A stretch of 64,000 nt of DNA from Acanthacorydalis orientalis (Eukaryota > Arthropoda > Insecta > Megaloptera > Corydalidae): NCBI GenBank assembly GCA_034766995.1, contig CM068325.1:8260116-8324115 (forward strand). Direction: 5' to 3'. Below the pieces are notes generated by a model that searched no databases, was not told the DNA's origin, and saw only the letters and a list, made by a program, of their open reading frames with translations. The stretch's first letter is position 1. Each line of letters begins with the position of its first letter. Of this stretch, positions 1-64,000 are shown in pieces. The translations under genes were made by a program, and so were the position numbers.

Positions 1-249
1 ATTTCGATTTTAAGTCTTTATCGATAGTCGAATGAAAGTACGTTATGTGTTAAACCTATTGTTGCGATCCAGACAAAGATCGTTTTCGCCACGGAGCGAT
101 TGTTTTCGAAATAAAATTAAATGTTTGCCACACGTCGAACGGGTGTGAAGTCTTCCGTTACTACTTTCGAGTATTGTACTTAAAATACGAAACGCGATAA
201 AATAAATAATTAAAAAAAAAACAAAAAGTAGTACCTAAAACAAAATGAC
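1..249. other. Unassigned left edge
   Basis: No convincing gene is visible. On the minus strand it follows the P-like exons of remnant A and probably belongs to the same element, but I could not align it base by base to the other copies. Confidence 0.3.
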
Positions 250-1165
250 TAGTGGATTTTGGGAGTCGTGATCTATAACGTACGTCGTACGTCATATCGT
301 ATAACTCCGTACCGTTCCGAATCACCGAATCGACTCGTGCTGTCGGCGTTTCCGTTCAAAATAATAACGGAAACATCGCGGACGACGGTCACGATTCGAA
401 TAGTAATTAGTAGTAGAAACGTTTACGATTTCACAAATAAATGAATCACAGTATAGATAATAGTAGACTCGTGAGTACTTACGTTCACCGGTAGATCGAT
501 CGCATCCGCGACGGCAGGAGCGGTCCGTCGTACCGGTCGTCGAGAACGCCGCGGACGCCGACTGAAATTTAAACAGCGTTTATCATACGAACGTTTCTTG
601 TTACCGAGAAACAAATTAGGTATTTTCAGGTCATTGTAACTCACAGCATGGTTTTAAAAAATTGTTATTTTTCAAAACCATATGTAATAACCTCAAGCAG
701 GTTATGTTAAGGAATAAAAATATTTTGTACCTGTCTTTCCAAACACAACGCGAGGACCACTGATCTGTTGTTGTAGTTTTGTTGGGAATTGATAAAATCG
801 CATGATTTAAAACGATCCTGGCAATTTTTTCACTCTACATGTGAATCGACGCGTTCTTCGCCGATTGCCATCGCATGAATCCGAAGTCGTGCTCTACGAT
901 ACAAATATTATTACACATAAATAACTATTAACAATTAAATTTAATCTAATTGAAGTGTAACTCACCCGCTTTAATCGCAAATTATTTCAAAAGCACTGAA
1001 AACGTCAAATGCATATAATTTTCAAACGGCGTCATTTTAAGAATGCAATTGTTATTCGACCAATAAGAAAGCGCGTACACTTCATGTTCTCCGCCAATAG
1101 TAAAACGATATACGAAATGACTTATGAATCGAACAACTAACGCCATCCCAGCGTGCCGCAATTAC
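250..1165 (-). pseudogene. P-element-like (THAP9-type) transposase remnant A, 5' exons
   Basis: On the minus strand this matches the plus-strand block 52,850-53,600 (remnant D): the sequence upstream of the first exon (about 1,150-1,085), the exon ending in the short motif next to FKRW in other copies (about 895-850), and the exon with IPNLFLG followed by CLNFS and RRPVRR (644-500), then a GTAAGT donor near 510-480. Only these 5' exons lie in the window; the catalytic part would be to the left. The family call comes from remnant D, which carries the RNase H-like FDEM segment. It is the outermost mark of the left arm and points away from the NLR pseudogene. No long reading frame survives, so it is not functional. 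Confidence 0.55.
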
Positions 1166-1599
1166 TTAAAGATCGTGCTCGAAGTTGCCCACGTCACTTT
1201 GACAGGAATGCTAAAGACGTTGGTAAAGGGGAATCTCTTAAGGAAAACAGAATAAATTTTTAAATACAAGTTTAATCTTTCGTACACTTGAAATCAATTC
1301 GGTCACGAAACGGTAACAGTACACGCATGCCGATGAAATCACCGTCTACACATTTTTAATCGTGATCGAATTGCATCGTATTCATCGATGAGTGTATTTA
1401 CTTGTCGAAAGCGTTAAAAGCAGAATCGTCGTTAAAATTTCTGAAATCAGTAGCTCGACAGGACATACGGTCTTAACAAATACTCACCGGAGACAATACT
1501 CCGATCAGAAGACGAAACGCTGAGATCGGACTTAATCGTAGAGTGTAACCACACGAACGAGTCGGATCGAGCAGATATATTTATACAATGACATTTCGA
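1166..1599. repeat. Outer arm segment, inverted copy of about 50,330-50,640
   Basis: About 300 bases between remnant A and the NLR pseudogene align in inverted orientation with 50,330-50,640; shared words include GATTCTGCTTTTAA and AAGTAAATA. In the right arm a mariner-type insertion separates this segment from the NLR gene, whereas here it abuts the gene remnant. No coding potential was recognised. Confidence 0.6.
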
Positions 1600-4375
1600 A
1601 TAAAAAAGAGCGACGAAATAAAAAAGTTCCTTCGAGTCGACGACGAAGAGTATGTCGATAACGTATACGAGGATCTTTACGATAACGTCGCCGGGTGGGT
1701 GTGCGATCCGCGGGGATATTTCGTCGGCAGACGAAAATGCACGGATTGGTTCGCCGAAGCTAAAGAAAAAATAAAAAACCCGTCGGACGTCTTCAGCGAA
1801 TTCCATTTGAATCGAATTAAAACGCACAACGTCCGATTCGCAGACGAAAGTTTACGGAAACTCAGGAACGTTTTCGAACGAGACGCGTACGTCTGTCACG
1901 TGAAGACGCTCTGCAGCGTGGACTTCGATATCGATATATATTCGTGGATTTCGACGAGATCGCCCCGGATCACAGGCGAGCCGTCGTCGAACTCGTCACG
2001 AGTCTGAACCGAAAAGAGAGATTCAGAACGTTCCTCACGTCGCGACCGATCGAAAAAGAATATCTCGAGGACGTATTCGACCGTCTTTGCCATCAGTTGG
2101 CTCCATTTGAAAAAGAAGACGCGGTGTCGTTTCTCAAGGAACGATGGAATCCAAGCGGCAACGTCGACGAGGCACGTTCAAAGGGGTTCATTGAAGCGCT
2201 AATAGATTCGGTGGAACCGAGATCGTTCGAGGAAATTCATCGACGCGCCGATAGATTCGGTGAAATCGTCGACCGTCGACAGATCCGGACGACTCGTGAA
2301 CGCTCCGCTCGAATGCAGGTCGATCGGCGACGTGTTCGAGAAGGAACATGAGGTTTTCGTCGAGGGACGCGACGATCCGCCGTTACATAAACGCGTCGAC
2401 GTGTCGGAACTCTTCGAAGAATTCGTGCTACTGAAATGGAAAATATACGTCGAAGAGAAAAAAAAGCAATACGTTCATCCTGCTTCGCCGGTGGAAAGGA
2501 AACATCTCGAGGATAGTTTTATTCTGTTTAAAGAAAATCACAGATCGGCGAGCGTATATCTGCTGTTCGGAGATAAAATCGATTTAGACAATTTAAAAAA
2601 AAACGATTCCGAATGCATCCTAGATAAAAAAGAAAAGCGTCGACGAGAAGACGGGCATGATTCGATCCGTACGCGACGGTATTCCCAAATACACGCATAA
2701 GATGTTCGCGGAGTATTTCGCTGCGGAGTTCATTCACGAACTCGTCAAAGACGATTGAGAAAAAACGAGAGAGTTCGTCGCTAAAACCGTGTTTCGTTCC
2801 GAAAGAAGGGAAGAAACTTCTTCGGATACGTTCCGGTGCGGTACGCGTGCATCGCACGGACGTGGAAGAACGTCGACTCGCCGTCGACGGAAAGCAACGA
2901 GAACATAATGAATTTCGTCTCCGACAAAATCAAGCGCCGAAGTACTGACATAAGGAGATAGCAAGGAACCTGATCGAACACACGGAAGCGACTAGCAGAG
3001 AAGAATTCGTCGATGCGACGGAAGAAGACGGAAAGACGCCGTCGTATTACGCGGCGATCTCCGGACACGACTACGACGGGAACACCGTTCTGCATTCGCT
3101 AGCACGGATATCCGAGGAACGAGACGGATCGATCGAGATAGTGCGACTTAGCGAACACCGATTCGGTCAATACTAGAAATATCGAAGGTCTAACTCCGCT
3201 ACATTACGCGACCGGTTCCGCATCGAGATCCGTCTGCGAGTGCTTACTGAACGCAAAGCGAGCGGACGTTCTCGTCGCCGGCAACTCGAAGCTAACGCTC
3301 TTACACACGCTCGTGGCAACGCACAACGAATGTAAAATCGTAATCGTGAAAGAACTCGTTTCTAGAGGCATTTCGATCGAAGCTCGCGACGAATACGGAA
3401 TGGCGCCTCTCCATATCGCCTGCGAAATCGGTTCTCGCGCGCTCTTAGAGAACTCGATCACGGAAATGCGAGCGGATATCGAGGCGGTCACTGACAGAAA
3501 CCGGACAGCCTTACATTAGCTGGCGAAGAATGAGAACGAAAACACGGTCGAAGTCGCACGTCTGCTGATTTCCAAAGGCGTTTCGATCGAAGCTCATGAT
3601 GAAAACGGAAGAACGGCTCTCCATATCGCTTGCAGATTCGGATCTCGCGCGTTCTGCGAGTGCTCGATCACGGAAATGCGAGCGGATATCGAGGCGGCCG
3701 ATAACAAAAACCGGACTACCTTACATTATCTGGCGCAGAATCAGAACAACAACACGGCCGGAGTTGCACGTTCGCTGGTTTCCAGAAGCGTTTCGGTCGA
3801 AGCTCGTGATGAAAACGGAAGTAAGCCTCTCCATATCGCTCGCTCGTTCGGATCTCGCGCGCTCTGCGAGTACCTGATCGTAGAAACGAAAGCGGACGTC
3901 ATGGCGGTCGATAACAGAAACTCGACCGCGTTACATTGCTCGGCGGAGAATATGAATGAAAAAACAGTCGAAATCGCACGTCTGCTGGTTACGGAAGGCG
4001 TTTCGATCGATGCTCGTGACGAAAACGGAAAGACTCCTCGACATCGCGGGTGCGTTCTGTTCTAGCGTGTTCCGCGAGTACGGAAACGGAAGCGAACATC
4101 GAAGCGGTCGAGTAGAGAAACGAGCTTCGTCGCATTATCCGGTACGACGAGGACGATATCGAATCACACGGTCGCCGGTTTCTAAAGGCGATTCGATCGA
4201 AACTCGTAACGAAGATGAAGACGCGCCTTTGAAGACGACGATGAAGACACAGGTTACGAGCCGAGTTATGAAAACCCTAGTAGAAAGAAAAGTTTACACG
4301 AGGAAGATGTTCGAATATTTAATAAGTGCATTAAAGAACACCGGTTTCGAATTTCAATTAGCGTTTAGATTCTAA
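1600..4375 (+). pseudogene. Broken copy of the NACHT-ankyrin gene
   Basis: Successive frames match the intact minus-strand gene at 41,417-48,178. Bases 1,603-1,929 match the region between nuclease and ATPase (SDEIKKFLRVDDEEY...CHVKTLCSVDF). The sequence then jumps at about 1,935 into Walker B (FDEIAPDH) and continues through LTSRP to about 2,235. A 58 bp local duplication (TAGATTCGGTG at about 2,203 and 2,261) shifts frame. Bases 2,260-2,640 match the following helical region and 2,700-2,750 the MFAEYFAAEF motif, ended by a stop. Bases 2,825-4,065 carry a reduced ankyrin array with stops and shifts, and 4,066-4,375 match the shared 3' tail ending FEFQLAFRF. The possible nuclease domain and the Walker A half of the ATPase are absent. 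The stop after EAVE is at the same place in both copies. Confidence 0.9.
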
Positions 4376-4641
4376 ATATGATAAATTTAAAATTGTGGAC
4401 ATTCTATTAATAAATTCTATAAATATAATAAGTGTGTTTTTTTATTTTAAACAGAGATCTAAGCAAGATATATTTGAAACGGAGACAAGCAGTCGAGTAT
4501 ATCAAATCGAATGATGCGGAAAATCTCCAATTAACCACAGAGATGCTTGCTGAGAAATTCCTTGCTCAGTTTTCATATCAAAATTTAAGCAGAAAATCAC
4601 GCAGTTGCAAATCGATTAAATATATCCTATTATCTATTACG
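4376..4641. other. AT-rich spacer after the NLR pseudogene
   Basis: The first ~70 bases match the 3' flank of the last-exon-like repeat near 38,700 in inverted orientation. The rest (a 76-codon frame at 4,432-4,662) has no recognisable domain and I do not call it a gene. Confidence 0.35.
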
Positions 4642-4968
4642 TCTGTTCGATACGTACACTGAACTTACTCTGAAATCGTTTCCATCGAGCGACGCAGAGT
4701 GAGGTTAGAGTGAATCGTACGAACACTGTCACGTTCGGGTGGTTTGTTTATTCGATAGCGATTGTCATAGATAAAAGACTCTCGAGTCGGACAAAGATGC
4801 TCGCGTTACTCTAACAAAAGGCTAGAGCGAGTTAAGAGTAGCAGATCCCGTGTTCTGAACTCACTCCGAACTGTTCCACGGAAGTCACGAGCAAGTTCTG
4901 AGTACATGTCGAACAGAAAAGTGTAAAATTTCTTACTCCGAGTAAATTCAGCGTACATGTCGAACAGA
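4642..4968. mobile_element. MITE-like element with ~35 bp inverted termini
   Basis: The left end starts TCTGTTCGATACGTACACTG and the right end is its near-perfect inverse (CAGCGTACATGTCGAACAGA), enclosing 327 bp. A second inverted copy of the terminal motif (ACATGTCGAACAG near 4,903) lies inside. A CATAGATAAAAGACTCT word at 4,766 is shared with the end of P-like remnant D. There is no coding capacity. The superfamily is unknown because no clear target-site duplication is visible. Confidence 0.6.
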
Positions 4969-5148
4969 CTCATCGATTATGAAAATCAAAGTATCTCCGA
5001 TGAAACTATTCTTTTCTGGTGACCGTGGTCGGTAAGTTAGAACTCGCATGATGTCGGCGAAATCACAGCGGTACAGTAAAAGATAATGTTCTGGCTTTCG
5101 GTGGGTAATTAAAAATTTGTAATAATTAAGCTGGAAATAATGCAAGTA

Positions 5149-5500
5149 CAAATTGTTGAGTACATTTTCAAGGTCGTAAATTTCTAGTTCAAGTCAGATA
5201 ATATATGTCAATAATCAAATTTCGTTCCATGTGTAGATGGAAAGGATGTAACAGGTATTATTCAATCAAAGATGTCAATAATGCACGTATTAATTAACTA
5301 AACTCAATATAATTTAAGAACAAAATGTTTGGTATATTTTTTAAGGTTATAAACTTATGGTTAATGTCAGATTCTAATATATCGATTACCATATTTGGTC
5401 ACACGCACAGATGAAGTCGATATACAGTGACCGGTATTGTTCAGACGAAGATAGCAACAATGCACTTATGAATTAATAATTAAAGTGGGAATAATGCGAG
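5149..5500. repeat. Arm repeat, inverted copy near 37,130-37,310
   Basis: Two diverged internal copies (about 5,155-5,290 and 5,320-5,480) share GGTTATAAA/GGTCGTAAA, TCAGAT and CAATAATGCAC. The block 37,130-37,310 is its inverted counterpart (ACCAAACATTTCGTTCTTA against TAAGAACAAAATGTTTGGT). Non-coding as far as I can see. Confidence 0.55.
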
Positions 5501-7480
5501 ATCTCTTCGGATCGAAAGACAAAGCCGTTCCGTAAATATATGTGTTCTCATTTCTTACTTTCAATATGTAGAAACATGAGCGACGACATGTGTCGTAGAA
5601 GCCGATGCTGTTTGGTTCTCACCGAGGCCGTCGAGGAAGAGTGCGGCCGTGCCGGTCGGATCCCGTCACCGACTGTTGAGTTTTCAATTAAAGTGAAGAT
5701 CACGCAGTCTTTTCATGCATGCCCATTCATTATGTTTTTTTTATACAGTCTATTTTTTGATGTTCGAGTCGTCTGTAATTTCTATAGTCTATTTTTTGAC
5801 GTCTACGGTCTATTCTCTTGCCGAGCAGGAGATTCCCGAAGCACGTCCGCTCCGGCCGACGTTAAACACCGTAAACGTCCGGGAAGTTCTGTTCGGATCG
5901 AAAGAAAAATCCGTTCCGTAAATATATGTGCTTTCATTTCCTTTTTCCAATGTCAAGAAACATAAGACTGTAAAGCATGAGCGACGACACGTGTCGTAGA
6001 AGCCGACTCTCTTCGGTTCTCGCCGTTGATCGTTCGTGCCAGCTGGATATCGCTCCGGCCGTGCCGGTCGGATCCCGTCGCCGACAGTTGAGTTTTCAAT
6101 TAAAGTAAAGATCACACGGTCTTTTCGTGCATGTCCGTTCGTTATGTTTTTTTATACAGTCTATTCTTTGATGTTCGAGTCGTTTGTAATTCCTATAGTC
6201 TATTCTCTGGCCGAGCAGGAGATTCCCGAAGCACACCCGCTCCGGCCGACGTTGAACTCCATAAACGTCCGAGAAGTTCTGTTCGGATTGAAAGACAAAG
6301 CCGTTCCGTGGATATGTGTTTTCATTTCCTCTTTTCAATGTATAGAAACATAAGACAGTAAAGCATGAAAGACGACACGTGTCTTAGAAGCGGACGCTCT
6401 TCGGATCTCGCCCCGACCATCGAGGAAGAGTGTGGCCGTGCCGGTCGGATCCCGTCACCGACTGTTGAGTTTTCAATTAAAGCGAAGATCACGCAGTCTT
6501 TTCGTGCATGTCCGTTCGTTATGTTTTTTTATACAGTCTATTTTTTGATGTTCGAGTCGTCTGTAATTTCTATAGCCTATTTTTTGACGTCTACGGTCTA
6601 TTCTCTTGCCGAGCAGGAGATTCCCGAAGCACGTCCGCTCCGGCCGACGTTGAACTCCGTAAACGTCCGGGAAGTTCTATTCGGAACAAAAGACAAAGCA
6701 GTTCCGTAAATATATGTGTTTTCATTTCTTACTTTCAATATGTAAAAACATAAGACTGTAAAGCATGAGCGACAACGCATGTCGTAGAAGCCGACGCTCT
6801 TCGGTTCTCGCCGTGGACCGTTCGCGCCGGCAGGAGATCACCAGGGCCGTCGAGGAAGAGTAAGGCCGTGCCGGTCGGATCCCGTCGCCGACGGTCGAGT
6901 TTTCAATTAAAGCGAAGATCACGCGGTCTTTTCGTACAGGTCCGTTCGTAATGTTTTTTTTATACAGTCTATTCTTTAATGTTCGAGTCGTCTGTAATTT
7001 CTATAGCCTATTTTTTGACGTCTACGGTCTATTCTCTTGCCGAGCAGGAGATTCCCGAAGCACGACCGCTCTGGCCGACGTTAAACTCCGTAAACGTCCG
7101 TGAAGTTCTGTTCGGATCGACAGACAAAGCAGTTCCACGAATATATATGTTTTCATTTCTTCTTTTCAATATGTAGAAACATAAGACTGTAAAGCATAAG
7201 CGACGACACGTGTCGCAGAAGCCGACGCTCTTCGGTCCTCGCCGTTGACCGTTCGTGCCGGCAGGAGATCATCCCGGTCGTCGAGGAAGAGTGCGGCCGT
7301 GCCGATCGGATCCCGTCGCCGACTGTAGAGTTTTCAATTAAAGCGAAGATCACACAGTCTTTCGTGCATATCCGTTCATCATGTAATTTTTATACAGTCT
7401 ATTCTTTGATGTGTGAGTCGTTTGTAATTTTTATATAATCCATTTTTTGATGTTCGAGTCGATTATTATTATAATAACGC
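5501..7480. repeat. Tandem array of ~390-430 bp units (about five copies)
   Basis: The landmark GTTCCGTAAATATATG and its variants recur near 5,527, 5,912, 6,302, 6,701 and 7,131, giving steps of about 385-430 bp. Each unit contains GTGCCGGTCGGATCCCGTC, AGTTTTCAATTAAAG, CAGTCTATTTTTTGATG and GCCGAGCAGGAGATTCCCGAAG in the same order. Short frames such as AEQEIPEARPLRPTLN are conserved between units but interrupted in each, so this reads as a satellite-like array. It may derive from a transposon or exon that I do not recognise. The right arm keeps only one to two units (35,630-36,180, inverted). Confidence 0.85.
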
Positions 7481-7654
7481 TAAGTTAACGCTTAATTTAT
7501 TTCATATCCTCGACCTGGTTTCATTTCGTGGCGTAACCTTAAGTCACAGAACAAAGGCGAGGAGCACCACAGAGAACAGGCGAATATCTCACAAAAATAA
7601 AAAAGAGACCCGACCTCACTCGACATAGTACAAACAATCTACGTTAAGATACGA
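7481..7654. repeat. Arm segment linking the two tandem arrays
   Basis: Inverted copy of 35,465-35,630; shared words include CCTCGACCTGG and the stretch around TAACCTTAAGTCACAGAACAAA. No coding potential was recognised. It could be the edge of an old LTR, but no TG..CA ends are evident. Confidence 0.5.
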
Positions 7655-8240
7655 CCTCCTATCTATATTCACGGTCATCAAAGGGGACGTAGGAATTTTT
7701 TCAACATAGTTCAGACACTCTACGTTAGGAAACAACCCCTTATCTATATTCACGGTCATCCGAGAGGACGTAGGAATTTTTTCAACCTAGTTCAGACACT
7801 CTACGTTAAGAAACAACCCCTTATCTATATTCACGGTCATCCGAGACGACGTAGGAATTTTTTCAACATAGATCAAACACTATGTTAAAAACAGCCCCTT
7901 ACCTATATTCACGGTCATTCGAGAGGACGTAGGAATTTTTTCGACATAGTCCAGACACTCTACGTTAAGAAACAACCCCTTATCTATATTCACGGTCATC
8001 CGAGACGACGTAGGAATTTTTTCAACATAGATCAAACACTATGTTAAAAAACAGCCCCTTACCTATATTCACGGTCATTCGAGAGGACGTAGGAATTTTT
8101 TCGACATAGATCAAACAATCTACGATAAGATACAACCCCGTATCTATATTGACGGTCATCGGAGACGACGTAGGAATTTTTTCAACATAGATCAAACAAT
8201 CTTCGTTAAGATACAACCGTTTATATACATTCACGGTCAT
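7655..8240. repeat. ~80 bp minisatellite, about eight copies (left arm)
   Basis: The unit core TATCTATATTCACGGTCATC recurs near 7,661, 7,740, 7,820, 7,900, 7,979, 8,060, 8,139 and 8,220, followed by GAGAGGACGTAGGAATTTTTTC and CATAG. Units are 79-81 bp and a few per cent diverged. The inverted counterpart is at 34,853-35,460. The tandem units have no unique spacers, so this is not a CRISPR array. Confidence 0.9.
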
Positions 8241-8510
8241 CCGAGAGGACGTACGTGCGATCCGATGTCGACTCCTCGATGTCCTCGCCGTTCGACCTTG
8301 CCGCCAAGATCTCTTCGTCGTCCAAGCTCGCCGCCACCGGGATCCACGTGCTGTCCGAATAGATCTCTCATGTCGGTTCAGCTCGCGGTACGGCGTTCCG
8401 GGAGACGCGTTCGCTCACGGCCTCGTCCGACGTCGCTCCGCTCCCCTCGCGGTCGACGACGGAGTAGACCGTCGGACGCTACGCTCGACGTCTGTGACCG
8501 CCGATCGTCG
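8241..8510. repeat. GC-rich arm segment of unknown origin
   Basis: Highly similar in inverted orientation to 34,570-34,850, sharing CCGCCACCGGGATCCACG and GACGTCTGTGACCGCCGATCGTCG. Several overlapping frames are open on both strands because of the CpG-rich composition. None shows a domain that I recognise. Confidence 0.5.
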
Positions 8511-9235
8511 TATGCGCCTGCGGATCGCCGCGGTGGCGAAGTCGAGCAGAAGTAATCGCAAAAACAGCGTTTCGATGAATTTTCCTCGTCGGCGTCGCGA
8601 ACACCGTAGCTCCGATCGCTCTCCGCGCGACTCGTACCTTTTAGGAATAAACGACGCTTCTTCGTCCGAAACGTTTCTGAAACGCCTCCCGTTCGTCGAC
8701 TCTGGTACGATACGTTCTATGAACCCGGACCTCACGCACCTCCAGGAGCGCCTAAGACCCTACAGGGTTACGTACGTTACGTGCCAGTCGGATCTTCAGC
8801 GAACGGGTTCTATAAACAGTACACGGTGAAATAACTCGGTCTCACTAACGAAGTCCGCCCGGAACTTTCGCCCTCGCGGAAAGTACGGTCTACTTTTAAT
8901 ATAGTCGACGATTAGATCGTCCTCTCGATTCGAATCGAGCGACCTAAACCGCACGATTAATCCTCACTTTCGAGTAATTCACATTCGACCCGATGACATT
9001 TTAGACAAATGTTCGGCTACGGTATCGTTCACGGCAAGCCGGAGTAAAGCGACAGGAAACGCTTACTCGTGAGGATACGTTTCGTAGACGGAAACTACAC
9101 GACGACAAAATTAAATAATCACGACAATCGACACGATAAAAATCAATGATAAATAGAGCAGACAATTAAAACGCGCAAGAACTTTTTGAAACTAAAGTAA
9201 GAGAGCGACCGCTCGCGACAGAGAAGGTCCTCAAA
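8511..9235. other. Left-arm-only CpG-rich segment
   Basis: This ~725 bp block is missing from the right arm, where the flanks are adjacent near 34,565. The longest frame (minus, 8,415-8,735, Arg-rich) is not recognisable. Composition resembles the degenerate copia block at 39,400-41,210, so an old retroelement fragment is possible. Not proven. Confidence 0.3.
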
Positions 9236-9285
9236 ACGAGAACCGCGGGCGGTTCAATTATAACGAAGAGCGAAACGGGCGGTTC

Positions 9286-9965
9286 ACCAGAGTTCGATGG
9301 AGAAATAACAAACGTCTGTACCGTGAGAGCTCATGATCGAATTCGTAAGAAAAAAAATCCGGGTTCGTGAGCTAAATTTATAAAGAGAAGAAAAGGCTGA
9401 GTTCCATCGTCGCGTGGAGGAGCTTCAAAAGCACCCCGATCGGTACGAGATGTACTTCGGCACGTCGAAAGAAAAATTCGAGTACCTGCGTCGCCTTATC
9501 GAAGACGATACAAGATCCGAGAACACACGACAGCGAGACGCCGTCGGTACGGAAGAAGAACTCGTCCCGTGTTCAAGGTAAGTTTAACACGAAACAACTA
9601 TCTCGATTTACTTATTTATTATTTTCTCGCGACGCCACAACCGTACGCCGCACTTCGCTCTCGGAGGTAGAGTGCGAAGCGGAACGTAGAGCCGTCGACG
9701 AACTTTCTACGTTCTCGATGTCCATCGTCGTTTTTCGAGTACGTGAAGACGGTATCGGAAAATACATTCCCCTCTCGAACTTCAGGTGGCTGTGAAATGC
9801 GACACTCGCCGTGCGGCATCTCCACTTTTTTCTGCCGTTCACAAAACTTTTAAAATCAAATATCTTATTTTTAGATTTCTTGCCACTGGAAACTCTTCCG
9901 AGAGCTCTGAATTCAGTCATCGCGTGGGATTCAGCGCAGTAGGCTATTTTCAATTAGAATCTGTA
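9286..9965 (+). pseudogene. PIF/Harbinger (HARBI1-like) transposase remnant, left arm
   Basis: The first exon (about 9,290-9,581) encodes the typical N-terminal helix run EFHRRVEELQKHPDRYEMYF followed by GTSKEKFEYLRRLI, and ends at a CAAGGTAAGT donor near 9,580. After a ~290 bp intron-like gap, the acceptor TATTTTTAG (near 9,875) leads into FLATGNSSES and EFSHRVGFSAVGYF, which corresponds to the family's FLATG...F...G.S.. stretch before the first catalytic Asp. The foldback element at 9,963 interrupts the frame there, and the catalytic DDE part is gone. The same remnant lies inverted at 33,760-34,480. Confidence 0.65.
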
Positions 9966-10911
9966 ATGGTTCAGTAGAAGGACCTTTGTGGAAACGAACT
10001 TTAAAAAATTCAAATTTCTTGCTAAATCGATCGATTACATTGTAAAACGTGATTTTAAGTCGGAAGAGAAAGACTTTCGCAATAAATAATATGAAAAAAC
10101 AGTAAGAAAAGTGACCGACTGACAGAGGGTACAAATTGCAAAAAGCGTCTTTTTTTATCTCAAAAAACGATTTTCCATTGAACAATTACCGGTGAGAGCA
10201 CCGAATAATCACTTGCATAATACATTTTTCTACATTTAAAAGCTAAAAAGTTCGCGTAAGAAACCTAATGAAACTAGATATTCGCGTGATTCGTCCATCA
10301 CTATTCCGCGCGGCGCGTCCATTATGGCGCGTTCATATGCGTGTGAACAAGTGACGCTTTTATAAATAATTATTATCACAAACTATTTGCACTCAGGGCT
10401 GTATACCTGCGCTTGGCCGGGCCAAAAAGGGGTGAAGGTAGTCTAATTTTAATTCTATAAATCAGAATATAACACTGACTAGTCGAAATCGGACTTTAAA
10501 ACCGTCACTAATTTACATGCATATGACCGCGCCTCGACGAATGCGTATGCAAATGGCCGCGCGCGCAGATAAATAACAGGGATCAAGCGAATGTCCTGTT
10601 TCATTAAATTTTTCACGCGAACTTTTTCGCCTTTACATGTAGAAAAATGTATTATGCAAGTGATCATTCAGTGCTTTTATCGATAAATGTTCAATGAAAA
10701 CGCGTTTTTTACGATAAAAAGGGGCCTTTTTCGAGATAAAAAAAAGACCATTTTATACAGTTCGTACATTCTGTCAGTCGGTCACTCTTTTGACTGTATT
10801 TTCATATTATTTATTGCAAAATCGTTGCTGCCCCGACTTAAAATCAATTTAGCAACGAATCTGAATTTTTAAAGTGCGTTTTCACTCGAGTTCTTAAAAT
10901 GAGCTCTTACC
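9963..10911. mobile_element. Foldback element, ~950 bp, left-arm copy
   Basis: The two halves are inverted copies of each other: GTAATGGTTCAGTAGAAGGAC at the left against GTTCTTAAAATGAGCTCTTACC at the right. Both halves contain the AAAACGTGATTTTAAGTC-type stretch, TATTATTTATTGC, the pair of poly-T/poly-A blocks, and TGCATAATACATTTTTCTACATTTAAA. The ~100 bp centre holds CAGGGCTGTATACCTGCG. No transposase is encoded. It sits inside the Harbinger remnant. Other copies: 32,814-33,759 and 37,312-38,313. Confidence 0.8.
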
Positions 10912-11329
10912 TTAAGATCGGCACGTTTTCAACTTATCTCAAAACTTTACAGACTGAGATGTCGACTAACAACTGCAAGATGTAACGTAGTTCGCGATTC
11001 CCCGATTACGACGCACACCTGCCATCCCGGAAACCTAATCTGTCCGCCGGCTGGCGAATCAAGATCTGCTCGACAGCGATCTAAGAATCTCTAGTGTCGC
11101 TCTGGTTTGTTTCTCTACTGATACAGCGCTATCTCAGAGGGTCTTTCCTCCGTATCCGGTTATTTTCATACGGTCTTGTACTGTTTTCAGCCTATCAGAG
11201 GATCTAGTCGTAACAAAATACACGAATAATATTAAAATACTTTAAACTCTATTCAATGAACAATGGATGATTCAAGATGCAATTGGTAATGTTCTGCTAT
11301 GTTATGCAAAGTCGAGTCAGCGTCTTCAC
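10912..11329. repeat. Arm segment between foldback and P-like remnant B
   Basis: Inverted copy of 32,397-32,813, sharing CTCAGAGGGTCTTTCCTCCGTATCCG and its inverse almost base for base. No reading frame of note. Confidence 0.6.
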
Positions 11330-12095
11330 CATAGATAAAAAGCAGGCCGGTAAAGTAACAGGAAAATATGAGAATATAATTTAGTTTCGCTGACTTAAAT
11401 AGATGGCGCTAGTTGTTCGATTTGTAAGTCATTTTGTGTATCTTTCTACTATTGGCGGAGAACATGAACAAATATAAATGGCTCTGATTGGTCGATCAAG
11501 AATTGGATTCTTGCAAAACAACGTTTGAAACTTCATCTGTTTCATATTGTTTATTATCGCTGTTTGGTCGCTCCGTAAAAATGAATTTTGCTCGGCGTTG
11601 TTGTTATATTTTTGATGTCCGTAGGGATAAATTATTTTATTGTCCGAGGACGAAAAGCAGGTGAGTTATATTTTAATTTTGTTAACATTCATTGTTAATA
11701 GTTATTTATATGTGCAATAGTTAATTATACTTGTATCGTACAGCACGACTATGACTTCAAGCGATGGGAATCGGTGAAGAACATGCCGATGCAGAATCTA
11801 AAATGATGAGTTTGTGCAAACGTCTTTTAGAAACAAGCGACTTTACCAATTCCCTACGAAGCCGCTTAAATAGATCAGCCGTCCCCCCTCTTTGTGCTCG
11901 GTGAGACAGGCATAAAATGTTTTTTATTCGTTAACGTAATCTACATCTGTTAAAAATAAATAAAGTGCTTTATTAGATACGGTTTTGAAAAATAACAATT
12001 TTTCAAAATCACGCTATCAAACATTTGTATAATAAGTGCTGTTTAAATTTTAGCCACCGTCTGCAGTGTTTCGATCGACCGGCACGATGGAAACA
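11330..12095 (+). pseudogene. P-element-like transposase remnant B, 5' part
   Basis: It starts at a CATAGATAAAA motif (11,330), mirrored at the outer end of remnant C. Exon 1 (ATG at 11,580) gives MNFARRCCYIFDV, RRDKLFYCPRTKS, which I read as the start of a THAP-type zinc-binding domain; its second Cys pair is intact only in copy C (CCYIC). A GTGAGT donor follows at about 11,660. Exon 2 follows the CGTACAG acceptor (about 11,744) and begins HDYDFKRWESVKNMP. Later exons have TTTTAG at about 12,053 and run to GGAAACA at 12,095, where the R2-like fragment begins. The gene resumes at 22,141. Stops are present in exon 2. Confidence 0.6.
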
Positions 12096-14270
12096 TGGAA
12101 TCGGCGCGTACCATTAAGTGGCACGACGTCGAGCCGAGCGCGGTGGATAAAATGGTACTCGCAGAACCGCGTGTACTTTCCTTTCAGCAGAAAGTGGTTG
12201 GAGATCGATGTCTTTCCGGTTGTCTCGATCACCTTGCCTTGGTCGCGAAGGCCGACGAGGCGACGATGGTGGTATGCTCGGACGGCCGCTCTCAACGAAC
12301 GAAGTGCAAAGGCCCGCGACGCCTTCGGAACCACCACACGATCCGGCACCTGTCCAGGGTGGCCGATGACGACCGACATGTCCTCTGTGACGTCGGACCA
12401 CCGGAAGCTTACATCCAGCTTGGCTCTGAGGCCGCGGCAGGCGCTTCGAGCCTGGGTCCATAGGCTCGAAACATCCCCACCGTCACGCCCCAGAGCACCC
12501 TCCAGTGACCCGCTCAGGTACGCCGCCAGCATAAAGTTGTCGGGCTCGCCTCCAATCTTCTGCCCCGCTGCACGCCGAAGACCGGCCCAAGCCACCATCC
12601 TGACCACTTCGTCTGGGCAGGACAGTAGACAGAAAGCGTGCACCACCCGGCTCACGTCCGCGGAGTCGCCGAGTTGGAGCAAGTTAGCATCCCCCTGGTA
12701 TGATGTTATATACAGAATATCCGCGGAGGTCCTCTGCAGTAGGTTCATCCATTTCTTCGCCTTGCTTCTAATTATCTTATCAAGCTCCGTGAGGGGACCC
12801 TTTCGGATATTGCACCCACGGAGCGCGAAGTCAAGACAGGAGAGGATGAACATGTTGAGGGCCTCTAGTTTTTGCCAGGGGGCCAGGAGGGAGTGGTGTA
12901 ACCGCATAACGTCCCCCCTAATGTTATTGATAGTTTGTAGGGGGGTCTGGGTTACGCGGAACCCAGTGGGTACACCTAGATGTTCATAGTGTTCTCCCTC
13001 CTGCAGAGCTTCCAACCGGTCTCCCAGGAGCGTGAAGCGGGTGTCGCACGCTTTCCTCTTGCGCCGGCAATCGACGTGAAGCGAGGCGCATTTGGAGGCG
13101 TTGAACTTGATACCCATCCAGCCGGCGGATGCGCCTACCTCGTCCAGCAAAGATTGCATGGACGAGGGGTCCTTGGCGAGGAGCACCACGTTGTCGGCGT
13201 ACGCCAGGATCGAGAAGTGATGATCGAATGGTTAGTAACCGTGCGACCCGGACATACTGAGGGCCGCCCTCACCAGTGGCTCGATGGCCAAGTTGAATAG
13301 CATTGGGGAGAGTGGGCAGGCTTGCTTTACCCCGGCACGGATCGGAATCGGCTGGATCTCCCCAGTCGATGTCTGAACCGTGATAAAAGCCCGGGACTAA
13401 AGTTCGGCAACCACACCCTGTAGCTTCCTGGGCAAATTCAACAGGGAAAGCACCCGCCGTATGTGGCCGTGAGGAACAGACCCGAACGCGTTGGCAAAGT
13501 CGAGCCATGCCAACACGATCTGTCTGCCCTCATGACGTGCGTCAACAAGGGCGCTCTGGACCACGAAGTTGTGTTCGTAACACCCCTCGTGCTCCAGGAA
13601 CCCTTTCTGCACTGGCGAAATGTTCCCCGTTGTCTTCGCCCACGAAGTCACCCTGTCAGCCAGGACCCCAGCATACAACTTAGACATCACGCCACCGAGC
13701 GTGAGCGGCCTCCAGTTGTCCAGATCCTCTCGGCCACCCTTTTTGTGCACGAGCACCGTCCGGGCGTCGGCCCACGCCAGTGGGGTCCGCTCCTCGTGAA
13801 AGCAGCGATTGAAAATATATGTGAGTACAACGCACCCAGGGTCGAGACGTTTCCAGAAAGAATATTTAATTCCGTCTCTTTCCGGGGCGGTGTCCTTCGT
13901 CCGGGCCAGCCTGCAAAGTATCGATTCCGCCGAGAATTCTTCAACGAAGGAATCCTCGGCCACGTCGCACTGCGGGCTGTTAAACGTCTGTCGAACGAGA
14001 TCGGGCATCTCCACCTCCTCCCGGTCCCGTTCGGCAAACATCCCACGGAAGTGTCCTCGACCACCGCCGTGGGCGCCTCGCAGTACGGCCTGCCGTTCTC
14101 TGAACGGAGAATCTGCAGCACCATTGCCTTTCGCTTGTTGACCCGGTACAGTTTTTGAATTTTCGCTGCCTCCACGGGGTCGAAGTTTGGAACCTCGTTT
14201 ACCGGTCGCCGACGCTCCCGACGAACAGGTCTTGCGTTCGGGAAGCGTCGGTGCCGTGGACCGACGATTT
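12096..14270 (-). pseudogene. R2-like non-LTR retrotransposon fragment
   Basis: Read on the minus strand from 14,270. The N-proximal block has KIQKLYRVNKRKAM. The RT block follows with GIKYSFWKRLDP, LVHKKGG, WRPLTL and LDFANAFGSVPHG. After frame breaks near 13,390 and 13,215 the palm motif reads LAYADNVVLLAKD (YADN rather than YADD). The thumb and C-terminal block (12,100-13,189) ends RFCEYHFIHRARLD, VVPLNGTRR, as in R2-clade RTs just before their CCHC and nuclease domains. Those domains and the 3' UTR are missing, cut at the junction with P-like exon sequence at 12,095. The 5' zinc fingers are also missing. It is not in 28S rDNA, so it is a displaced, dead fragment. Antisense frames here are shadows. 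Confidence 0.8.
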
Positions 14271-14271
14271 G

Positions 14272-14529
14272 TTTTGGTATATTTGGCCGCTTTCAGTTTG
14301 AATCAGTAGAGCCAGAGCCTAGTTCTCCGCGTTCAGCGTCTGCCAACGACTTTACGTGGGCAGATTGACGTTCGTAGTAAATACGGGAGATCGTATCATC
14401 GTTCAACTCATCTGCGAAAAAATCTTTTATCCTTAAGTAGAAGAAATAAAGTCGTTGGCAGACGCTGAACGCGGAGAAGCAGGCTCTGGCTCTACTGGTT
14501 TAAACTGAAAGCGGCCAAATATACCAAAA
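14272..14529. mobile_element. 258 bp foldback MITE with ~80 bp inverted arms
   Basis: The left arm (14,272-14,352) starts TTTTGGTATATTTGGCCGC and continues through CAGAGCC and CTCCGCGTTCAGCGTCTGCC. The right arm (14,448-14,529) is its inverse with a few differences. The ~95 bp loop is unique. It abuts the truncated 5' end of the R2-like fragment. No coding capacity and no obvious target duplication. Confidence 0.8.
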
Positions 14530-14599
14530 AAAATAATTCTTTACCACATTGTTCATCAAAACTTACAATTTAATGCTTTGATCTGATAGGGAAAGGGAG

Positions 14600-14830
14600 T
14601 TTTTTTTTTTTTTGGAGCCAGAGTTTAGGCGAGATCTTGCCTTGTGGTGTTAACGGATGAGAACCCTGGGCGTCTCTATAGTGCCGGGAGCCATAAAAGA
14701 CCCGAAAACCAGTATGTATCTTCAGATGTAACGAACGCCGTGAGTTGGGAACAATAAGAATTGTTATTCATCGCTTGTGGTCATGATCTGGGAAAAATGT
14801 CAAAAAACCTAGATGCCTTGATAAATAAGG
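14600..14830. repeat. Dispersed repeat, copy at 51,340-51,550
   Basis: Shares, in the same orientation with 51,340-51,550, the words GGAGCCAT, GACCCGA.AACCAGTAT and TGGTCATGATCTGGGAAAA followed by CAAAAAA.C.AGAT. On the minus strand it could be the 3' untranslated end of a LINE. No coding sequence. Confidence 0.5.
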
Positions 14831-15221
14831 AAAAGAATCAAATCAAATCGAATTTTATTAGTGTGATTCGAAAATACATTGAGTGGTGTACACGCAATGG
14901 GTTCGGAGAGCGGTCCGGGATCTTAGCCTGGTGGCTTTTTAGCCGGTTTTAAAGGGAAGTCAAAGGTTCGGTTCGGAGGTTGTTTGGATTATCGGAGTTT
15001 TGATGCCGGAAAAAAGTTTCAAGAAAAAGAAAGAAAAGAAAAATGATTTTATTGATATGAATAAAATACATCAATGCGTTGTACACAAGATGGGTGGGGT
15101 GTGAATCCGGTGTCTTAGCCGCAGCTTTTAACCCGGGAATAGTGGAGGACGGTGTTGGGTACTGAGATTCTTGGTGGATCTGAGGATTGGATGCCGGAAA
15201 AAAGTTTCAAAAAACCGGCGA
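14831..15221 (-). repeat. Two tandem LINE-type 3' tails
   Basis: Two related ~185 bp blocks (about 14,835-15,030 and 15,031-15,221) each run from a TTTTATT(A/G) word through TTG..TGGTGTACAC/TTGTACACAA, TCTTAGCC, GGCTTTT/AGCTTTT and end GATGCCGGAAAAAAGTTTCAA. On the minus strand this reads as a 3' UTR ending in an A-rich, AATAAAATC-like tail. The second block contains the target site used by the LINE at 15,222. Confidence 0.5.
15200..15221. repeat. 22 bp target-site duplication, left copy
   Basis: AAAAGTTTCAAAAAACCGGC plus two more bases (GA), identical to 21,086-21,107. The pair brackets the LINE body and gives its limits. Confidence 0.8.
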
Positions 15222-15755
15222 AAGGAGTGTACTTTTACTTACAAACTAGATCTTACAGACTAACATGCAACTTAACTAACTTAGTGCTAACAAACAAAAA
15301 CAGAGAACAGAATAAATGCAAAAAACATAATGACATAACAGAACATAATAACAAAACAAGACAGAACAAAAAATATAACAAAAAAATAACAAAATGCATG
15401 GTAGAACAGAGTAAAACAATCAAACGAGACTTAACAAAAACAAAAACCGAACAAAAAAACTACACTATGACTCGGCTAGAGACAGCCGAGGTCAGTTCGA
15501 CAGACCTCAGCGTGGAGCTGGGTCAAGCGTCATTTCGCGGCCGAAATTGTTTTCGCGCACTGTGCCACACAGGCGGAGGTGATCTGGCGGATCAAGTATA
15601 TCGCGCACAGTAAGTGTGTTCGCAAACACAGAACACAGGAATGTTTCTGGGTCGCGAAACGCGTGTGAACCATTTGCGTGGACGCACTACGAGGCCATGT
15701 CTTCGAGACGGACTTCTTGCGGAAGACGCTTCTTCCGCGCCGTCTTCGACAGGGT

Positions 15756-18407
15756 CTACCGCGCCTTCGGTAGAGGCTCGATGGTGCGCTTAACATACAC
15801 GCTGGTATGCTTGGCGCACCTCTTGATGTGGTTACGGTGTAGGTCGTCCACGTGGTCAGCAATGCGCTCGAGTTTGCACAGGCGGTGCAGCTCAGCGATG
15901 GGAGTGTCTGCTGGGGATCCAGTGATCTGCCGCAGGCAGTGATTCTGGAGGACTTGAAGTTTCCTCCAGGTGGTCTTGCAAACTGACAGCCATACCGGGG
16001 CAGCGTAAAGGAGGGTGGAGCGAATGCAGGCCTTATAGACGTGGATTTTGGCCGCAAGCGGGATGTTCACGGATCTCAGGATGCTGGATAACTGGAATTT
16101 TGCTGCTCTCGCCTTGGCCAGTCTGTCGTTGGCGGCGGCGGAGAAGGTGAGTTTGTGATCCAGGAGGAGGCCGAGGTAGCGTAGTCTGTTCGACGTGCGG
16201 ACGACCTCTCCCTGGAATTTGATGCCGAGAGGCGGAGCGTAGCCTGTTGAGAAGACTATCGCCTCGGTCTTGGAGCCGTTGACGCGGATCTTGTTTTTAT
16301 TGAAGTAGGCGCTCGTTTGGGCGAGAGCAGTCTCCATGCTACGCAGAGAGGTAGCCACGGAGTTTTTGAGGGAAGAGGTGAACAGGGCGGTGTCGTCAGC
16401 GTAGAAGGCCCTGTTAATGGAAGTTCGGAGCTTCGGGAAGTCATGGATATAGAATGTGAACAGGAGTGGGCCCAGGACACTGCCCTGGGGTACTCCTGCT
16501 GGAATCGGAATGAGGTCGGAACGAGACCCATCTGAGTCGACGTACAACTGACGCTGGTTCAGGTAGGAATGGATCGTTTTGACTAGGTAGGTCGGGACTA
16601 GTCGTTGGTCAAGCTTCCACACAAGGTGGTCAAGCCAGACCGAGTCGAAAGCTTTCTCGATGTCAAGCGAGACAAGCAGTGTGGGGCGTCTGCGTTTCAG
16701 GTCAACAGTTACATGTCTGGTGATCCTGGCAAGTTGGTGGGTTGTTGAGTGTTTTTTCCTAAACCCAAATTGTTCAGGAGGGATGATATTAAAGGCATCC
16801 AGGTAACTCTGGATGCGGGAGTGAATGGTGCGCTCGTAAAGTTTACTGAGGGCAGGTAGGAGGCTGATTGGCCGGTAGCTGGAGGGGTTGGATTTAGGCT
16901 TACCGGGCTTGGGGATGGGTATGACCTTGGCAGTCTTCCAGTGCTGCGGGAAGTGATTAAGGTCCATGGCGACGTTGAAGACGCGCACCAGGTACGAGAT
17001 GGCGAGGCGGGGAAGGTTCCTCACCATCTGATTTGCAATGCCGTCCTGGCCTGGCGACTTGCGATTTTTCAACGCTTTGATGAGCCCACTCAGCTCAGCG
17101 TTGGTCGTCGGCGTTGCACACGGCGACGGGGGCAGTGCAGCCAACTTGGCTACGGCAGCAGTGACTTTACGGTCATGGGAGGGATTCCCCAGGTGTTGGG
17201 ATATGGTGTGGGCATTGGCGAAGGCCCGGGCAATGGCCTCGGCTCTCCCGGCTTGTGTGGAAACAACACCCTGGTCGGTGATGAGTGCGGTGGGAGGGTC
17301 CCGATGGGTCCGCAGTCTCCTGACCAGAGGCCAGACAGTGTTGTTATTGTCCTGAAGGACCTTCAGGGCGTGCTGCTCCCATTGAGCGGAGCGATCGGCC
17401 TTAATGGCCTCGGAGATTAACTTGGAGAGCCGGTTCAATTCGGTCTTGTGGCGCGGATCCCGAGTGGCTTTCCATTGTTTCCTGGCGCGATATCGAGAAC
17501 TTATGAGGTCCTTGATTTCGCGCGAGGGCCGATATTGATTTGATGGTGGTCTACGCACCTTCGGGATGTGCAGGTCCGCCGCCTGCTTCATGGATTTCTC
17601 CAGAGTGCTGACGCAACTGTCGACATCGGCAGTGGTCAGCAGCTCTCCCGGAAGGCAGATCGACTGGTTGAGCGAGCTTTTGAAGCCCTTCCAGTCTGCC
17701 TGGCTGAAGTCGTACGTAGGTTTCAACCTAGTAGCCATTTTGCACATCCGGTCAATGGTGATGAGAACCGGGATGTGGTCGGAGCTCGGGCCTTCGACGG
17801 TTTGAAGGGTGAGGGGGTGATTTTCTAGGTTCCTTACGAGCGCAAGGTCGATGGTTGAGGGGTTTTGGTCCGGACGGTCGGGGTAGTGGGTGTGGTCCGG
17901 AGGGTAATGCAGGATCAATGGAGTCAGCGTCTCGTCCAGAAACTTGAATAGTTTGCGGCCATTGTCGTTAATGGAGAGACAGTTCCAGGAGAGGTGGGTA
18001 GCATTGAAGTCACCTACAATGCACGTGGGGGTGTCCTGGGAGGCAAGTATGTCCAGGTGGTGGGTGTCAAGTTTGGTAACGTACAGTCCGGTTATTTTGA
18101 GTCGGGGTCTGCCGTCTATCTGGACATTGATATGTTCGGTAGAGATGTCCGAGTCAGGGAATCGTACGTGCGGGATGTCGCGTTTGACTAGCATGACTAG
18201 TCCTCCGCCCCGCGTGGGTCGGTCACGTCGGTGTACGTGGTAGTTCGGTATGCGTAGGGCATACCTAGCGGAGAGGTTGGTTTCTGTAATGACGGCAACG
18301 TCGGCGTCATGGAAGGAGAGGAGTTGTAGCAGGTCGGGCTTCTTGTTAAGAATGCCCCCCTGGATGTTGAAATTAATTATTTTTAGTTGGGGGGTGAAGG
18401 TGGCGGC
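15756..18407 (-). CDS. LINE ORF2: endonuclease and reverse transcriptase
   Basis: Makes the nick and the cDNA of target-primed reverse transcription. In order: APE-type endonuclease starting immediately after the ORF1 stop (LKIINFNIQGG, then ITETN, VGDFNATHLSWN, DLALV, SSDHIPVLITI); RT with SPGQDGI, SYRPISLLPALSKLYER, FGFRKKHSTTHQLA, LDIEKAFDSVW, GVPQGSVLGPLLF, FYADDTALF and LRYLGLLLD; and a C-terminal region with YAAPVW and LQVLQNHCLRQITG typical of the Jockey clade. The first ATG in frame is at 18,194, well inside the endonuclease, so translation must begin another way (see findings). About 883 residues counted from the stop; all catalytic motifs seen look intact. Confidence 0.9.
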   Translation of the reverse strand, partial: AATFTPQLKIINFNIQGGILNKKPDLLQLLSFHDADVAVITETNLSARYALRIPNYHVHRRDRPTRGGGLVMLVKRDIPHVRFPDSDISTEHINVQIDGRPRLKITGLYVTKLDTHHLDILASQDTPTCIVGDFNATHLSWNCLSINDNGRKLFKFLDETLTPLILHYPPDHTHYPDRPDQNPSTIDLALVRNLENHPLTLQTVEGPSSDHIPVLITIDRMCKMATRLKPTYDFSQADWKGFKSSLNQSICLPGELLTTADVDSCVSTLEKSMKQAADLHIPKVRRPPSNQYRPSREIKDLISSRYRARKQWKATRDPRHKTELNRLSKLISEAIKADRSAQWEQHALKVLQDNNNTVWPLVRRLRTHRDPPTALITDQGVVSTQAGRAEAIARAFANAHTISQHLGNPSHDRKVTAAVAKLAALPPSPCATPTTNAELSGLIKALKNRKSPGQDGIANQMVRNLPRLAISYLVRVFNVAMDLNHFPQHWKTAKVIPIPKPGKPKSNPSSYRPISLLPALSKLYERTIHSRIQSYLDAFNIIPPEQFGFRKKHSTTHQLARITRHVTVDLKRRRPTLLVSLDIEKAFDSVWLDHLVWKLDQRLVPTYLVKTIHSYLNQRQLYVDSDGSRSDLIPIPAGVPQGSVLGPLLFTFYIHDFPKLRTSINRAFYADDTALFTSSLKNSVATSLRSMETALAQTSAYFNKNKIRVNGSKTEAIVFSTGYAPPLGIKFQGEVVRTSNRLRYLGLLLDHKLTFSAAANDRLAKARAAKFQLSSILRSVNIPLAAKIHVYKACIRSTLLYAAPVWLSVCKTTWRKLQVLQNHCLRQITGSPADTPIAELHRLCKLERIADHVDDLHRNHIKRCAKHTSVYVKRTIEPLPKAR

Positions 18408-20363
18408 TTAAGGGAATAGCATCTGGAATTCGTTGAGAGCGTTAATTCTCTCGAACGGTCCAGTTGCTACTAGGAGCTTAGATGTGAGGGTTGTGAGAGC
18501 TTTGCCGAGGGATTTGAGGTCGACGAGTGACCCCAGAAGCCTCAGCTGAGTGATGCAGAGATCGAGGTCTGAGGTGATCTCTTGCATAGAGGAAGCGTCA
18601 GCGGCCGCAGAAGGGTTGCGGCCCAGAGGGGGTGCTGCGGGCGGTGCCCGAGTGGGGAAGGAAATTTGGGTGGGGGTCAGTACCTGCTGTGCTGACGGCA
18701 CTGTTGAGGTGTTGGGCGCCGAGGAGCTGCTCGGAAGTGGCTGCCTCTGGACTCCGGTTCTGGCTCCCATCGCTGGGAACTGCTGCAAGCATTGCAGTGC
18801 TGGTGCTGGCGGTGACGGTCCGGTTGGTGTCGGTGTAATAGCTGGATTTCCAGCAGTGGTGCCAGGCGGGAGCCTGACCCAGGCACTGGTGGTGGGAGGT
18901 GGCGCCGGGACGAGACGCCTCGGTTGCTGAGCTGCGTTGTCGGCCTTGCCGTTTTTGGCGGCATACTCCGCGTACACCGGGCAGAGTCGGTGGTTAGCAG
19001 TATGCGGCCCACCGCAGTTTGCGCATGTGGCCGGTGTGTCACGTGGTTTTACGCACGTGGCCGTTGCGTGATTCCCGGCGCATTTCACGCACCGGGGTTG
19101 AACATAGCAGTTGGTGCCAGTGTGTCCAAAGCGTTGGCAGCGACGGCACTGAGTGACGCCAGTGCCCTTGTATTTCCTCCAGTAGACCCTATAATTAAAT
19201 AGGTAGGAGGTCGCCATGATGGTGCTCACGGAGGTGCCGTTGGCAAAATCGATTTTATAGAGCGGCTGCCAAGGGTTGGCTCCGCTCATTTTATAGACCC
19301 GCTGGGCCGTGAGGTTGGCTGCTGCCAACGCTTGTATGAGCCTGTCCGGGTGAACATCCGGCAGGCCCCTGGCAACGAACACCACCGGTTTTTTATCCTG
19401 CGGTGTAAAGGAATAAAATTGGGCTCTGCCTGAGCCAGCTAAGTTTTCTCTGACGGCCTCGTAGTCCGCCAGGTTGCTGCACGTGATCTTCAGACCTCGC
19501 CGCAGCGTTTTGTACTGGACACGCTCGGTTGTAATTTCCGCAACGTGGTCACCGAATTCGAGGGAATCCCTAGGCTTGTCCCTCAGCATGATGGGCGGAG
19601 GGCGCCTAGGTTTCCGCTGGGTTGCGGGGGGTGCATCGGCAGCTGGGGCTGCGGATGTGGTGGCGGCGCCGGTGACGCCGCTATCTTCTTTCTCAGACGA
19701 GACCGTACTCGCTGAGGGGATCTCCGGCTGTGGGCCAGGTGCAAACAGGGCGGTAAACCTGTTTGTGGAGAAGAACGCCGAGGTACCGTCGACGTTAGCG
19801 ACTGCCGCCTGAGGAGAGGCGGGTCGGCTGGAGCCGGTGGAGGCCGGCGAGGTGCGCCCGCTCTTTTTACGCTTCACCAGCGTGTACTCGGCGCTGATGT
19901 CGTCAAGCTCGCTGTGAGGGCGAGATTCTTCGAGTCCCGGCGAGGCCGGGGCAGTGGATGCGGCAGGTGCCGGGACAGCGGGTGCGGCGGAGGCCTGGGC
20001 GACGGGGGACGTCGATGTGGTGGGTCCGGCAACAGTGCCGGGCGTGCTGACGGCTGCAGACGTTGCGGCCTTGCGGGTGGCCTTGGTGGCCGTTTTGGCA
20101 GGCGGCGCCATTGGACGTGGTGGACTCGCGGAGGGGACGTTTACGATCACCGTGGTGCTTTTGCCTTTTAGGATGACCGGCTGGCCATCCTTGAGGATCT
20201 TCCTGAATCTGGTTTTTCTCAGTACCGCCACATTAGGAGGAGAGGCGGTTGAGGGAGAGGGGTCTCTCAGGACAGAGGAGGCCGAAACGGTCAGTGACCG
20301 TGGATCATGGGGACCGGGACGGAGCTGGGTGCTCACTGAGTGGGGGGTAGCAGATTCCGACAT
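18408..20363 (-). CDS. LINE ORF1: gag-like RNA-binding protein
   Basis: 651 residues. The N-terminal half is Ala/Pro/Ser/Thr-rich and low in complexity. A central domain (roughly residues 260-390) leads into three zinc knuckles: CRRCQRFGHTGTNC, CVKCAGNHATATC and CANCGGPHTANHRLC. This is the Jockey-type arrangement, which binds element RNA and forms the RNP. The C-terminal tail is Pro-rich and then helical, ending FQMLFP and TAA. ATG at 20,363 is the first Met of the frame. The overlapping plus-strand frames arise from the GC-rich composition. Confidence 0.88.
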   Translation of the reverse strand: MSESATPHSVSTQLRPGPHDPRSLTVSASSVLRDPSPSTASPPNVAVLRKTRFRKILKDGQPVILKGKSTTVIVNVPSASPPRPMAPPAKTATKATRKAATSAAVSTPGTVAGPTTSTSPVAQASAAPAVPAPAASTAPASPGLEESRPHSELDDISAEYTLVKRKKSGRTSPASTGSSRPASPQAAVANVDGTSAFFSTNRFTALFAPGPQPEIPSASTVSSEKEDSGVTGAATTSAAPAADAPPATQRKPRRPPPIMLRDKPRDSLEFGDHVAEITTERVQYKTLRRGLKITCSNLADYEAVRENLAGSGRAQFYSFTPQDKKPVVFVARGLPDVHPDRLIQALAAANLTAQRVYKMSGANPWQPLYKIDFANGTSVSTIMATSYLFNYRVYWRKYKGTGVTQCRRCQRFGHTGTNCYVQPRCVKCAGNHATATCVKPRDTPATCANCGGPHTANHRLCPVYAEYAAKNGKADNAAQQPRRLVPAPPPTTSAWVRLPPGTTAGNPAITPTPTGPSPPAPALQCLQQFPAMGARTGVQRQPLPSSSSAPNTSTVPSAQQVLTPTQISFPTRAPPAAPPLGRNPSAAADASSMQEITSDLDLCITQLRLLGSLVDLKSLGKALTTLTSKLLVATGPFERINALNEFQMLFP

Positions 20364-21085
20364 AAGTTTACGCGGAAGGGGAAAGGGGAATTGACATTTC
20401 TGCCAGCAGAGGTATCACATACGTAGAGCGGAGATGGGAAGCCGTTGGCGCGGCCAGAAGCGAGTCAGACACTGGTTTGCAAAGTCAAGGCACCAAAGAG
20501 CAAGGCAGCCGGCACACCGAACAAAGCCAGATGCAGCGGTGAAAGCAAAAAATAGTTTTGTTTACAGTGGTGGTGGTGGTGGTGAGCTGCTGCTGCACAC
20601 GACACTGACACTGATTTTAGAATGACACAGAGTTTACTGATTTTAAAATGTATTCAAAATTTCAGAAAGTTTCAAAAAACTTCAAAAAATTTCGAAGTTT
20701 CAAAATTTCGAAAATTTAAGAGAATTTAAAATTAAAATTAAAAATTAAGATTTAAAATTGAAAAAAAAATAAAATTAAAGATATATAAGACAAAAAATTA
20801 AAAGAAAATGAAATAGAAATAAAATTACAAATTAAGCTCTTTAAAACTTTTGAAATTGAAAGACCCGGGAAAAACCGACACCGGGTCACAGAGTTTTACT
20901 GAATTTAATAACACGACACGACACTGGATACTGCGCTGCACCGAGCACTGATCACTGTATACTGTGCGACGCACTGTCTTGAAGTGATGGTGGTGGTGGT
21001 AACACAAGTATAACAACGCTCGAGCGGTGGTGGGAGCTGCTGCTCCGTCTGACGTCTTCTTCGGTCGGCTGTTCGCTTCGGAATG

Positions 21086-21107
21086 AAAAGTTTCAAAAAA
21101 CCGGCGA
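21086..21107. repeat. 22 bp target-site duplication, right copy
   Basis: Identical to 15,200-15,221; lies at the 5' end of the minus-strand LINE. Confidence 0.8.
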
Positions 21108-22140
21108 GTATATAAGGAAAAGGATTTTCAATCGTTTTTCACACGGAACAACGTGCGGTTTTACTGCGGAAGGATCTCGCAGTCGTACGATACGATTAAT
21201 TTCGTATGGGGAGAAATAGTCCGGAACCGCGAGCTAGATGGTACCGCGAGCATGTTCAGTTCCGCACTGAACGTACAGCGGAGACACAAACAGAGAGTAC
21301 TCTACAGAATGAATATTTCGGAAGGGATCGGTTACAATCGGTTCCCACTCGCAACACCGAACTTACGACGAAAAACCGCATCTTAAAAAACTGAAAAACA
21401 AACGTGATTTAATTCGAAGCGGACTGAATATCTAATAAAGAATGATAAAAATCGAAAAGTATATGGGAAAAACGAAATTTAAGATTTCGAAAAAGCGCGT
21501 ATTTTTACATTCGATCGTCTATCGCTAAAATAATCATTCAATATCATCAAATGCAAACACATGTCATATAGGACGTGTTATATATTTTATTTTTAAATCC
21601 AAAATGTTTTTTTATATCTGTTAATGAATTGCAGGTGTATATATTAACTGAACTAATTCATTAACATGAAAACAATTTATTAAATATTTAGCATCTACAT
21701 AACCGAGAACAGATCGACTGAATATCACACACTAATGCCAAACATCTCTGCACGACAGTGTATCTTAGTTTTATCTTTTCAAGATAACCATCTAACCAAC
21801 CCTAACAACATACTTTATCTATGCTAGCAACTAGGTAAAAAGTAACATGAGTGTTAGAATTGCCTTTTGGGATTTACGAGGATGAATAATAATTAACATT
21901 TAATATATTACAACAATATTTATTCATATACTAATAATACATTCATTTTATATTCTTGCGTTACCACATGCGTACACTACAATAATCAGTCGACAACTGC
22001 GTGGCTATTCGTATACAAAGACACCCCAGCATAGATAAAGTGTCTATCTTGTATACAATAATATTGTATAAATAATCAGTATATAATAACAGTATGCTAA
22101 GTGCAAATGTACCCAATACTCAACAGTTCTAAATCTAATA
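21108..22140. other. Unassigned AT-rich sequence between LINE and P-like exons
   Basis: Short frames at 21,153-21,394 have no recognisable domain. An inverted pair, CTTTATCTATGCTAGC near 21,820 and CAGCATAGATAAAG near 22,027, encloses ~220 bp and may be a small MITE using the same CATAGATAAA end motif as the P-like copies. Otherwise I see nothing. Confidence 0.35.
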
Positions 22141-22547
22141 ACTTTATTTATATTTTAGAAACCAACACTAATATCTCTTAGAGATATTAGGAAAGAAATG
22201 TCAAACACGTCGAGTAGAGATAAATTTATGAAACTTAAAAAGGAAACAAAAACACATCTGTACTCTGAAACGTGTTTGTGCAAAAAACAAGAAAAATATA
22301 AAGGCGTTGTTACGAAGCAGTGCAGATCACCTGAATTTAATTTTCAAAGATCTTCCTGCTATAGCCCGAATGTTGTTGGCCTCGCAAGTATTAATTTTTC
22401 AAGTTATTAAATGTTTACATTGTCGTTTATAAATTAATAAACGTATGTATATTTTTTATAGCTTCGTGTCAGGGATGTGGCACAGTCAGGCAGACGGTGG
22501 ACAGAAGGAGAAAAGTTGCTGTGTATGTCTTTCTGGAAAAGAAGCCC
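22141..22547 (+). pseudogene. P-element-like transposase remnant B, middle exons
   Basis: After the acceptor TTTATATTTTAG (22,159) the exon reads KPTLISLRDIRKEM, then DKFMKLKKE and THLYSETCLCKKQEKYK. The same exon is in remnant C (minus, 31,000-31,155). A second acceptor, TTTTTTATAG near 22,461, starts an exon matching 53,875-53,950 of remnant D (TTCGTGTCAGGG, TGGACAG.AG, TTTCTGGAAAAGAAGCCC); D reads CLFFWKRSPK there. The match stops at 22,547 where a LINE fragment begins. Frameshifts are present. Confidence 0.6.
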
Positions 22548-23160
22548 AAACCGCGGCGCAGCCTCGCGTTCTCGTTTGCGAGGACACGTGACTGCTCCCG
22601 ATTCCTCGTCATCCGACGAGCTGTGGCGCGCCCGCTTCGTCCTGACGCCGGACGGGCCGGCGACAGGGCTAGGCGGTCGGGGCTCTTCAGACCTCCGGGC
22701 CGGCGAAGCACAGTTCATTTTTACGTACTTGGGAGACGGGATGTTGTCCTGATGGTGGTCCTCCCAGCAGCACTCCAGTACACAGGAACAGCGAGACACG
22801 AACGCACAGGCTAGCTACTCAAGAAGCTGTGCTATGGTTAGCAGCAGAGACGGCGGCGGAGAGTTACAAACGTAACGCACACACAACGGTCACTGGCACT
22901 GAACTATATACCGAGCCGGTGGTTTTTCGACGACGGCAAAAGCGGCGAAGAAAGCGGCGCGAGCACTACACGTAAATATACGCGAGCCTACTAGAGACTG
23001 AACAGCAACAACTTTTGCGTTATCCCTGATCAGCACACTGCGGCTCGGATGACTGTTCGACGCGCGGTCCAATCACGATGCAGCAACAACAACAGCAACG
23101 AGCAAGCAGACACACGTCACAGTCTATGCAGCACGACGGTTCGAGCGAGAATGATTAATT
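22548..23160 (-). mobile_element. LINE 5' fragment: 5' UTR and start of ORF1
   Basis: On the minus strand a ~430 bp GC-rich leader (from about 23,155) precedes an ATG at 22,714 that opens MNCASPARRSEEPRPPS, GPSGVRTKRARHSSSDDEE, the charged Ser/Pro-rich start usual for LINE gag-like ORF1. The frame is cut at 22,548 by the P-like exon. This is a 5' fragment, so it is an internal deletion or recombination product and not a normal 5'-truncated insertion. Confidence 0.5.
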
Positions 23161-23162
23161 CA

Positions 23163-23790
23163 GAATAATCCCCCCGGAGGGATCATCGTCTGTAGCGAGG
23201 GCCTGAGGGGCCCATGCTTGCTTGAGCACCAAGCGATATACGCTCAGGGCTCGCGTTTCTCGTATTTCCTGGGATGTTGCTGGGTACGGAGATTCTCATT
23301 TTTTGGAGCATTTCTACCCCCTCCAGGAGGTCGTCTCTAGCTGTTGGGCCAGCGGAGCTCCAGGTCGACCAGTGAAGGCTGACCTCTTACTGGCCATCGG
23401 GGAGGGCTGACGCCAGGTCACTGACCGTCGTCCGTCTCGCGCTGCGCCACCAGCAGGCTAGGCCGCTAGTGTTTGCAGTGCTCGGCGACGAGGTCGTTTG
23501 TTCCCAGTCCGCGGACTAGGGCGTTTTCGCTGGACCTCGCCCGCCCGTAAAATCGGCTAGCCTTTCGGCGGACAAACTCGTCGATAGTAGGGAGGCGGAG
23601 GTCCCGGTGAAGAGTGGTGTTCCTCACTAGGTAATGCGCATCGGTGATGAGGCGCATGACCCGGTTTTGGAACACCTGAAGCCGCTTGATGTTAGTCGGG
23701 TTGTAGGCCCAGGCAGTACTTGCATACGTCACGACCCCCGGAAGGTTGAAGCGACCGCACTTATGTACCCCCAGGCGGATCACTAGGTGG
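23163..23790 (-). pseudogene. Jockey-type RT C-terminal fragment
   Basis: The minus frame 23,783-23,466 reads GVVTYASTAWAYNPTNIK, LQVFQNRVMRLITDAHYLVR and NTTLHRDL, the standard C-terminal block of Jockey ORF2 proteins after the RT domain, and ends at its own stop. About 300 bp of 3' UTR follow to 23,163. It is truncated at its 5' end near 23,790, the normal outcome of incomplete reverse transcription. It is followed head to tail by the LINE 5' fragment at 22,548-23,160. Confidence 0.75.
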
Positions 23791-24013
23791 GGATATACTT
23801 ATGCACACGCCACCAAGGGGGAAGTGGGATGCGGCCGGTACGGTTACTGTATTGACTTTAACTAAATTCTTTAACATCAACAATCTCTTGATTGTCGCAA
23901 CACAGCCCGAATAATGCAGCTGTGCACTACAGACCAGCTCGAGATGAACGGTCTATAGTGCAGAGACATAGCGCGGCCAGCGTTAGATGAACGCTTCTTT
24001 CGGGATGTTCAGA

Positions 24014-24017
<4 letters not shown>
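23791..24017. other. Unassigned spacer
   Basis: No gene or repeat recognised; ends in the (AT)n tract. Confidence 0.3.
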
Positions 24018-24088
<71 letters not shown>

Positions 24089-24091
24089 GTA
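24018..24091. repeat. (AT)n microsatellite
   Basis: About 74 bp of near-perfect TA repeat. The copia element is inserted at its right edge, and the RTE tail resumes beyond the element. Confidence 0.95.
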
Positions 24092-24096
24092 TATAG

Positions 24097-24319
24097 TGTT
24101 GAGGTTGTTTAACATTACTCGGATGTTCTTCTGTACCTGTATGTTGGTACCGTGTATTCGGTGGCCACGATATAGAGCAATGTTAATAGCGAAGCCACCA
24201 GAGTTAGTTATATACCGACAATCTAGCGTCCCGGTGTACAGAAGTTTTTCTTATAATAAAACGTTTTCTATAATTCAACTAAAGTATTTTATTTACGCAC
24301 AACACATCCATAGTCAACA
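24097..24319 (+). repeat. Copia 5' LTR
   Basis: Starts TGTTGAGG and ends CAACA. A TATATA word lies at about 24,209 and AATAAA at 24,255, fitting promoter and polyadenylation signals. No difference was seen from the 3' LTR. Confidence 0.95.
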
Positions 24320-24335
24320 GGTTATGGGCCCAGGC
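24320..24335 (+). promoter_or_regulatory. Primer-binding site, half tRNA-iMet type
   Basis: GGTTATGGGCCCAGGC directly follows the LTR. It matches what I know of the copia group, which primes from an internal fragment of initiator tRNA-Met and not from the tRNA 3' end. Confidence 0.8.
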
Positions 24336-24488
24336 ACCCTGACTGCGTAATTTTTTTGTAAAAATAGTGAAAGCGTGAAAACGGCGCAAAAATCTCTGTG
24401 CATCGGTGTGGTCGCCATATTTTTACGAGCAGAATCGTGTTCGCGTACGCATTTTTTTTTGCGAAGAAGCATAGTAAATTACGCGAAA

Positions 24489-27400
24489 ATGGCGGAAGAT
24501 TTTTCGGTGAGACAAATAAGGAGGTTCGACGGGTCAAATTTTCAGGCGTGGAAGTTTCAAATCACCGCCGTCCTTATGGCGAATGATTTATACGACATCG
24601 TGGATGGATCGCGTGTCAAGCCAGCGAACCGAGAAGGTGGGAACGAGGCCCGGACAAAAACATGGATTCGAGATAACGCGAAAGCCATGGCGATCATCTC
24701 ATCGGCGATGGAGAGTAAAGAAATCGAGACGATACTCGTCTGTGTCACTGCAAAAGCCATTTGGGACAAACTCAGTCAAATTCACGAACAAAAATCGGAG
24801 TCGAATAAGCTCACACTTACGCAGCGATTTCACGAGTATCGCATGGACCCGACAGACTCAGTTGTTCAGCACGTGTCGAAGGTGCAGAATATGGCGCGAC
24901 AACTCACAGATCTAGGTGAGCATATCTCAGATCTAACAGTCATGGCAAAGATTTTAGCTAGTCTAACGACGAAGTATCGCTCCTTCACCACGGCTTGGGA
25001 AAGCGTTGACCCCGCGAGACAAACAGTTGAAAATTTGTCTGAGAGGCTAATTCGTGAAGAATCCAGGCTGAGCGCGGATAAGGAAGCCACAAGTGCGTTT
25101 TTTGTGACGAAGCAAAATGCGCCGAAAACAGATGGCAGGGACAAATACAGTAGTGATAAAGGGAAACGACGCCCGAAGAAGAGTATAGTGTGCTATCGGT
25201 GTCAAGCCAAAGGCCATTACGCAGCTACCTGTCCGACGAAAGACAAAGGTAAAAGTGTTCTAGGTCAAGGCGGTGGCGCATGCGCGTTCGTTGTAACGAC
25301 ATCCGCGAAAGACAAAAAGTTTCGAGAGGTGAGTCGATATAGTGAACCGACAATCGAAGAAGTAGATCGTTTGATGCGCGTCAAGACAAGCGACGTCTGG
25401 CTTACTGACAGTGGCGCATCTACTCACATAACTTTTCGGAAAGACTGGTTCGTCGAGTTTCGTCAAGTGCACGGTGAGACTGTCTCTCTAGGTGACAACG
25501 GTGAGTGCGCGATTGAAGGTGTCGGAACAATTAAGATCGAAAAACTTGTGAACGGTATATGGGTCGATGGCGTGATCGAAAACGTATTCTATGTGCCAGG
25601 TGTCCGAAAGAATTTGTTTTCAGTCGGGGTTTGCACTGTTAAAAGCTACGACGTGAAGTTCGAGGGTACCAGTGTAAAAGTCGAACGCGACGGGCAAGTC
25701 TTAGCCATTGGCGCGAGACAGTCAAATCAAATCTTTCGAATGTTTTTCCGTGTTTCGCGTCCGCGTAATGAAGTAAATGTTTCAGAGACTAGTATCAAAG
25801 TGTGGCATGAGCGACTTGGGCACATCAATCAACGATCGCTGTGCGAGCTAGCGAGAAAAGGACTCATAGGTGGAGTGACCGTGAAGGATACTACAGAGTT
25901 TTTTTGTGAAGCGTGCCAGCTAGGAAAACTACACAAATTACCATTTAACAAACTAACTGTGAACGTAAGTAGAAAACCTGGAGAATTTGTCCACAGCGAT
26001 GTGTGCGGGCCTATGCAAACGCGATCTCTTGGCGGTGCAGAGTATTTCGTGATCTTCAAAGACCATGCTACAGCTTTTCGTCATGTGTTTTTCCTAAAGC
26101 ACAAAGCAGATGTTTTCGATCGATTCATGGAATACGATCGCATGCTCGTCAACAAATTTGATCAGACAATGACAACTCTCCGCGCTGACAATGGTGGTGA
26201 GTATTGCAGTAACAAGATGCGAGAATACCTGGCGTCACGGGGCATAAAGTTGGAGAACACGGCTCCATACACCCCCGCACAGAATGGAAGATCGGAACGC
26301 GACATTCGAACGATTATAGAATGTGCCAGAACAATGCTGCAGGCGAAGAACTTGCCTATAAATCTTTGGGCGGAAGCCGTGAACACAGCGGTTTACACCT
26401 TGAATCGAGCAGGACGGTCGAGCCCGGGCGGAAGCAACACACCATATGAGCTATGGAGGGGTAAAAAGCCGGATGTTGGTCACATGAGGATCTTCGGTTC
26501 GGTGGCCTACGCCCACACACCCAAGCAGTTCCTCAAGAAATTCGATGCGAGGTCGAAGAAGATGATTCTCGTCGGCTACCAGGGCGACTCGTCAAACTAC
26601 AGGCTGTACAATCGTGAAACAGGCGCTATTTCTGTTTCCAGAGATGTAGTTTTCGATGAGCGAGTGGGTAGGGAGGATCGAGAGGGGAGAGTAACAACGG
26701 AAGCAGAAATCCTATTACCGTCGCATCTGGAGACTGAGGAGGAAGCAGACGAAACACGAGGTGACAACGAGGTTGTAGAAGCAGCAGCGGAAATCAATAA
26801 TGTTCCTGTCGTCGAGGAAGACCAGCAGTCGAGAATCGAACCACGAGTCCTACGAGATCGGGGCTCTCTTCAGCGGCCTTCAGGGTATGAATTGAATTTG
26901 GTCGAATATAAAGTTCCTTCCACGTTCCAGGAAGCAGTAGTAGGACCAGACGCTCCGAGGTGGATCAAAGCAATCGAATCTGAGCTCGAAGCACATCAAA
27001 CAAACAAAACGTGGTCGATTGTACCAAGAGACGCGAAGAAGAAGACGATCGATTCGAAATGGGTCTTCAAATTGCTGCGAGACGAAAAAGGAAAGGTGTA
27101 TCGCTTCAAAGCTCGCCTATGTGCGCGAGGTTTCTTGCAGCGCGAAGGCATCGATTACACGGAGACATTTGCACCCGTAGTACGATACGACTCACTTCGA
27201 GTGCTCCTGGCGATCATCACTCACGACGACCTCGAAGCTGTGCAGTTCGACGTTCGCACGGCGTTCCTCTATGGAGATCTTCAGGAGGATATCCACATGG
27301 AAGCTCCTGAGGGCCTCGTCGTCAGCGATTGCGGTAACGTGGTGTGCAAACTTAATAAATCCCTGTACGGGTTAAAGCAAGCACCAAGGTGTTGGAACTT

Positions 27401-28469
27401 GAAGTTCTCCAGTTTCCTGCACAAATATAAACTCAAGGAGACCGACGCGGATAAATGCATATTTTTCGGATATTACAATGGATGCGAAATCTATTTGGCG
27501 CTTTTTGTTGATGACGGGATTATTGCAGCGAGGTCGACAGAAGTTCTCGAGTCAATCGTCACGTCGCTGCGCGAAACGTTCGAGATCACCCTGAGCGATT
27601 GTACTACCTTCGTTGGGTTACAAATCTGTCGCGACAGAATGAAGAAGACAATGTTCATCCATCAACAAGCGTATGCGAAACAAATAGTCGAAAAATATGG
27701 CATGAAAGATGCGAAAGGTGTGTCAGTTCCCGCAGATCCTCACACTGTGTTAAGTCCCGTTGAGTCAGATGATGAGGAAATCACAAATGTACCGTATCGA
27801 GAGGCGGTCGGGTCTTTAATGTTCCTAGCAATTGTGTCACGGCCTGATATTGCATACGCTGTCAATTCTGTAAGCAGGTTCTTAAATCGCCATAATATGG
27901 GTCATTGGCTAGCAGTAAAAAGAATATTTGCGTATCTGGTAAATAATATCGATGTAGGAATTGAATATCAAAAATTTGGTACGGAATCCAATTTATTGGG
28001 ATATTCGGACGCAGATTATGCGAGTTATTTGGCGACGCGAAGGTCTACGACTGGCTATGTATTCACTCTGGCAAACGGAGCAGTGACTTGGTCGTCACAG
28101 CGTCAAAAATCGGTGTCATTAAGTACCACCGAATCGGAATATGTAGCTGCTGCTAGTGCGGCAAAAGAAGCTGTATGGTTGCGAAATTTGTTAAGTGACA
28201 TCGGTCGTCATTGTAAATCAAGCACCGTACTTCATGTCGATAATCAGAGCGCTATTCGTCTGGCAAGGAATCCTCAGTTCCACCAGAGGTCAAAACACAT
28301 CGATATAAAGTATCATTTTGTCAGAGAAAAAGTAGAAGATCAAGAAATCGCTTTGAAGTATGTATCTACAGAGCATCAGCGTGCGGACATCTTTACCAAG
28401 GCATTATCGAAAAACTCGTTTTTAAGATTGCGCGAGAGTCTTGGATTGCACAAGATGGTCATCGAGTAA
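24489..28469 (+). CDS. gag-pol: Copia Gag-Pol polyprotein
   Basis: The ATG at 24,489 (MAEDFSVRQIRRFDGSNF) is preferred; an in-frame ATG at 24,375 adds 38 residues unlike copia Gag. Gag (UBN2 type) is followed by the zinc knuckle CYRCQAKGHYAATC (25,191-25,232); protease WLTDSGASTH (Asp codon 25,407); integrase HHCC zinc site (from 25,806) and catalytic D (HSD, 25,998), D (ADNGGEY, 26,187) and E (26,294); RT with FVDDG (about 27,504, FVDD in place of YVDD); and RNase H with YSDADYA and STTESEYVA (about 28,120). 1,326 residues, no stops. Gag and Pol are in one frame, as in copia, so the ratio is presumably set by splicing. Confidence 0.95.
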   Translation: MAEDFSVRQIRRFDGSNFQAWKFQITAVLMANDLYDIVDGSRVKPANREGGNEARTKTWIRDNAKAMAIISSAMESKEIETILVCVTAKAIWDKLSQIHEQKSESNKLTLTQRFHEYRMDPTDSVVQHVSKVQNMARQLTDLGEHISDLTVMAKILASLTTKYRSFTTAWESVDPARQTVENLSERLIREESRLSADKEATSAFFVTKQNAPKTDGRDKYSSDKGKRRPKKSIVCYRCQAKGHYAATCPTKDKGKSVLGQGGGACAFVVTTSAKDKKFREVSRYSEPTIEEVDRLMRVKTSDVWLTDSGASTHITFRKDWFVEFRQVHGETVSLGDNGECAIEGVGTIKIEKLVNGIWVDGVIENVFYVPGVRKNLFSVGVCTVKSYDVKFEGTSVKVERDGQVLAIGARQSNQIFRMFFRVSRPRNEVNVSETSIKVWHERLGHINQRSLCELARKGLIGGVTVKDTTEFFCEACQLGKLHKLPFNKLTVNVSRKPGEFVHSDVCGPMQTRSLGGAEYFVIFKDHATAFRHVFFLKHKADVFDRFMEYDRMLVNKFDQTMTTLRADNGGEYCSNKMREYLASRGIKLENTAPYTPAQNGRSERDIRTIIECARTMLQAKNLPINLWAEAVNTAVYTLNRAGRSSPGGSNTPYELWRGKKPDVGHMRIFGSVAYAHTPKQFLKKFDARSKKMILVGYQGDSSNYRLYNRETGAISVSRDVVFDERVGREDREGRVTTEAEILLPSHLETEEEADETRGDNEVVEAAAEINNVPVVEEDQQSRIEPRVLRDRGSLQRPSGYELNLVEYKVPSTFQEAVVGPDAPRWIKAIESELEAHQTNKTWSIVPRDAKKKTIDSKWVFKLLRDEKGKVYRFKARLCARGFLQREGIDYTETFAPVVRYDSLRVLLAIITHDDLEAVQFDVRTAFLYGDLQEDIHMEAPEGLVVSDCGNVVCKLNKSLYGLKQAPRCWNLKFSSFLHKYKLKETDADKCIFFGYYNGCEIYLALFVDDGIIAARSTEVLESIVTSLRETFEITLSDCTTFVGLQICRDRMKKTMFIHQQAYAKQIVEKYGMKDAKGVSVPADPHTVLSPVESDDEEITNVPYREAVGSLMFLAIVSRPDIAYAVNSVSRFLNRHNMGHWLAVKRIFAYLVNNIDVGIEYQKFGTESNLLGYSDADYASYLATRRSTTGYVFTLANGAVTWSSQRQKSVSLSTTESEYVAAASAAKEAVWLRNLLSDIGRHCKSSTVLHVDNQSAIRLARNPQFHQRSKHIDIKYHFVREKVEDQEIALKYVSTEHQRADIFTKALSKNSFLRLRESLGLHKMVIE

Positions 28470-28478
28470 TTTTAAACG

Positions 28479-28485
28479 GCGGAAG
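28479..28485 (+). promoter_or_regulatory. Polypurine tract
   Basis: Short purine-rich run (GCGGAAG) immediately before the 3' LTR; expected primer for plus-strand synthesis. Confidence 0.55.
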
Positions 28486-28708
28486 TGTTGAGGTTGTTTA
28501 ACATTACTCGGATGTTCTTCTGTACCTGTATGTTGGTACCGTGTATTCGGTGGCCACGATATAGAGCAATGTTAATAGCGAAGCCACCAGAGTTAGTTAT
28601 ATACCGACAATCTAGCGTCCCGGTGTACAGAAGTTTTTCTTATAATAAAACGTTTTCTATAATTCAACTAAAGTATTTTATTTACGCACAACACATCCAT
28701 AGTCAACA
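28486..28708 (+). repeat. Copia 3' LTR
   Basis: Identical to the 5' LTR over 223 bp by eye; followed by the TATAG target duplication. Confidence 0.95.
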
Positions 28709-28718
28709 TATAGATATA

Positions 28719-30245
28719 TCATCATAATCATTATCATCTTCAGCCCCTGTTAATCCGCTGCTGGATAAAGGCCTCTCCCATGATTTTCCATTCTGTTCGA
28801 TTCAGTGTCTCTCTTTTCCATAGTTTTCCAATAAAGTTTTTAATATCCTTATCCCATCTGTTCATTGGTCTCTTTCTCGGTCTTTTCATATTCCTTGGTT
28901 CCCAGTCAATAATTCCTCTTGTCCATCGGTTGTCTTCTCTTCTTGCGATATGACCTGCCCATTTCCATTTCAGACTCTTTACTCTTCTTATTATATCTGT
29001 GACTCCTGTTTGTTTTCGTATCCATTCTATTCTCTTTCTATCTCTTCTTGTTATTCCCAACATGCATCGTTCCATACTTCGTTGTGTTGTTTGGAGTCTT
29101 TGAACTATTTTGGCGTTAAGCACCCATGTTTCGCTGCCGTAGGTAAGGACCGGTAGTATACACTGATCGAATACTTTTTTCTTTAAACAGAGTGGGATTG
29201 TTGATTTAAATATCGAGGCGTTTCGTCCGAAAGAGCTCCATCCCGTTTTTATTCACCTATTTACTTCTTCAGTGAATGATCCATGTCTGTTGATAAGCTG
29301 GCCTGGATAGACATATTTCGTGACTTCTTCTATTTCCGTTCCTTTTATTTCAATTTTCTTCGGACAAACAAACGCATTGAACAGTACCTTTGTCTTTGTA
29401 TGATTCATGTTGAGGCCGATTTTTTGACTGGCATCGTTTAGTTCTTTTATTCTCTTTTGCAACTCTTCAGGAGTATTTGCGAAAATAACTATATCATCGG
29501 CAAACCTGAGATGGCTTAATCTTTCGCCCATTATTTCGATTCCTTTATCCTCCCAGTCAAGCGATTTGAATACTTCTTCCAAGGCCGCAGTAAACAATTT
29601 CGGAGAAATTGCAAGTCCCTGTCTCACACCTTTCTCGATTTTTATCTTGTTAATGTTTAAGTTCTCGTGCGCTGCCGCTGAGAGCAGCACGTCAGTGTAC
29701 TAGACCTACGTGCGTCGACGCACAAGGTTCTGTACAGATTGATGTTGGTAGCGACAACGCTCGACGCGTAGGCGTCGGTCTGTTCGCTGCTCACAAGAAT
29801 ACGAAGAGGTTGTCTGTACTAAAATTGGAAATAAATCGGAGATTCACTATTTTTATAACCAAGTGTTGTTCATTAAGTTTATCCCAGACACATCCATCCT
29901 TATCATATCTTTCTTGTTTCTTCATGTAGCTTCACCGACATCGTTGCTTTTTTATAGATGTTATCTAGCAGCTCGATATATGTGTCCTCTATGCCCTGGT
30001 TCTTCAATCCAGATATTACCGACAAGGTGGTGATGGAGTCGAAAGCCTTCTCGTAGTCTATAAATCCAAGACACACTAGTATTTGGTATTCATTTGACCG
30101 GCTTATTACTTCTCTCACTACTTGAATATGATCCATTGTACTAAATCCGGTTCTAAATCCTGCTTGTTCCCTTGGTTGGGCGAAATCTAGTTGCACTTGT
30201 AGACGTTTCGAAATTATTTTTGTAAAGATCTTATATATCGTAGGT
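28719..30245 (-). pseudogene. RTE-type LINE reverse transcriptase, interrupted
   Basis: On the minus strand: RT fingers (30,230-29,905) with [29 protein letters not shown] and [11 protein letters not shown]; an insert; palm (29,660-29,253) with GVRQGLAISPKLFTAALEE, LRFADDIVIFA and MNHTKTK; then thumb and C-terminus (29,220-28,740) with LTYGSETW, RSMERCMLGI and WAGHIARR, ending at its own stop. The 3' tail is the GAT/AAT microsatellite (28,719-28,740) usual for RTE elements. The endonuclease is missing, truncated by the (TA)n tract at 30,250. One in-frame stop lies near 29,253. Confidence 0.8.
29661..29905. mobile_element. LTR-like ~245 bp insertion within the RTE frame
   Basis: The RTE frame is continuous if this block is removed (ETRKI joins NINKIKIEKG). 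The block contains AATAAA (about 29,831), CG-rich direct/inverted words around CTACGTGCGTCGACGCAC, and ends CCCAGACACA, so a solo LTR in plus orientation is plausible. Exact ends and target duplication are unclear. Confidence 0.4.
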
Positions 30246-30254
30246 AGTAAACTA

Positions 30255-30276
30255 ATATATATATACGAGTATATAT

Positions 30277-30326
<50 letters not shown>

Positions 30327-30366
30327 ATGTATATATAAAAATATATATATATATGTATGTATACAT

Positions 30367-30428
<62 letters not shown>

Positions 30429-30519
30429 GTATATGTATATGTATATATATATACATACACACACGCTCTCACACGCACACATGCACACACATCACATACA
30501 CACACTCACATACACATAT

Positions 30520-30565
<46 letters not shown>
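30255..30565. repeat. Compound (TA)n/(TG)n/(CA)n microsatellite
   Basis: About 310 bp of TA with TATG, TACA and CACA variants. Long frames of Tyr-Ile here are artefacts of the repeat. Confidence 0.95.
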
Positions 30566-30570
<5 letters not shown>

Positions 30571-30999
30571 TTTATATTTTGATCATCAATGTTCCTATAA
30601 ATTATTATTGTTAAATATCATTGATAAACATATGAGAACACAAGACGGTAATTTTCATTTCAGCGGATTTCACAAATAAATTTCCACTGAATACACAAAT
30701 CGCACATTTTTTGCCAAGTATTGAAAAATTGATTGTTGATAATTTGTTTATTGTTCATACACAACAGTGATCGCGACCTTAAAGCGGCGAAATCGAGAAG
30801 AAAATTTTGTAAAAGAATAATAAAAACACTTCCCTTTGCTTTAACGTTTCAATGATGATGCGGCAATGCCTAGTGAGATGGATATGTGCGATAATCAGAA
30901 AAAAATGTATCTTTTGAGGAGTGAAAAAAACAATTTACGAAAGTGCATTCACCCGGTGAAATAAAACTGTAATTAAATATTTTTTCTAATTAACAACAT
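30566..30999. other. AT-rich spacer
   Basis: No gene, inverted-repeat counterpart or mobile element recognised. Confidence 0.3.
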
Positions 31000-32396
31000 T
31001 CAAGACGCCTTCATATTTTTCTTATTTTCTGCACAGACACGTTTCAGAGTACAGATATATTTTGGTTTCTGTTTTAAGATCTTCATAAATTTATCTGTAC
31101 TCGACGTGTTCGGCATGCGTTTCCTAATATCTCGAAGAGATATCAGTGTCGGTTTCTAAAATATAAATAAAATTAATAGATTTTCAACGTCAGATGTTGA
31201 AATCATGCTAAAGAGTAACAACTACTCACACGAGATTTTTCGGAAGGAACAGCTACTAAAGGCGTCGCTTCGTCGTCGTCAGTCGTTTCGATCAAGTTCG
31301 TACGGAGCGTGGCGATTTCTGACGGCTCCTCCGAAGTTGCGATCTAAAATGTACATATATCACATTTAACATTGTACTGTTTTGAATTAATAAATTAACT
31401 TATACGAGCAATGTTTCCATTCAAAATAATAACAGAGTCATTGTAGACGGTGGCTACAATTCGAATGATTATAATAGAGTCTTTTATAATTTTACAAAAT
31501 AAATTACGATATTAAAGTTGTGAACACTTACATTTACTGGCAGATCGATCTCGCCTGCAACGGTAGGAGCGATCGGTGTTTCCATCGTGCCGGTCGATCG
31601 AAACACTGCAGACGGTGACTAAAATTTAAACAGCACTAATCATACAAATGTTTATCGCTACGCGAAAACAAATTCGATACTATCGGATCGTCGCGTCTCA
31701 CGTATCGTGATTTTGAAAAATTGTTATTTTTCAAAACCGTATCTAATAAAGCACTTTATTTATTTTTAACAGATGTAGGTTACGTTAACGAATAAAAAAA
31801 ACATTTTATACCTGTCTCTCCGAGCACAAATATGGGACGGCTGATCTATTTAAGCGGCTTCGTAGGGAATTGGTAAAGTCGCTTGTTTCTAAAAGACGTT
31901 TGCACAAACTCATCATTTTAGATTCTGCATCGGCATGTTCTTCACCGATTCCCATCGCTTGAAGTCATAGTCGTGCTGTACGATACAAGTATAATGAACT
32001 ATTGCACATATAAGTAACTATTAACAATGAATGTTAACAAAATTAAAATATAACTCACCTGCTTTTCGTCCTCGGACAATAAAATAATTTATCCCTCGGG
32101 ACATCACAAATATAACAACAACGCCGAGCAAAATTCATTTTTACAGAGCGACCGAGCACCGATAATAAACAATATGAAACAGATGAAGTTTCAAACGTTT
32201 TTTGCAAGAATGCGCAATTCTTGTTCGACCAATCAGAGCCATTTATGTTATATTTGCTCATGTTCTCCGCCAACAGTAGAAAGATACATAAAATGACTTA
32301 CAAATCGAACAACTAACGCCATCTACTTATGTGAGCGAAACTAAATTATATTCTCATATTTTCCTGTTACTTTCACCGGCCTGCTTTTTATCTATG
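31000..32396 (-). pseudogene. P-element-like transposase remnant C
   Basis: Inverted partner of remnant B; outer end CATAGATAAAA (inverse at 32,386-32,396). Minus-strand order: exon 1 (ATG at 32,129, MNFARRCCYICDVPRD, KLFYCPRTKSR, possible THAP zinc site) with donor GTGAGT at 32,058; exon 2 (31,975 on, HDYDFKRWESV); exon 3 region to AAATTTTAG (about 31,620); SAVFRSTGTMETPIAPTV, then EIDLPVN before GTAAGT (about 31,530); exon IATSEEPSEIATLRTN, then TTDDDEATPLVAV (31,345-31,232) with donor GTGAGT; exon with LRDIRKRMPNTSST and LKRVCAENKKN (31,155-31,020). This is the best-preserved splice structure of the four, but it lacks everything after that exon. Confidence 0.65.
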
Positions 32397-32813
32397 GTGA
32401 AGACGCTGACTCGACTTGCATAACATAGCAGAATATTACCAATTGCATCTTGCATCATCCATTGTTCATTGAATAGAGTTTAAAGTATTTTAATATTATT
32501 CGTGTATTTTGTTACGACTCGATCCTCTGATAGGATGAAAACAGTACAAGACCATATGAAAATAATCGGATACGGAGGAAAGACCCTCTGAGATAGCGCT
32601 GTATCAGTAGAGAAACAAACCAGAGCGACACTACAGATTCTTAGATCGACGTCGAGCGGCTCTTGATTCGCCAGCCGGCGGACAGATTTGGTTTCCGGAA
32701 CGGGAGGTGTACGTCGTAATCGGGGAATCGCGAACTACGTTACATCTTGCAGTTGTTAGTCGACATCTCAGTCTGAAAAGTTTCGAGATACGTTGAAAAC
32801 GTGCCGATCTTAA
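32397..32813. repeat. Arm segment, inverted copy of 10,912-11,329
   Basis: Near-identical over ~400 bp to the left-arm block (CTCTGATAGG, AGACCCTCTGAGATAGCGCTG). Non-coding. Confidence 0.6.
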
Positions 32814-33759
32814 GGTAAGAGCTCATTTTAAGAACTCGAGTGAAAACGCACTTTAAAAATTCAGAATTGTTGCTAAATTGATTTTAAGTCGGGGCAGCAA
32901 GGATTTTGCAATAAATAATATGAAAAAACAGTCAAAAGAGTGACCGACTGACAGAATGAACGAACTGTATAAAATGGTCTTTTTTAATCTTGAAAAAGGT
33001 CCTTTTTTATCGTAAAAAACGCGTTTTCATTGAACATTTATCGATAAAAGCACTGAATGATCACTTGCATAATACATTTTTCTACATTTAAAGGCGAAAA
33101 AGTTCGCGTGAAAAATTTAATGAAACCGGGCATTCGCTTGACTCCCTGTTATTTATCTGCGCGGCGCGGCCATTTGCTTACGCATCCGTCGTGGCGCGGT
33201 CATATGCATGTAAATTAGTGACGGTTTTAAAGTCCGATTTCGACTAGTCAGTGTTATATTCTGATTTATAGAATTAAAATTAGACTACCTTCACCCTTTT
33301 TTGTCCCGGCCAAGCGCAGGTATACAGCCCTGAGTGCAAATAGTTTGTGATAATAATTATTTATAAAAGCGTCACTTGTTCACACGCATATGAACGCGCC
33401 ATAATGGATGCGCGGCGCGAAATAGTGATGGGCGAATCACGCGAATATCTAGTTTCATTAGGTTTCTTACGCGACTTTTCAGCTTTTAAATGTAGAAAAA
33501 TGTATTATGCAAGTGATTATTCGGTGCTCTCGCCGGTAATTGTTCAATGGAAAATCGTTTGAGATAAAAAAAGACTCTTTTTGCATTTTGTACCTTCTGT
33601 CAGTCGGTCACTTTTCTTACTGTTTTTTCGTATTATTTATTGCGAAAGTCTTTCTCTTCCGACCTAAAATCACGTTTTACAATGTAATCGATCGATTTAG
33701 CAAGAAATTTGAATTTTTTAAAGTGCGTTTCCACAAAGGTCCTTCCACTGAACTATTAC
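32814..33759. mobile_element. Foldback element, right-arm copy
   Basis: Inverted counterpart of 9,963-10,911 with the same internal CGCAGGTATACAGCCCTG centre (about 33,313-33,330). The two ~450 bp halves are again inverse to each other. It interrupts the Harbinger remnant at the same position as in the left arm, so the insertion predates the arm duplication. Confidence 0.8.
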
Positions 33760-34480
33760 AGATTCTAATTGAAAATAACCTACTGCGCTGAATCCCACGC
33801 GATGATTGAATTCAGAGCTCTCGGAAGAGCTTCCAGCGGCAAGAAATCTAAAAATAAGATATTCGATTTAAAAAGTTTCGTGAACGGCAGAAAAAAGTGG
33901 AGACGCCGCACGGCGAGTGTCGCATTTCACAGCCACCTGAAGTTCGAGAGGGGAATGTATTTTCGATACCGTCTTCACGTACTCGAAAAACGACGACGGA
34001 CATCGAGAACGTAGAAAGTTCGTCGACGGCTCTACGTTCCGCTTCGCACTCTACTTCCGAGAGCAAAGTACGCCGTACGGTTGTGGCGTCGTGAGAAAAT
34101 AATAAATAAGTAAATCGAGATAGTTGTTTCGTGTTAAACTTACCTTGAACACGGGGCGAGTTCTTCTTCCGTACCGACGGCGTCTCGCTGTCGTGTGTCT
34201 CGGATCTTGTATCGTCTTCGATAAAGCGCCGCAGGTACTCGAATTTTTCTTTCGACGTGCCGAAGTACATCTCGTACCGATCGGGGTGCTTTTGAAGCTC
34301 CTCTACGAGACGATGGAACTCGGCCTTTCCTTCCCTTTATAAATTTAGCTCACGAACCCGGATTTTTTTCTTACGAATTCGATCATGAGCTCTCACGGTA
34401 CAGACGCTTGTTATTTCTCCATCGAACTCGGATGAACTGCTCGTTTCGCTCTCCGTTATAATTTCGATAATAAAATCGGC
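33760..34480 (-). pseudogene. PIF/Harbinger transposase remnant, right arm
   Basis: Minus strand: a Ser/Glu-rich start (AADFIIEIITESETSSSSEF) leads to RKKKIRVRELNL and a stop, then EFHRLVEELQKHPDRYEMYF, GTSKEKFEYLRRFIEDD and a CAAGGTAAGT donor (about 34,146). The second-exon trace near 33,860-33,770 matches the left arm up to the foldback element. The N-terminal layout (charged leader, basic W/R-x-R motif, helix run ending in FEYL) is that of HARBI1-type transposases. The catalytic domain is absent. Confidence 0.6.
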
Positions 34481-34554
34481 GGCGTCCGGCCGTACGATAG
34501 TGGTGCGCAAACAAATCGCCGGTCGTGTGCACGGGGCTTTACGTGATAGTGTCG

Positions 34555-34850
34555 ATAGCGTATTACGACGATACGGTAGTGTGCGACGATCGGCGGTCAC
34601 AGACGTCGAGCGTAGCGTCCGACGGTCTACACCGTCGTCGACCGCGACGGGAGCGGAGCAACGTCGGACGAGGCCGTGAGCGAACGCGTCTCCCGGAACG
34701 CCGTACCGCGAGCTGAACCGACAGGAGCGACCTATTCGGACAGCGCGTGGATCCCGGCGGCGGCGAGCTTGGACGACGAAGAGATCTTGGCGGCGAGGTC
34801 GAACGACGAGGAGATCCAGGAATCGACATCGGATCGCACGTACGTCCTCT
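34555..34850. repeat. GC-rich arm segment, inverted copy of 8,241-8,510
   Basis: Same sequence as the left arm in inverse order. An acidic plus-strand frame (34,676-34,888, with SLDDEEILAARSNDEEIQES) is open here but not in the left copy. I see no domain in it. Confidence 0.5.
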
Positions 34851-34852
34851 CG

Positions 34853-35460
34853 GATGACCGTGAATATAGACAAGGGGTTGTTTTTTAACGTAGAGTGTCT
34901 GAAATAGGTTGAAAAAATTCCTACGTCCACTCGGATGACCGTGAATATAGATACAGGGATGTTTCTTAACGTAGAGTGTCTGAACTATGTTGAAAAAATT
35001 CCTACGTCCTCTCGGATGACCATGAATATAGACAAGGGGTTGTTTCTTAACGTAGAGTGTCTGAACTATGTTGAAAAAACTCATACGTCCTCTCGGATGA
35101 TCATGAATATAGACAAGGGGTTGTTTCTTAACGTAGAGTGTCTGAACTAGGTTGAAAAAATTCCTACGTCCTCTCGGATGACCATGAATATAGATAAGGG
35201 GTTGTTTCTTAACGTAGAGTGTCTGAACTATGTTGAAAAAACTCCTACGTCCTCTCGGATGACCGTGAATGTATATACACGGTTGTATCTTAACGAAGAT
35301 TGTTTGAACTATGTTCAAAAGGTACCTACGGATGACCATTAATATAGATAAGGGATTGTATCTTAACATAGATTGTTTGAACTATGTCGAAAAAATTCCT
35401 ACGTCCTCTCGGATGACCGTGAATATATAGATAGGAGGTTGTATCTTAACGTAGATTGTT
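34853..35460. repeat. 81 bp minisatellite, about eight copies (right arm)
   Basis: Core GATGACCGTGAATATAGA recurs every ~80-81 bp (near 34,853, 34,933, 35,016, 35,096, 35,176, 35,257, 35,330 and 35,413; the 35,330 unit is shorter). On the minus strand several units keep one frame, each giving YIHGHPRGRRNFFN then QTLYVKKQP (27 residues per unit), because 81 is divisible by three. The open frame probably reflects unit length and not selection, as the left copies lose it. Confidence 0.9.
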
Positions 35461-35464
35461 TGTA

Positions 35465-36180
35465 CTATGTCGAGCGAGGTCGGGTCTGTTTATCATTTTT
35501 TTGAGATATTCGCCTGTTCTCTGTGATGCTCCTCGCTTTTGTTCTGTGACTTAAGGTTACGCCACGAAATAAAACCAGGTCGAGGATATAAAATAAATTA
35601 AGCGTTAACTTTATTACAATAATAATCGACTCGAACATCAAAAAATGGACTATATAAAAATTGCAAACGACTCGGACGTCAAAGAATAGAGTATATAAAA
35701 ATTACATAATGAACGGACATGCACGAAAAGAGTACGCGAGCTTCTAATCATTTGAAAACTCGACCGTCGGCAACGCGATCCGAACGGCACGGCCTCACTC
35801 TTCCTCGTCGGTCGGGGTGATTTTCAGTCGGTGCGAACGGTCCACGGCGAGAACCGAAGAGCGTCGGCTTCTATGACTCGTGTCATCGCTCATGCTTTAC
35901 AGTCTTATGTTTTTACATAATAAAAAAAGGAAATGAAAACACATATATTTACGGAACGGCTTTGTTTTTCGATCGAAAGAGAACTTCCCGGACGTTTACG
36001 GAGTTTAACGTCGGCCGGAGCGGATGTACTTCGGGAATCTCCTGCTCGGCCATAGAATAGACTATAGACGTCGAAAAATAGACTATAGAAATTACGAACG
36101 ACTCGAACATCGAAAAATAGAGTATATAAAAATTACATAACGAACGGACATGCACGAAAAGACTACGCGAGCTTCGAAGA
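35465..36180. repeat. Arm segment and one to two ~390 bp tandem units
   Basis: 35,465-35,630 is the inverse of 7,481-7,654. 35,631-36,180 holds one full and one partial unit of the array expanded at 5,501-7,480, recognisable by CTCCTGCTCGGC and ATTACATAACGAACGGACATGCACG. The right arm thus has fewer units than the left. Confidence 0.75.
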
Positions 36181-36398
36181 TTCAGAAGTGTTATTGTGTC
36201 ACGAAATGTCTGCAGAAACAGATACATATGAGAACGTGTCGACACTCGTCGAGATAAGAACCGTATGTGTCGTGCGTGATATGCATACAGTGACTGTAGT
36301 GTGCATCGATACCACCGAAACCAGTGAAAAAGTAGCTCTCACGTACGGTCTTATCACGTAATTGTACGTGACGTGTCAGTAGTGTGCACGGGGCTTCA
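36181..36398. other. Unassigned spacer
   Basis: Right-arm sequence with no recognised counterpart or gene. Confidence 0.3.
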
Positions 36399-36540
36399 GA
36401 CCTCGTGCACGTACACGAGCTCGAGGTCCACTTCCGGAGCCACGCCGGCGAACGGAAGCACAGGTGTGAGGTCTGCGAGAAGTTCTCCTACACGCGGGCG
36501 TAACCGAGGAAGCATGCGCCGTCGCACGAGAAGCGAGATC
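36399..36540 (+). pseudogene. C2H2 zinc-finger fragment with internal stop
   Basis: One frame reads HELEVHFRSHAGERKHRCEV, then CEKFSYTRA, TAA at about 36,510, PRKHAPSHEKRDR. This is the end of one finger, a HAGERKH linker (canonical HTGEKPY type), and one complete C-X2-C-X12-H-X3-H finger apart from the stop. It lies between arm repeats and has no left-arm counterpart. Probably a scrap of a zinc-finger gene. Confidence 0.6.
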
Positions 36541-37129
36541 GTTCGGTCTCGGATCGTATTTGGATCGTTGTTCGTCCGTCGATAAATATTCTACGTTCCG
36601 AGCCGGTACCGTTCGGTTCGGTTTTGTTTTTCAGCTCCGTTACGGTCCGACCCGATCGAGATCGTCGATCGATTCGGGACACGCTACGTACTCGGATTTA
36701 AATGAAAACTCGATACTCGGTGAAACGATAATCGTGCGGTCCTTCACGACACGATATTCGAGGCGGATCTATATCCGAAACGGATCGAAGGCGTTTCGGT
36801 AGATACCGATCCGATACCGGATACGTGCGGTTACGACGAAGATATATCGAACACGCGCTGTCGAAACGAGAGACGGTCTTCGACTTCCTTCCGAACGGCA
36901 CGAGTTCTCGATCTCTCGATACGTTCGATCTTTTTCACTGTAAAACGCCTGTTAAATTAAATTCAGAAATAAATACATTTTTTTTTCTAAATCGATAGCT
37001 TTGTTCATTTTTTATACCTTCTCAAAATGTGCCAGAACTTCATGGCCCATACTGTATATACGTATGCACCGGATCAAAAAAGTTTCCATACGACTAGCTG
37101 TGACAAAGATTTCCGCTCGTTTTATTATG
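36541..37129. other. Unassigned spacer
   Basis: CpG-rich at first (to ~36,930), then AT-rich. No gene recognised. Confidence 0.3.
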
Positions 37130-37311
37130 AAACGTTTAAATTTTTAATTCCTAATTAATTATTAATTCCTATCACTATATATCGATTTCATCTGTGCGTG
37201 TAACCAAATACGGTAATCGATATATTAGAATCGGGCATTAACCATAAATTTATAACCTTAAAAAATATACCAAACATTTCGTTCTTACATTATATCGAGT
37301 TTAGTTAATTA
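37130..37311. repeat. Arm repeat, inverted copy of 5,300-5,480
   Basis: Contains ATCGATTTCATCTGTGCGTG and CCTTAAAAAATATACCAAAC, the inverse of left-arm words. It ends at the foldback element. Confidence 0.55.
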
Positions 37312-38313
37312 GGTAATAGTTCAGTTAAAGGACTTTAGTGAAAACGCACTTTCAAAATTCAAATTTCTTGCTAAATCGATTAATTACAATGTAAAACGTG
37401 ATTTAAAGTCAGGAAAGTAGCACTTTTTCAATAATATGAAAAAAATGTAAAAAAAGTGTCTCAGTGGACAGATGGTACAAACTGCAATTTATCACCAAAA
37501 AGGCCTTTTTTTATCTCAAAAAAGGCTTGTACATTAAACAATTACCGGTAAAAGCACCAAATAATCACTTGTATAATACATTTTGGTACATTTCAAAGCG
37601 AAAAAGTTCGCGTAACAAACTTAATGAAAGTAGATGTTTGCGTGATTCGCTATGTCATTTCGTGCGGCGCATCCGTTATGGCGCGTTCATATGCTGTAAA
37701 CAAGTGACGTTTTTATAGGAAGGGGTGTGGAAGGAGGTCTATTTTTAATTGTATACGGGTGAGGGTGTGGTGAAGGTCAGGGTGAGGTGAGAGTGACGAT
37801 GGAGGAAAGTGTTGGGAAGGAGGCCTATTTTTAATGTTATATATTACGATAAATATTGACTACTTAAAACGTTCACTTTAATAGCGTCACTAAATTACAT
37901 GCATACAAACGCACTACAACGGATGCGTATGCATATGGCTGCGCCGCGCAGAATGGAAACAGCGCGAGTCACGCCAATGTCTACTTTCATTATTTTTTTA
38001 CGCGCAGTTTTTTTGTTTTAAAACGTAACAAAATATATTGCGCAAGTGGTTATTTACTGCTTATACCACTAATTGTTTAGTGAAAATCCGTTTTTTGAGA
38101 TAGAAAAGCCCCTTTTTGAGAAAAAAAAGACATATTTTGCAGTTCGTACCATCCGTCAGTGAGACACTTTTTTACATTTTTTTCATATTATTTATTGCAA
38201 AAGTCTTGCTCCCCGACTTTAAATCACGTTTTACATTATAATTAATCAATTTAGCAAAAAATGTGAATTTTTTAAGTGCGTTTTCACTAAAGTCCTTAAA
38301 CTGAACCATTACC
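37312..38313. mobile_element. Foldback element, third copy
   Basis: GGTAATAGTTCAGTTAAAGG at the left end and its inverse CTTAAACTGAACCATTACC at the right, with ~450 bp inverted halves and a central G-rich stretch (GGTGAGGGTGTGG). It is the most diverged of the three copies. Flanking TA on both sides (37,310-37,311 and 38,314-38,315) hints at TA target choice. This copy has no left-arm partner, so it inserted separately. Confidence 0.8.
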
Positions 38314-38357
38314 TATATAAATTTGGAGACTTATCGCCGGGCGATTAGTCCCCTAAT

Positions 38358-38646
38358 TGTTATTAGCGCGAGGATGAGGATCGTGGGAGTGCAGGTTCTT
38401 AGTAAACGAAATGTTGATATACAAAAATGCTTTATTGTTAAAACGCACACAAGACTCTAGAAACGACACGTGTGGCGGATTCCTATCTGGCCGAGCCGAG
38501 AGCGAGACGCGTGCTGCTCGTTAAGCGTGCTAGACGGAACTGGCCTTCTCGACGCCCCGCTTCCTATCGCGTAGATGGCGCGTGGTATCAGCGCCTGTTT
38601 ACGCCGCCCTCTAGCGACGCTCGCAGGTGGCGGCGAAGCCCCTACA
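38358..38646 (-). mobile_element. Solo-LTR-like sequence
   Basis: On the minus strand it begins TGTAGGGGCTTCGCCGCC, carries CAATAAAGCA about three quarters along, and ends CGCTAATAACA, fitting an LTR with TG...CA ends and a polyadenylation signal. No internal region follows and no target duplication is evident. Confidence 0.5.
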
Positions 38647-38679
38647 TATATATACACACATATATATCGATGATTAATG

Positions 38680-39240
38680 ACATATGAGTTCAATTTAAAT
38701 CATCTATAATAAGAATATTCTCAATAGAATGTCAACAACTTTAAATTTATCATATTTAGAATCTAAACGCTAATCGAAATTCAAAAGCGGTGTTATTTAA
38801 CGCACTTATTGGATATTCGGACACCTTCCTCGTGTACTTTAGTTAAATACTTACCGGTTTAATTTAAATCATCTTCGACAAGAATAATCCTAAACGATAT
38901 GTCTCCGTTTCGTATGCGTCGTAGTTAGAACTCGAAATACTAATTCGTATTAAAAGTCGATGATATCGTACGTATTTGTTGAATATTCGGACCCGGCCTT
39001 TGTGTATCTTGAAGTTAAATGACTCGCAGTTTAATTTAAATCGTCTACGATAACTTTATTCTTAAACGATATGTTTCGGTTACGAGTGCATCAGAGTTAG
39101 AACTCGAAATGCCAATTCGAATTAAAAACAGATGATATCGTATGTATTTGTTAAATATTCGAACCCCTATTCTTGTAAATAATAATGTTTGACGACGTAC
39201 CAGTTCGAATTAAATCATCTGTAATAAGAATATTCTTAAC
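38680..39240 (-). repeat. Three diverged ~180 bp copies of the NLR gene's 3' end
   Basis: Minus strand, units near 38,868-38,690, 39,050-38,869 and 39,230-39,051. The first matches the left pseudogene end at 4,290-4,440, with TRKVSEYPISALNN and FEFRLAFRF before a stop. The others keep GAATATTC.AAC, GATATCGT.CGTA and TTAATTTAAATC words. In the right arm they are cut off from the NLR gene by the copia remnant. Confidence 0.55.
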
Positions 39241-39399
39241 GTGCTGAAATATGCGCAGGTTGTCGAGTTATATTTACTAGGATTGCTAACTAATCACAAG
39301 TAGAATATTTCAAACAAATAAAACGATAAAAGACAGATCCGTTATTATGACTGTGACGACGACGAGAGTGAACGGTTAGAGTCTAAGAGAGAGAGAGAG
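39241..39399. other. Spacer with (GA)n
   Basis: Unassigned, ending in a short GAGAGA run at 39,388-39,403. Confidence 0.4.
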
Positions 39400-41214
39400 A
39401 GAGAGTATACACGTGGTTCTCGGGGTATCGTGGTTTCATGGTTCGTCTCGTCGATCTACGAGACGTATCGGTGTACGGTTGCTTTGTCGACCCTTCGGCT
39501 TTCTCTTCTTCGTTTCTTCTCGTTCTTTATCGTCGTGTCCACGTTCTTTTTCGTCCTCTTCTTCTGTTCGGTATTCTTCATTTATCTCTCCTGGTTCCTC
39601 TCGATTTACCGATCGTTCGCCGCCGAGGTTCTCGATAGTGAATTTCGTTTCTTCGAAAACCGAGTCTCGTCCGAAAATTACTTTTCGATCGTTAGGGCTC
39701 GGACGGTGTCCTATAAAACAGCGTACGAACAATCTACAGTCGAATTTTCCAGGTATCGGTTCTTTCGGAAGTCGTGAGCGTGCGACACACACGAATACTT
39801 TCGGTCCTGCGAGGTTCGGTTTTTCGTCGAACCGAACAGCCGCTCGGACTTTACGATTCAAGGACGACGCGGGACTTCGATCGACCGGATACGCGGCCAC
39901 GAGGACCGCTTCTGGTCGAAACGTTTTTTCGAGCTCGCCGTCGAGTAACGTGCATCGGGCTCGTTCTAAAACGGGTCCGTTCGTCTTTTCGGCGACGCCG
40001 TTCCGCCTGAGCGTATACCGGACGGTGAATTCGAACCGGATCCGTTCGTCTCCGAAGCTCCACTTTGCCTGTTTCCAAACGTACTCTCTACCGACGTCGC
40101 ATCTGAAACAACTCGAATCAGAGTTGAAACGCGCGAAACGAGCATCGAAGATGCTCGTCAGTCGAACTTGTCCTGTTTTTCGGTCTCGAAGCGGTGCTCC
40201 GGTCTTGGCGACTTCGATTCGTACAGGAACCTCGAGTTCCTTTTCGTTACCGAGCCGATCGCGACCGCCGATCGGACGCACTGTCGCTCCGGAATCGAGA
40301 AGCCGTTCGATCGTGGCCGAAAAACGATAACGATTCGAATCGGCCTCGTCGTTAGAACCCGATACCGCGTTCGCGCTATGCGGATTTTTATTTCCGACAT
40401 CTCGAATTCCGCCTCGGCGTTCTGCCGGTCTGCGTCCGATTCTTCCACAGTAATCACGTTCAAACGGGAATCCGGATTCGTCGTTTCCTCTATTCTTCGA
40501 GTTTCGCTGCGGCGCGTCCGACTTCTTCCGTCTCCGTTGCGACGTGAATGCCGTCGATGGAGGCGATTCTTCCTCGCTCGTTTTTCTTGTGTCGTTCTTC
40601 TTAGATTCTTCGTCCGGAAGTCGATTATCGACGAAACCGACGTTCGGTTTATCCCGAGCGAAAGTTTCGACGGCCGTGACTGCGCCGTCGTACTCGGACG
40701 GCACGGCGAGACGAAGACGACGAACTATGTCGACTTCTTGTGAGCTCGCTCCGGTCGACTTCGAATCTCGAATCGATTTATCGAATTTTAGAAAACGACC
40801 GGCGAGCGACTCGTTTTTCGATTATATTTCATACCGAGCGACGACTTACGCGAAACGAGCCGGTCCTTTTCTTTCGAACGTTCCGCACGGAGCTTTCCGC
40901 GAGTCGAAAGCCGTGTCTCTATCGTCGGCGCTTTCCGGGTGACCGTCGGCGATCCTTCGAGTCGTCTGCGTCTCCGATTTACGGCGATCGGTAGCTCTTT
41001 CCTCTTTCTCTCCGGCGACGTATCCGTATCTAACGACGTTGCCGTTCCACGACACGAGGTTTCGACGAACCGGAGCTGGTCCGACTCGTTTGGTGAAGTT
41101 TCGATACGAAACTTCCGGTCGTCGACGTTTGTTCCGTCGTAAAGCGGAATTCGATGTTTTTCTATTTCCTTGGACGTTTTCGAGTTTCGAGGTTAACGCC
41201 GCGTGTTTATTATT
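39400..41214 (-). pseudogene. Degenerate copia-type gag-pol fragment
   Basis: Minus strand. The Gag end (40,800-40,600) reads KFDKSIRDSKSTGAS, VPSEYDGAVTAVETF and NRLPDEE. A damaged zinc knuckle follows (DYCGRIGRRPAE). The protease is recognisable as LLDSGATVRPIG (about 40,300). Integrase C-terminal traces are AVLVAAYPVDRSPASSLN, DEKPNLAGPKVFVCVA, KFDCRLFVRCFIG and FGRDSVFEETKF (to ~39,600). The frame then runs into charged low-complexity sequence. 422 codons stay open although key residues are lost, because CpG-rich composition removes stop codons. It is unrelated in age to the intact copia at 24,092 and is inserted in the NLR gene's 3' region (junction about 41,215). Confidence 0.7.
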
Positions 41215-41416
41215 TATGAACTTTTCTTTCTACTAGGGTTTTCTTAACTCGGCTCGTAACCCGTGTATTCATCTTCGTTCTTCATCGTCGTCTTCGAGGC
41301 GTGTCTTCATCTTCGTTACGAGTTTCGATCGAATCGCTTTTAGAAACCGGCGACCGTGTGATTTCGATCACGCTTTCGTCCTCGTCGTACCGGATAACGC
41401 AACGAAGCTCGTTTCT
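41215..41416 (-). other. Vestigial 3' continuation of the NLR gene
   Basis: After the stop at 41,417 the ankyrin-like frame continues (RNELRCVIRYDEDES, VSKSDSIETRNEDED) and aligns with 4,110-4,300 of the left copy. The stop codon is shared by both copies, so the stop predates duplication and this is now 3' UTR or decayed coding sequence. It is cut by the copia remnant. Confidence 0.6.
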
Positions 41417-44400
41417 CTACTCGACCGCTTCGATATTCGCTTCCGTTTCCGTACTCGCGAACTCGCGGAACGCGCTAGAACCGAACTCACGCGCGATGTC
41501 GAGAGGAGTCTTTCCGTTTTTATCACGAGCATCGATCGAAACGCCTTCCGTAACAAGCAGACGTGCGATTTCGGCCGTTTTTTCATTCTTGTTCTCCGCC
41601 AAGCAATGTAAGGCGGTCGAGTTTCCGTTATCGACCGCCTTGACGTCCGCTCTCGTTTCTACGATCAAGTACTCGCAGAGCGCGCGAGTTCCGGACGAGC
41701 AAGCGAGATGGAGAGCCGTCCTTCCGTCTTCGTCGCGAGCTTCGATCGAAACGCCTCCGGAAACCAGCGAACGTGCGACTCCGATGATATTTTCGTTCTC
41801 ATTATCTGCCAGAGAGTGTAAGGTCGTCCGGTTTCTGTTACTGACCGCCTTGATATCCGCGTTCACTTCCGCGATCAAATACTCACACAACGCGCGAGAG
41901 CCGAACGAGCAAGCGATATGGAGAGCCGTCCTTCCGTATTCGTCGCGAGCTTCGATAGAAACGCCTTCGGAAACCAGCGAACGTGCGACTTCGACCGTGT
42001 TGTCGTTTTTATTCTGTGCCAGATAATGTAAGGCAGTCCGGTTTCCGTTACCGACTGCCGTAACATCCGCTTTCATTTCTGCGATCAAATACTCGCAGAA
42101 CGCGCGAGTTCCGTACGCGCAAGCGATATGGAGAGCCGTCCTTCCGTATTCGTCGCGAGCTTCGATCGAAACGCCTTCGGAAATCAGCGATCGTGCGAGT
42201 TCGACCGTGTTTCCGTTCTGATTCTGTGCCAGATAATGCAAGGTAGTACAGTTTCTGTTATCGACCGCCTCGATATCGGCTTTCATTTCCGTGATCAAGC
42301 GCTCGCAGAACGCGCGAGATCCGTACGCGCAAGCGATATGAAGAGCCGTCCTTCCGTATTCGTCACGAGCTTCGACCGAAACGTCTCCGGAAACCAGCGA
42401 ACGTGCGACTCCGATCATGTTATCGTTTTTATTCTCCGCGAGACAATGCAAGGTAGTCGAGTTTCTGTTAGTGACCGCCTCGATATCCGCTCGCATTTCC
42501 GTGATCAAGCGCTCGCAGAACGCACGAGATCCGAACAAACAGGCAAAATGGAGAGCCGTCCTTCCGTTTTCGTCACGAGCTTCGATCGGAACGCCTTCGG
42601 AGATCAGCAGACGTGCGACTTCGAACATGTTTTCGTTGTTGTTCTCCGCCAGAGAGTGTAAGGTAGTACAGTTACTGTTATTGACCGCCTTAACGTCCGC
42701 TTTCATTTCCGTGATCAAGTACTCGCAGAGCGCGCGAGAGCCGTACGAGCAAGCGACGAGAAGAGGCGTACTTCCGTAGTCGTGACGAGCTTCGATCGAG
42801 AGGCCTTCGGAGATCAGCGAGCGTGCGACTTCGACCATGTTTTCGTTCTTGTTCTGCGCCAGATAATGTAACGCTGTCCAGTTTCTGTTATTGACCGCCT
42901 CGATATCCGCTCGCATTTCTGCGATCAAGTACTCGCAGAACGCGCGAGTGCCGGACGAGCAAGCGACGTGGAGAGCCGTTCTTCCGTTTTCGTCACGAGC
43001 TTCGATCGAAACGCCTTCGGACACCAGCGTACGTGCGATTTCGACCATGTTTTCGTTCTTATTCTCTGCCAGAGAGTGTAAGGTAGTCCAGTTACTGTTA
43101 TTGACCGCCTTAACGTCCGCTTTCATTTCCGTGATCAAGTACTCACAGAATGCGCGAGTGCCGTACGAGCAAGCGACGAGAAGAGGCGTACTTCCGTAGT
43201 CGTGACGAGCTTCGATCGACAGGCCTTTGGAGATCAACGAACGTGCGACTTCGACCACGTTGTCGTTCTTGTTCTGTGCCAGATAATGTAAGGCTGTCCA
43301 GTTTCTGTTATTGACCACCTCGATATCCGCTCGCATTTCCGTGATCAGGTACTCGCAGAACGCACGAGATCCGAATGAGCAAGCGATATGGAGAACCGTT
43401 CTTCCGTTTTCGTCACGAGCTTCGATCGAAACGCCTTCGGAAATCAGCAGACGTGCGACTTCGATCATGTTTTCGTTCGTGTTCTCCGCTAGAGAGTGCA
43501 AGGTAGTCCAGTTTTTGTTATTGACCGCCTTGACGTCCGCTTTCATTTCCGTGATCAAGCACTCGCAGAGCGCGCGAGAGCCGTACGAGCAAGCGACGAG
43601 AAGAGGCGTACTTCCGTAGTCGTGACGAGCTTCGATCGACAGGCCTTTGGAGATCAGCGAACGTGCGACTTCGACGACGTTTTCGTTCTTGTTCTGCGCC
43701 AGATAATGTAACGCTGTCCAGTTTCTGTTATTGACCGCCTCGATATCCGCTCGCATTTCTGTGATCAGGTACTCGCAGAACGCGCGAGATCCGAATCTGC
43801 AAGCGATATGGAGAGCCGTCCTTCCGTCTGCGTCACGAGCTTCGATCGAAACGCCTTCGGAAACCAGCAGACGTGCGACTTCGATCATGTTTTCGATCTT
43901 GTTCTCCGCCAGAGAGTGTAAAGTAGTACAGTTACTGTTGTTGACCGCCTTGACGTCCGCTTTCATCTCCATGATCAAGTACTCGCAGAGCGCGCGAGAG
44001 CCGTACGAGCAAGCGACGAGAAGAGGCGTACTTCCGTTGTCGTGACGAGCTTCGATCGAGACGCCTTTGGAGATCAGCGAACGTGCGACTTCGACCACGT
44101 CGTCGTTCTTGTTCTTCGCCAGATAATGTAACGCTGTCCAGTTTCTGTTAGTGACCGCCTCGATATCCGCTCGCATTTCTGTGATCAGGTACTCGCAGAG
44201 TGCGCGAGAACCGAATTCGCAGGCGATATGAAGCGGCGTTCTTCCGGATTCGTCACGAGCATCGATCGAAATGCCTCTAGATTTAAGTTCTTTTACAATT
44301 CCGATTTTCTGTTCATCGTGTGTTGCTACCAGCATGTGTAAAAGTGTTAGCTTGGAATTGTCGGTAACGAAAACATCTGCTTTGTTTGCATTTAACAGGC

Positions 44401-47400
44401 ACTCATAGACAGATTTCGATGCGCAATTGGCTGCATAATGAAGTGGAGTCCGACCTTCAATATTTCTAGTATTGACCAAATCCGTGTTTGCCAATAGTCG
44501 CACTATCTCCACCGATCCGTCTCGTTCCTCGGATATTCGTGCTAGTGAATGCAGAATGGTGTTCCCGTCATAGTCGTATTTATGACTTAAATTCACATTA
44601 GTTTCCGCCATTAGGTACTTTGTCAGAGACACGTGTCCGGAGATTGCTGCATAATACAACGGCGTCTTTTTGTCTTCGTCTATCGTGTTGATCAATTCGT
44701 CTCTGTGAGTTGCTTCCGTGTGCTCCATTAGGTTTCTGACTATTTCCTTATATCCGTTCTTCGATGCGTGAAGTAAGCACTGAATTTTGTCAGAAATGAA
44801 ATCAGTTATGTTTTCGTCGCTTTTCGTCAACAGCAAGTCTAGATTCTTCCACATCTGTGCGACGCATGCGTACTGCACTGGCGTGTATCCGAAGAAGTCG
44901 TCTCTTGCATTCATGTCGAACTCGCGTCGGAGCAACTGTTGAAAGATGTTGTTGAATTCATACGTGGCACATAAGTGAAGTGCATTTCGGCCGAATTTGT
45001 CGGTCGAGCTGACAAACGTACTGCTTTCTTCCTTGTCGATGGAATCATCGAACCGATCTTCATCGCAGTTCAATAAGATTTTGAATATTTTTGATGATGT
45101 TCGATCTTTAATGGAAAGACGGTCGAAAAAAAGCTTAAATGTTTTTCTTTCGGAATGAAACATGACTTTGGCGAGAAACTCTCTCGATTTTTCTCGATCG
45201 TCTTCGACGAGTTCGTGAAAGAACTCCGCAGCGAAATACTCCGCGAACATCTTATGCGTGTATTTGGGAATACCGTCGCGTACGGATTGAATCACGCCGG
45301 TCTTCTCGTCGCCGCTTTCGATTTCGGCCAAGAAACGTTTCAGCTGGCGTTTTTCTTTCTTATCTAGGATGCATTCGGAATCGTTTCTTTTTAAATTGTC
45401 CAAATCGATTTTATCTCCGAACAGCAGATATACACTCGCCAGTCTGTGATTTTCTTTAAACAGAATAAAACTATCCTCGAGATGTTTCCTTTCTAGCGGC
45501 GAAGCGGGATGAATGTATTGCTTTTTTTTCTCTTCGACGTATATTTTCCATTTCAGTAGCACGAATTCTTCGAAGAGTTCCAACACGTCGACGCGATTAG
45601 GTAACGGCGGATCGTCGCGTCCCTCGACGAAAACCTTATGTTCCTTCTCGAACACGTCGCCGATCAACCTGCATTCGAGCGGAGTGTTCATGAGTCGTTC
45701 GGATCTGTCGACGGTCGACGATTTCACCGAATCTATCAGCGCGTCGATGAATCTCGTCGAACGATCTCGATCGACGTCGCCGCTCGGATTCCATCGGTTC
45801 GTGAGAAACGACGCCATGTTTTCTTTATCGAACGGATCGAGCCGATAGCAGAGACGGTTGAATACGTCTTCGAGATATTCTTTTTCGTTCGGTCGCGACG
45901 TGAGGAACATTCTGAATCTCTCTTTTCGGTTCAGACTCGTGACGAGCTCGACGACGGCTCGCCTGTGATCCGGGGCGATCTCGTCGAACGCGTCGAACAG
46001 TATCGTGACTTCCGGCCACTCCGCGAAGAGACTCCTTTCGAACGCGCCGAAGCGTCGGCTGTCGGCGATGAATTCCGTGGCGGAATCGACGTCGAACGTC
46101 TTTCGATCTCCGAAGTCTTTCACGTGATCCGTCAGATTCACGTGCAATATCCACGCGTGACGATCTTCGTCCTCGATGAGATTCGACGCGAGTCGCGACA
46201 GCAACGTGCTCTTCCCCATTCCGGGGTCCGCGCATACGATGATTATATCGTCGTTCAGATCGGTCAACCGACGGTCGTCGAAGCGGTTCGTGATTCCTTC
46301 ACGTACGAAATCCCTGACGCGCCTGATCGATCGGGACGCCTTCCTCAGATAGAATCTCGTCTCGGAATGCTCGATCCACACGACGTTCTTCCCCGTGTAC
46401 GATTCGCAGAACCGTTTGAATTGTTCCTCCGGATTCCGTTCCGGTAATAAGAATATCACGTCGGCCTCGTCGTCGGCCTCGCCGTCGGTTTCGCCGGCGC
46501 CGTTGCTCTCGCGCTCGTCCCTTTTCGAATCGTCGAGCCGCGCGCCTCTGTTCGAGAAATCGTCTCGTCTCCGCACGGATTTTTCCTCGCGGAGTTCTCT
46601 TAACTGCGTCTCCGTCATCCCGCTGAAGACGTAGACGTCGTCCCTGTCGTTCAGTCCGAACCGAGCCATGTCGATTTCGTTTCCGTAGGTCACGCGTCTG
46701 TCGATATAAAAAGCGTCCGTCGATCTGAGCCTGTCCGCGGACGAGTCGATCTCGACCGGATCGGCCGATGTGACGAGCTTAAACAGAAAATCATTACCGA
46801 TGATGTGACGGATGTCCGGGCGAAACACTTGTTGCACTTTCCTACAACGTGTCTGAAACCGAATTTCTTTCTCCAAGAGTTCTTCTTGCTTCGATGGTAC
46901 GAGTTCAATAAATTTAAACTCATCGTCGATGCACTGCACATTATTTACAGTTAGAGATATGGATTTCGCGACGATTATGAACTTTATACGTTCCCAAGAC
47001 GGAATGTCGAGTGTTTTACACGAAAAACAAGCGATCACCAACACACGGATTTCATTTAATCGCAGATCGTTTATAAGTTTGTTTTTATCGTAAGTGATAA
47101 ACTCATCGTCGCCGATCAAGCGGAATGTTCCTTCTTCCAAGCACTGCGCCACTTTCACAAGTGAAAAGTCGACGCTGCAACGCGTCCTCACGTGACAAAC
47201 GTGTGCATTCTGCTCGAAAATATTCCTGAATTTCCGTAAACTTTCTTCGATGAATCGAACATCGTGCGTTCTAATTCGATTCAAATGGAATTCACTGAAG
47301 ACGTCCGACGGGTTCTTTATTTTTTCTTTAGCTTCAGTAAACCATTCCATGCATTTTCGTCTACCGACAAAATATCCTCGGGGATCGCACACCCACCTAG

Positions 47401-48178
47401 CGATGTTATTGTAAAGATCCTTGTATACGTTATCGACGTACTCTTCGTCGTCGACCCGAAGAAACTTTTTTATTTCGTCTTTAGTTTTTCGTTCGGCCTC
47501 TTCGTCGCAAAAATCAACACGGATCCGTAATTTACTAAAAAAATCTTCAGCATCGACCGATAAGTCGCCGTTCTCGTTCAAAACTTTTCCGCGAAGAGAG
47601 TGCTCGTATTTTAAAAAGTGTACGAGTACTTCGCGGCCTTTCTTGAACTTGTAAACTACCCCGATTTCTTCGTTACACTTCTCGAATATATTTTTATGGA
47701 GGTCATTACTGAAATCTAATCCGACATTTGTCATTAGAATGACCTCGACTATTTTACCTTCGTGTTTGTTTTCGAAATTTTTTGCTTTAATTTCCTTTTC
47801 AAACGAATCAAAGTACATATTTAGAGAATATCTCGAGTTTTTCGATTCTTTTTCGAATATCTTGTTGGAATTTATTTTCTTATTCTTACCGGATATGTGT
47901 TTAAGTTGGTATAATTTGTATTTCCATTCGTTATTTTCCACATAATGTAAGACAATGTCGTCGAATTTTCCAGCGTCATCCATTTCACACGCCAGACGAA
48001 AATTTTCAGAATTCGCATTCAGTTGCTTACACATGAGGTAAACGATGACTTTATACTGATAGTCACGGCCGTGGGAGCATATCTTGTCCCCTGAGGAAGT
48101 ATAACTATTTTCGAAAGGATCGACATTATGTTCGTCGGCTGATACGATGGAAACTTGATTGTTTGTTGAGGACGGCAT
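41417..48178 (-). CDS. NLR-like protein: possible nuclease, NACHT ATPase, ankyrin array
   Basis: 2,253 residues, single uninterrupted frame. Numbering is from an alternative ATG 31 codons upstream (48,271); ATG 48,178 is preferred because a splice acceptor lies at 48,189. About 70-270: YQYKVIVYLMCKQL, ACEMDDAGKFDDIVLHY and YKLYQLKHI (E96, D104/105, Q122-x-K124), the E...D...QxK pattern of PD-(D/E)XK enzymes such as Cap4/DUF4297 (inference). About 640-1,030: NACHT/STAND ATPase with Walker A ADPGMGKSTLL (~680), Walker B VTILFDAFDEI (~755), LTSRP (~789) and YTHKMFAEYFAAEFF (~1,003). About 1,090-1,330: irregular ankyrins. About 1,330 to the end: 13 units of 70 residues (two ankyrins each) and a half unit. 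Likely a cytoplasmic sensor of the NLR type; ligand unknown. High internal repeat identity, no stops, CpG-rich. Confidence 0.85.
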   Translation of the reverse strand: MPSSTNNQVSIVSADEHNVDPFENSYTSSGDKICSHGRDYQYKVIVYLMCKQLNANSENFRLACEMDDAGKFDDIVLHYVENNEWKYKLYQLKHISGKNKKINSNKIFEKESKNSRYSLNMYFDSFEKEIKAKNFENKHEGKIVEVILMTNVGLDFSNDLHKNIFEKCNEEIGVVYKFKKGREVLVHFLKYEHSLRGKVLNENGDLSVDAEDFFSKLRIRVDFCDEEAERKTKDEIKKFLRVDDEEYVDNVYKDLYNNIARWVCDPRGYFVGRRKCMEWFTEAKEKIKNPSDVFSEFHLNRIRTHDVRFIEESLRKFRNIFEQNAHVCHVRTRCSVDFSLVKVAQCLEEGTFRLIGDDEFITYDKNKLINDLRLNEIRVLVIACFSCKTLDIPSWERIKFIIVAKSISLTVNNVQCIDDEFKFIELVPSKQEELLEKEIRFQTRCRKVQQVFRPDIRHIIGNDFLFKLVTSADPVEIDSSADRLRSTDAFYIDRRVTYGNEIDMARFGLNDRDDVYVFSGMTETQLRELREEKSVRRRDDFSNRGARLDDSKRDERESNGAGETDGEADDEADVIFLLPERNPEEQFKRFCESYTGKNVVWIEHSETRFYLRKASRSIRRVRDFVREGITNRFDDRRLTDLNDDIIIVCADPGMGKSTLLSRLASNLIEDEDRHAWILHVNLTDHVKDFGDRKTFDVDSATEFIADSRRFGAFERSLFAEWPEVTILFDAFDEIAPDHRRAVVELVTSLNRKERFRMFLTSRPNEKEYLEDVFNRLCYRLDPFDKENMASFLTNRWNPSGDVDRDRSTRFIDALIDSVKSSTVDRSERLMNTPLECRLIGDVFEKEHKVFVEGRDDPPLPNRVDVLELFEEFVLLKWKIYVEEKKKQYIHPASPLERKHLEDSFILFKENHRLASVYLLFGDKIDLDNLKRNDSECILDKKEKRQLKRFLAEIESGDEKTGVIQSVRDGIPKYTHKMFAEYFAAEFFHELVEDDREKSREFLAKVMFHSERKTFKLFFDRLSIKDRTSSKIFKILLNCDEDRFDDSIDKEESSTFVSSTDKFGRNALHLCATYEFNNIFQQLLRREFDMNARDDFFGYTPVQYACVAQMWKNLDLLLTKSDENITDFISDKIQCLLHASKNGYKEIVRNLMEHTEATHRDELINTIDEDKKTPLYYAAISGHVSLTKYLMAETNVNLSHKYDYDGNTILHSLARISEERDGSVEIVRLLANTDLVNTRNIEGRTPLHYAANCASKSVYECLLNANKADVFVTDNSKLTLLHMLVATHDEQKIGIVKELKSRGISIDARDESGRTPLHIACEFGSRALCEYLITEMRADIEAVTNRNWTALHYLAKNKNDDVVEVARSLISKGVSIEARHDNGSTPLLVACSYGSRALCEYLIMEMKADVKAVNNSNCTTLHSLAENKIENMIEVARLLVSEGVSIEARDADGRTALHIACRFGSRAFCEYLITEMRADIEAVNNRNWTALHYLAQNKNENVVEVARSLISKGLSIEARHDYGSTPLLVACSYGSRALCECLITEMKADVKAVNNKNWTTLHSLAENTNENMIEVARLLISEGVSIEARDENGRTVLHIACSFGSRAFCEYLITEMRADIEVVNNRNWTALHYLAQNKNDNVVEVARSLISKGLSIEARHDYGSTPLLVACSYGTRAFCEYLITEMKADVKAVNNSNWTTLHSLAENKNENMVEIARTLVSEGVSIEARDENGRTALHVACSSGTRAFCEYLIAEMRADIEAVNNRNWTALHYLAQNKNENMVEVARSLISEGLSIEARHDYGSTPLLVACSYGSRALCEYLITEMKADVKAVNNSNCTTLHSLAENNNENMFEVARLLISEGVPIEARDENGRTALHFACLFGSRAFCERLITEMRADIEAVTNRNSTTLHCLAENKNDNMIGVARSLVSGDVSVEARDEYGRTALHIACAYGSRAFCERLITEMKADIEAVDNRNCTTLHYLAQNQNGNTVELARSLISEGVSIEARDEYGRTALHIACAYGTRAFCEYLIAEMKADVTAVGNGNRTALHYLAQNKNDNTVEVARSLVSEGVSIEARDEYGRTALHIACSFGSRALCEYLIAEVNADIKAVSNRNRTTLHSLADNENENIIGVARSLVSGGVSIEARDEDGRTALHLACSSGTRALCEYLIVETRADVKAVDNGNSTALHCLAENKNEKTAEIARLLVTEGVSIDARDKNGKTPLDIAREFGSSAFREFASTETEANIEAVE

Positions 48179-48184
48179 CGTCGC

Positions 48185-48205
48185 ATGTCTGCAAAAAAAG
48201 AACAG
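48185..48205 (-). promoter_or_regulatory. Probable 3' splice site upstream of the NLR gene start
   Basis: Minus strand reads TGTTCTTTTTTTGCAG then ACATGCGACG and ATG (48,178). The pyrimidine run and CAG form a strong acceptor, so the coding exon probably starts at 48,188 with a 5' UTR exon upstream that I cannot place. Confidence 0.6.
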
Positions 48206-48309
48206 CGATGATTCAAGTGAAAAATGTTTCTTATTCGAGTGTAGTCTGGTGTCAGAAACGTACATGGGCATATTTAATATTTATATTGAAACCAAATTCA
48301 GAATAGAAC

Positions 48310-49099
48310 GCATATGCTGTGAGGTGATAATCATTATATAACACTTTGCGAATCATCTGAGCCGCGACATTTTTTTATCAGTCGTACACACTATCGTCTG
48401 CCGAGATCTTTTTTTCACCTGACCGCCAGTAATAGTTTTACTAGTCTTTATTTTCTTAAATCTACGGCTAGTCATTTTAAAGGAACACATTTTATCGATG
48501 AGCTTGATTTTACACTGCTACTACTAAAAGGCCATTCTTCGATTAACCTTTAATTTTCAATATCGTGTTGTTTCGTGAATTCAAATGCAACGTGCTATAG
48601 AAATTGTGCCGAATTTCGTCGTCGTTTAAATTCTTTTACAGGCAGCGCTAAAAGTCTATTAATAAACTGAACTATTCATAACTTTTATATTATTCCATAC
48701 ACGTTGAAATTTTTTTTGTAGATTGAAACGTAAGGAATTCTAAACGATGTACTATCAGCTTAAGAAATGCATATAAATAGGTACGATTTATTTAGTAAGG
48801 AATCGGAGTAGAGTTTCAACTCAAAGAAGATTTCATAGAATTTTTAATATAAGAAATACGCCTCTGCCCTGAAAATTCACAGGTCGGTTGCGAAATTTAA
48901 ATACGGAATACAAGGTCAGCTGAAAACATAAACAGTGCAGCCGAAAGCGTGGTTAAAAATTAAATCTTTCACTCGCAGCCATTCAACTCACGTCGGAATA
49001 ACAAAGAGTTCAATACAAAGAATTTTGAAGTTGTGTTCATATAAGATTCAACTGGCGTAAAAAACAATGCCTAACGACCATCGAGTGCACTTCAGTTAA
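48310..49099. other. AT-rich 5' flank of the NLR gene
   Basis: Possible promoter and first exon of the NLR gene, and 5' part of the mariner-type insertion that follows. No specific signal identified. Confidence 0.3.
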
Positions 49100-49560
49100 A
49101 GTAGAACTTTAATCGACATGGTTGAACGTAATGACTCATATTCGAAAAGTTTATGGACGAACGACGAAGCCTCTTTGCACGTAAACGGCCTTGTCGACAA
49201 AAAAAATATGCCATTCTGCGACATTAATAATCCATATCAAGGCCACCGACGGCCCTTGGACACAATAAAGTTTCTTGTTCGGTGTACAGTAACATTACAA
49301 AAGATTACTTCGAACCATATTCTTTTGAAGATGGCCAAGGACTGTCGTTTTTGTCGTGCTGTGACATGAACTCTTAATAGTGAATGGTTCATAACAATCG
49401 TAGAAAAATATTTCGGCACAGCTGAAAGAGCACGAAGAGGTTCGGTTTCAGCAAGACGATACATTTTTCATGCAGAAAAAGACACGATCGATATCTTAGG
49501 ACATCGTTTTCCAAATATGATATTTTTAAATCGGTGCGATGTAACGACATAGTTAGATTT
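49100..49560 (+). pseudogene. Tc1/mariner-superfamily transposase fragment (long-form type)
   Basis: The frame from 49,118 reads LWTNDEASLHVNGLVDKKN, NNPYQGHRRPLDTIKF and RCTVTLQKI, which resembles the first catalytic region (FSDEA..F.LNG.VN..N...W) of arthropod transposases that carry an N-terminal DUF4817 domain. After a stop, EWFITIVEKYFGTAERARRG and ILGHRFPNMIFLNR match the region before and after the second Asp. Several stops. No left-arm counterpart, so it inserted after the arms duplicated or was lost on the left. Confidence 0.5.
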
Positions 49561-49729
49561 AATGGCCGCGGACATTTTTCTTCGGAGCGATTTAAAGGAT
49601 AAGGTTTACATCTACAAAGGTCGGAACACCTTAAAAGGAATATTTGAACGGAAATTTTATAATTAACGGTTGAAACGTTGGAAAAGGTAACTCGAAACGT
49701 TGAAAAAGGGGCAAATTAAGAATGAGTCA

Positions 49730-49846
49730 ATTTAGGTTTCCACATGAAACTTAAAATAAACCCAAAAATTAAAAAATAACACGATTCTTTTTACTTTTGC
49801 GTTTTTTTTTTAATACTTTCATGTGGAAGCCTAAATTTATCACCCT
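49730..49846. repeat. Hairpin of transposon-end sequence
   Basis: CAATTTAGGTTTCCACATGAAA at about 49,733 and its inverse TTTCATGTGGAAGCCTAAATTT at about 49,818. The outer end continues ATCACCCTATA, like a mariner-type terminus, so this may be the right end of the transposase element just upstream. Confidence 0.55.
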
Positions 49847-50329
49847 ATATTTGCGAGTGCCAGAACGACGTCACTCCGTCGAGATGACTTTTTAAAAGTA
49901 AATGTTTACGATCACACGTATCGAGCATTTAGTAAAAACTAGGCGGCTCTGCGCTCGCAAACTCTCGAAGAAACTTCGTACCGCGCCCCTCAACGATTAA
50001 CAGAAATTAACAAATTATACACAGAAAAAAATCCGACCTGATACCTACTAACTGATATCGACCGATCGGAGCACAGACCACGTGCCCGATATCGACCGAT
50101 CGGTGACCGAATAAAACGCACGCATAGCGGTGGGACCGATTTTTAATTATAGATCGATTATAAAGTTTATTTTTATTTGTAATCGTAGTTTATATTCGTA
50201 AAAAAAAAACAATAACCGATATTAAGGACATCTGTATAGTAAAAATTCATTAAATAGGGCACGAACCAATCGACAGATATCGATTTTATTAGTCCATTTA
50301 GTGAACTTTCTCAAAATGTCATCGTATAA
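49847..50329. other. Unassigned spacer
   Basis: Contains two near-copies of ATATCGACCGATCGG (about 50,056 and 50,091). No gene recognised. Confidence 0.35.
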
Positions 50330-50645
50330 ATATATCTGATCGATCCGTCTCGTTTATGCAATTATACTCTACAATTAAGTCCGATCTTAACACTGTCTTC
50401 TAATCGAATAATTCTTATTGTCTTCAGCAAATATTTGTCGTAACCGTATACTCTGTTCGACCACTGATTTTCGAAATTCTAACAACGATTCTGCTTTTAA
50501 TGCTTTCAACAAGTAAATATATTCATCGACCAATACAATGCAATTCTATCACAATTAAAAATGTGGAGATAGTAATCTCATCGGCGTGCGTATACTGTGA
50601 ACATTTCTCCAATTCAACCATTTTGTGACCGAATTAATTTCAAGC
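50330..50645. repeat. Outer arm segment, inverted copy of 1,262-1,560
   Basis: Shares ACGATTCTGCTTTTAA.GCTTTC, AAGTAAATA, CAATTCTATCACAATTAAAAATGTG and GGCGTGCGTATACTG with the inverse of the left arm. Non-coding. Confidence 0.6.
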
Positions 50646-51339
50646 GTATAAACAATTAAATTCATGCTAGAAACGTACAGACAGATATCATTTCCACATT
50701 TACTACAAACTAATAATCATGCAAAATGAGATTATGGAAGTAACTTCCATAATCTCTTACATTATGTTACACTTTACATTATGTTACTAGGTATCGATGA
50801 AAACAAAACATTTTTTTTAGTTGTTGCAGCACACCCTTACGTTACATTTTTTTACATTCATTGTTGTCTTTGAATAGTCTGTTTTGCAAAGTATGAATCG
50901 ATTCTGGGACTACTTTTTTTGGGGTCGCGTTAAAGTATTGATGTACGTATCATAAAACAATTTCCAACAAAAAAAGATGAAATCCAAATTGTAATTAGTG
51001 AAATAAAGCCCCGGTCGTCTACGGATGTCATTAAAAATTTCAAAAAAAGAACGGTTACTAGTAAGAAAGCACGCGACGGTTACTTACACGATATTGTATT
51101 TCATTTACAAATGGCATATCGCCAACTATTATTTATAATAAACGATATTTCAATGCAAAATCTGTTTTCTATATATATATATATATAAAGTTTCGTAAAA
51201 CTTCACTAAAAAAAAGTTGAATTAAAATATTATTGACGACGACACCCGAAGTTACACGAAATTGTCACGAGTAAATATGATATTATGGTGTATTATAAAT
51301 ATAGTGTTATGATAATCACAAATTTTTTTAGGATCGAAT
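50646..51339. other. AT-rich spacer with possible transposase C-terminus
   Basis: At 50,905-51,080 the plus strand gives FWDYFFWGRVKVLMYVS, and in a neighbouring frame DEIQIVISEIKPRSSTDVI, reminiscent of the third-Asp region (D..LWG.VK) of the same long-form mariner type. Weak. The remainder is unassigned. Confidence 0.3.
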
Positions 51340-51550
51340 CTGCGCCGTTGCTCGTCATGGAATGAATGGGGGGAGCCATCGACGTGGTTACCGTCCCGAG
51401 AATCGATAGAGACCCGATAACCAGTATATGCCATGAATGTTTGGAAAAGATTTTCGTGGAATAAGCAACGCAGATGTTGGAAGTGGCGCTTGGTCATGAT
51501 CTGGGAAAAGTTGCAAAAAATCCAGATAACTCGACAATGATAATCACAAA
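51340..51550. repeat. Dispersed repeat, copy of 14,600-14,830
   Basis: Same orientation and word order as the copy at 14,600. Both copies lie just upstream of LINE-derived sequence. Confidence 0.5.
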
Positions 51551-51648
51551 GATATTGCAACTTTATAAAAAAACAACGTTGCAATATATCTGCGAAAGGA
51601 ACACACTAGCATTTAACAGCGAGAATGATTATATAGACATACTAAAAC

Positions 51649-51649
51649 A

Positions 51650-51697
<48 letters not shown>
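51649..51697. repeat. (TA)n microsatellite
   Basis: About 49 bp of TA repeat. Confidence 0.9.
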
Positions 51698-51699
<2 letters not shown>

Positions 51700-51714
51700 A
51701 ATAAATAAATATTG

Positions 51715-52770
51715 GAAGGAGCACCCGATTCGTCAGAAAAACTAAGAAGACTCGTCTACGGGCGGCGTATGCACTCTATTATCGACCAGGAAAACGTACA
51801 GTGGATATATCCGGGGGAAGTGAACAAAACTGTCAAATCTATGAAACCATACAAGAGCTACAGGTGGTGATGGCATCCAGAATAAAGTGCTGCGCTACCT
51901 GCCTAGAAAGACAATCGTAGCGCTTATCAATGTCTTCAATGCGGCGATGCGCCTAGGACATTTCACCTCACGGTGGAAGTTAGCAAAGATACTAGATTTT
52001 AAAAGAGCAAAAAGAAAAAAAAACGAACTGGCCAGCTATCGTCCGATAAACCTGTTGCCAATACTGGGAAAAACTCTTGAAAAAATCACATTCAGTCGAT
52101 TAGTACAATATCAAGAAGAAACATCATTAATTAGACCCGAAAAGTTCAATTTCAGGCGAGAGCACTCGACGATATATCGACTTTCTGGAATCGGACATCA
52201 CGTCAGCGAGAAGAAAGGATCAAAATGCTGCACAAGCACGGTTCTATTGGGCATTGAGAAGGCCTTCGATACGGTATAGCATGACGGACCGATATATAAA
52301 TTCATTAAGTACAGAGTCCTAGTATACCTGGTCTGTATGATCGATGCCTACATCCAAGAGGTCATTCTGTGTCGAAATAAACGACCACCTATCACAGGAG
52401 CGTCGCATAGCCTCCGGGGTGCCTCAGGGATCCATTCTCGGGCCAGCACTGTACAATCATTACATCAACGATATTCCCACAACAAATAATGTTAAAGTGG
52501 CGTTGTACGCTGACGATAACGCCATCTATACCACCGGGACCCTCGATACTACCAGGCCTCGGCCACAGGACACTCTAGATGAAATTAAAAAATACTGAGA
52601 AAAATGGAACTAAAAATTAACATCGATAAAATCGATGGGATTATATTCCATAGTGGTAAAAAAGAAAGATCCAGAGCACCTGAATATCAGTGCAGTCGAG
52701 ATTCCTTGGAGGGATTCAGTAAAATATCTGGGTGTGCACACAGACAGATATCTCATGTTAAGAACATGCC
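51715..52770 (+). pseudogene. Jockey-type RT fragment
   Basis: Plus strand: GRRMHSIIDQENVQWIYP, then after a frameshift NKVLRYLPRKTIVALINVFN, AMRLGHFTSRWKLAKIL, ASYRPINLLPILGKTLEK, FNFRREHSTIYRLSGI and LLGIEKAFDTV with a stop, then RIASGVPQGSILGPALYN, VALYADDNAIYTTG and VKYLGVHTDRY. These are RT motifs in the right order with at least three frame breaks. Both ends are missing; the 3' end abuts P-like remnant D near 52,830. Different subfamily from the LINE at 15,222. Confidence 0.75.
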
Positions 52771-52849
52771 GCATGTGTACGGGAGAAAGTGTACACCAGG
52801 CCGGTCAATGTAACATAGGCAACCTTGAGCATTCTTTTTAAGTGATGCT

Positions 52850-54916
52850 GACACGCCGGATGGCGTTAGTTCGATTTATAAGTCATTTTGTATATAGTTT
52901 TACTATTGGCAGTGAACATGAACATATATATGCTTTTTTATTGGTCAAAGAAAAATTGCATTCTTAAGAAGACGCTGTTCGAAAATTACATCTGTTTGAC
53001 ATGTGTTTAACATTTTTATTGTTCAGTTTTTGTGAAATAATTTGTGATTAAAGTGGGCGAGTTATATTTTAATTAGATTAACTTTGACTGTTAATAGTTA
53101 TTTAGGTGCAATAATATTTGTATTGTAGAACACGTCTTCGGATTCAAACGATGGCAATCGGCGAAAAACATGTCGATTCAGCATGTAGAGTGAAAAAAAT
53201 GTATCATTTTAGATCATGCGACTTTACCAATTCCCAACAATACTGCATCAACAGATCAGCGGTCCTCTCGTTGTGTTTGGAAAGACAGGTATAAAATATT
53301 TTTATTTCTTAACACAACCTGCTTGTGGTTTATTACATATGGTTTTGAAAAATAACAATTTTTCAAAACCATGCTACGCGAGATACAACGATCCGATAAT
53401 ACCTAATTTATTTCTGGGCGACAAGAAACATTTGTATAATAAATGCTGTTTAAATTTTAGTCAAGGTCCGCAGTGTTCTCGTCGACCAGTACGATGAAAA
53501 CACCGATTGCTCCCACCATTGCAGATGTGATCGATCTACCAGTGATTGTAAGTATTAACAAATGTAATATTATAATTTATACTGTAATTTATTTTGTATA
53601 ATTATAAACGTTTCTACTATAATCACGATTGAAACTGTAACCACCATCTGCAATGTTTCTATTATTATTCTGAATGGAAACACTGATGGTGTAAGTTGAT
53701 TAGGTAATTCAAAACAATACAAAGTTATACGATACAATATATAACATACATTTTAGATCACAACTGATAATTATTTTAAAATTCAATAGTATACTAATTT
53801 TTTAAAATTCATAAATGTTTACATTTGCCTTTATAAATTAACAAACATAAAAATATTTTTTATAGGTTCGTGTCAGGGGTATGGCAGATTTAGGCAAACA
53901 GTGGATAGGAGAGGAGTTGTTATGTTTGTTTTTCTGGAAAAGAAGCCCGAAAAAGTTATTGTTTATTATGGAAATTAATTGCTTTAGCATCGATTAATTC
54001 TCCAATGACTTTTTTGAGATTGATTCCTTTGAAACCGGGTGTGAACGACTACATTATGTCGTACCAAACACGCATGGTCAGTAATTTAGAGGACAGAAAC
54101 AACTTCTGTTTGTTAATGTTCGATGAAATGTCGTATGACCTACGTGCTGATAGAATTACCGTGCATTTCGACATGAACACCGGATTCATAGGGAAGGAAT
54201 ATGTAAATAGCGCTATGGTTTTTATGTTACAAGATGTGAGACGTAGCTGGAATCAATCAATTGCCTACTACATTTGTCAGGAATGATCATTGAAGTTACT
54301 CGGTGAATAGAGTCAATTGGACTTCGGGTTATGTGCACGGGGTGTGGCATACATGAAATAACCTAAAAGCGTTAAATTCCTTGAAATCTAAAAAAGATCC
54401 CTTCCTTTGGTTTCGATGGTAGAGCAACTTTTAGTATTGTGTTAAATGTTCTTTTTTTATCGTCATTACTAGTGTTTAGTTATTTATTTTAGTGTTAAAT
54501 ATTTGTAAAAATAAATAAATTACATACATAACTGTCTTCTTTTGTGAATTGTAAACAGCGTCAGACAATAGTATGATTGCAAAAAGAAATAAATAATTTA
54601 AAATATATTCACATCCATTCGAAAATATTTAATTTTAACACAGTTTCATAATAATTTTAAAATAATGAATTTCGCGTTTTATATGGGATTGATTACAGAA
54701 GAATTATTATAAAATTGTATTAAAATTAAATATTTCTGGATGGAAACGTATATACCAGCGCTAATATCCAAATTTCAAGTATTTAAATCTCCCGCACAAA
54801 TATCGTGCGGCCAGTGCCATCTGGCCGTGTCAACATGAGTTAAAACCCCGCAGCCTATCGTTTTTATGCTATAGATTTTTAACCCGTACCTTGTCATCTA
54901 GAGTCTTTTATCTATG
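52850..54916 (+). pseudogene. P-element-like transposase remnant D with RNase H-like segment
   Basis: The most informative copy. Exon 1 is lost. An exon after TTGTAG (about 53,129) holds HVFGFKRWQSAKNM; then NNTASTDQRS-type sequence before GTATAAAAT, NLFLGDKKHLYNKCCLNF (53,400-53,460) and ATIADVIDLPV (to 53,550, GTAAGT). After a deletion an exon at 53,864 gives WIGEELLCLFFWKRSPK, and an open stretch from 54,005 reads MTFLRLIPLKPGVNDYI, NNFCLLMFDEMSYDLRADR, MVFMLQDVRRSWNQSIAYY. FDEM and the W.QP.AYY-like motif are hallmarks of P/THAP9 transposases (start of the RNase H fold). The 3' half of the catalytic domain is absent. It ends at TTTTATCTATG (54,906-54,916), the inverse of the CATAGATAAAA at B and C. 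Confidence 0.75.
54535..54916. repeat. P-like 3' terminal region, inverted partner at 63,614-64,000
   Basis: About 380 bp that reappears inverted at the right edge: GTAAACAGCGTCAGACAATAGTATGAT, CATCCATTCGAAAATATTTAATTTTAAC, CAGCGCTAATAT and CTCCCGCACAAATATCG all have inverse partners. AT-rich and non-coding. Confidence 0.75.
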
Positions 54917-55610
54917 GCGTACACCTTCTGGCCGTATTATATCCGCTCATACTCAGGGATAGTGGCCTGCCAACATAAAATAGAATAACAACATAAAAAA
55001 TTGCCATCAGGCCGACTATGACGTACGCTTCCCCGATGTAGAGAAACACCTCCAAGACGAATATACAAAGTCTGCAGAGGGTCCAAAACTAAACACTGAG
55101 AGTGGCGTTGTATAAAGCATATAAGTACCTCATTAACCAGATGCATTCCGAGACAAAAGTCTGTACGGTTGCGTAGTATATCCTGGCCGGGAGTCGAACA
55201 CTTTTCAAGAAGACACCACCGAGTAAACTAGCAGCGAAGGTCGAAAAATCCAGGCACATTCCACTCGTGAATACGGTAGGACGACATTGGCGCCGCAACA
55301 CCTTCGTGCAACCGTGCTACTTTATCGATCCGCGACGAACGTTGCCAACTCAAAGGCTACGGACCAGGTTATAAAAGAAGTAGGATGGAAGGGCGATGAT
55401 CCGGGGGGATGAAATTTGTGTTCTCATTGTTATGTGGATTTTTTTTCAAGTTTCCCACATATTTTCACGAATCAGGTCCACACTCAATATAAAACCGGAT
55501 ACAATCACATCCGGTAGGTTTTGAGGTGGTATATTCCTAGGAACAACCATACATAACACCAGACTTGCCTAATAAAATGACTCGCACTTTCCTTAAAAAT
55601 TCGTGAGAAA
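54917..55610. other. Unassigned spacer
   Basis: Weakly open minus frames at 54,937-55,301 show no domain. Confidence 0.3.
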
Positions 55611-55614
55611 AAAA

Positions 55615-56180
55615 TATCACGTTGGTAGGAAAATAATTGCAGTTCTTGTTTTCTGAATTTTAAACTTTTTTTTCCAGTAAACTTATCATTTCATCGTATT
55701 CGAGTTAATATCATTTTAAAGTGCACTTTTCGGTCTGTATTTTGGTAACATTGACTTTGGTTTCATTATCAATTTTGCTTCAGATTGGGCTATTGAATTA
55801 AAGATGGAAAGAAGCAAATAACAGTAATTTTTTGTACGAGTTCAAAACGGGTGGTAAAGCAACAGAAACTGCTCGTAAACTAAACGAGGCTTTTGGTGTG
55901 GATACTGGTTAAGGAATGTACGGTGAAATAGCGGTTCTAAAAATTTCGTGCTGGGGACGAGATCTTAGAAGACGAAGAAGGTCGCGAGCGTCATTCTCAA
56001 TTCATAACAAAGTGAAGGCGTTAGTTGAATCAGAACCATGCACAACAATTCAAGATTTTTCACAAAAATTAAGCGTTAGTCATCAAATTGTTCTGGACTA
56101 CTTGAAACAGCTACGAAAATCAAAAAAAAGTATGAATTTGAAGGTCATAAACCGCAATTATTTTTCTACCAACCTAATAC
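55615..56180 (+). mobile_element. Internally deleted mariner, family 1
   Basis: Left terminus ACGTTGGTAGGAAAATAATTGC, right terminus GCAATTATTTTTCTACCAACCTAATA (inverse). Inside, the start of a transposase: AAGATGGAAAGAAGCAAATAAC, then a frame with EFKTGGKATETARKLNEAFG, and after breaks SFSIHNKVKALVESEPCTTI and LSVSHQIVLDYLKQL, the two helix-turn-helix units of a mariner. The DDD catalytic part is deleted. ~566 bp. Confidence 0.75.
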
Positions 56181-57206
56181 ATGCAAACATATTTTGATTG
56201 TAAAATTTTTATTTTAATTTTAAAATATAGCTTGAAAAACAGTAGTTTTTGACGGGATTGTGTCTCAAAAAAAGGTACTTTAATCAGAATACCGTTCTGT
56301 CAATGCGGCTAAATCAACTTTCAGAAATGAATTCTCTTCTCGATACAATTCAATTTTCTTGTGGTCAAAAATATAAAATAAACGATTAATGATCATTTTA
56401 GATCGTTGCTAGTGCGCATTTCTATGGCGTTATCATCATCTACAGAGCGCCAAAGTATAGAAAAATCTAAATAATCAACAATGATCAAAAATAATTTATT
56501 GAACATTTATGACCGGAGAGAAAATGACGATGCATTTAATTAAACTATTTTTAATATTATTATTTTTTTAAGTGAAACATTAATTATTATTATTACTAAC
56601 TCTTAAAAGACCTACAGTCTGTATTTATTACTTTCGATTATTTTACAACAAAAATAATCGTATTTTTTTATTGGAAAAGTTTTAGAATTAATTAAGACGA
56701 AGATCATTCGATCACGCGATTCATAGTAACCAGTCATAATACAGAGAGCACGTGACTGATATCAACCAATCAGAGAACGAATACAATTCACGGGAAGGGC
56801 ATCACTGGTTCGTTTCAATAACAGAGAAAGGCGTCGTATCGTAGAATTGTTTTTTAAGATGATAACATTTGTCATATTTGTCGAGCTAATGGCATATTTA
56901 TGACCTCATGTTGTCGATAAAAAGACTTCGGCGTCCACTACAACTCATCAGATTAATGATTTGTATTCTTTTACTGGTTCCACCGTCATATTTGGCGTAT
57001 AACAACTTTATAGCTATGCCTAAGTGAAAAAATATTTGTTTGGAAGATATGAATTTAAGATAATGTTACTATCATTTTAGTTGTACAAACAAAATAAAAG
57101 CGGTTTTTCACTCGTTCAATGTATTCGATGTCGATTATTGCTCACATCAAATTGGTGATTCTTATTCTTTTATCGTTAGGGATGAAACTTAGGAGTATAA
57201 AAATAT
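56181..57206. other. AT-rich spacer
   Basis: No gene recognised. Confidence 0.35.
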
Positions 57207-57604
57207 AAAAAAATGTGTATGAGGTCACGCACGGTTGTAGTGAAACTTCCGAGCCGTAAATATAGAAAAAAAATATTTTTTAAGTATTTTTTCCCGGTAA
57301 ACTATTTTACCACGAATTCCATTTATGTAAATACGGCGTTTACGGCACATGCATGTGCAACATGGAATTTTGGGACAAATAATAAATGTTCCCGTGAATG
57401 TGATGTGGATGCGTGATTGTTCTGATGATAATGCAGGACCAACAGCATCAAATTTATATTTATACTAAATATATATATAGAGAGAGAGAGTATTGTTCCC
57501 TGGTAAAATAGTTTACCAGGAAAAAATATTTAAAAAATTAGTTATTCTATATTTACACAACGGAAGTTTCACTTCAACCGCACACGACCGCACACACATT
57601 TTTG
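57207..57604. mobile_element. ~400 bp foldback MITE
   Basis: The left half (57,207-57,320) has AAATGTGTATGAGGTCACGCACGG, GTGAAACTTCCG, TAAATATAGAA and CCCGGTAAACTATTTTACCA; the right half (57,493-57,604) is the inverse. The inner ends are themselves palindromic (GGTAAAATAGTTTACC). Non-coding. Confidence 0.75.
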
Positions 57605-57813
57605 TTATATTCCATGATCCTGTATTGATACTATTTATCTTTGATAATTAGTCATGTATGTCAATGATTAATTTATAATAATTTTATAAATTAACATTCA
57701 CAAACTTTTTTTAAATAAATATACAAGTTGAAAATGTTCGAAATATAAATATTAGTTTAAATTTGATTATAACATATTAATACTATATATCTAATTTATA
57801 TGCTAAATATTGC

Positions 57814-57846
<33 letters not shown>

Positions 57847-59056
57847 GGTAGTTCATATGGTTTTCGGTGTATTTAAAAACATAAGTGTAAGCGAAACATT
57901 AAACGATTGTCGCTATTTGTTTCTTTAAATACATTATGAAAACAACAATTATATTTTATATAATTGGTTTTAAACAATCATATTTCAGTCAATTTCGCCA
58001 AAAACAATTACAACATATCTGTCACGTACTATCATAAAGATACAAGAGGCACGAACTGATTTATTTAAGTAAGAAACGAGCTATCGAGAAAAATGTTAAT
58101 TGACGGTATTAAGAATACCGGTTTCACTTATTATTATATATGTATTCAGAAAAGCAGATCGCATATATGCATTTTTATTATTAAAACGAGATAAAAGTAC
58201 TCACGTGACGAGATCGAATAAAAAATCTGCTGCGGATCGATGGGAAAAATGCAAGGACAAACTGAACAGCTAATTCTTATCTTCGAATGTACGAATATTG
58301 AACTCTGAAAAATCATAAAAGTGTTTCAGTGTTACGTATTTACTTCATAGTTGACCGACCGATACTTACTTGTTTAATCGGAAACGGAAAACTCGATTAA
58401 AACGACAATCGATCTAGAAAATTCACGGCAAATGGAAAAATACAAATGGAAACAGGATGATAGTTTTATCGTCTGAAGGCTGAAAATCGAAGCTATAATC
58501 ATAAATCACAATATTTTTACTTACACGTCTGCAGACATTTTTTCCACAAGATTTTTTTCAAATCGTAGGAGCACTGAAGCCGCCAAAATTGTTTAATTTT
58601 TGAACGATTAATATCGATGGGGAAAGATGTAGAAAAAACACAACTATCCAGTTAACTTATACTACTCGTATATTATCTAGAACAGAACAAAGTGAACAGT
58701 GACTGTAGAATACAAAGTATATAATGACGATTGGTAAGATTTTCGACGTATAGTGCGCATGTGTGCGATAAATTCAAATACTTCAAGTTTAAATACTCAA
58801 CAAATATATCAGCAGAAGAAAGGAAACAAACTAAAGGAATCACACGAAATGAAATAAAATAGAAAAAAAAATTGTTCACGGTGAAATGTCGTTCGATAAG
58901 TCAATCGACATACATGCTGGTTTTTCTTTTACTTGGTATACATATTTATTAAGCAATTTCAAGTACTTTCAATCTCATTTGTTTGAATCATTAGAAACAT
59001 TTACTTGTTTCTGTATTATTTTGTATCAGTACATTACCGTTTCAGTTATTTATATT
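57605..59056. other. AT-rich spacer with a short (TA)n
   Basis: A (TA)n run lies at about 57,815-57,846. No gene recognised; the short frame at 58,886 has no domain. Confidence 0.35.
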
Positions 59057-59064
59057 TATTTATA

Positions 59065-59134
<70 letters not shown>
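59057..59134. repeat. (TA)n microsatellite
   Basis: About 75 bp of TA repeat, the target of the mariner insertion. Confidence 0.95.
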
Positions 59135-59135
<1 letters not shown>

Positions 59136-60045
59136 GAGGTCAGACAATTAAGTAATGCGACAAAATTCAAAAATCGAGTATATTTAAAAATTAAGGTACA
59201 TCGCTGCGATCCCCTTCAAAGTAGTCCCCTCCCGCATCTATACACTTATTCCAGCGAGTTTTCCAGTTTTCGTAACAATTCTGGAACACTTCTTGTGGGA
59301 CCTCTCCGAGTACCCTCGTCACAGATTCTTGGATATCTTCGACGGAGTCAAAATGTCGACCTTTGACGAATTTTTTCATATGGGGGAATAGGAAAAAGTC
59401 GCAGGGTGACATGTCCGGTGAATAGGGCGGTTGTGGTAACGTTGCGATGCCTTTAGACGCCAAAAACTGAGAGACACTGAACGCACTGTGACAGGGAGCA
59501 TTGTCGTGATGCAGAACCTAAGTCTTCGCGATCTCTGGACGCACTCTGAGCACCCTTTTTCGTAATTTTTCGAGCACATTGCGGTGGAATACTTGATTTA
59601 CGGTTTGTCCAGGTGGTACGAACTCTTTGTGAACCACCCCTTTGCTGTCGAAGAAGCAAATCAACATGGTTTTCACTTTGGACTTGCTCATTCTCGCCTT
59701 CTTTGGCCTTGGTGCTCCAGGGGACAGCCACTGTTGGCTTTGTCGTTTAGTTTCGGGGTCATATTGAAAGAACCAACTTTCATCACCAGTAATAACTCGA
59801 TCGAGAAGCGTAGGATCACTTTCAACCTGCTCGAGACAATCTTCTCTGTTCCATTTTCGTGACATGCACTACTCGCGCGTTGTTACAAAACACTAAACAG
59901 CTGGCGAAGAAATGATCGTACGAGGGTGGTCAAGGTCTCAATCGAGAGAGTAGGGATCTGCTATTACGGTGGCGGAGTTACAGGTTCGCAGTGTTACCAC
60001 AGGCCGAGAAAAAAAATCGGTCGCATTACTTAATTGTCTGACCTC

Positions 60046-60046
<1 letters not shown>
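59135..60046 (-). mobile_element. Mariner, family 2, N-terminally deleted
   Basis: Inverted termini CGAGGTCAGACAATTAAGTAATGCG and its inverse, flanked by TA, in a (TA)n tract. The minus-strand frame 59,865-59,191 encodes the catalytic domain: VITGDESWFFQYDPETKRQ, HHDNAPCHSA and YSPDMSPCDFFLFP. There are 34 residues between the second and third Asp (DD34D, mariner proper). A single TAG at 59,518-59,520 interrupts it. The two N-terminal DNA-binding helix-turn-helix domains are missing, so the 912 bp copy is dead. Confidence 0.9.

Positions 60047-60081
<35 letters not shown>
60047..60081. repeat. (TA)n microsatellite
   Basis: Right remainder of the TA tract split by the mariner. Confidence 0.9.
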
Positions 60082-60086
<5 letters not shown>

Positions 60087-60484
60087 GTGGCGCACTCATA
60101 ATTTAATCTTGGGGAAGGCTGAGTCAAACGGATAAAAACTGTTTTAATGTGAATTCAACAAAATTCATTAGGTGACTGTAAAAAATAATTTAAATAATAA
60201 AATCCAGTTTTTTTTTCTTTTTACAAAGCTCATCAATTACATTAAAGAGCTTTATTAGAGTTCTTTATTAGCCGTCGTGGTTACGATAATCTCTCTGTGT
60301 ACATATAGGGATAGTGATGAGGAATAACATTAATCTCTCTACGTATATAGGAGCATTTTCGCGCGATGATTTTATTTTGTTTTTTAGTGTTTTTCCTATT
60401 TTCTTTTGGGGTTACCAGGACTCCTTGCCCCCCTGTGTGTGCTACTGTATGTGTGCGCGTGCGTGCGTGTACATGTATATGTAT
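60082..60484. other. AT-rich spacer
   Basis: No gene recognised. Confidence 0.3.
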
Positions 60485-60493
60485 GTATGTATG

Positions 60494-60592
<99 letters not shown>

Positions 60593-60604
60593 TATATTAT
60601 ATTA

Positions 60605-60655
<51 letters not shown>
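60485..60655. repeat. (TA)n microsatellite
   Basis: About 170 bp of interrupted TA repeat. Tyr/Ile frames here are artefacts. Confidence 0.95.
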
Positions 60656-60656
<1 letters not shown>

Positions 60657-61382
60657 TTGAATACTACCGAATTCTCTATAATACAATAAACAAATGCAGA
60701 CCTTTGAGTGAAACAAGCACATTGGCATAGTTAAATGTGTTATGTATGTTTGTCCCTTGGTGCGGCCATATCAATTTACCGACAAAATACCATTATATAT
60801 GCTAATATCAACCTTATAACAGAAATCAAAAGCACACAAACATAAATAATACACAATCGGTGACCACTTAACGCTTGAAAAAAAAAATTATAGCATTTTT
60901 TAACACGTTCGAAGACGATATACAGTGGCTTAAATTTTTCCAACGAGGTGCAGAACTGGAGAGTACGAACAACATTCAACGATATTTAGGGTTAATCAAA
61001 AATCATACATCAGTACTTAAATTAATTTCTCATCACATTGTTCACTGTTTTTAATTCAATGTTATTTATGCTCGAGCAAATTAAAATAGAAAATATATGC
61101 ACAGGCACACAACATCCTCTCGCTCTACCTCCCTCCCCGTACTCCATGTCATAACAACCTTACAATATTACATTGCAATTGATATAATGATTGATTTTAA
61201 TTTTTCTTCGTGTTTTCTGTATTGGAAAATCCCTTATATATATTTTTAATCTGTAAACCGAAATTGTATAAAAAATATGCAAATCTATAACCATCAAATC
61301 ATTCCCTGAAAATGAAAAGTAAGAGTTATGTTTGATGACCAGGGTTCCATGGCCATTGTTCAATAAATATGCATACGCTTAT
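60656..61382. other. AT-rich spacer
   Basis: No gene recognised. Confidence 0.3.
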
Positions 61383-61945
61383 GTATAAGGTCGCTAGGAA
61401 AATAATTGCGGTTTTTGTTTTCTTAATTCTAACCTTATTTTTTCAATGAACGTGTCATTTGATTATATTCACATCTTAATATCATTTTAAAGTGCATTTT
61501 TCGGTCTGTATTTTGGAACATCGACTTTGCTTTTATTATTAATTTTGTTTCAAATTGGATCATTGAATTAAAGATGGAAAAGAAGCAAATAGAGCATTTT
61601 TTGTACGTGTTCAAAACGGGCTGTGAAGCAACGGAAACTGCTCGTAAGCTAAATGATGCTTTTGGTGTGGGTATTGTTAAGGAACATACGGTGCAATGGT
61701 GGTTCAAAAATTTCGTGCTGAGGACAAGAGCCTTGAAGATGAAGAAGGTCACGGGCATCTTTTTTCAGTTCATAACGACAAAGGGAAAGCGTTAGTTACA
61801 TTAGAACCACGCACAACAGTTCGAGAACTTACACAAAAGTTACGCATCGGTCATCTAACAATTATCGATAATGCAAAATATCTAGAAAAATCAAAAAAGT
61901 TTGACGAATCGGTGCCGTACGAACTGAACGATACCTAAAAAAATA
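61383..61945 (+). mobile_element. Mariner, family 1, 5' half
   Basis: Left terminus AAGGTCGCTAGGAAAATAATTGC, related to 55,615. ATG at 61,574 opens EKKQIEHFLYVFKTGCEATE and TARKLNDAFGVGIVKEHTVQ with WWFKNF, the first helix-turn-helix. A frameshift near 61,712 continues AEDKSLEDEEGHGHLFSV, LEPRTTVRELTQKLRIG and KKFDESVPYELN, the second helix-turn-helix and linker. The match ends at 61,938 with a stop. The catalytic half and right terminus are absent. Confidence 0.8.
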
Positions 61946-62745
61946 TCCGTTACGAAGTTTGTTCTACGCTTCTTTTACGCAACACGGTGCGATTAACTGC
62001 ACTGCACATGATATTTAGGCATCAATACATGATTTTATAAAATATTTTATGACAATGTTACATTTAATAGCGAGAATATCAAACGACCTGAACTGAGAGT
62101 ACAGAATGGGGCGTATGCGACCTACGTGGAAGGGAACGTGTAAATATTTTTTAAGTCTAGCATATCGAGTTTTTATGAATTAATGAATGAAAATGTGCGA
62201 TTCGTGAATCTGCGACATAAATCGTTAGGTCGATGATAAATTAAAAATAAACTACAAGGGTCGTTCAATAAGTTTGATGAATTTCTATGATATGGCGCCA
62301 CTATTCATTTGTTGATAGTTCATTTGTCGTATATAACAATTTATCTCTTGCTGATCTGTACACACACAAAAACTACAGAGAAAACATAAAATTAATATAT
62401 CAAAATATATGCATGTACTTTTCAAATTACACTTAGAATATATTTGATATTTACTGCGATTTCACTGTTGACTTATCTTTTTTTCATTGATGCTATTTCA
62501 CTTTACTAACTTTTTTCTTCTTTATCAAAGATAGGCACAAACATATTTTTATATTTTGAAAGCATTTAAAATACACGAAATGTGATTAGTAGCTAGTTTA
62601 TATCAAACTCATAGTAAATAACATATTTTTTATGATATTAAAATCGGGTTTTCATTGTGAAAAATGTTGAAAAATTAAAACTGTTGAAATTGTATTTTTA
62701 AAAGGGGAAACGCAAGAAAATTTTGGAACTGCTGAACTAATGATA
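61946..62745. other. AT-rich spacer
   Basis: No gene recognised. Confidence 0.3.
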
Positions 62746-62786
62746 TTAGGTTGATAGAAAAATAACTGCGGTTTATGACCTTGAAA

Positions 62787-62857
<71 letters not shown>

Positions 62858-62882
62858 CCACAATTATTTTCTTCACAACCTA
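62746..62882. mobile_element. Mariner family 1 MITE with (TA)n core
   Basis: TTAGGTTGATAGAAAAATAACTGCGG at the left and ACCACAATTATTTTCTTCACAACCTAATA at the right are the family 1 termini. Only the ~65 bp (TA)n tract and GACCTTGAAATTCAT lie between them, the latter also next to the right terminus at 56,130. Confidence 0.75.
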
Positions 62883-63613
62883 ATATTTATAACCAAGTAG
62901 AAAGCAAATAATTTTCAAATTACTACATTACCAATATCCTTAAATATTTTTTAAAAAATATACAGAAATTTTAAAAAAGTTTACTGCAAAAATACACATT
63001 TCAATGGAAACAATTTGAATAAAAACTTTATTTTTTCAACTTTAGATTTTATAAACAAATTTTAATCGTGACACAGCGGCTAGGATTTAAAACACATTTT
63101 TTAAAAATATTTATCTTTGTCTGTAGGAAAAGATATTTCAAAACAATTTACAAAATTAATTTATTTCAATTATTAACCTTTACCGCTTCATGTACATATG
63201 TTATGAATAATTTGATCAAAAGTTGAAAAAAGTTAAAAAGTTAGTGCATAGTTCGTAATATAGTACTTACCAGTATCACTGTAGATTTTTTTAAAACACA
63301 CTCGATGACATCATTCTTGAAATTGTTCATTTACTAAATAACAAAACATGTACGTTGAATATTCGCGGAATAAAAAAATATTTCTGTGTTAAATCGAACC
63401 GAACGACGATAATTACACATCAAATATCGTTTAATAACTGAGACAATTTCAACTCGTTCTGTTCTATGAAGCTATTTATTTTCATTTCGACTTCCTCCGT
63501 CTTATACATTTATTTTTGATGTGATATTAAAACTATGCCGTCGTGTAACTGTTGTCAAGGTCAGTCATCGTGTGGACTGGTATACCTCGCGCCATCTGTA
63601 TGTAGATTCAGAG
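62883..63613. other. AT-rich spacer
   Basis: No gene recognised. Confidence 0.3.
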
Positions 63614-64000
63614 CATAGATAAAGTATCTCTAGATGACAAGCTACGGGTTAAAAATCTATGGCACGAAAACGATGGGCTTGGGGGGTGCGGGGTATTATT
63701 TTTGCGGACTTAATTAGATGGCACTGTCCGCGCGATATTTGTGCGGGAGGTTTGAATACTTCAAATTTGAATATTAGCGCTAATGTACATACCCATTCAG
63801 AAATGTTTAATTTTAACACATTTAATAATAATTCTAAAGTAATGAATTCGATATAAAATACGAAATTCAATACTTTAAAATTATTACAGAATTGTGTTAA
63901 AATTAAACATTTTTGAATGGATGTGAATATATTATAAATTTAAATTTTCTTCCAATCATACTATTGTATGATGCTGTTTACAATTAACAAAAAAGACAGT
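63614..64000 (-). repeat. 3' terminal region of a further P-like copy (E), inverted to D
   Basis: Starts CATAGATAAAGTATCTCTAGATGACAAG and proceeds as the inverse of 54,916-54,535 with ~85 per cent identity by eye (ACGGGTTAAAAATCTAT, GCGCGATATTTGTGCGGGAG, ATTAGCGCTAATGTA, AATGGATGTGAATATATT, TACTATTGTATGATGCTGTTTAC). The element would continue to the right of the window on the minus strand. Confidence 0.7.

Follow-up and report, generated by a model that had tools for sequence, protein, structure and literature searches.

An expanded insect family of NACHT-ankyrin proteins with a nuclease-like N-terminal domain in the layout of bacterial Avs proteins

Introduction

Bacterial Avs (AVAST) proteins, which recognise viral proteins, combine an N-terminal effector, a central STAND ATPase and a C-terminal repeat sensor, a TPR-type array, in one chain, and nuclease effectors joined directly to STAND receptors belong to this type of immunity. 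The nucleases of Lamassu, Hachiman and CBASS have SMC, helicase and CD-NTase partners, respectively, with LmuA of Lamassu sharing an operon with the SMC-like LmuB. Animal NLRs are NACHT-LRR proteins and usually thought to signal via adaptors, and HEPN domains have a helical fold.

A study of 2013 noted HEPN domains, of the RNase type, on NACHT proteins of animals (Anantharaman 2013, PMC3710099). In DUF4297-HerA, a related nuclease degrades double-stranded DNA depending on its PD-(D/E)xK residues, and it was superimposed on the Cap4 domain of Avs3 (PMC11291478). A domain common to phage WO and arthropods was described in 2016 at the N terminus of gwv_1093 (Bordenstein and Bordenstein 2016, PMC5062602); the main text of that paper contains no word beginning with "nuclease" and gives this N terminus no enzymatic function. 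In the open-licence literature, no paper appears to describe a Cap4/LmuA-type nuclease on an insect STAND protein.

A sequence-only reading of 64,000 nucleotides from the megalopteran Acanthacorydalis orientalis (contig CM068325.1, here C13, positions 8,260,116 to 8,324,115; in the following, the window) had proposed a self-contained NLR with a nuclease-type effector. Our analysis supports this proposal in domain architecture, fold class and conserved active-site residues, and neither of the two refuting conditions set there, lack of a PD-(D/E)XK fold or loss of the E/D/QxK residues in homologues, was borne out; catalysis, an immune role and ligand sensing by the ankyrins are inferred. We think it fairly probable that the gene product is a STAND receptor and effector in one, working like bacterial Avs and coming from a divergent, greatly expanded insect family with relatives in Rickettsiales.

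Gene model and domain architecture

The frame at positions 41417 to 48178 of the window (minus strand) is free of stops and translates, as read before, into 2,253 residues (P0001). It extends upstream to a further ATG, from which 2,284 residues would be made; the shorter product is likelier, because a pyrimidine tract followed by cag (48189..48200, minus strand) sits just upstream of its ATG, at a distance of 10 nt. This element is kept in all 21 copies examined, the window copy included, and reads as a putative 3' splice site, so that a single large exon, preceded by a non-coding one, probably carries the coding part. A chance open frame can be ruled out, as 17 near copies are, like the window copy, stop-free over the first 1,060 codons. 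Elsewhere the window contains a Copia-type polyprotein frame of 1,364 residues (24375-28469, plus strand), whose domains are gag, integrase and reverse transcriptase, a LINE-like reverse transcriptase frame with an endonuclease domain (15756-18194, minus strand) and a further reverse transcriptase frame whose match lies below the Pfam cut-off (13397-14041, minus strand).

The STAND motifs and the ankyrins named in the sequence-only reading were all recovered. The NACHT core, matched by Pfam at residues 646-792 (45803..46243, minus strand; 29.1 bits at a cut-off of 26.7), contains the Walker A motif GMGKST (653-658), the Walker B motif FDAFDE (728-733) of the D-x-x-D-E type and the TSRP motif in LTSRP (759-763). 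The C-terminal part of the STAND module is also present, with the segment MFAEYFAAEFF (977-987; 45218..45250, minus strand), which is conserved in the homologue P0002. The C-terminal sensor part, residues 1063-2253 (41417..44992, minus strand), is an ankyrin region (Ank_2, E 6.2e-163; tandem repeats). Pfam matches above cut-off are absent from the first 600 residues, which comprise the nuclease-like domain described below and a middle region, residues 171-600 (46379..47668, minus strand).

The nuclease-like domain

Residues 30-170 (47669..48091, minus strand) form a PD-(D/E)XK nuclease-like domain of the LmuA / Cap4 / HamA type, as judged from profile matches and structure models. The LmuA profile matched the window domain with E 1.5e-9 over profile positions 22-129 of 370, though the model was not listed for a fragment four residues shorter or, at E <= 1, for the whole of P0001. 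A Cap4 profile matched the window domain with E 5.6e-6; the Cap4 match of the whole protein covers only positions 10-124 of 483 (to 126 with the domain alone). No SAVED domain was found in P0001, where the Cap4 match ends at position 124 and is followed by NACHT and ankyrins; membership in Cap4 was rejected for this absence. HamA models matched 4 of 15 members, at best with E 1e-6. PADLOC listed no model named Avs for P0001 at E <= 1, a search in which the HMMER filters may drop distant matches.

The predicted model of residues 26-292 has a mean pLDDT of 62, with ten-residue blocks across residues 11-130 at 61-89, and that of the homologue P0003 a mean of 76. Both run through a helix, three strands, a second helix and a fourth strand, the D being placed immediately ahead of strand two and QxK inside strand three. 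This is the alpha-beta-beta-beta-alpha-beta core of PD-(D/E)XK enzymes, in agreement with the fold proposed earlier. Upon re-alignment to the PDB, Cap4, LmuA and Avs3 were within the first eight rows for both models at Z < 8. Since Z stayed in this range and Foldseek's own lists were headed by phage chimallin or MspJI, the comparison of these predicted structures alone would not be decisive.

The predicted active site (47900..47986, minus strand), placed by motif positions and conservation, consists of E65 (47984-47986), D74 (47957-47959), Q91 (47906-47908) and K93 (47900-47902). The sequence-only reading had listed the same residues, all of which are present, but as E96, D104-105, Q122 and K124, a numbering that fits the 2,284-residue frame; in the 2,253-residue protein they are E65, D73-D74, Q91 and K93. 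All 48 loci fetched from this genome keep E65, D74, Q91 and K93; they were chosen from the 102 merged places described below and are mostly open frames, with a minority of the stop-bearing fragments covered. In homologues from elsewhere, D73, D74, Q91 and K93 were found in 21 of 21 and E65 in 20 of 21, P0022 being without it. The first D of FDD, D73, was discarded as the key residue, as it is N in one of the 48 loci, whereas D74 is invariant. Like nucleases of the PD-(D/E)XK superfamily, the domain may cleave phosphodiester bonds in a metal-dependent way.

Expansion in the genome

The sequence-only reading had treated the gene as a single one, a view that did not hold, as the gene is a member of a large family that also has Rickettsiales relatives. 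A search of the genome (548 Mb, 27 contigs) scored all 124 candidates for the domain and retained 123 matches, which gave 102 places after merging matches at most 3 kb apart; in 65 of these the open frame reaches 1,000 residues or more and the match is free of stops. No fewer than 43 of the 65 lie on C13 (9.51 Mb, 1.7% of the bases), where 1.1 would be expected; the binomial statistic for this enrichment presumes independence, which segmental duplication breaks. C2 carries seven further long-frame loci within its last 8 Mb and C11 five, and matches to the domain occur on ten contigs besides C13. Identity to the window domain is 98-100% in 18 of the 123 rows and 67-72% in 21, the other 84 being more distant relatives (mostly 27-44%) and fragments. 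In trees, the domain falls into several deep lineages within this genome; L051 groups with proteins from outside (support 97), with the window clade apart. The first tree contained 14 rows from this genome, without L054, and the tree with the bacterial relatives seven; of the 22 sequences, alignment A4 comprised all, A3 21 (without P0018) and A2 18 (P0004, P0005, P0008 and P0016 dropped as near duplicates).

On C13, the 54 merged family places are distributed towards both ends, with 48 either within the first 3 Mb or between 7 and 10 Mb, and six in the interval between. The window gene (41417-48178, minus strand) has a mate at C13:539936-546661 (plus strand), 99.8% identical over 3,180 coding bases, and a second pair, C13:612387 (minus strand) and C13:8236370 (plus strand), belongs to the same inverted segmental duplication. 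Neighbouring family members and fragments (C13:586049, C13:8261718) are likewise paired in mirror order. The latter is a short fragment found in the genome scan (window 1603..1788, C13:8261718-8261903, plus strand; 85% to P0001 residues 231-292), probably a relict of the family. C13 may be a whole chromosome, and possibly a sex-limited or extra one. Its terminal 500 bases contain no telomere-like repeat run; the last 500 bases (L058) appear by eye to be an ankyrin-like coding stretch. Within C1:1-400 (L059), contig 1 has a series of CCCTCA repeats, which read TGAGGG on the complementary strand and may be an unusual telomere motif. In seven copies, L016 and L019-L024, the 5' part of the gene occurs a second time roughly 1 kb before the main frame, in a diverged version that is ~80% identical and spans the start codon; short matches of this kind also appeared in the genome scan.

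The copies are under purifying selection. Pooled over 153 related pairs and uncorrected, pN/pS over the first 1,060 codons is 0.26 overall, with 0.14 in the nuclease region, 0.29 for residues 171-600, 0.39 for 600-800 and 0.23 for 800-1060. The nuclease-like domain might still be a catalytically silent scaffold, or a module for oligomerisation or nucleic-acid binding, for which the only moderate structural scores could be taken. With the four predicted catalytic positions invariant across divergent members and the nuclease region showing the lowest pN/pS of the four compared, we regard this as unlikely. That the window copy is a dead or dying duplicate, functionless and spread by segmental duplication and transposons, is very unlikely: it is fully open, 18 copies share the stop-free first part and the pooled ratio is low, notwithstanding the fragments and stop-bearing matches among the 123, the truncated or shifted C-termini of some copies and the retroelement frames inside the window.

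Variation of the ankyrin array

The ankyrin part contains about 30 repeat motifs by pattern count and is built from tandem units of 210 bp (13.6 copies, 80% matches), with an additional period of 420 bp; one 210-bp unit encodes 70 residues, i.e. two ankyrin repeats. Among the fourteen units inside the window protein, pN/pS is 0.55. At the 20 most variable positions of the array, pN (0.35) exceeds pS (0.27), an excess of amino-acid change that is suggestive only, because the positions were chosen for their variability. Followed up to the first stop, or to where the fetched piece ends, the frames of the 18 copies range from 1,151 residues (L028) to at least 2,681 (L010, a lower bound since its frame is cut by the end of the piece). 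They differ in repeat number, the unit counts per copy being lower bounds as the pattern was strict. In some copies, e.g. L009, L016, L020 and L028, the C-termini appear by eye to be shifted or cut. A nuclease and motor that are kept next to a sensor that changes is the pattern expected of an immune receptor family, but turnover of tandem repeats alone would also give it.

Relatives in insects and Rickettsiales

Queried with P0002, a database search yielded 21 homologues among 64 candidates, P0002 included; the named relatives are from Nasonia vitripennis, Wasmannia auropunctata, Contarinia nasturtii, Anopheles sinensis and the Wolbachia of Kerria lacca, the last on a contig of 1.35 Mb. The N-terminal 640 residues of the window protein retrieved one homologue, P0002, and residues 26-170 none of 75 candidates at E <= 0.1. 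The domain occurs on different motors, NACHT with ankyrins in P0002 and others versus NB-ARC with TPR in P0006, P0012 and P0014. Ahead of its nuclease, NB-ARC and TPR parts, P0012, from Wasmannia auropunctata, additionally matches an Ulp1-type C48 protease; a YopJ-like match in the same N-terminal part stays below cut-off.

A scan of GTDB with P0003 as the first confirming sequence identified two Rickettsiales MAG loci from 204 stretches; confirmation with the window protein gave no relative, probably because this protein is divergent. In Candidatus Mesenet longicola, an incompatibility inducer, a frame of 1,076 residues is colinear with P0001: residues 81-421 align to 26-347 (26% identity, E 1e-20) and 596-1075 to 622-1096 (24% identity, E 3e-32; both E values within the 22-protein set), and its NACHT match of 23.0 bits lies below the Pfam cut-off. 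In a Midichloriaceae bacterium the nuclease is in a 511-residue frame, followed by an ATPase frame of 933 residues. The two MAG contigs have a length of no more than about 6.6 kb each (GC 0.30 and 0.36), and the neighbour of L062 has an ATPase_2 domain; contamination by host DNA seems unlikely. Scans of IMG/VR revealed no relative and the phage and plasmid collections no match; the phage WO sequence did not turn up in the phage collection either.

Recent transfer of the gene from a Rickettsiales bacterium, in place of an old insect gene, would fit the colinear Mesenet relative and the Wolbachia relatives of the domain. It is nevertheless highly improbable, because the window protein is remote from its bacterial relatives (24-26% identity in the case of Mesenet), several deep lineages exist in this genome, and all 21 copies examined carry the putative 3' splice site. 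The bacterial branches have bootstrap values of 10 and 31, too low to give a direction of transfer.

The same relatives, together with the concentration of 43 of 65 long-frame loci on C13 and the inverted duplication there, also bear on a genetic-conflict locus, whose amplified nuclease receptors would serve a selfish system, as its killers or modifiers, and not host immunity; the system could be chromosome drive or a manipulation of reproduction of the symbiont type. Homologues in the Wolbachia of Kerria lacca, in Mesenet longicola and in the Midichloriaceae bacterium, and Wolbachia incompatibility-factor complexes low in the structural lists, are in line with such a role. However, matches are present on ten other contigs and in deep lineages, relatives exist in Hymenoptera and Diptera, and variable ankyrin arrays are more sensor-like, which makes this reading rather unlikely.

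Discussion

In the Avs-like receptor-effector that we favour, the ankyrin array would, by analogy with Avs, keep the protein inactive as long as no ligand is bound, and what it senses would be such a ligand or a host protein in a disturbed state. Nucleotide exchange and oligomerisation of the NACHT ATPase would follow, bringing the N-terminal LmuA/Cap4-type PD-(D/E)XK domains together. The assembled domains might cleave nucleic acid, most likely double-stranded DNA, and this cleavage would either destroy the genome of an invader or kill the cell.

More tentatively, insects may possess an Avs-like, one-protein immunity that cuts nucleic acid and is encoded by a fast-evolving multigene family, here with 65 long-frame loci. 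Its ankyrin sensors would diversify by array turnover, the LmuA/Cap4-type nuclease and the NACHT motor would stay fixed, modules would be traded with Rickettsiales symbionts, and the cluster of 43 loci on a 9.5-Mb contig would reflect an active arms race or a drive-type conflict. If so, arthropods would have kept or regained a bacterial mode of immunity, and the domain described in 2016 as common to phage WO and arthropods would gain a mechanism.

As P0006, from the Wolbachia of Kerria lacca, and P0014, from Nasonia, match the description of the gwv_1093 N terminus (PMC5062602), the domain of P0001 is probably the same as that one. HEPN-NACHT fusions likewise join an animal NACHT ATPase to an RNase-type domain, but the HEPN fold is unrelated to PD-(D/E)XK. 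With animal NLRs, P0001 shares the NACHT-class STAND ATPase and the C-terminal repeats; these receptors have a CARD/PYD adaptor effector and LRRs, where P0001 has a predicted enzyme and ankyrins. What it has in common with LmuA, Cap4 and HamA is the nuclease domain, and the ligand-binding SAVED domain of the CBASS protein Cap4 is missing from it. Avs proteins, e.g. Avs3 (PDB 8dgc), likewise unite N-terminal effector, central STAND ATPase and C-terminal repeat sensor in one chain; P0001 differs from them in that its sensor is ankyrin and in being the product of a eukaryotic gene in a large family.
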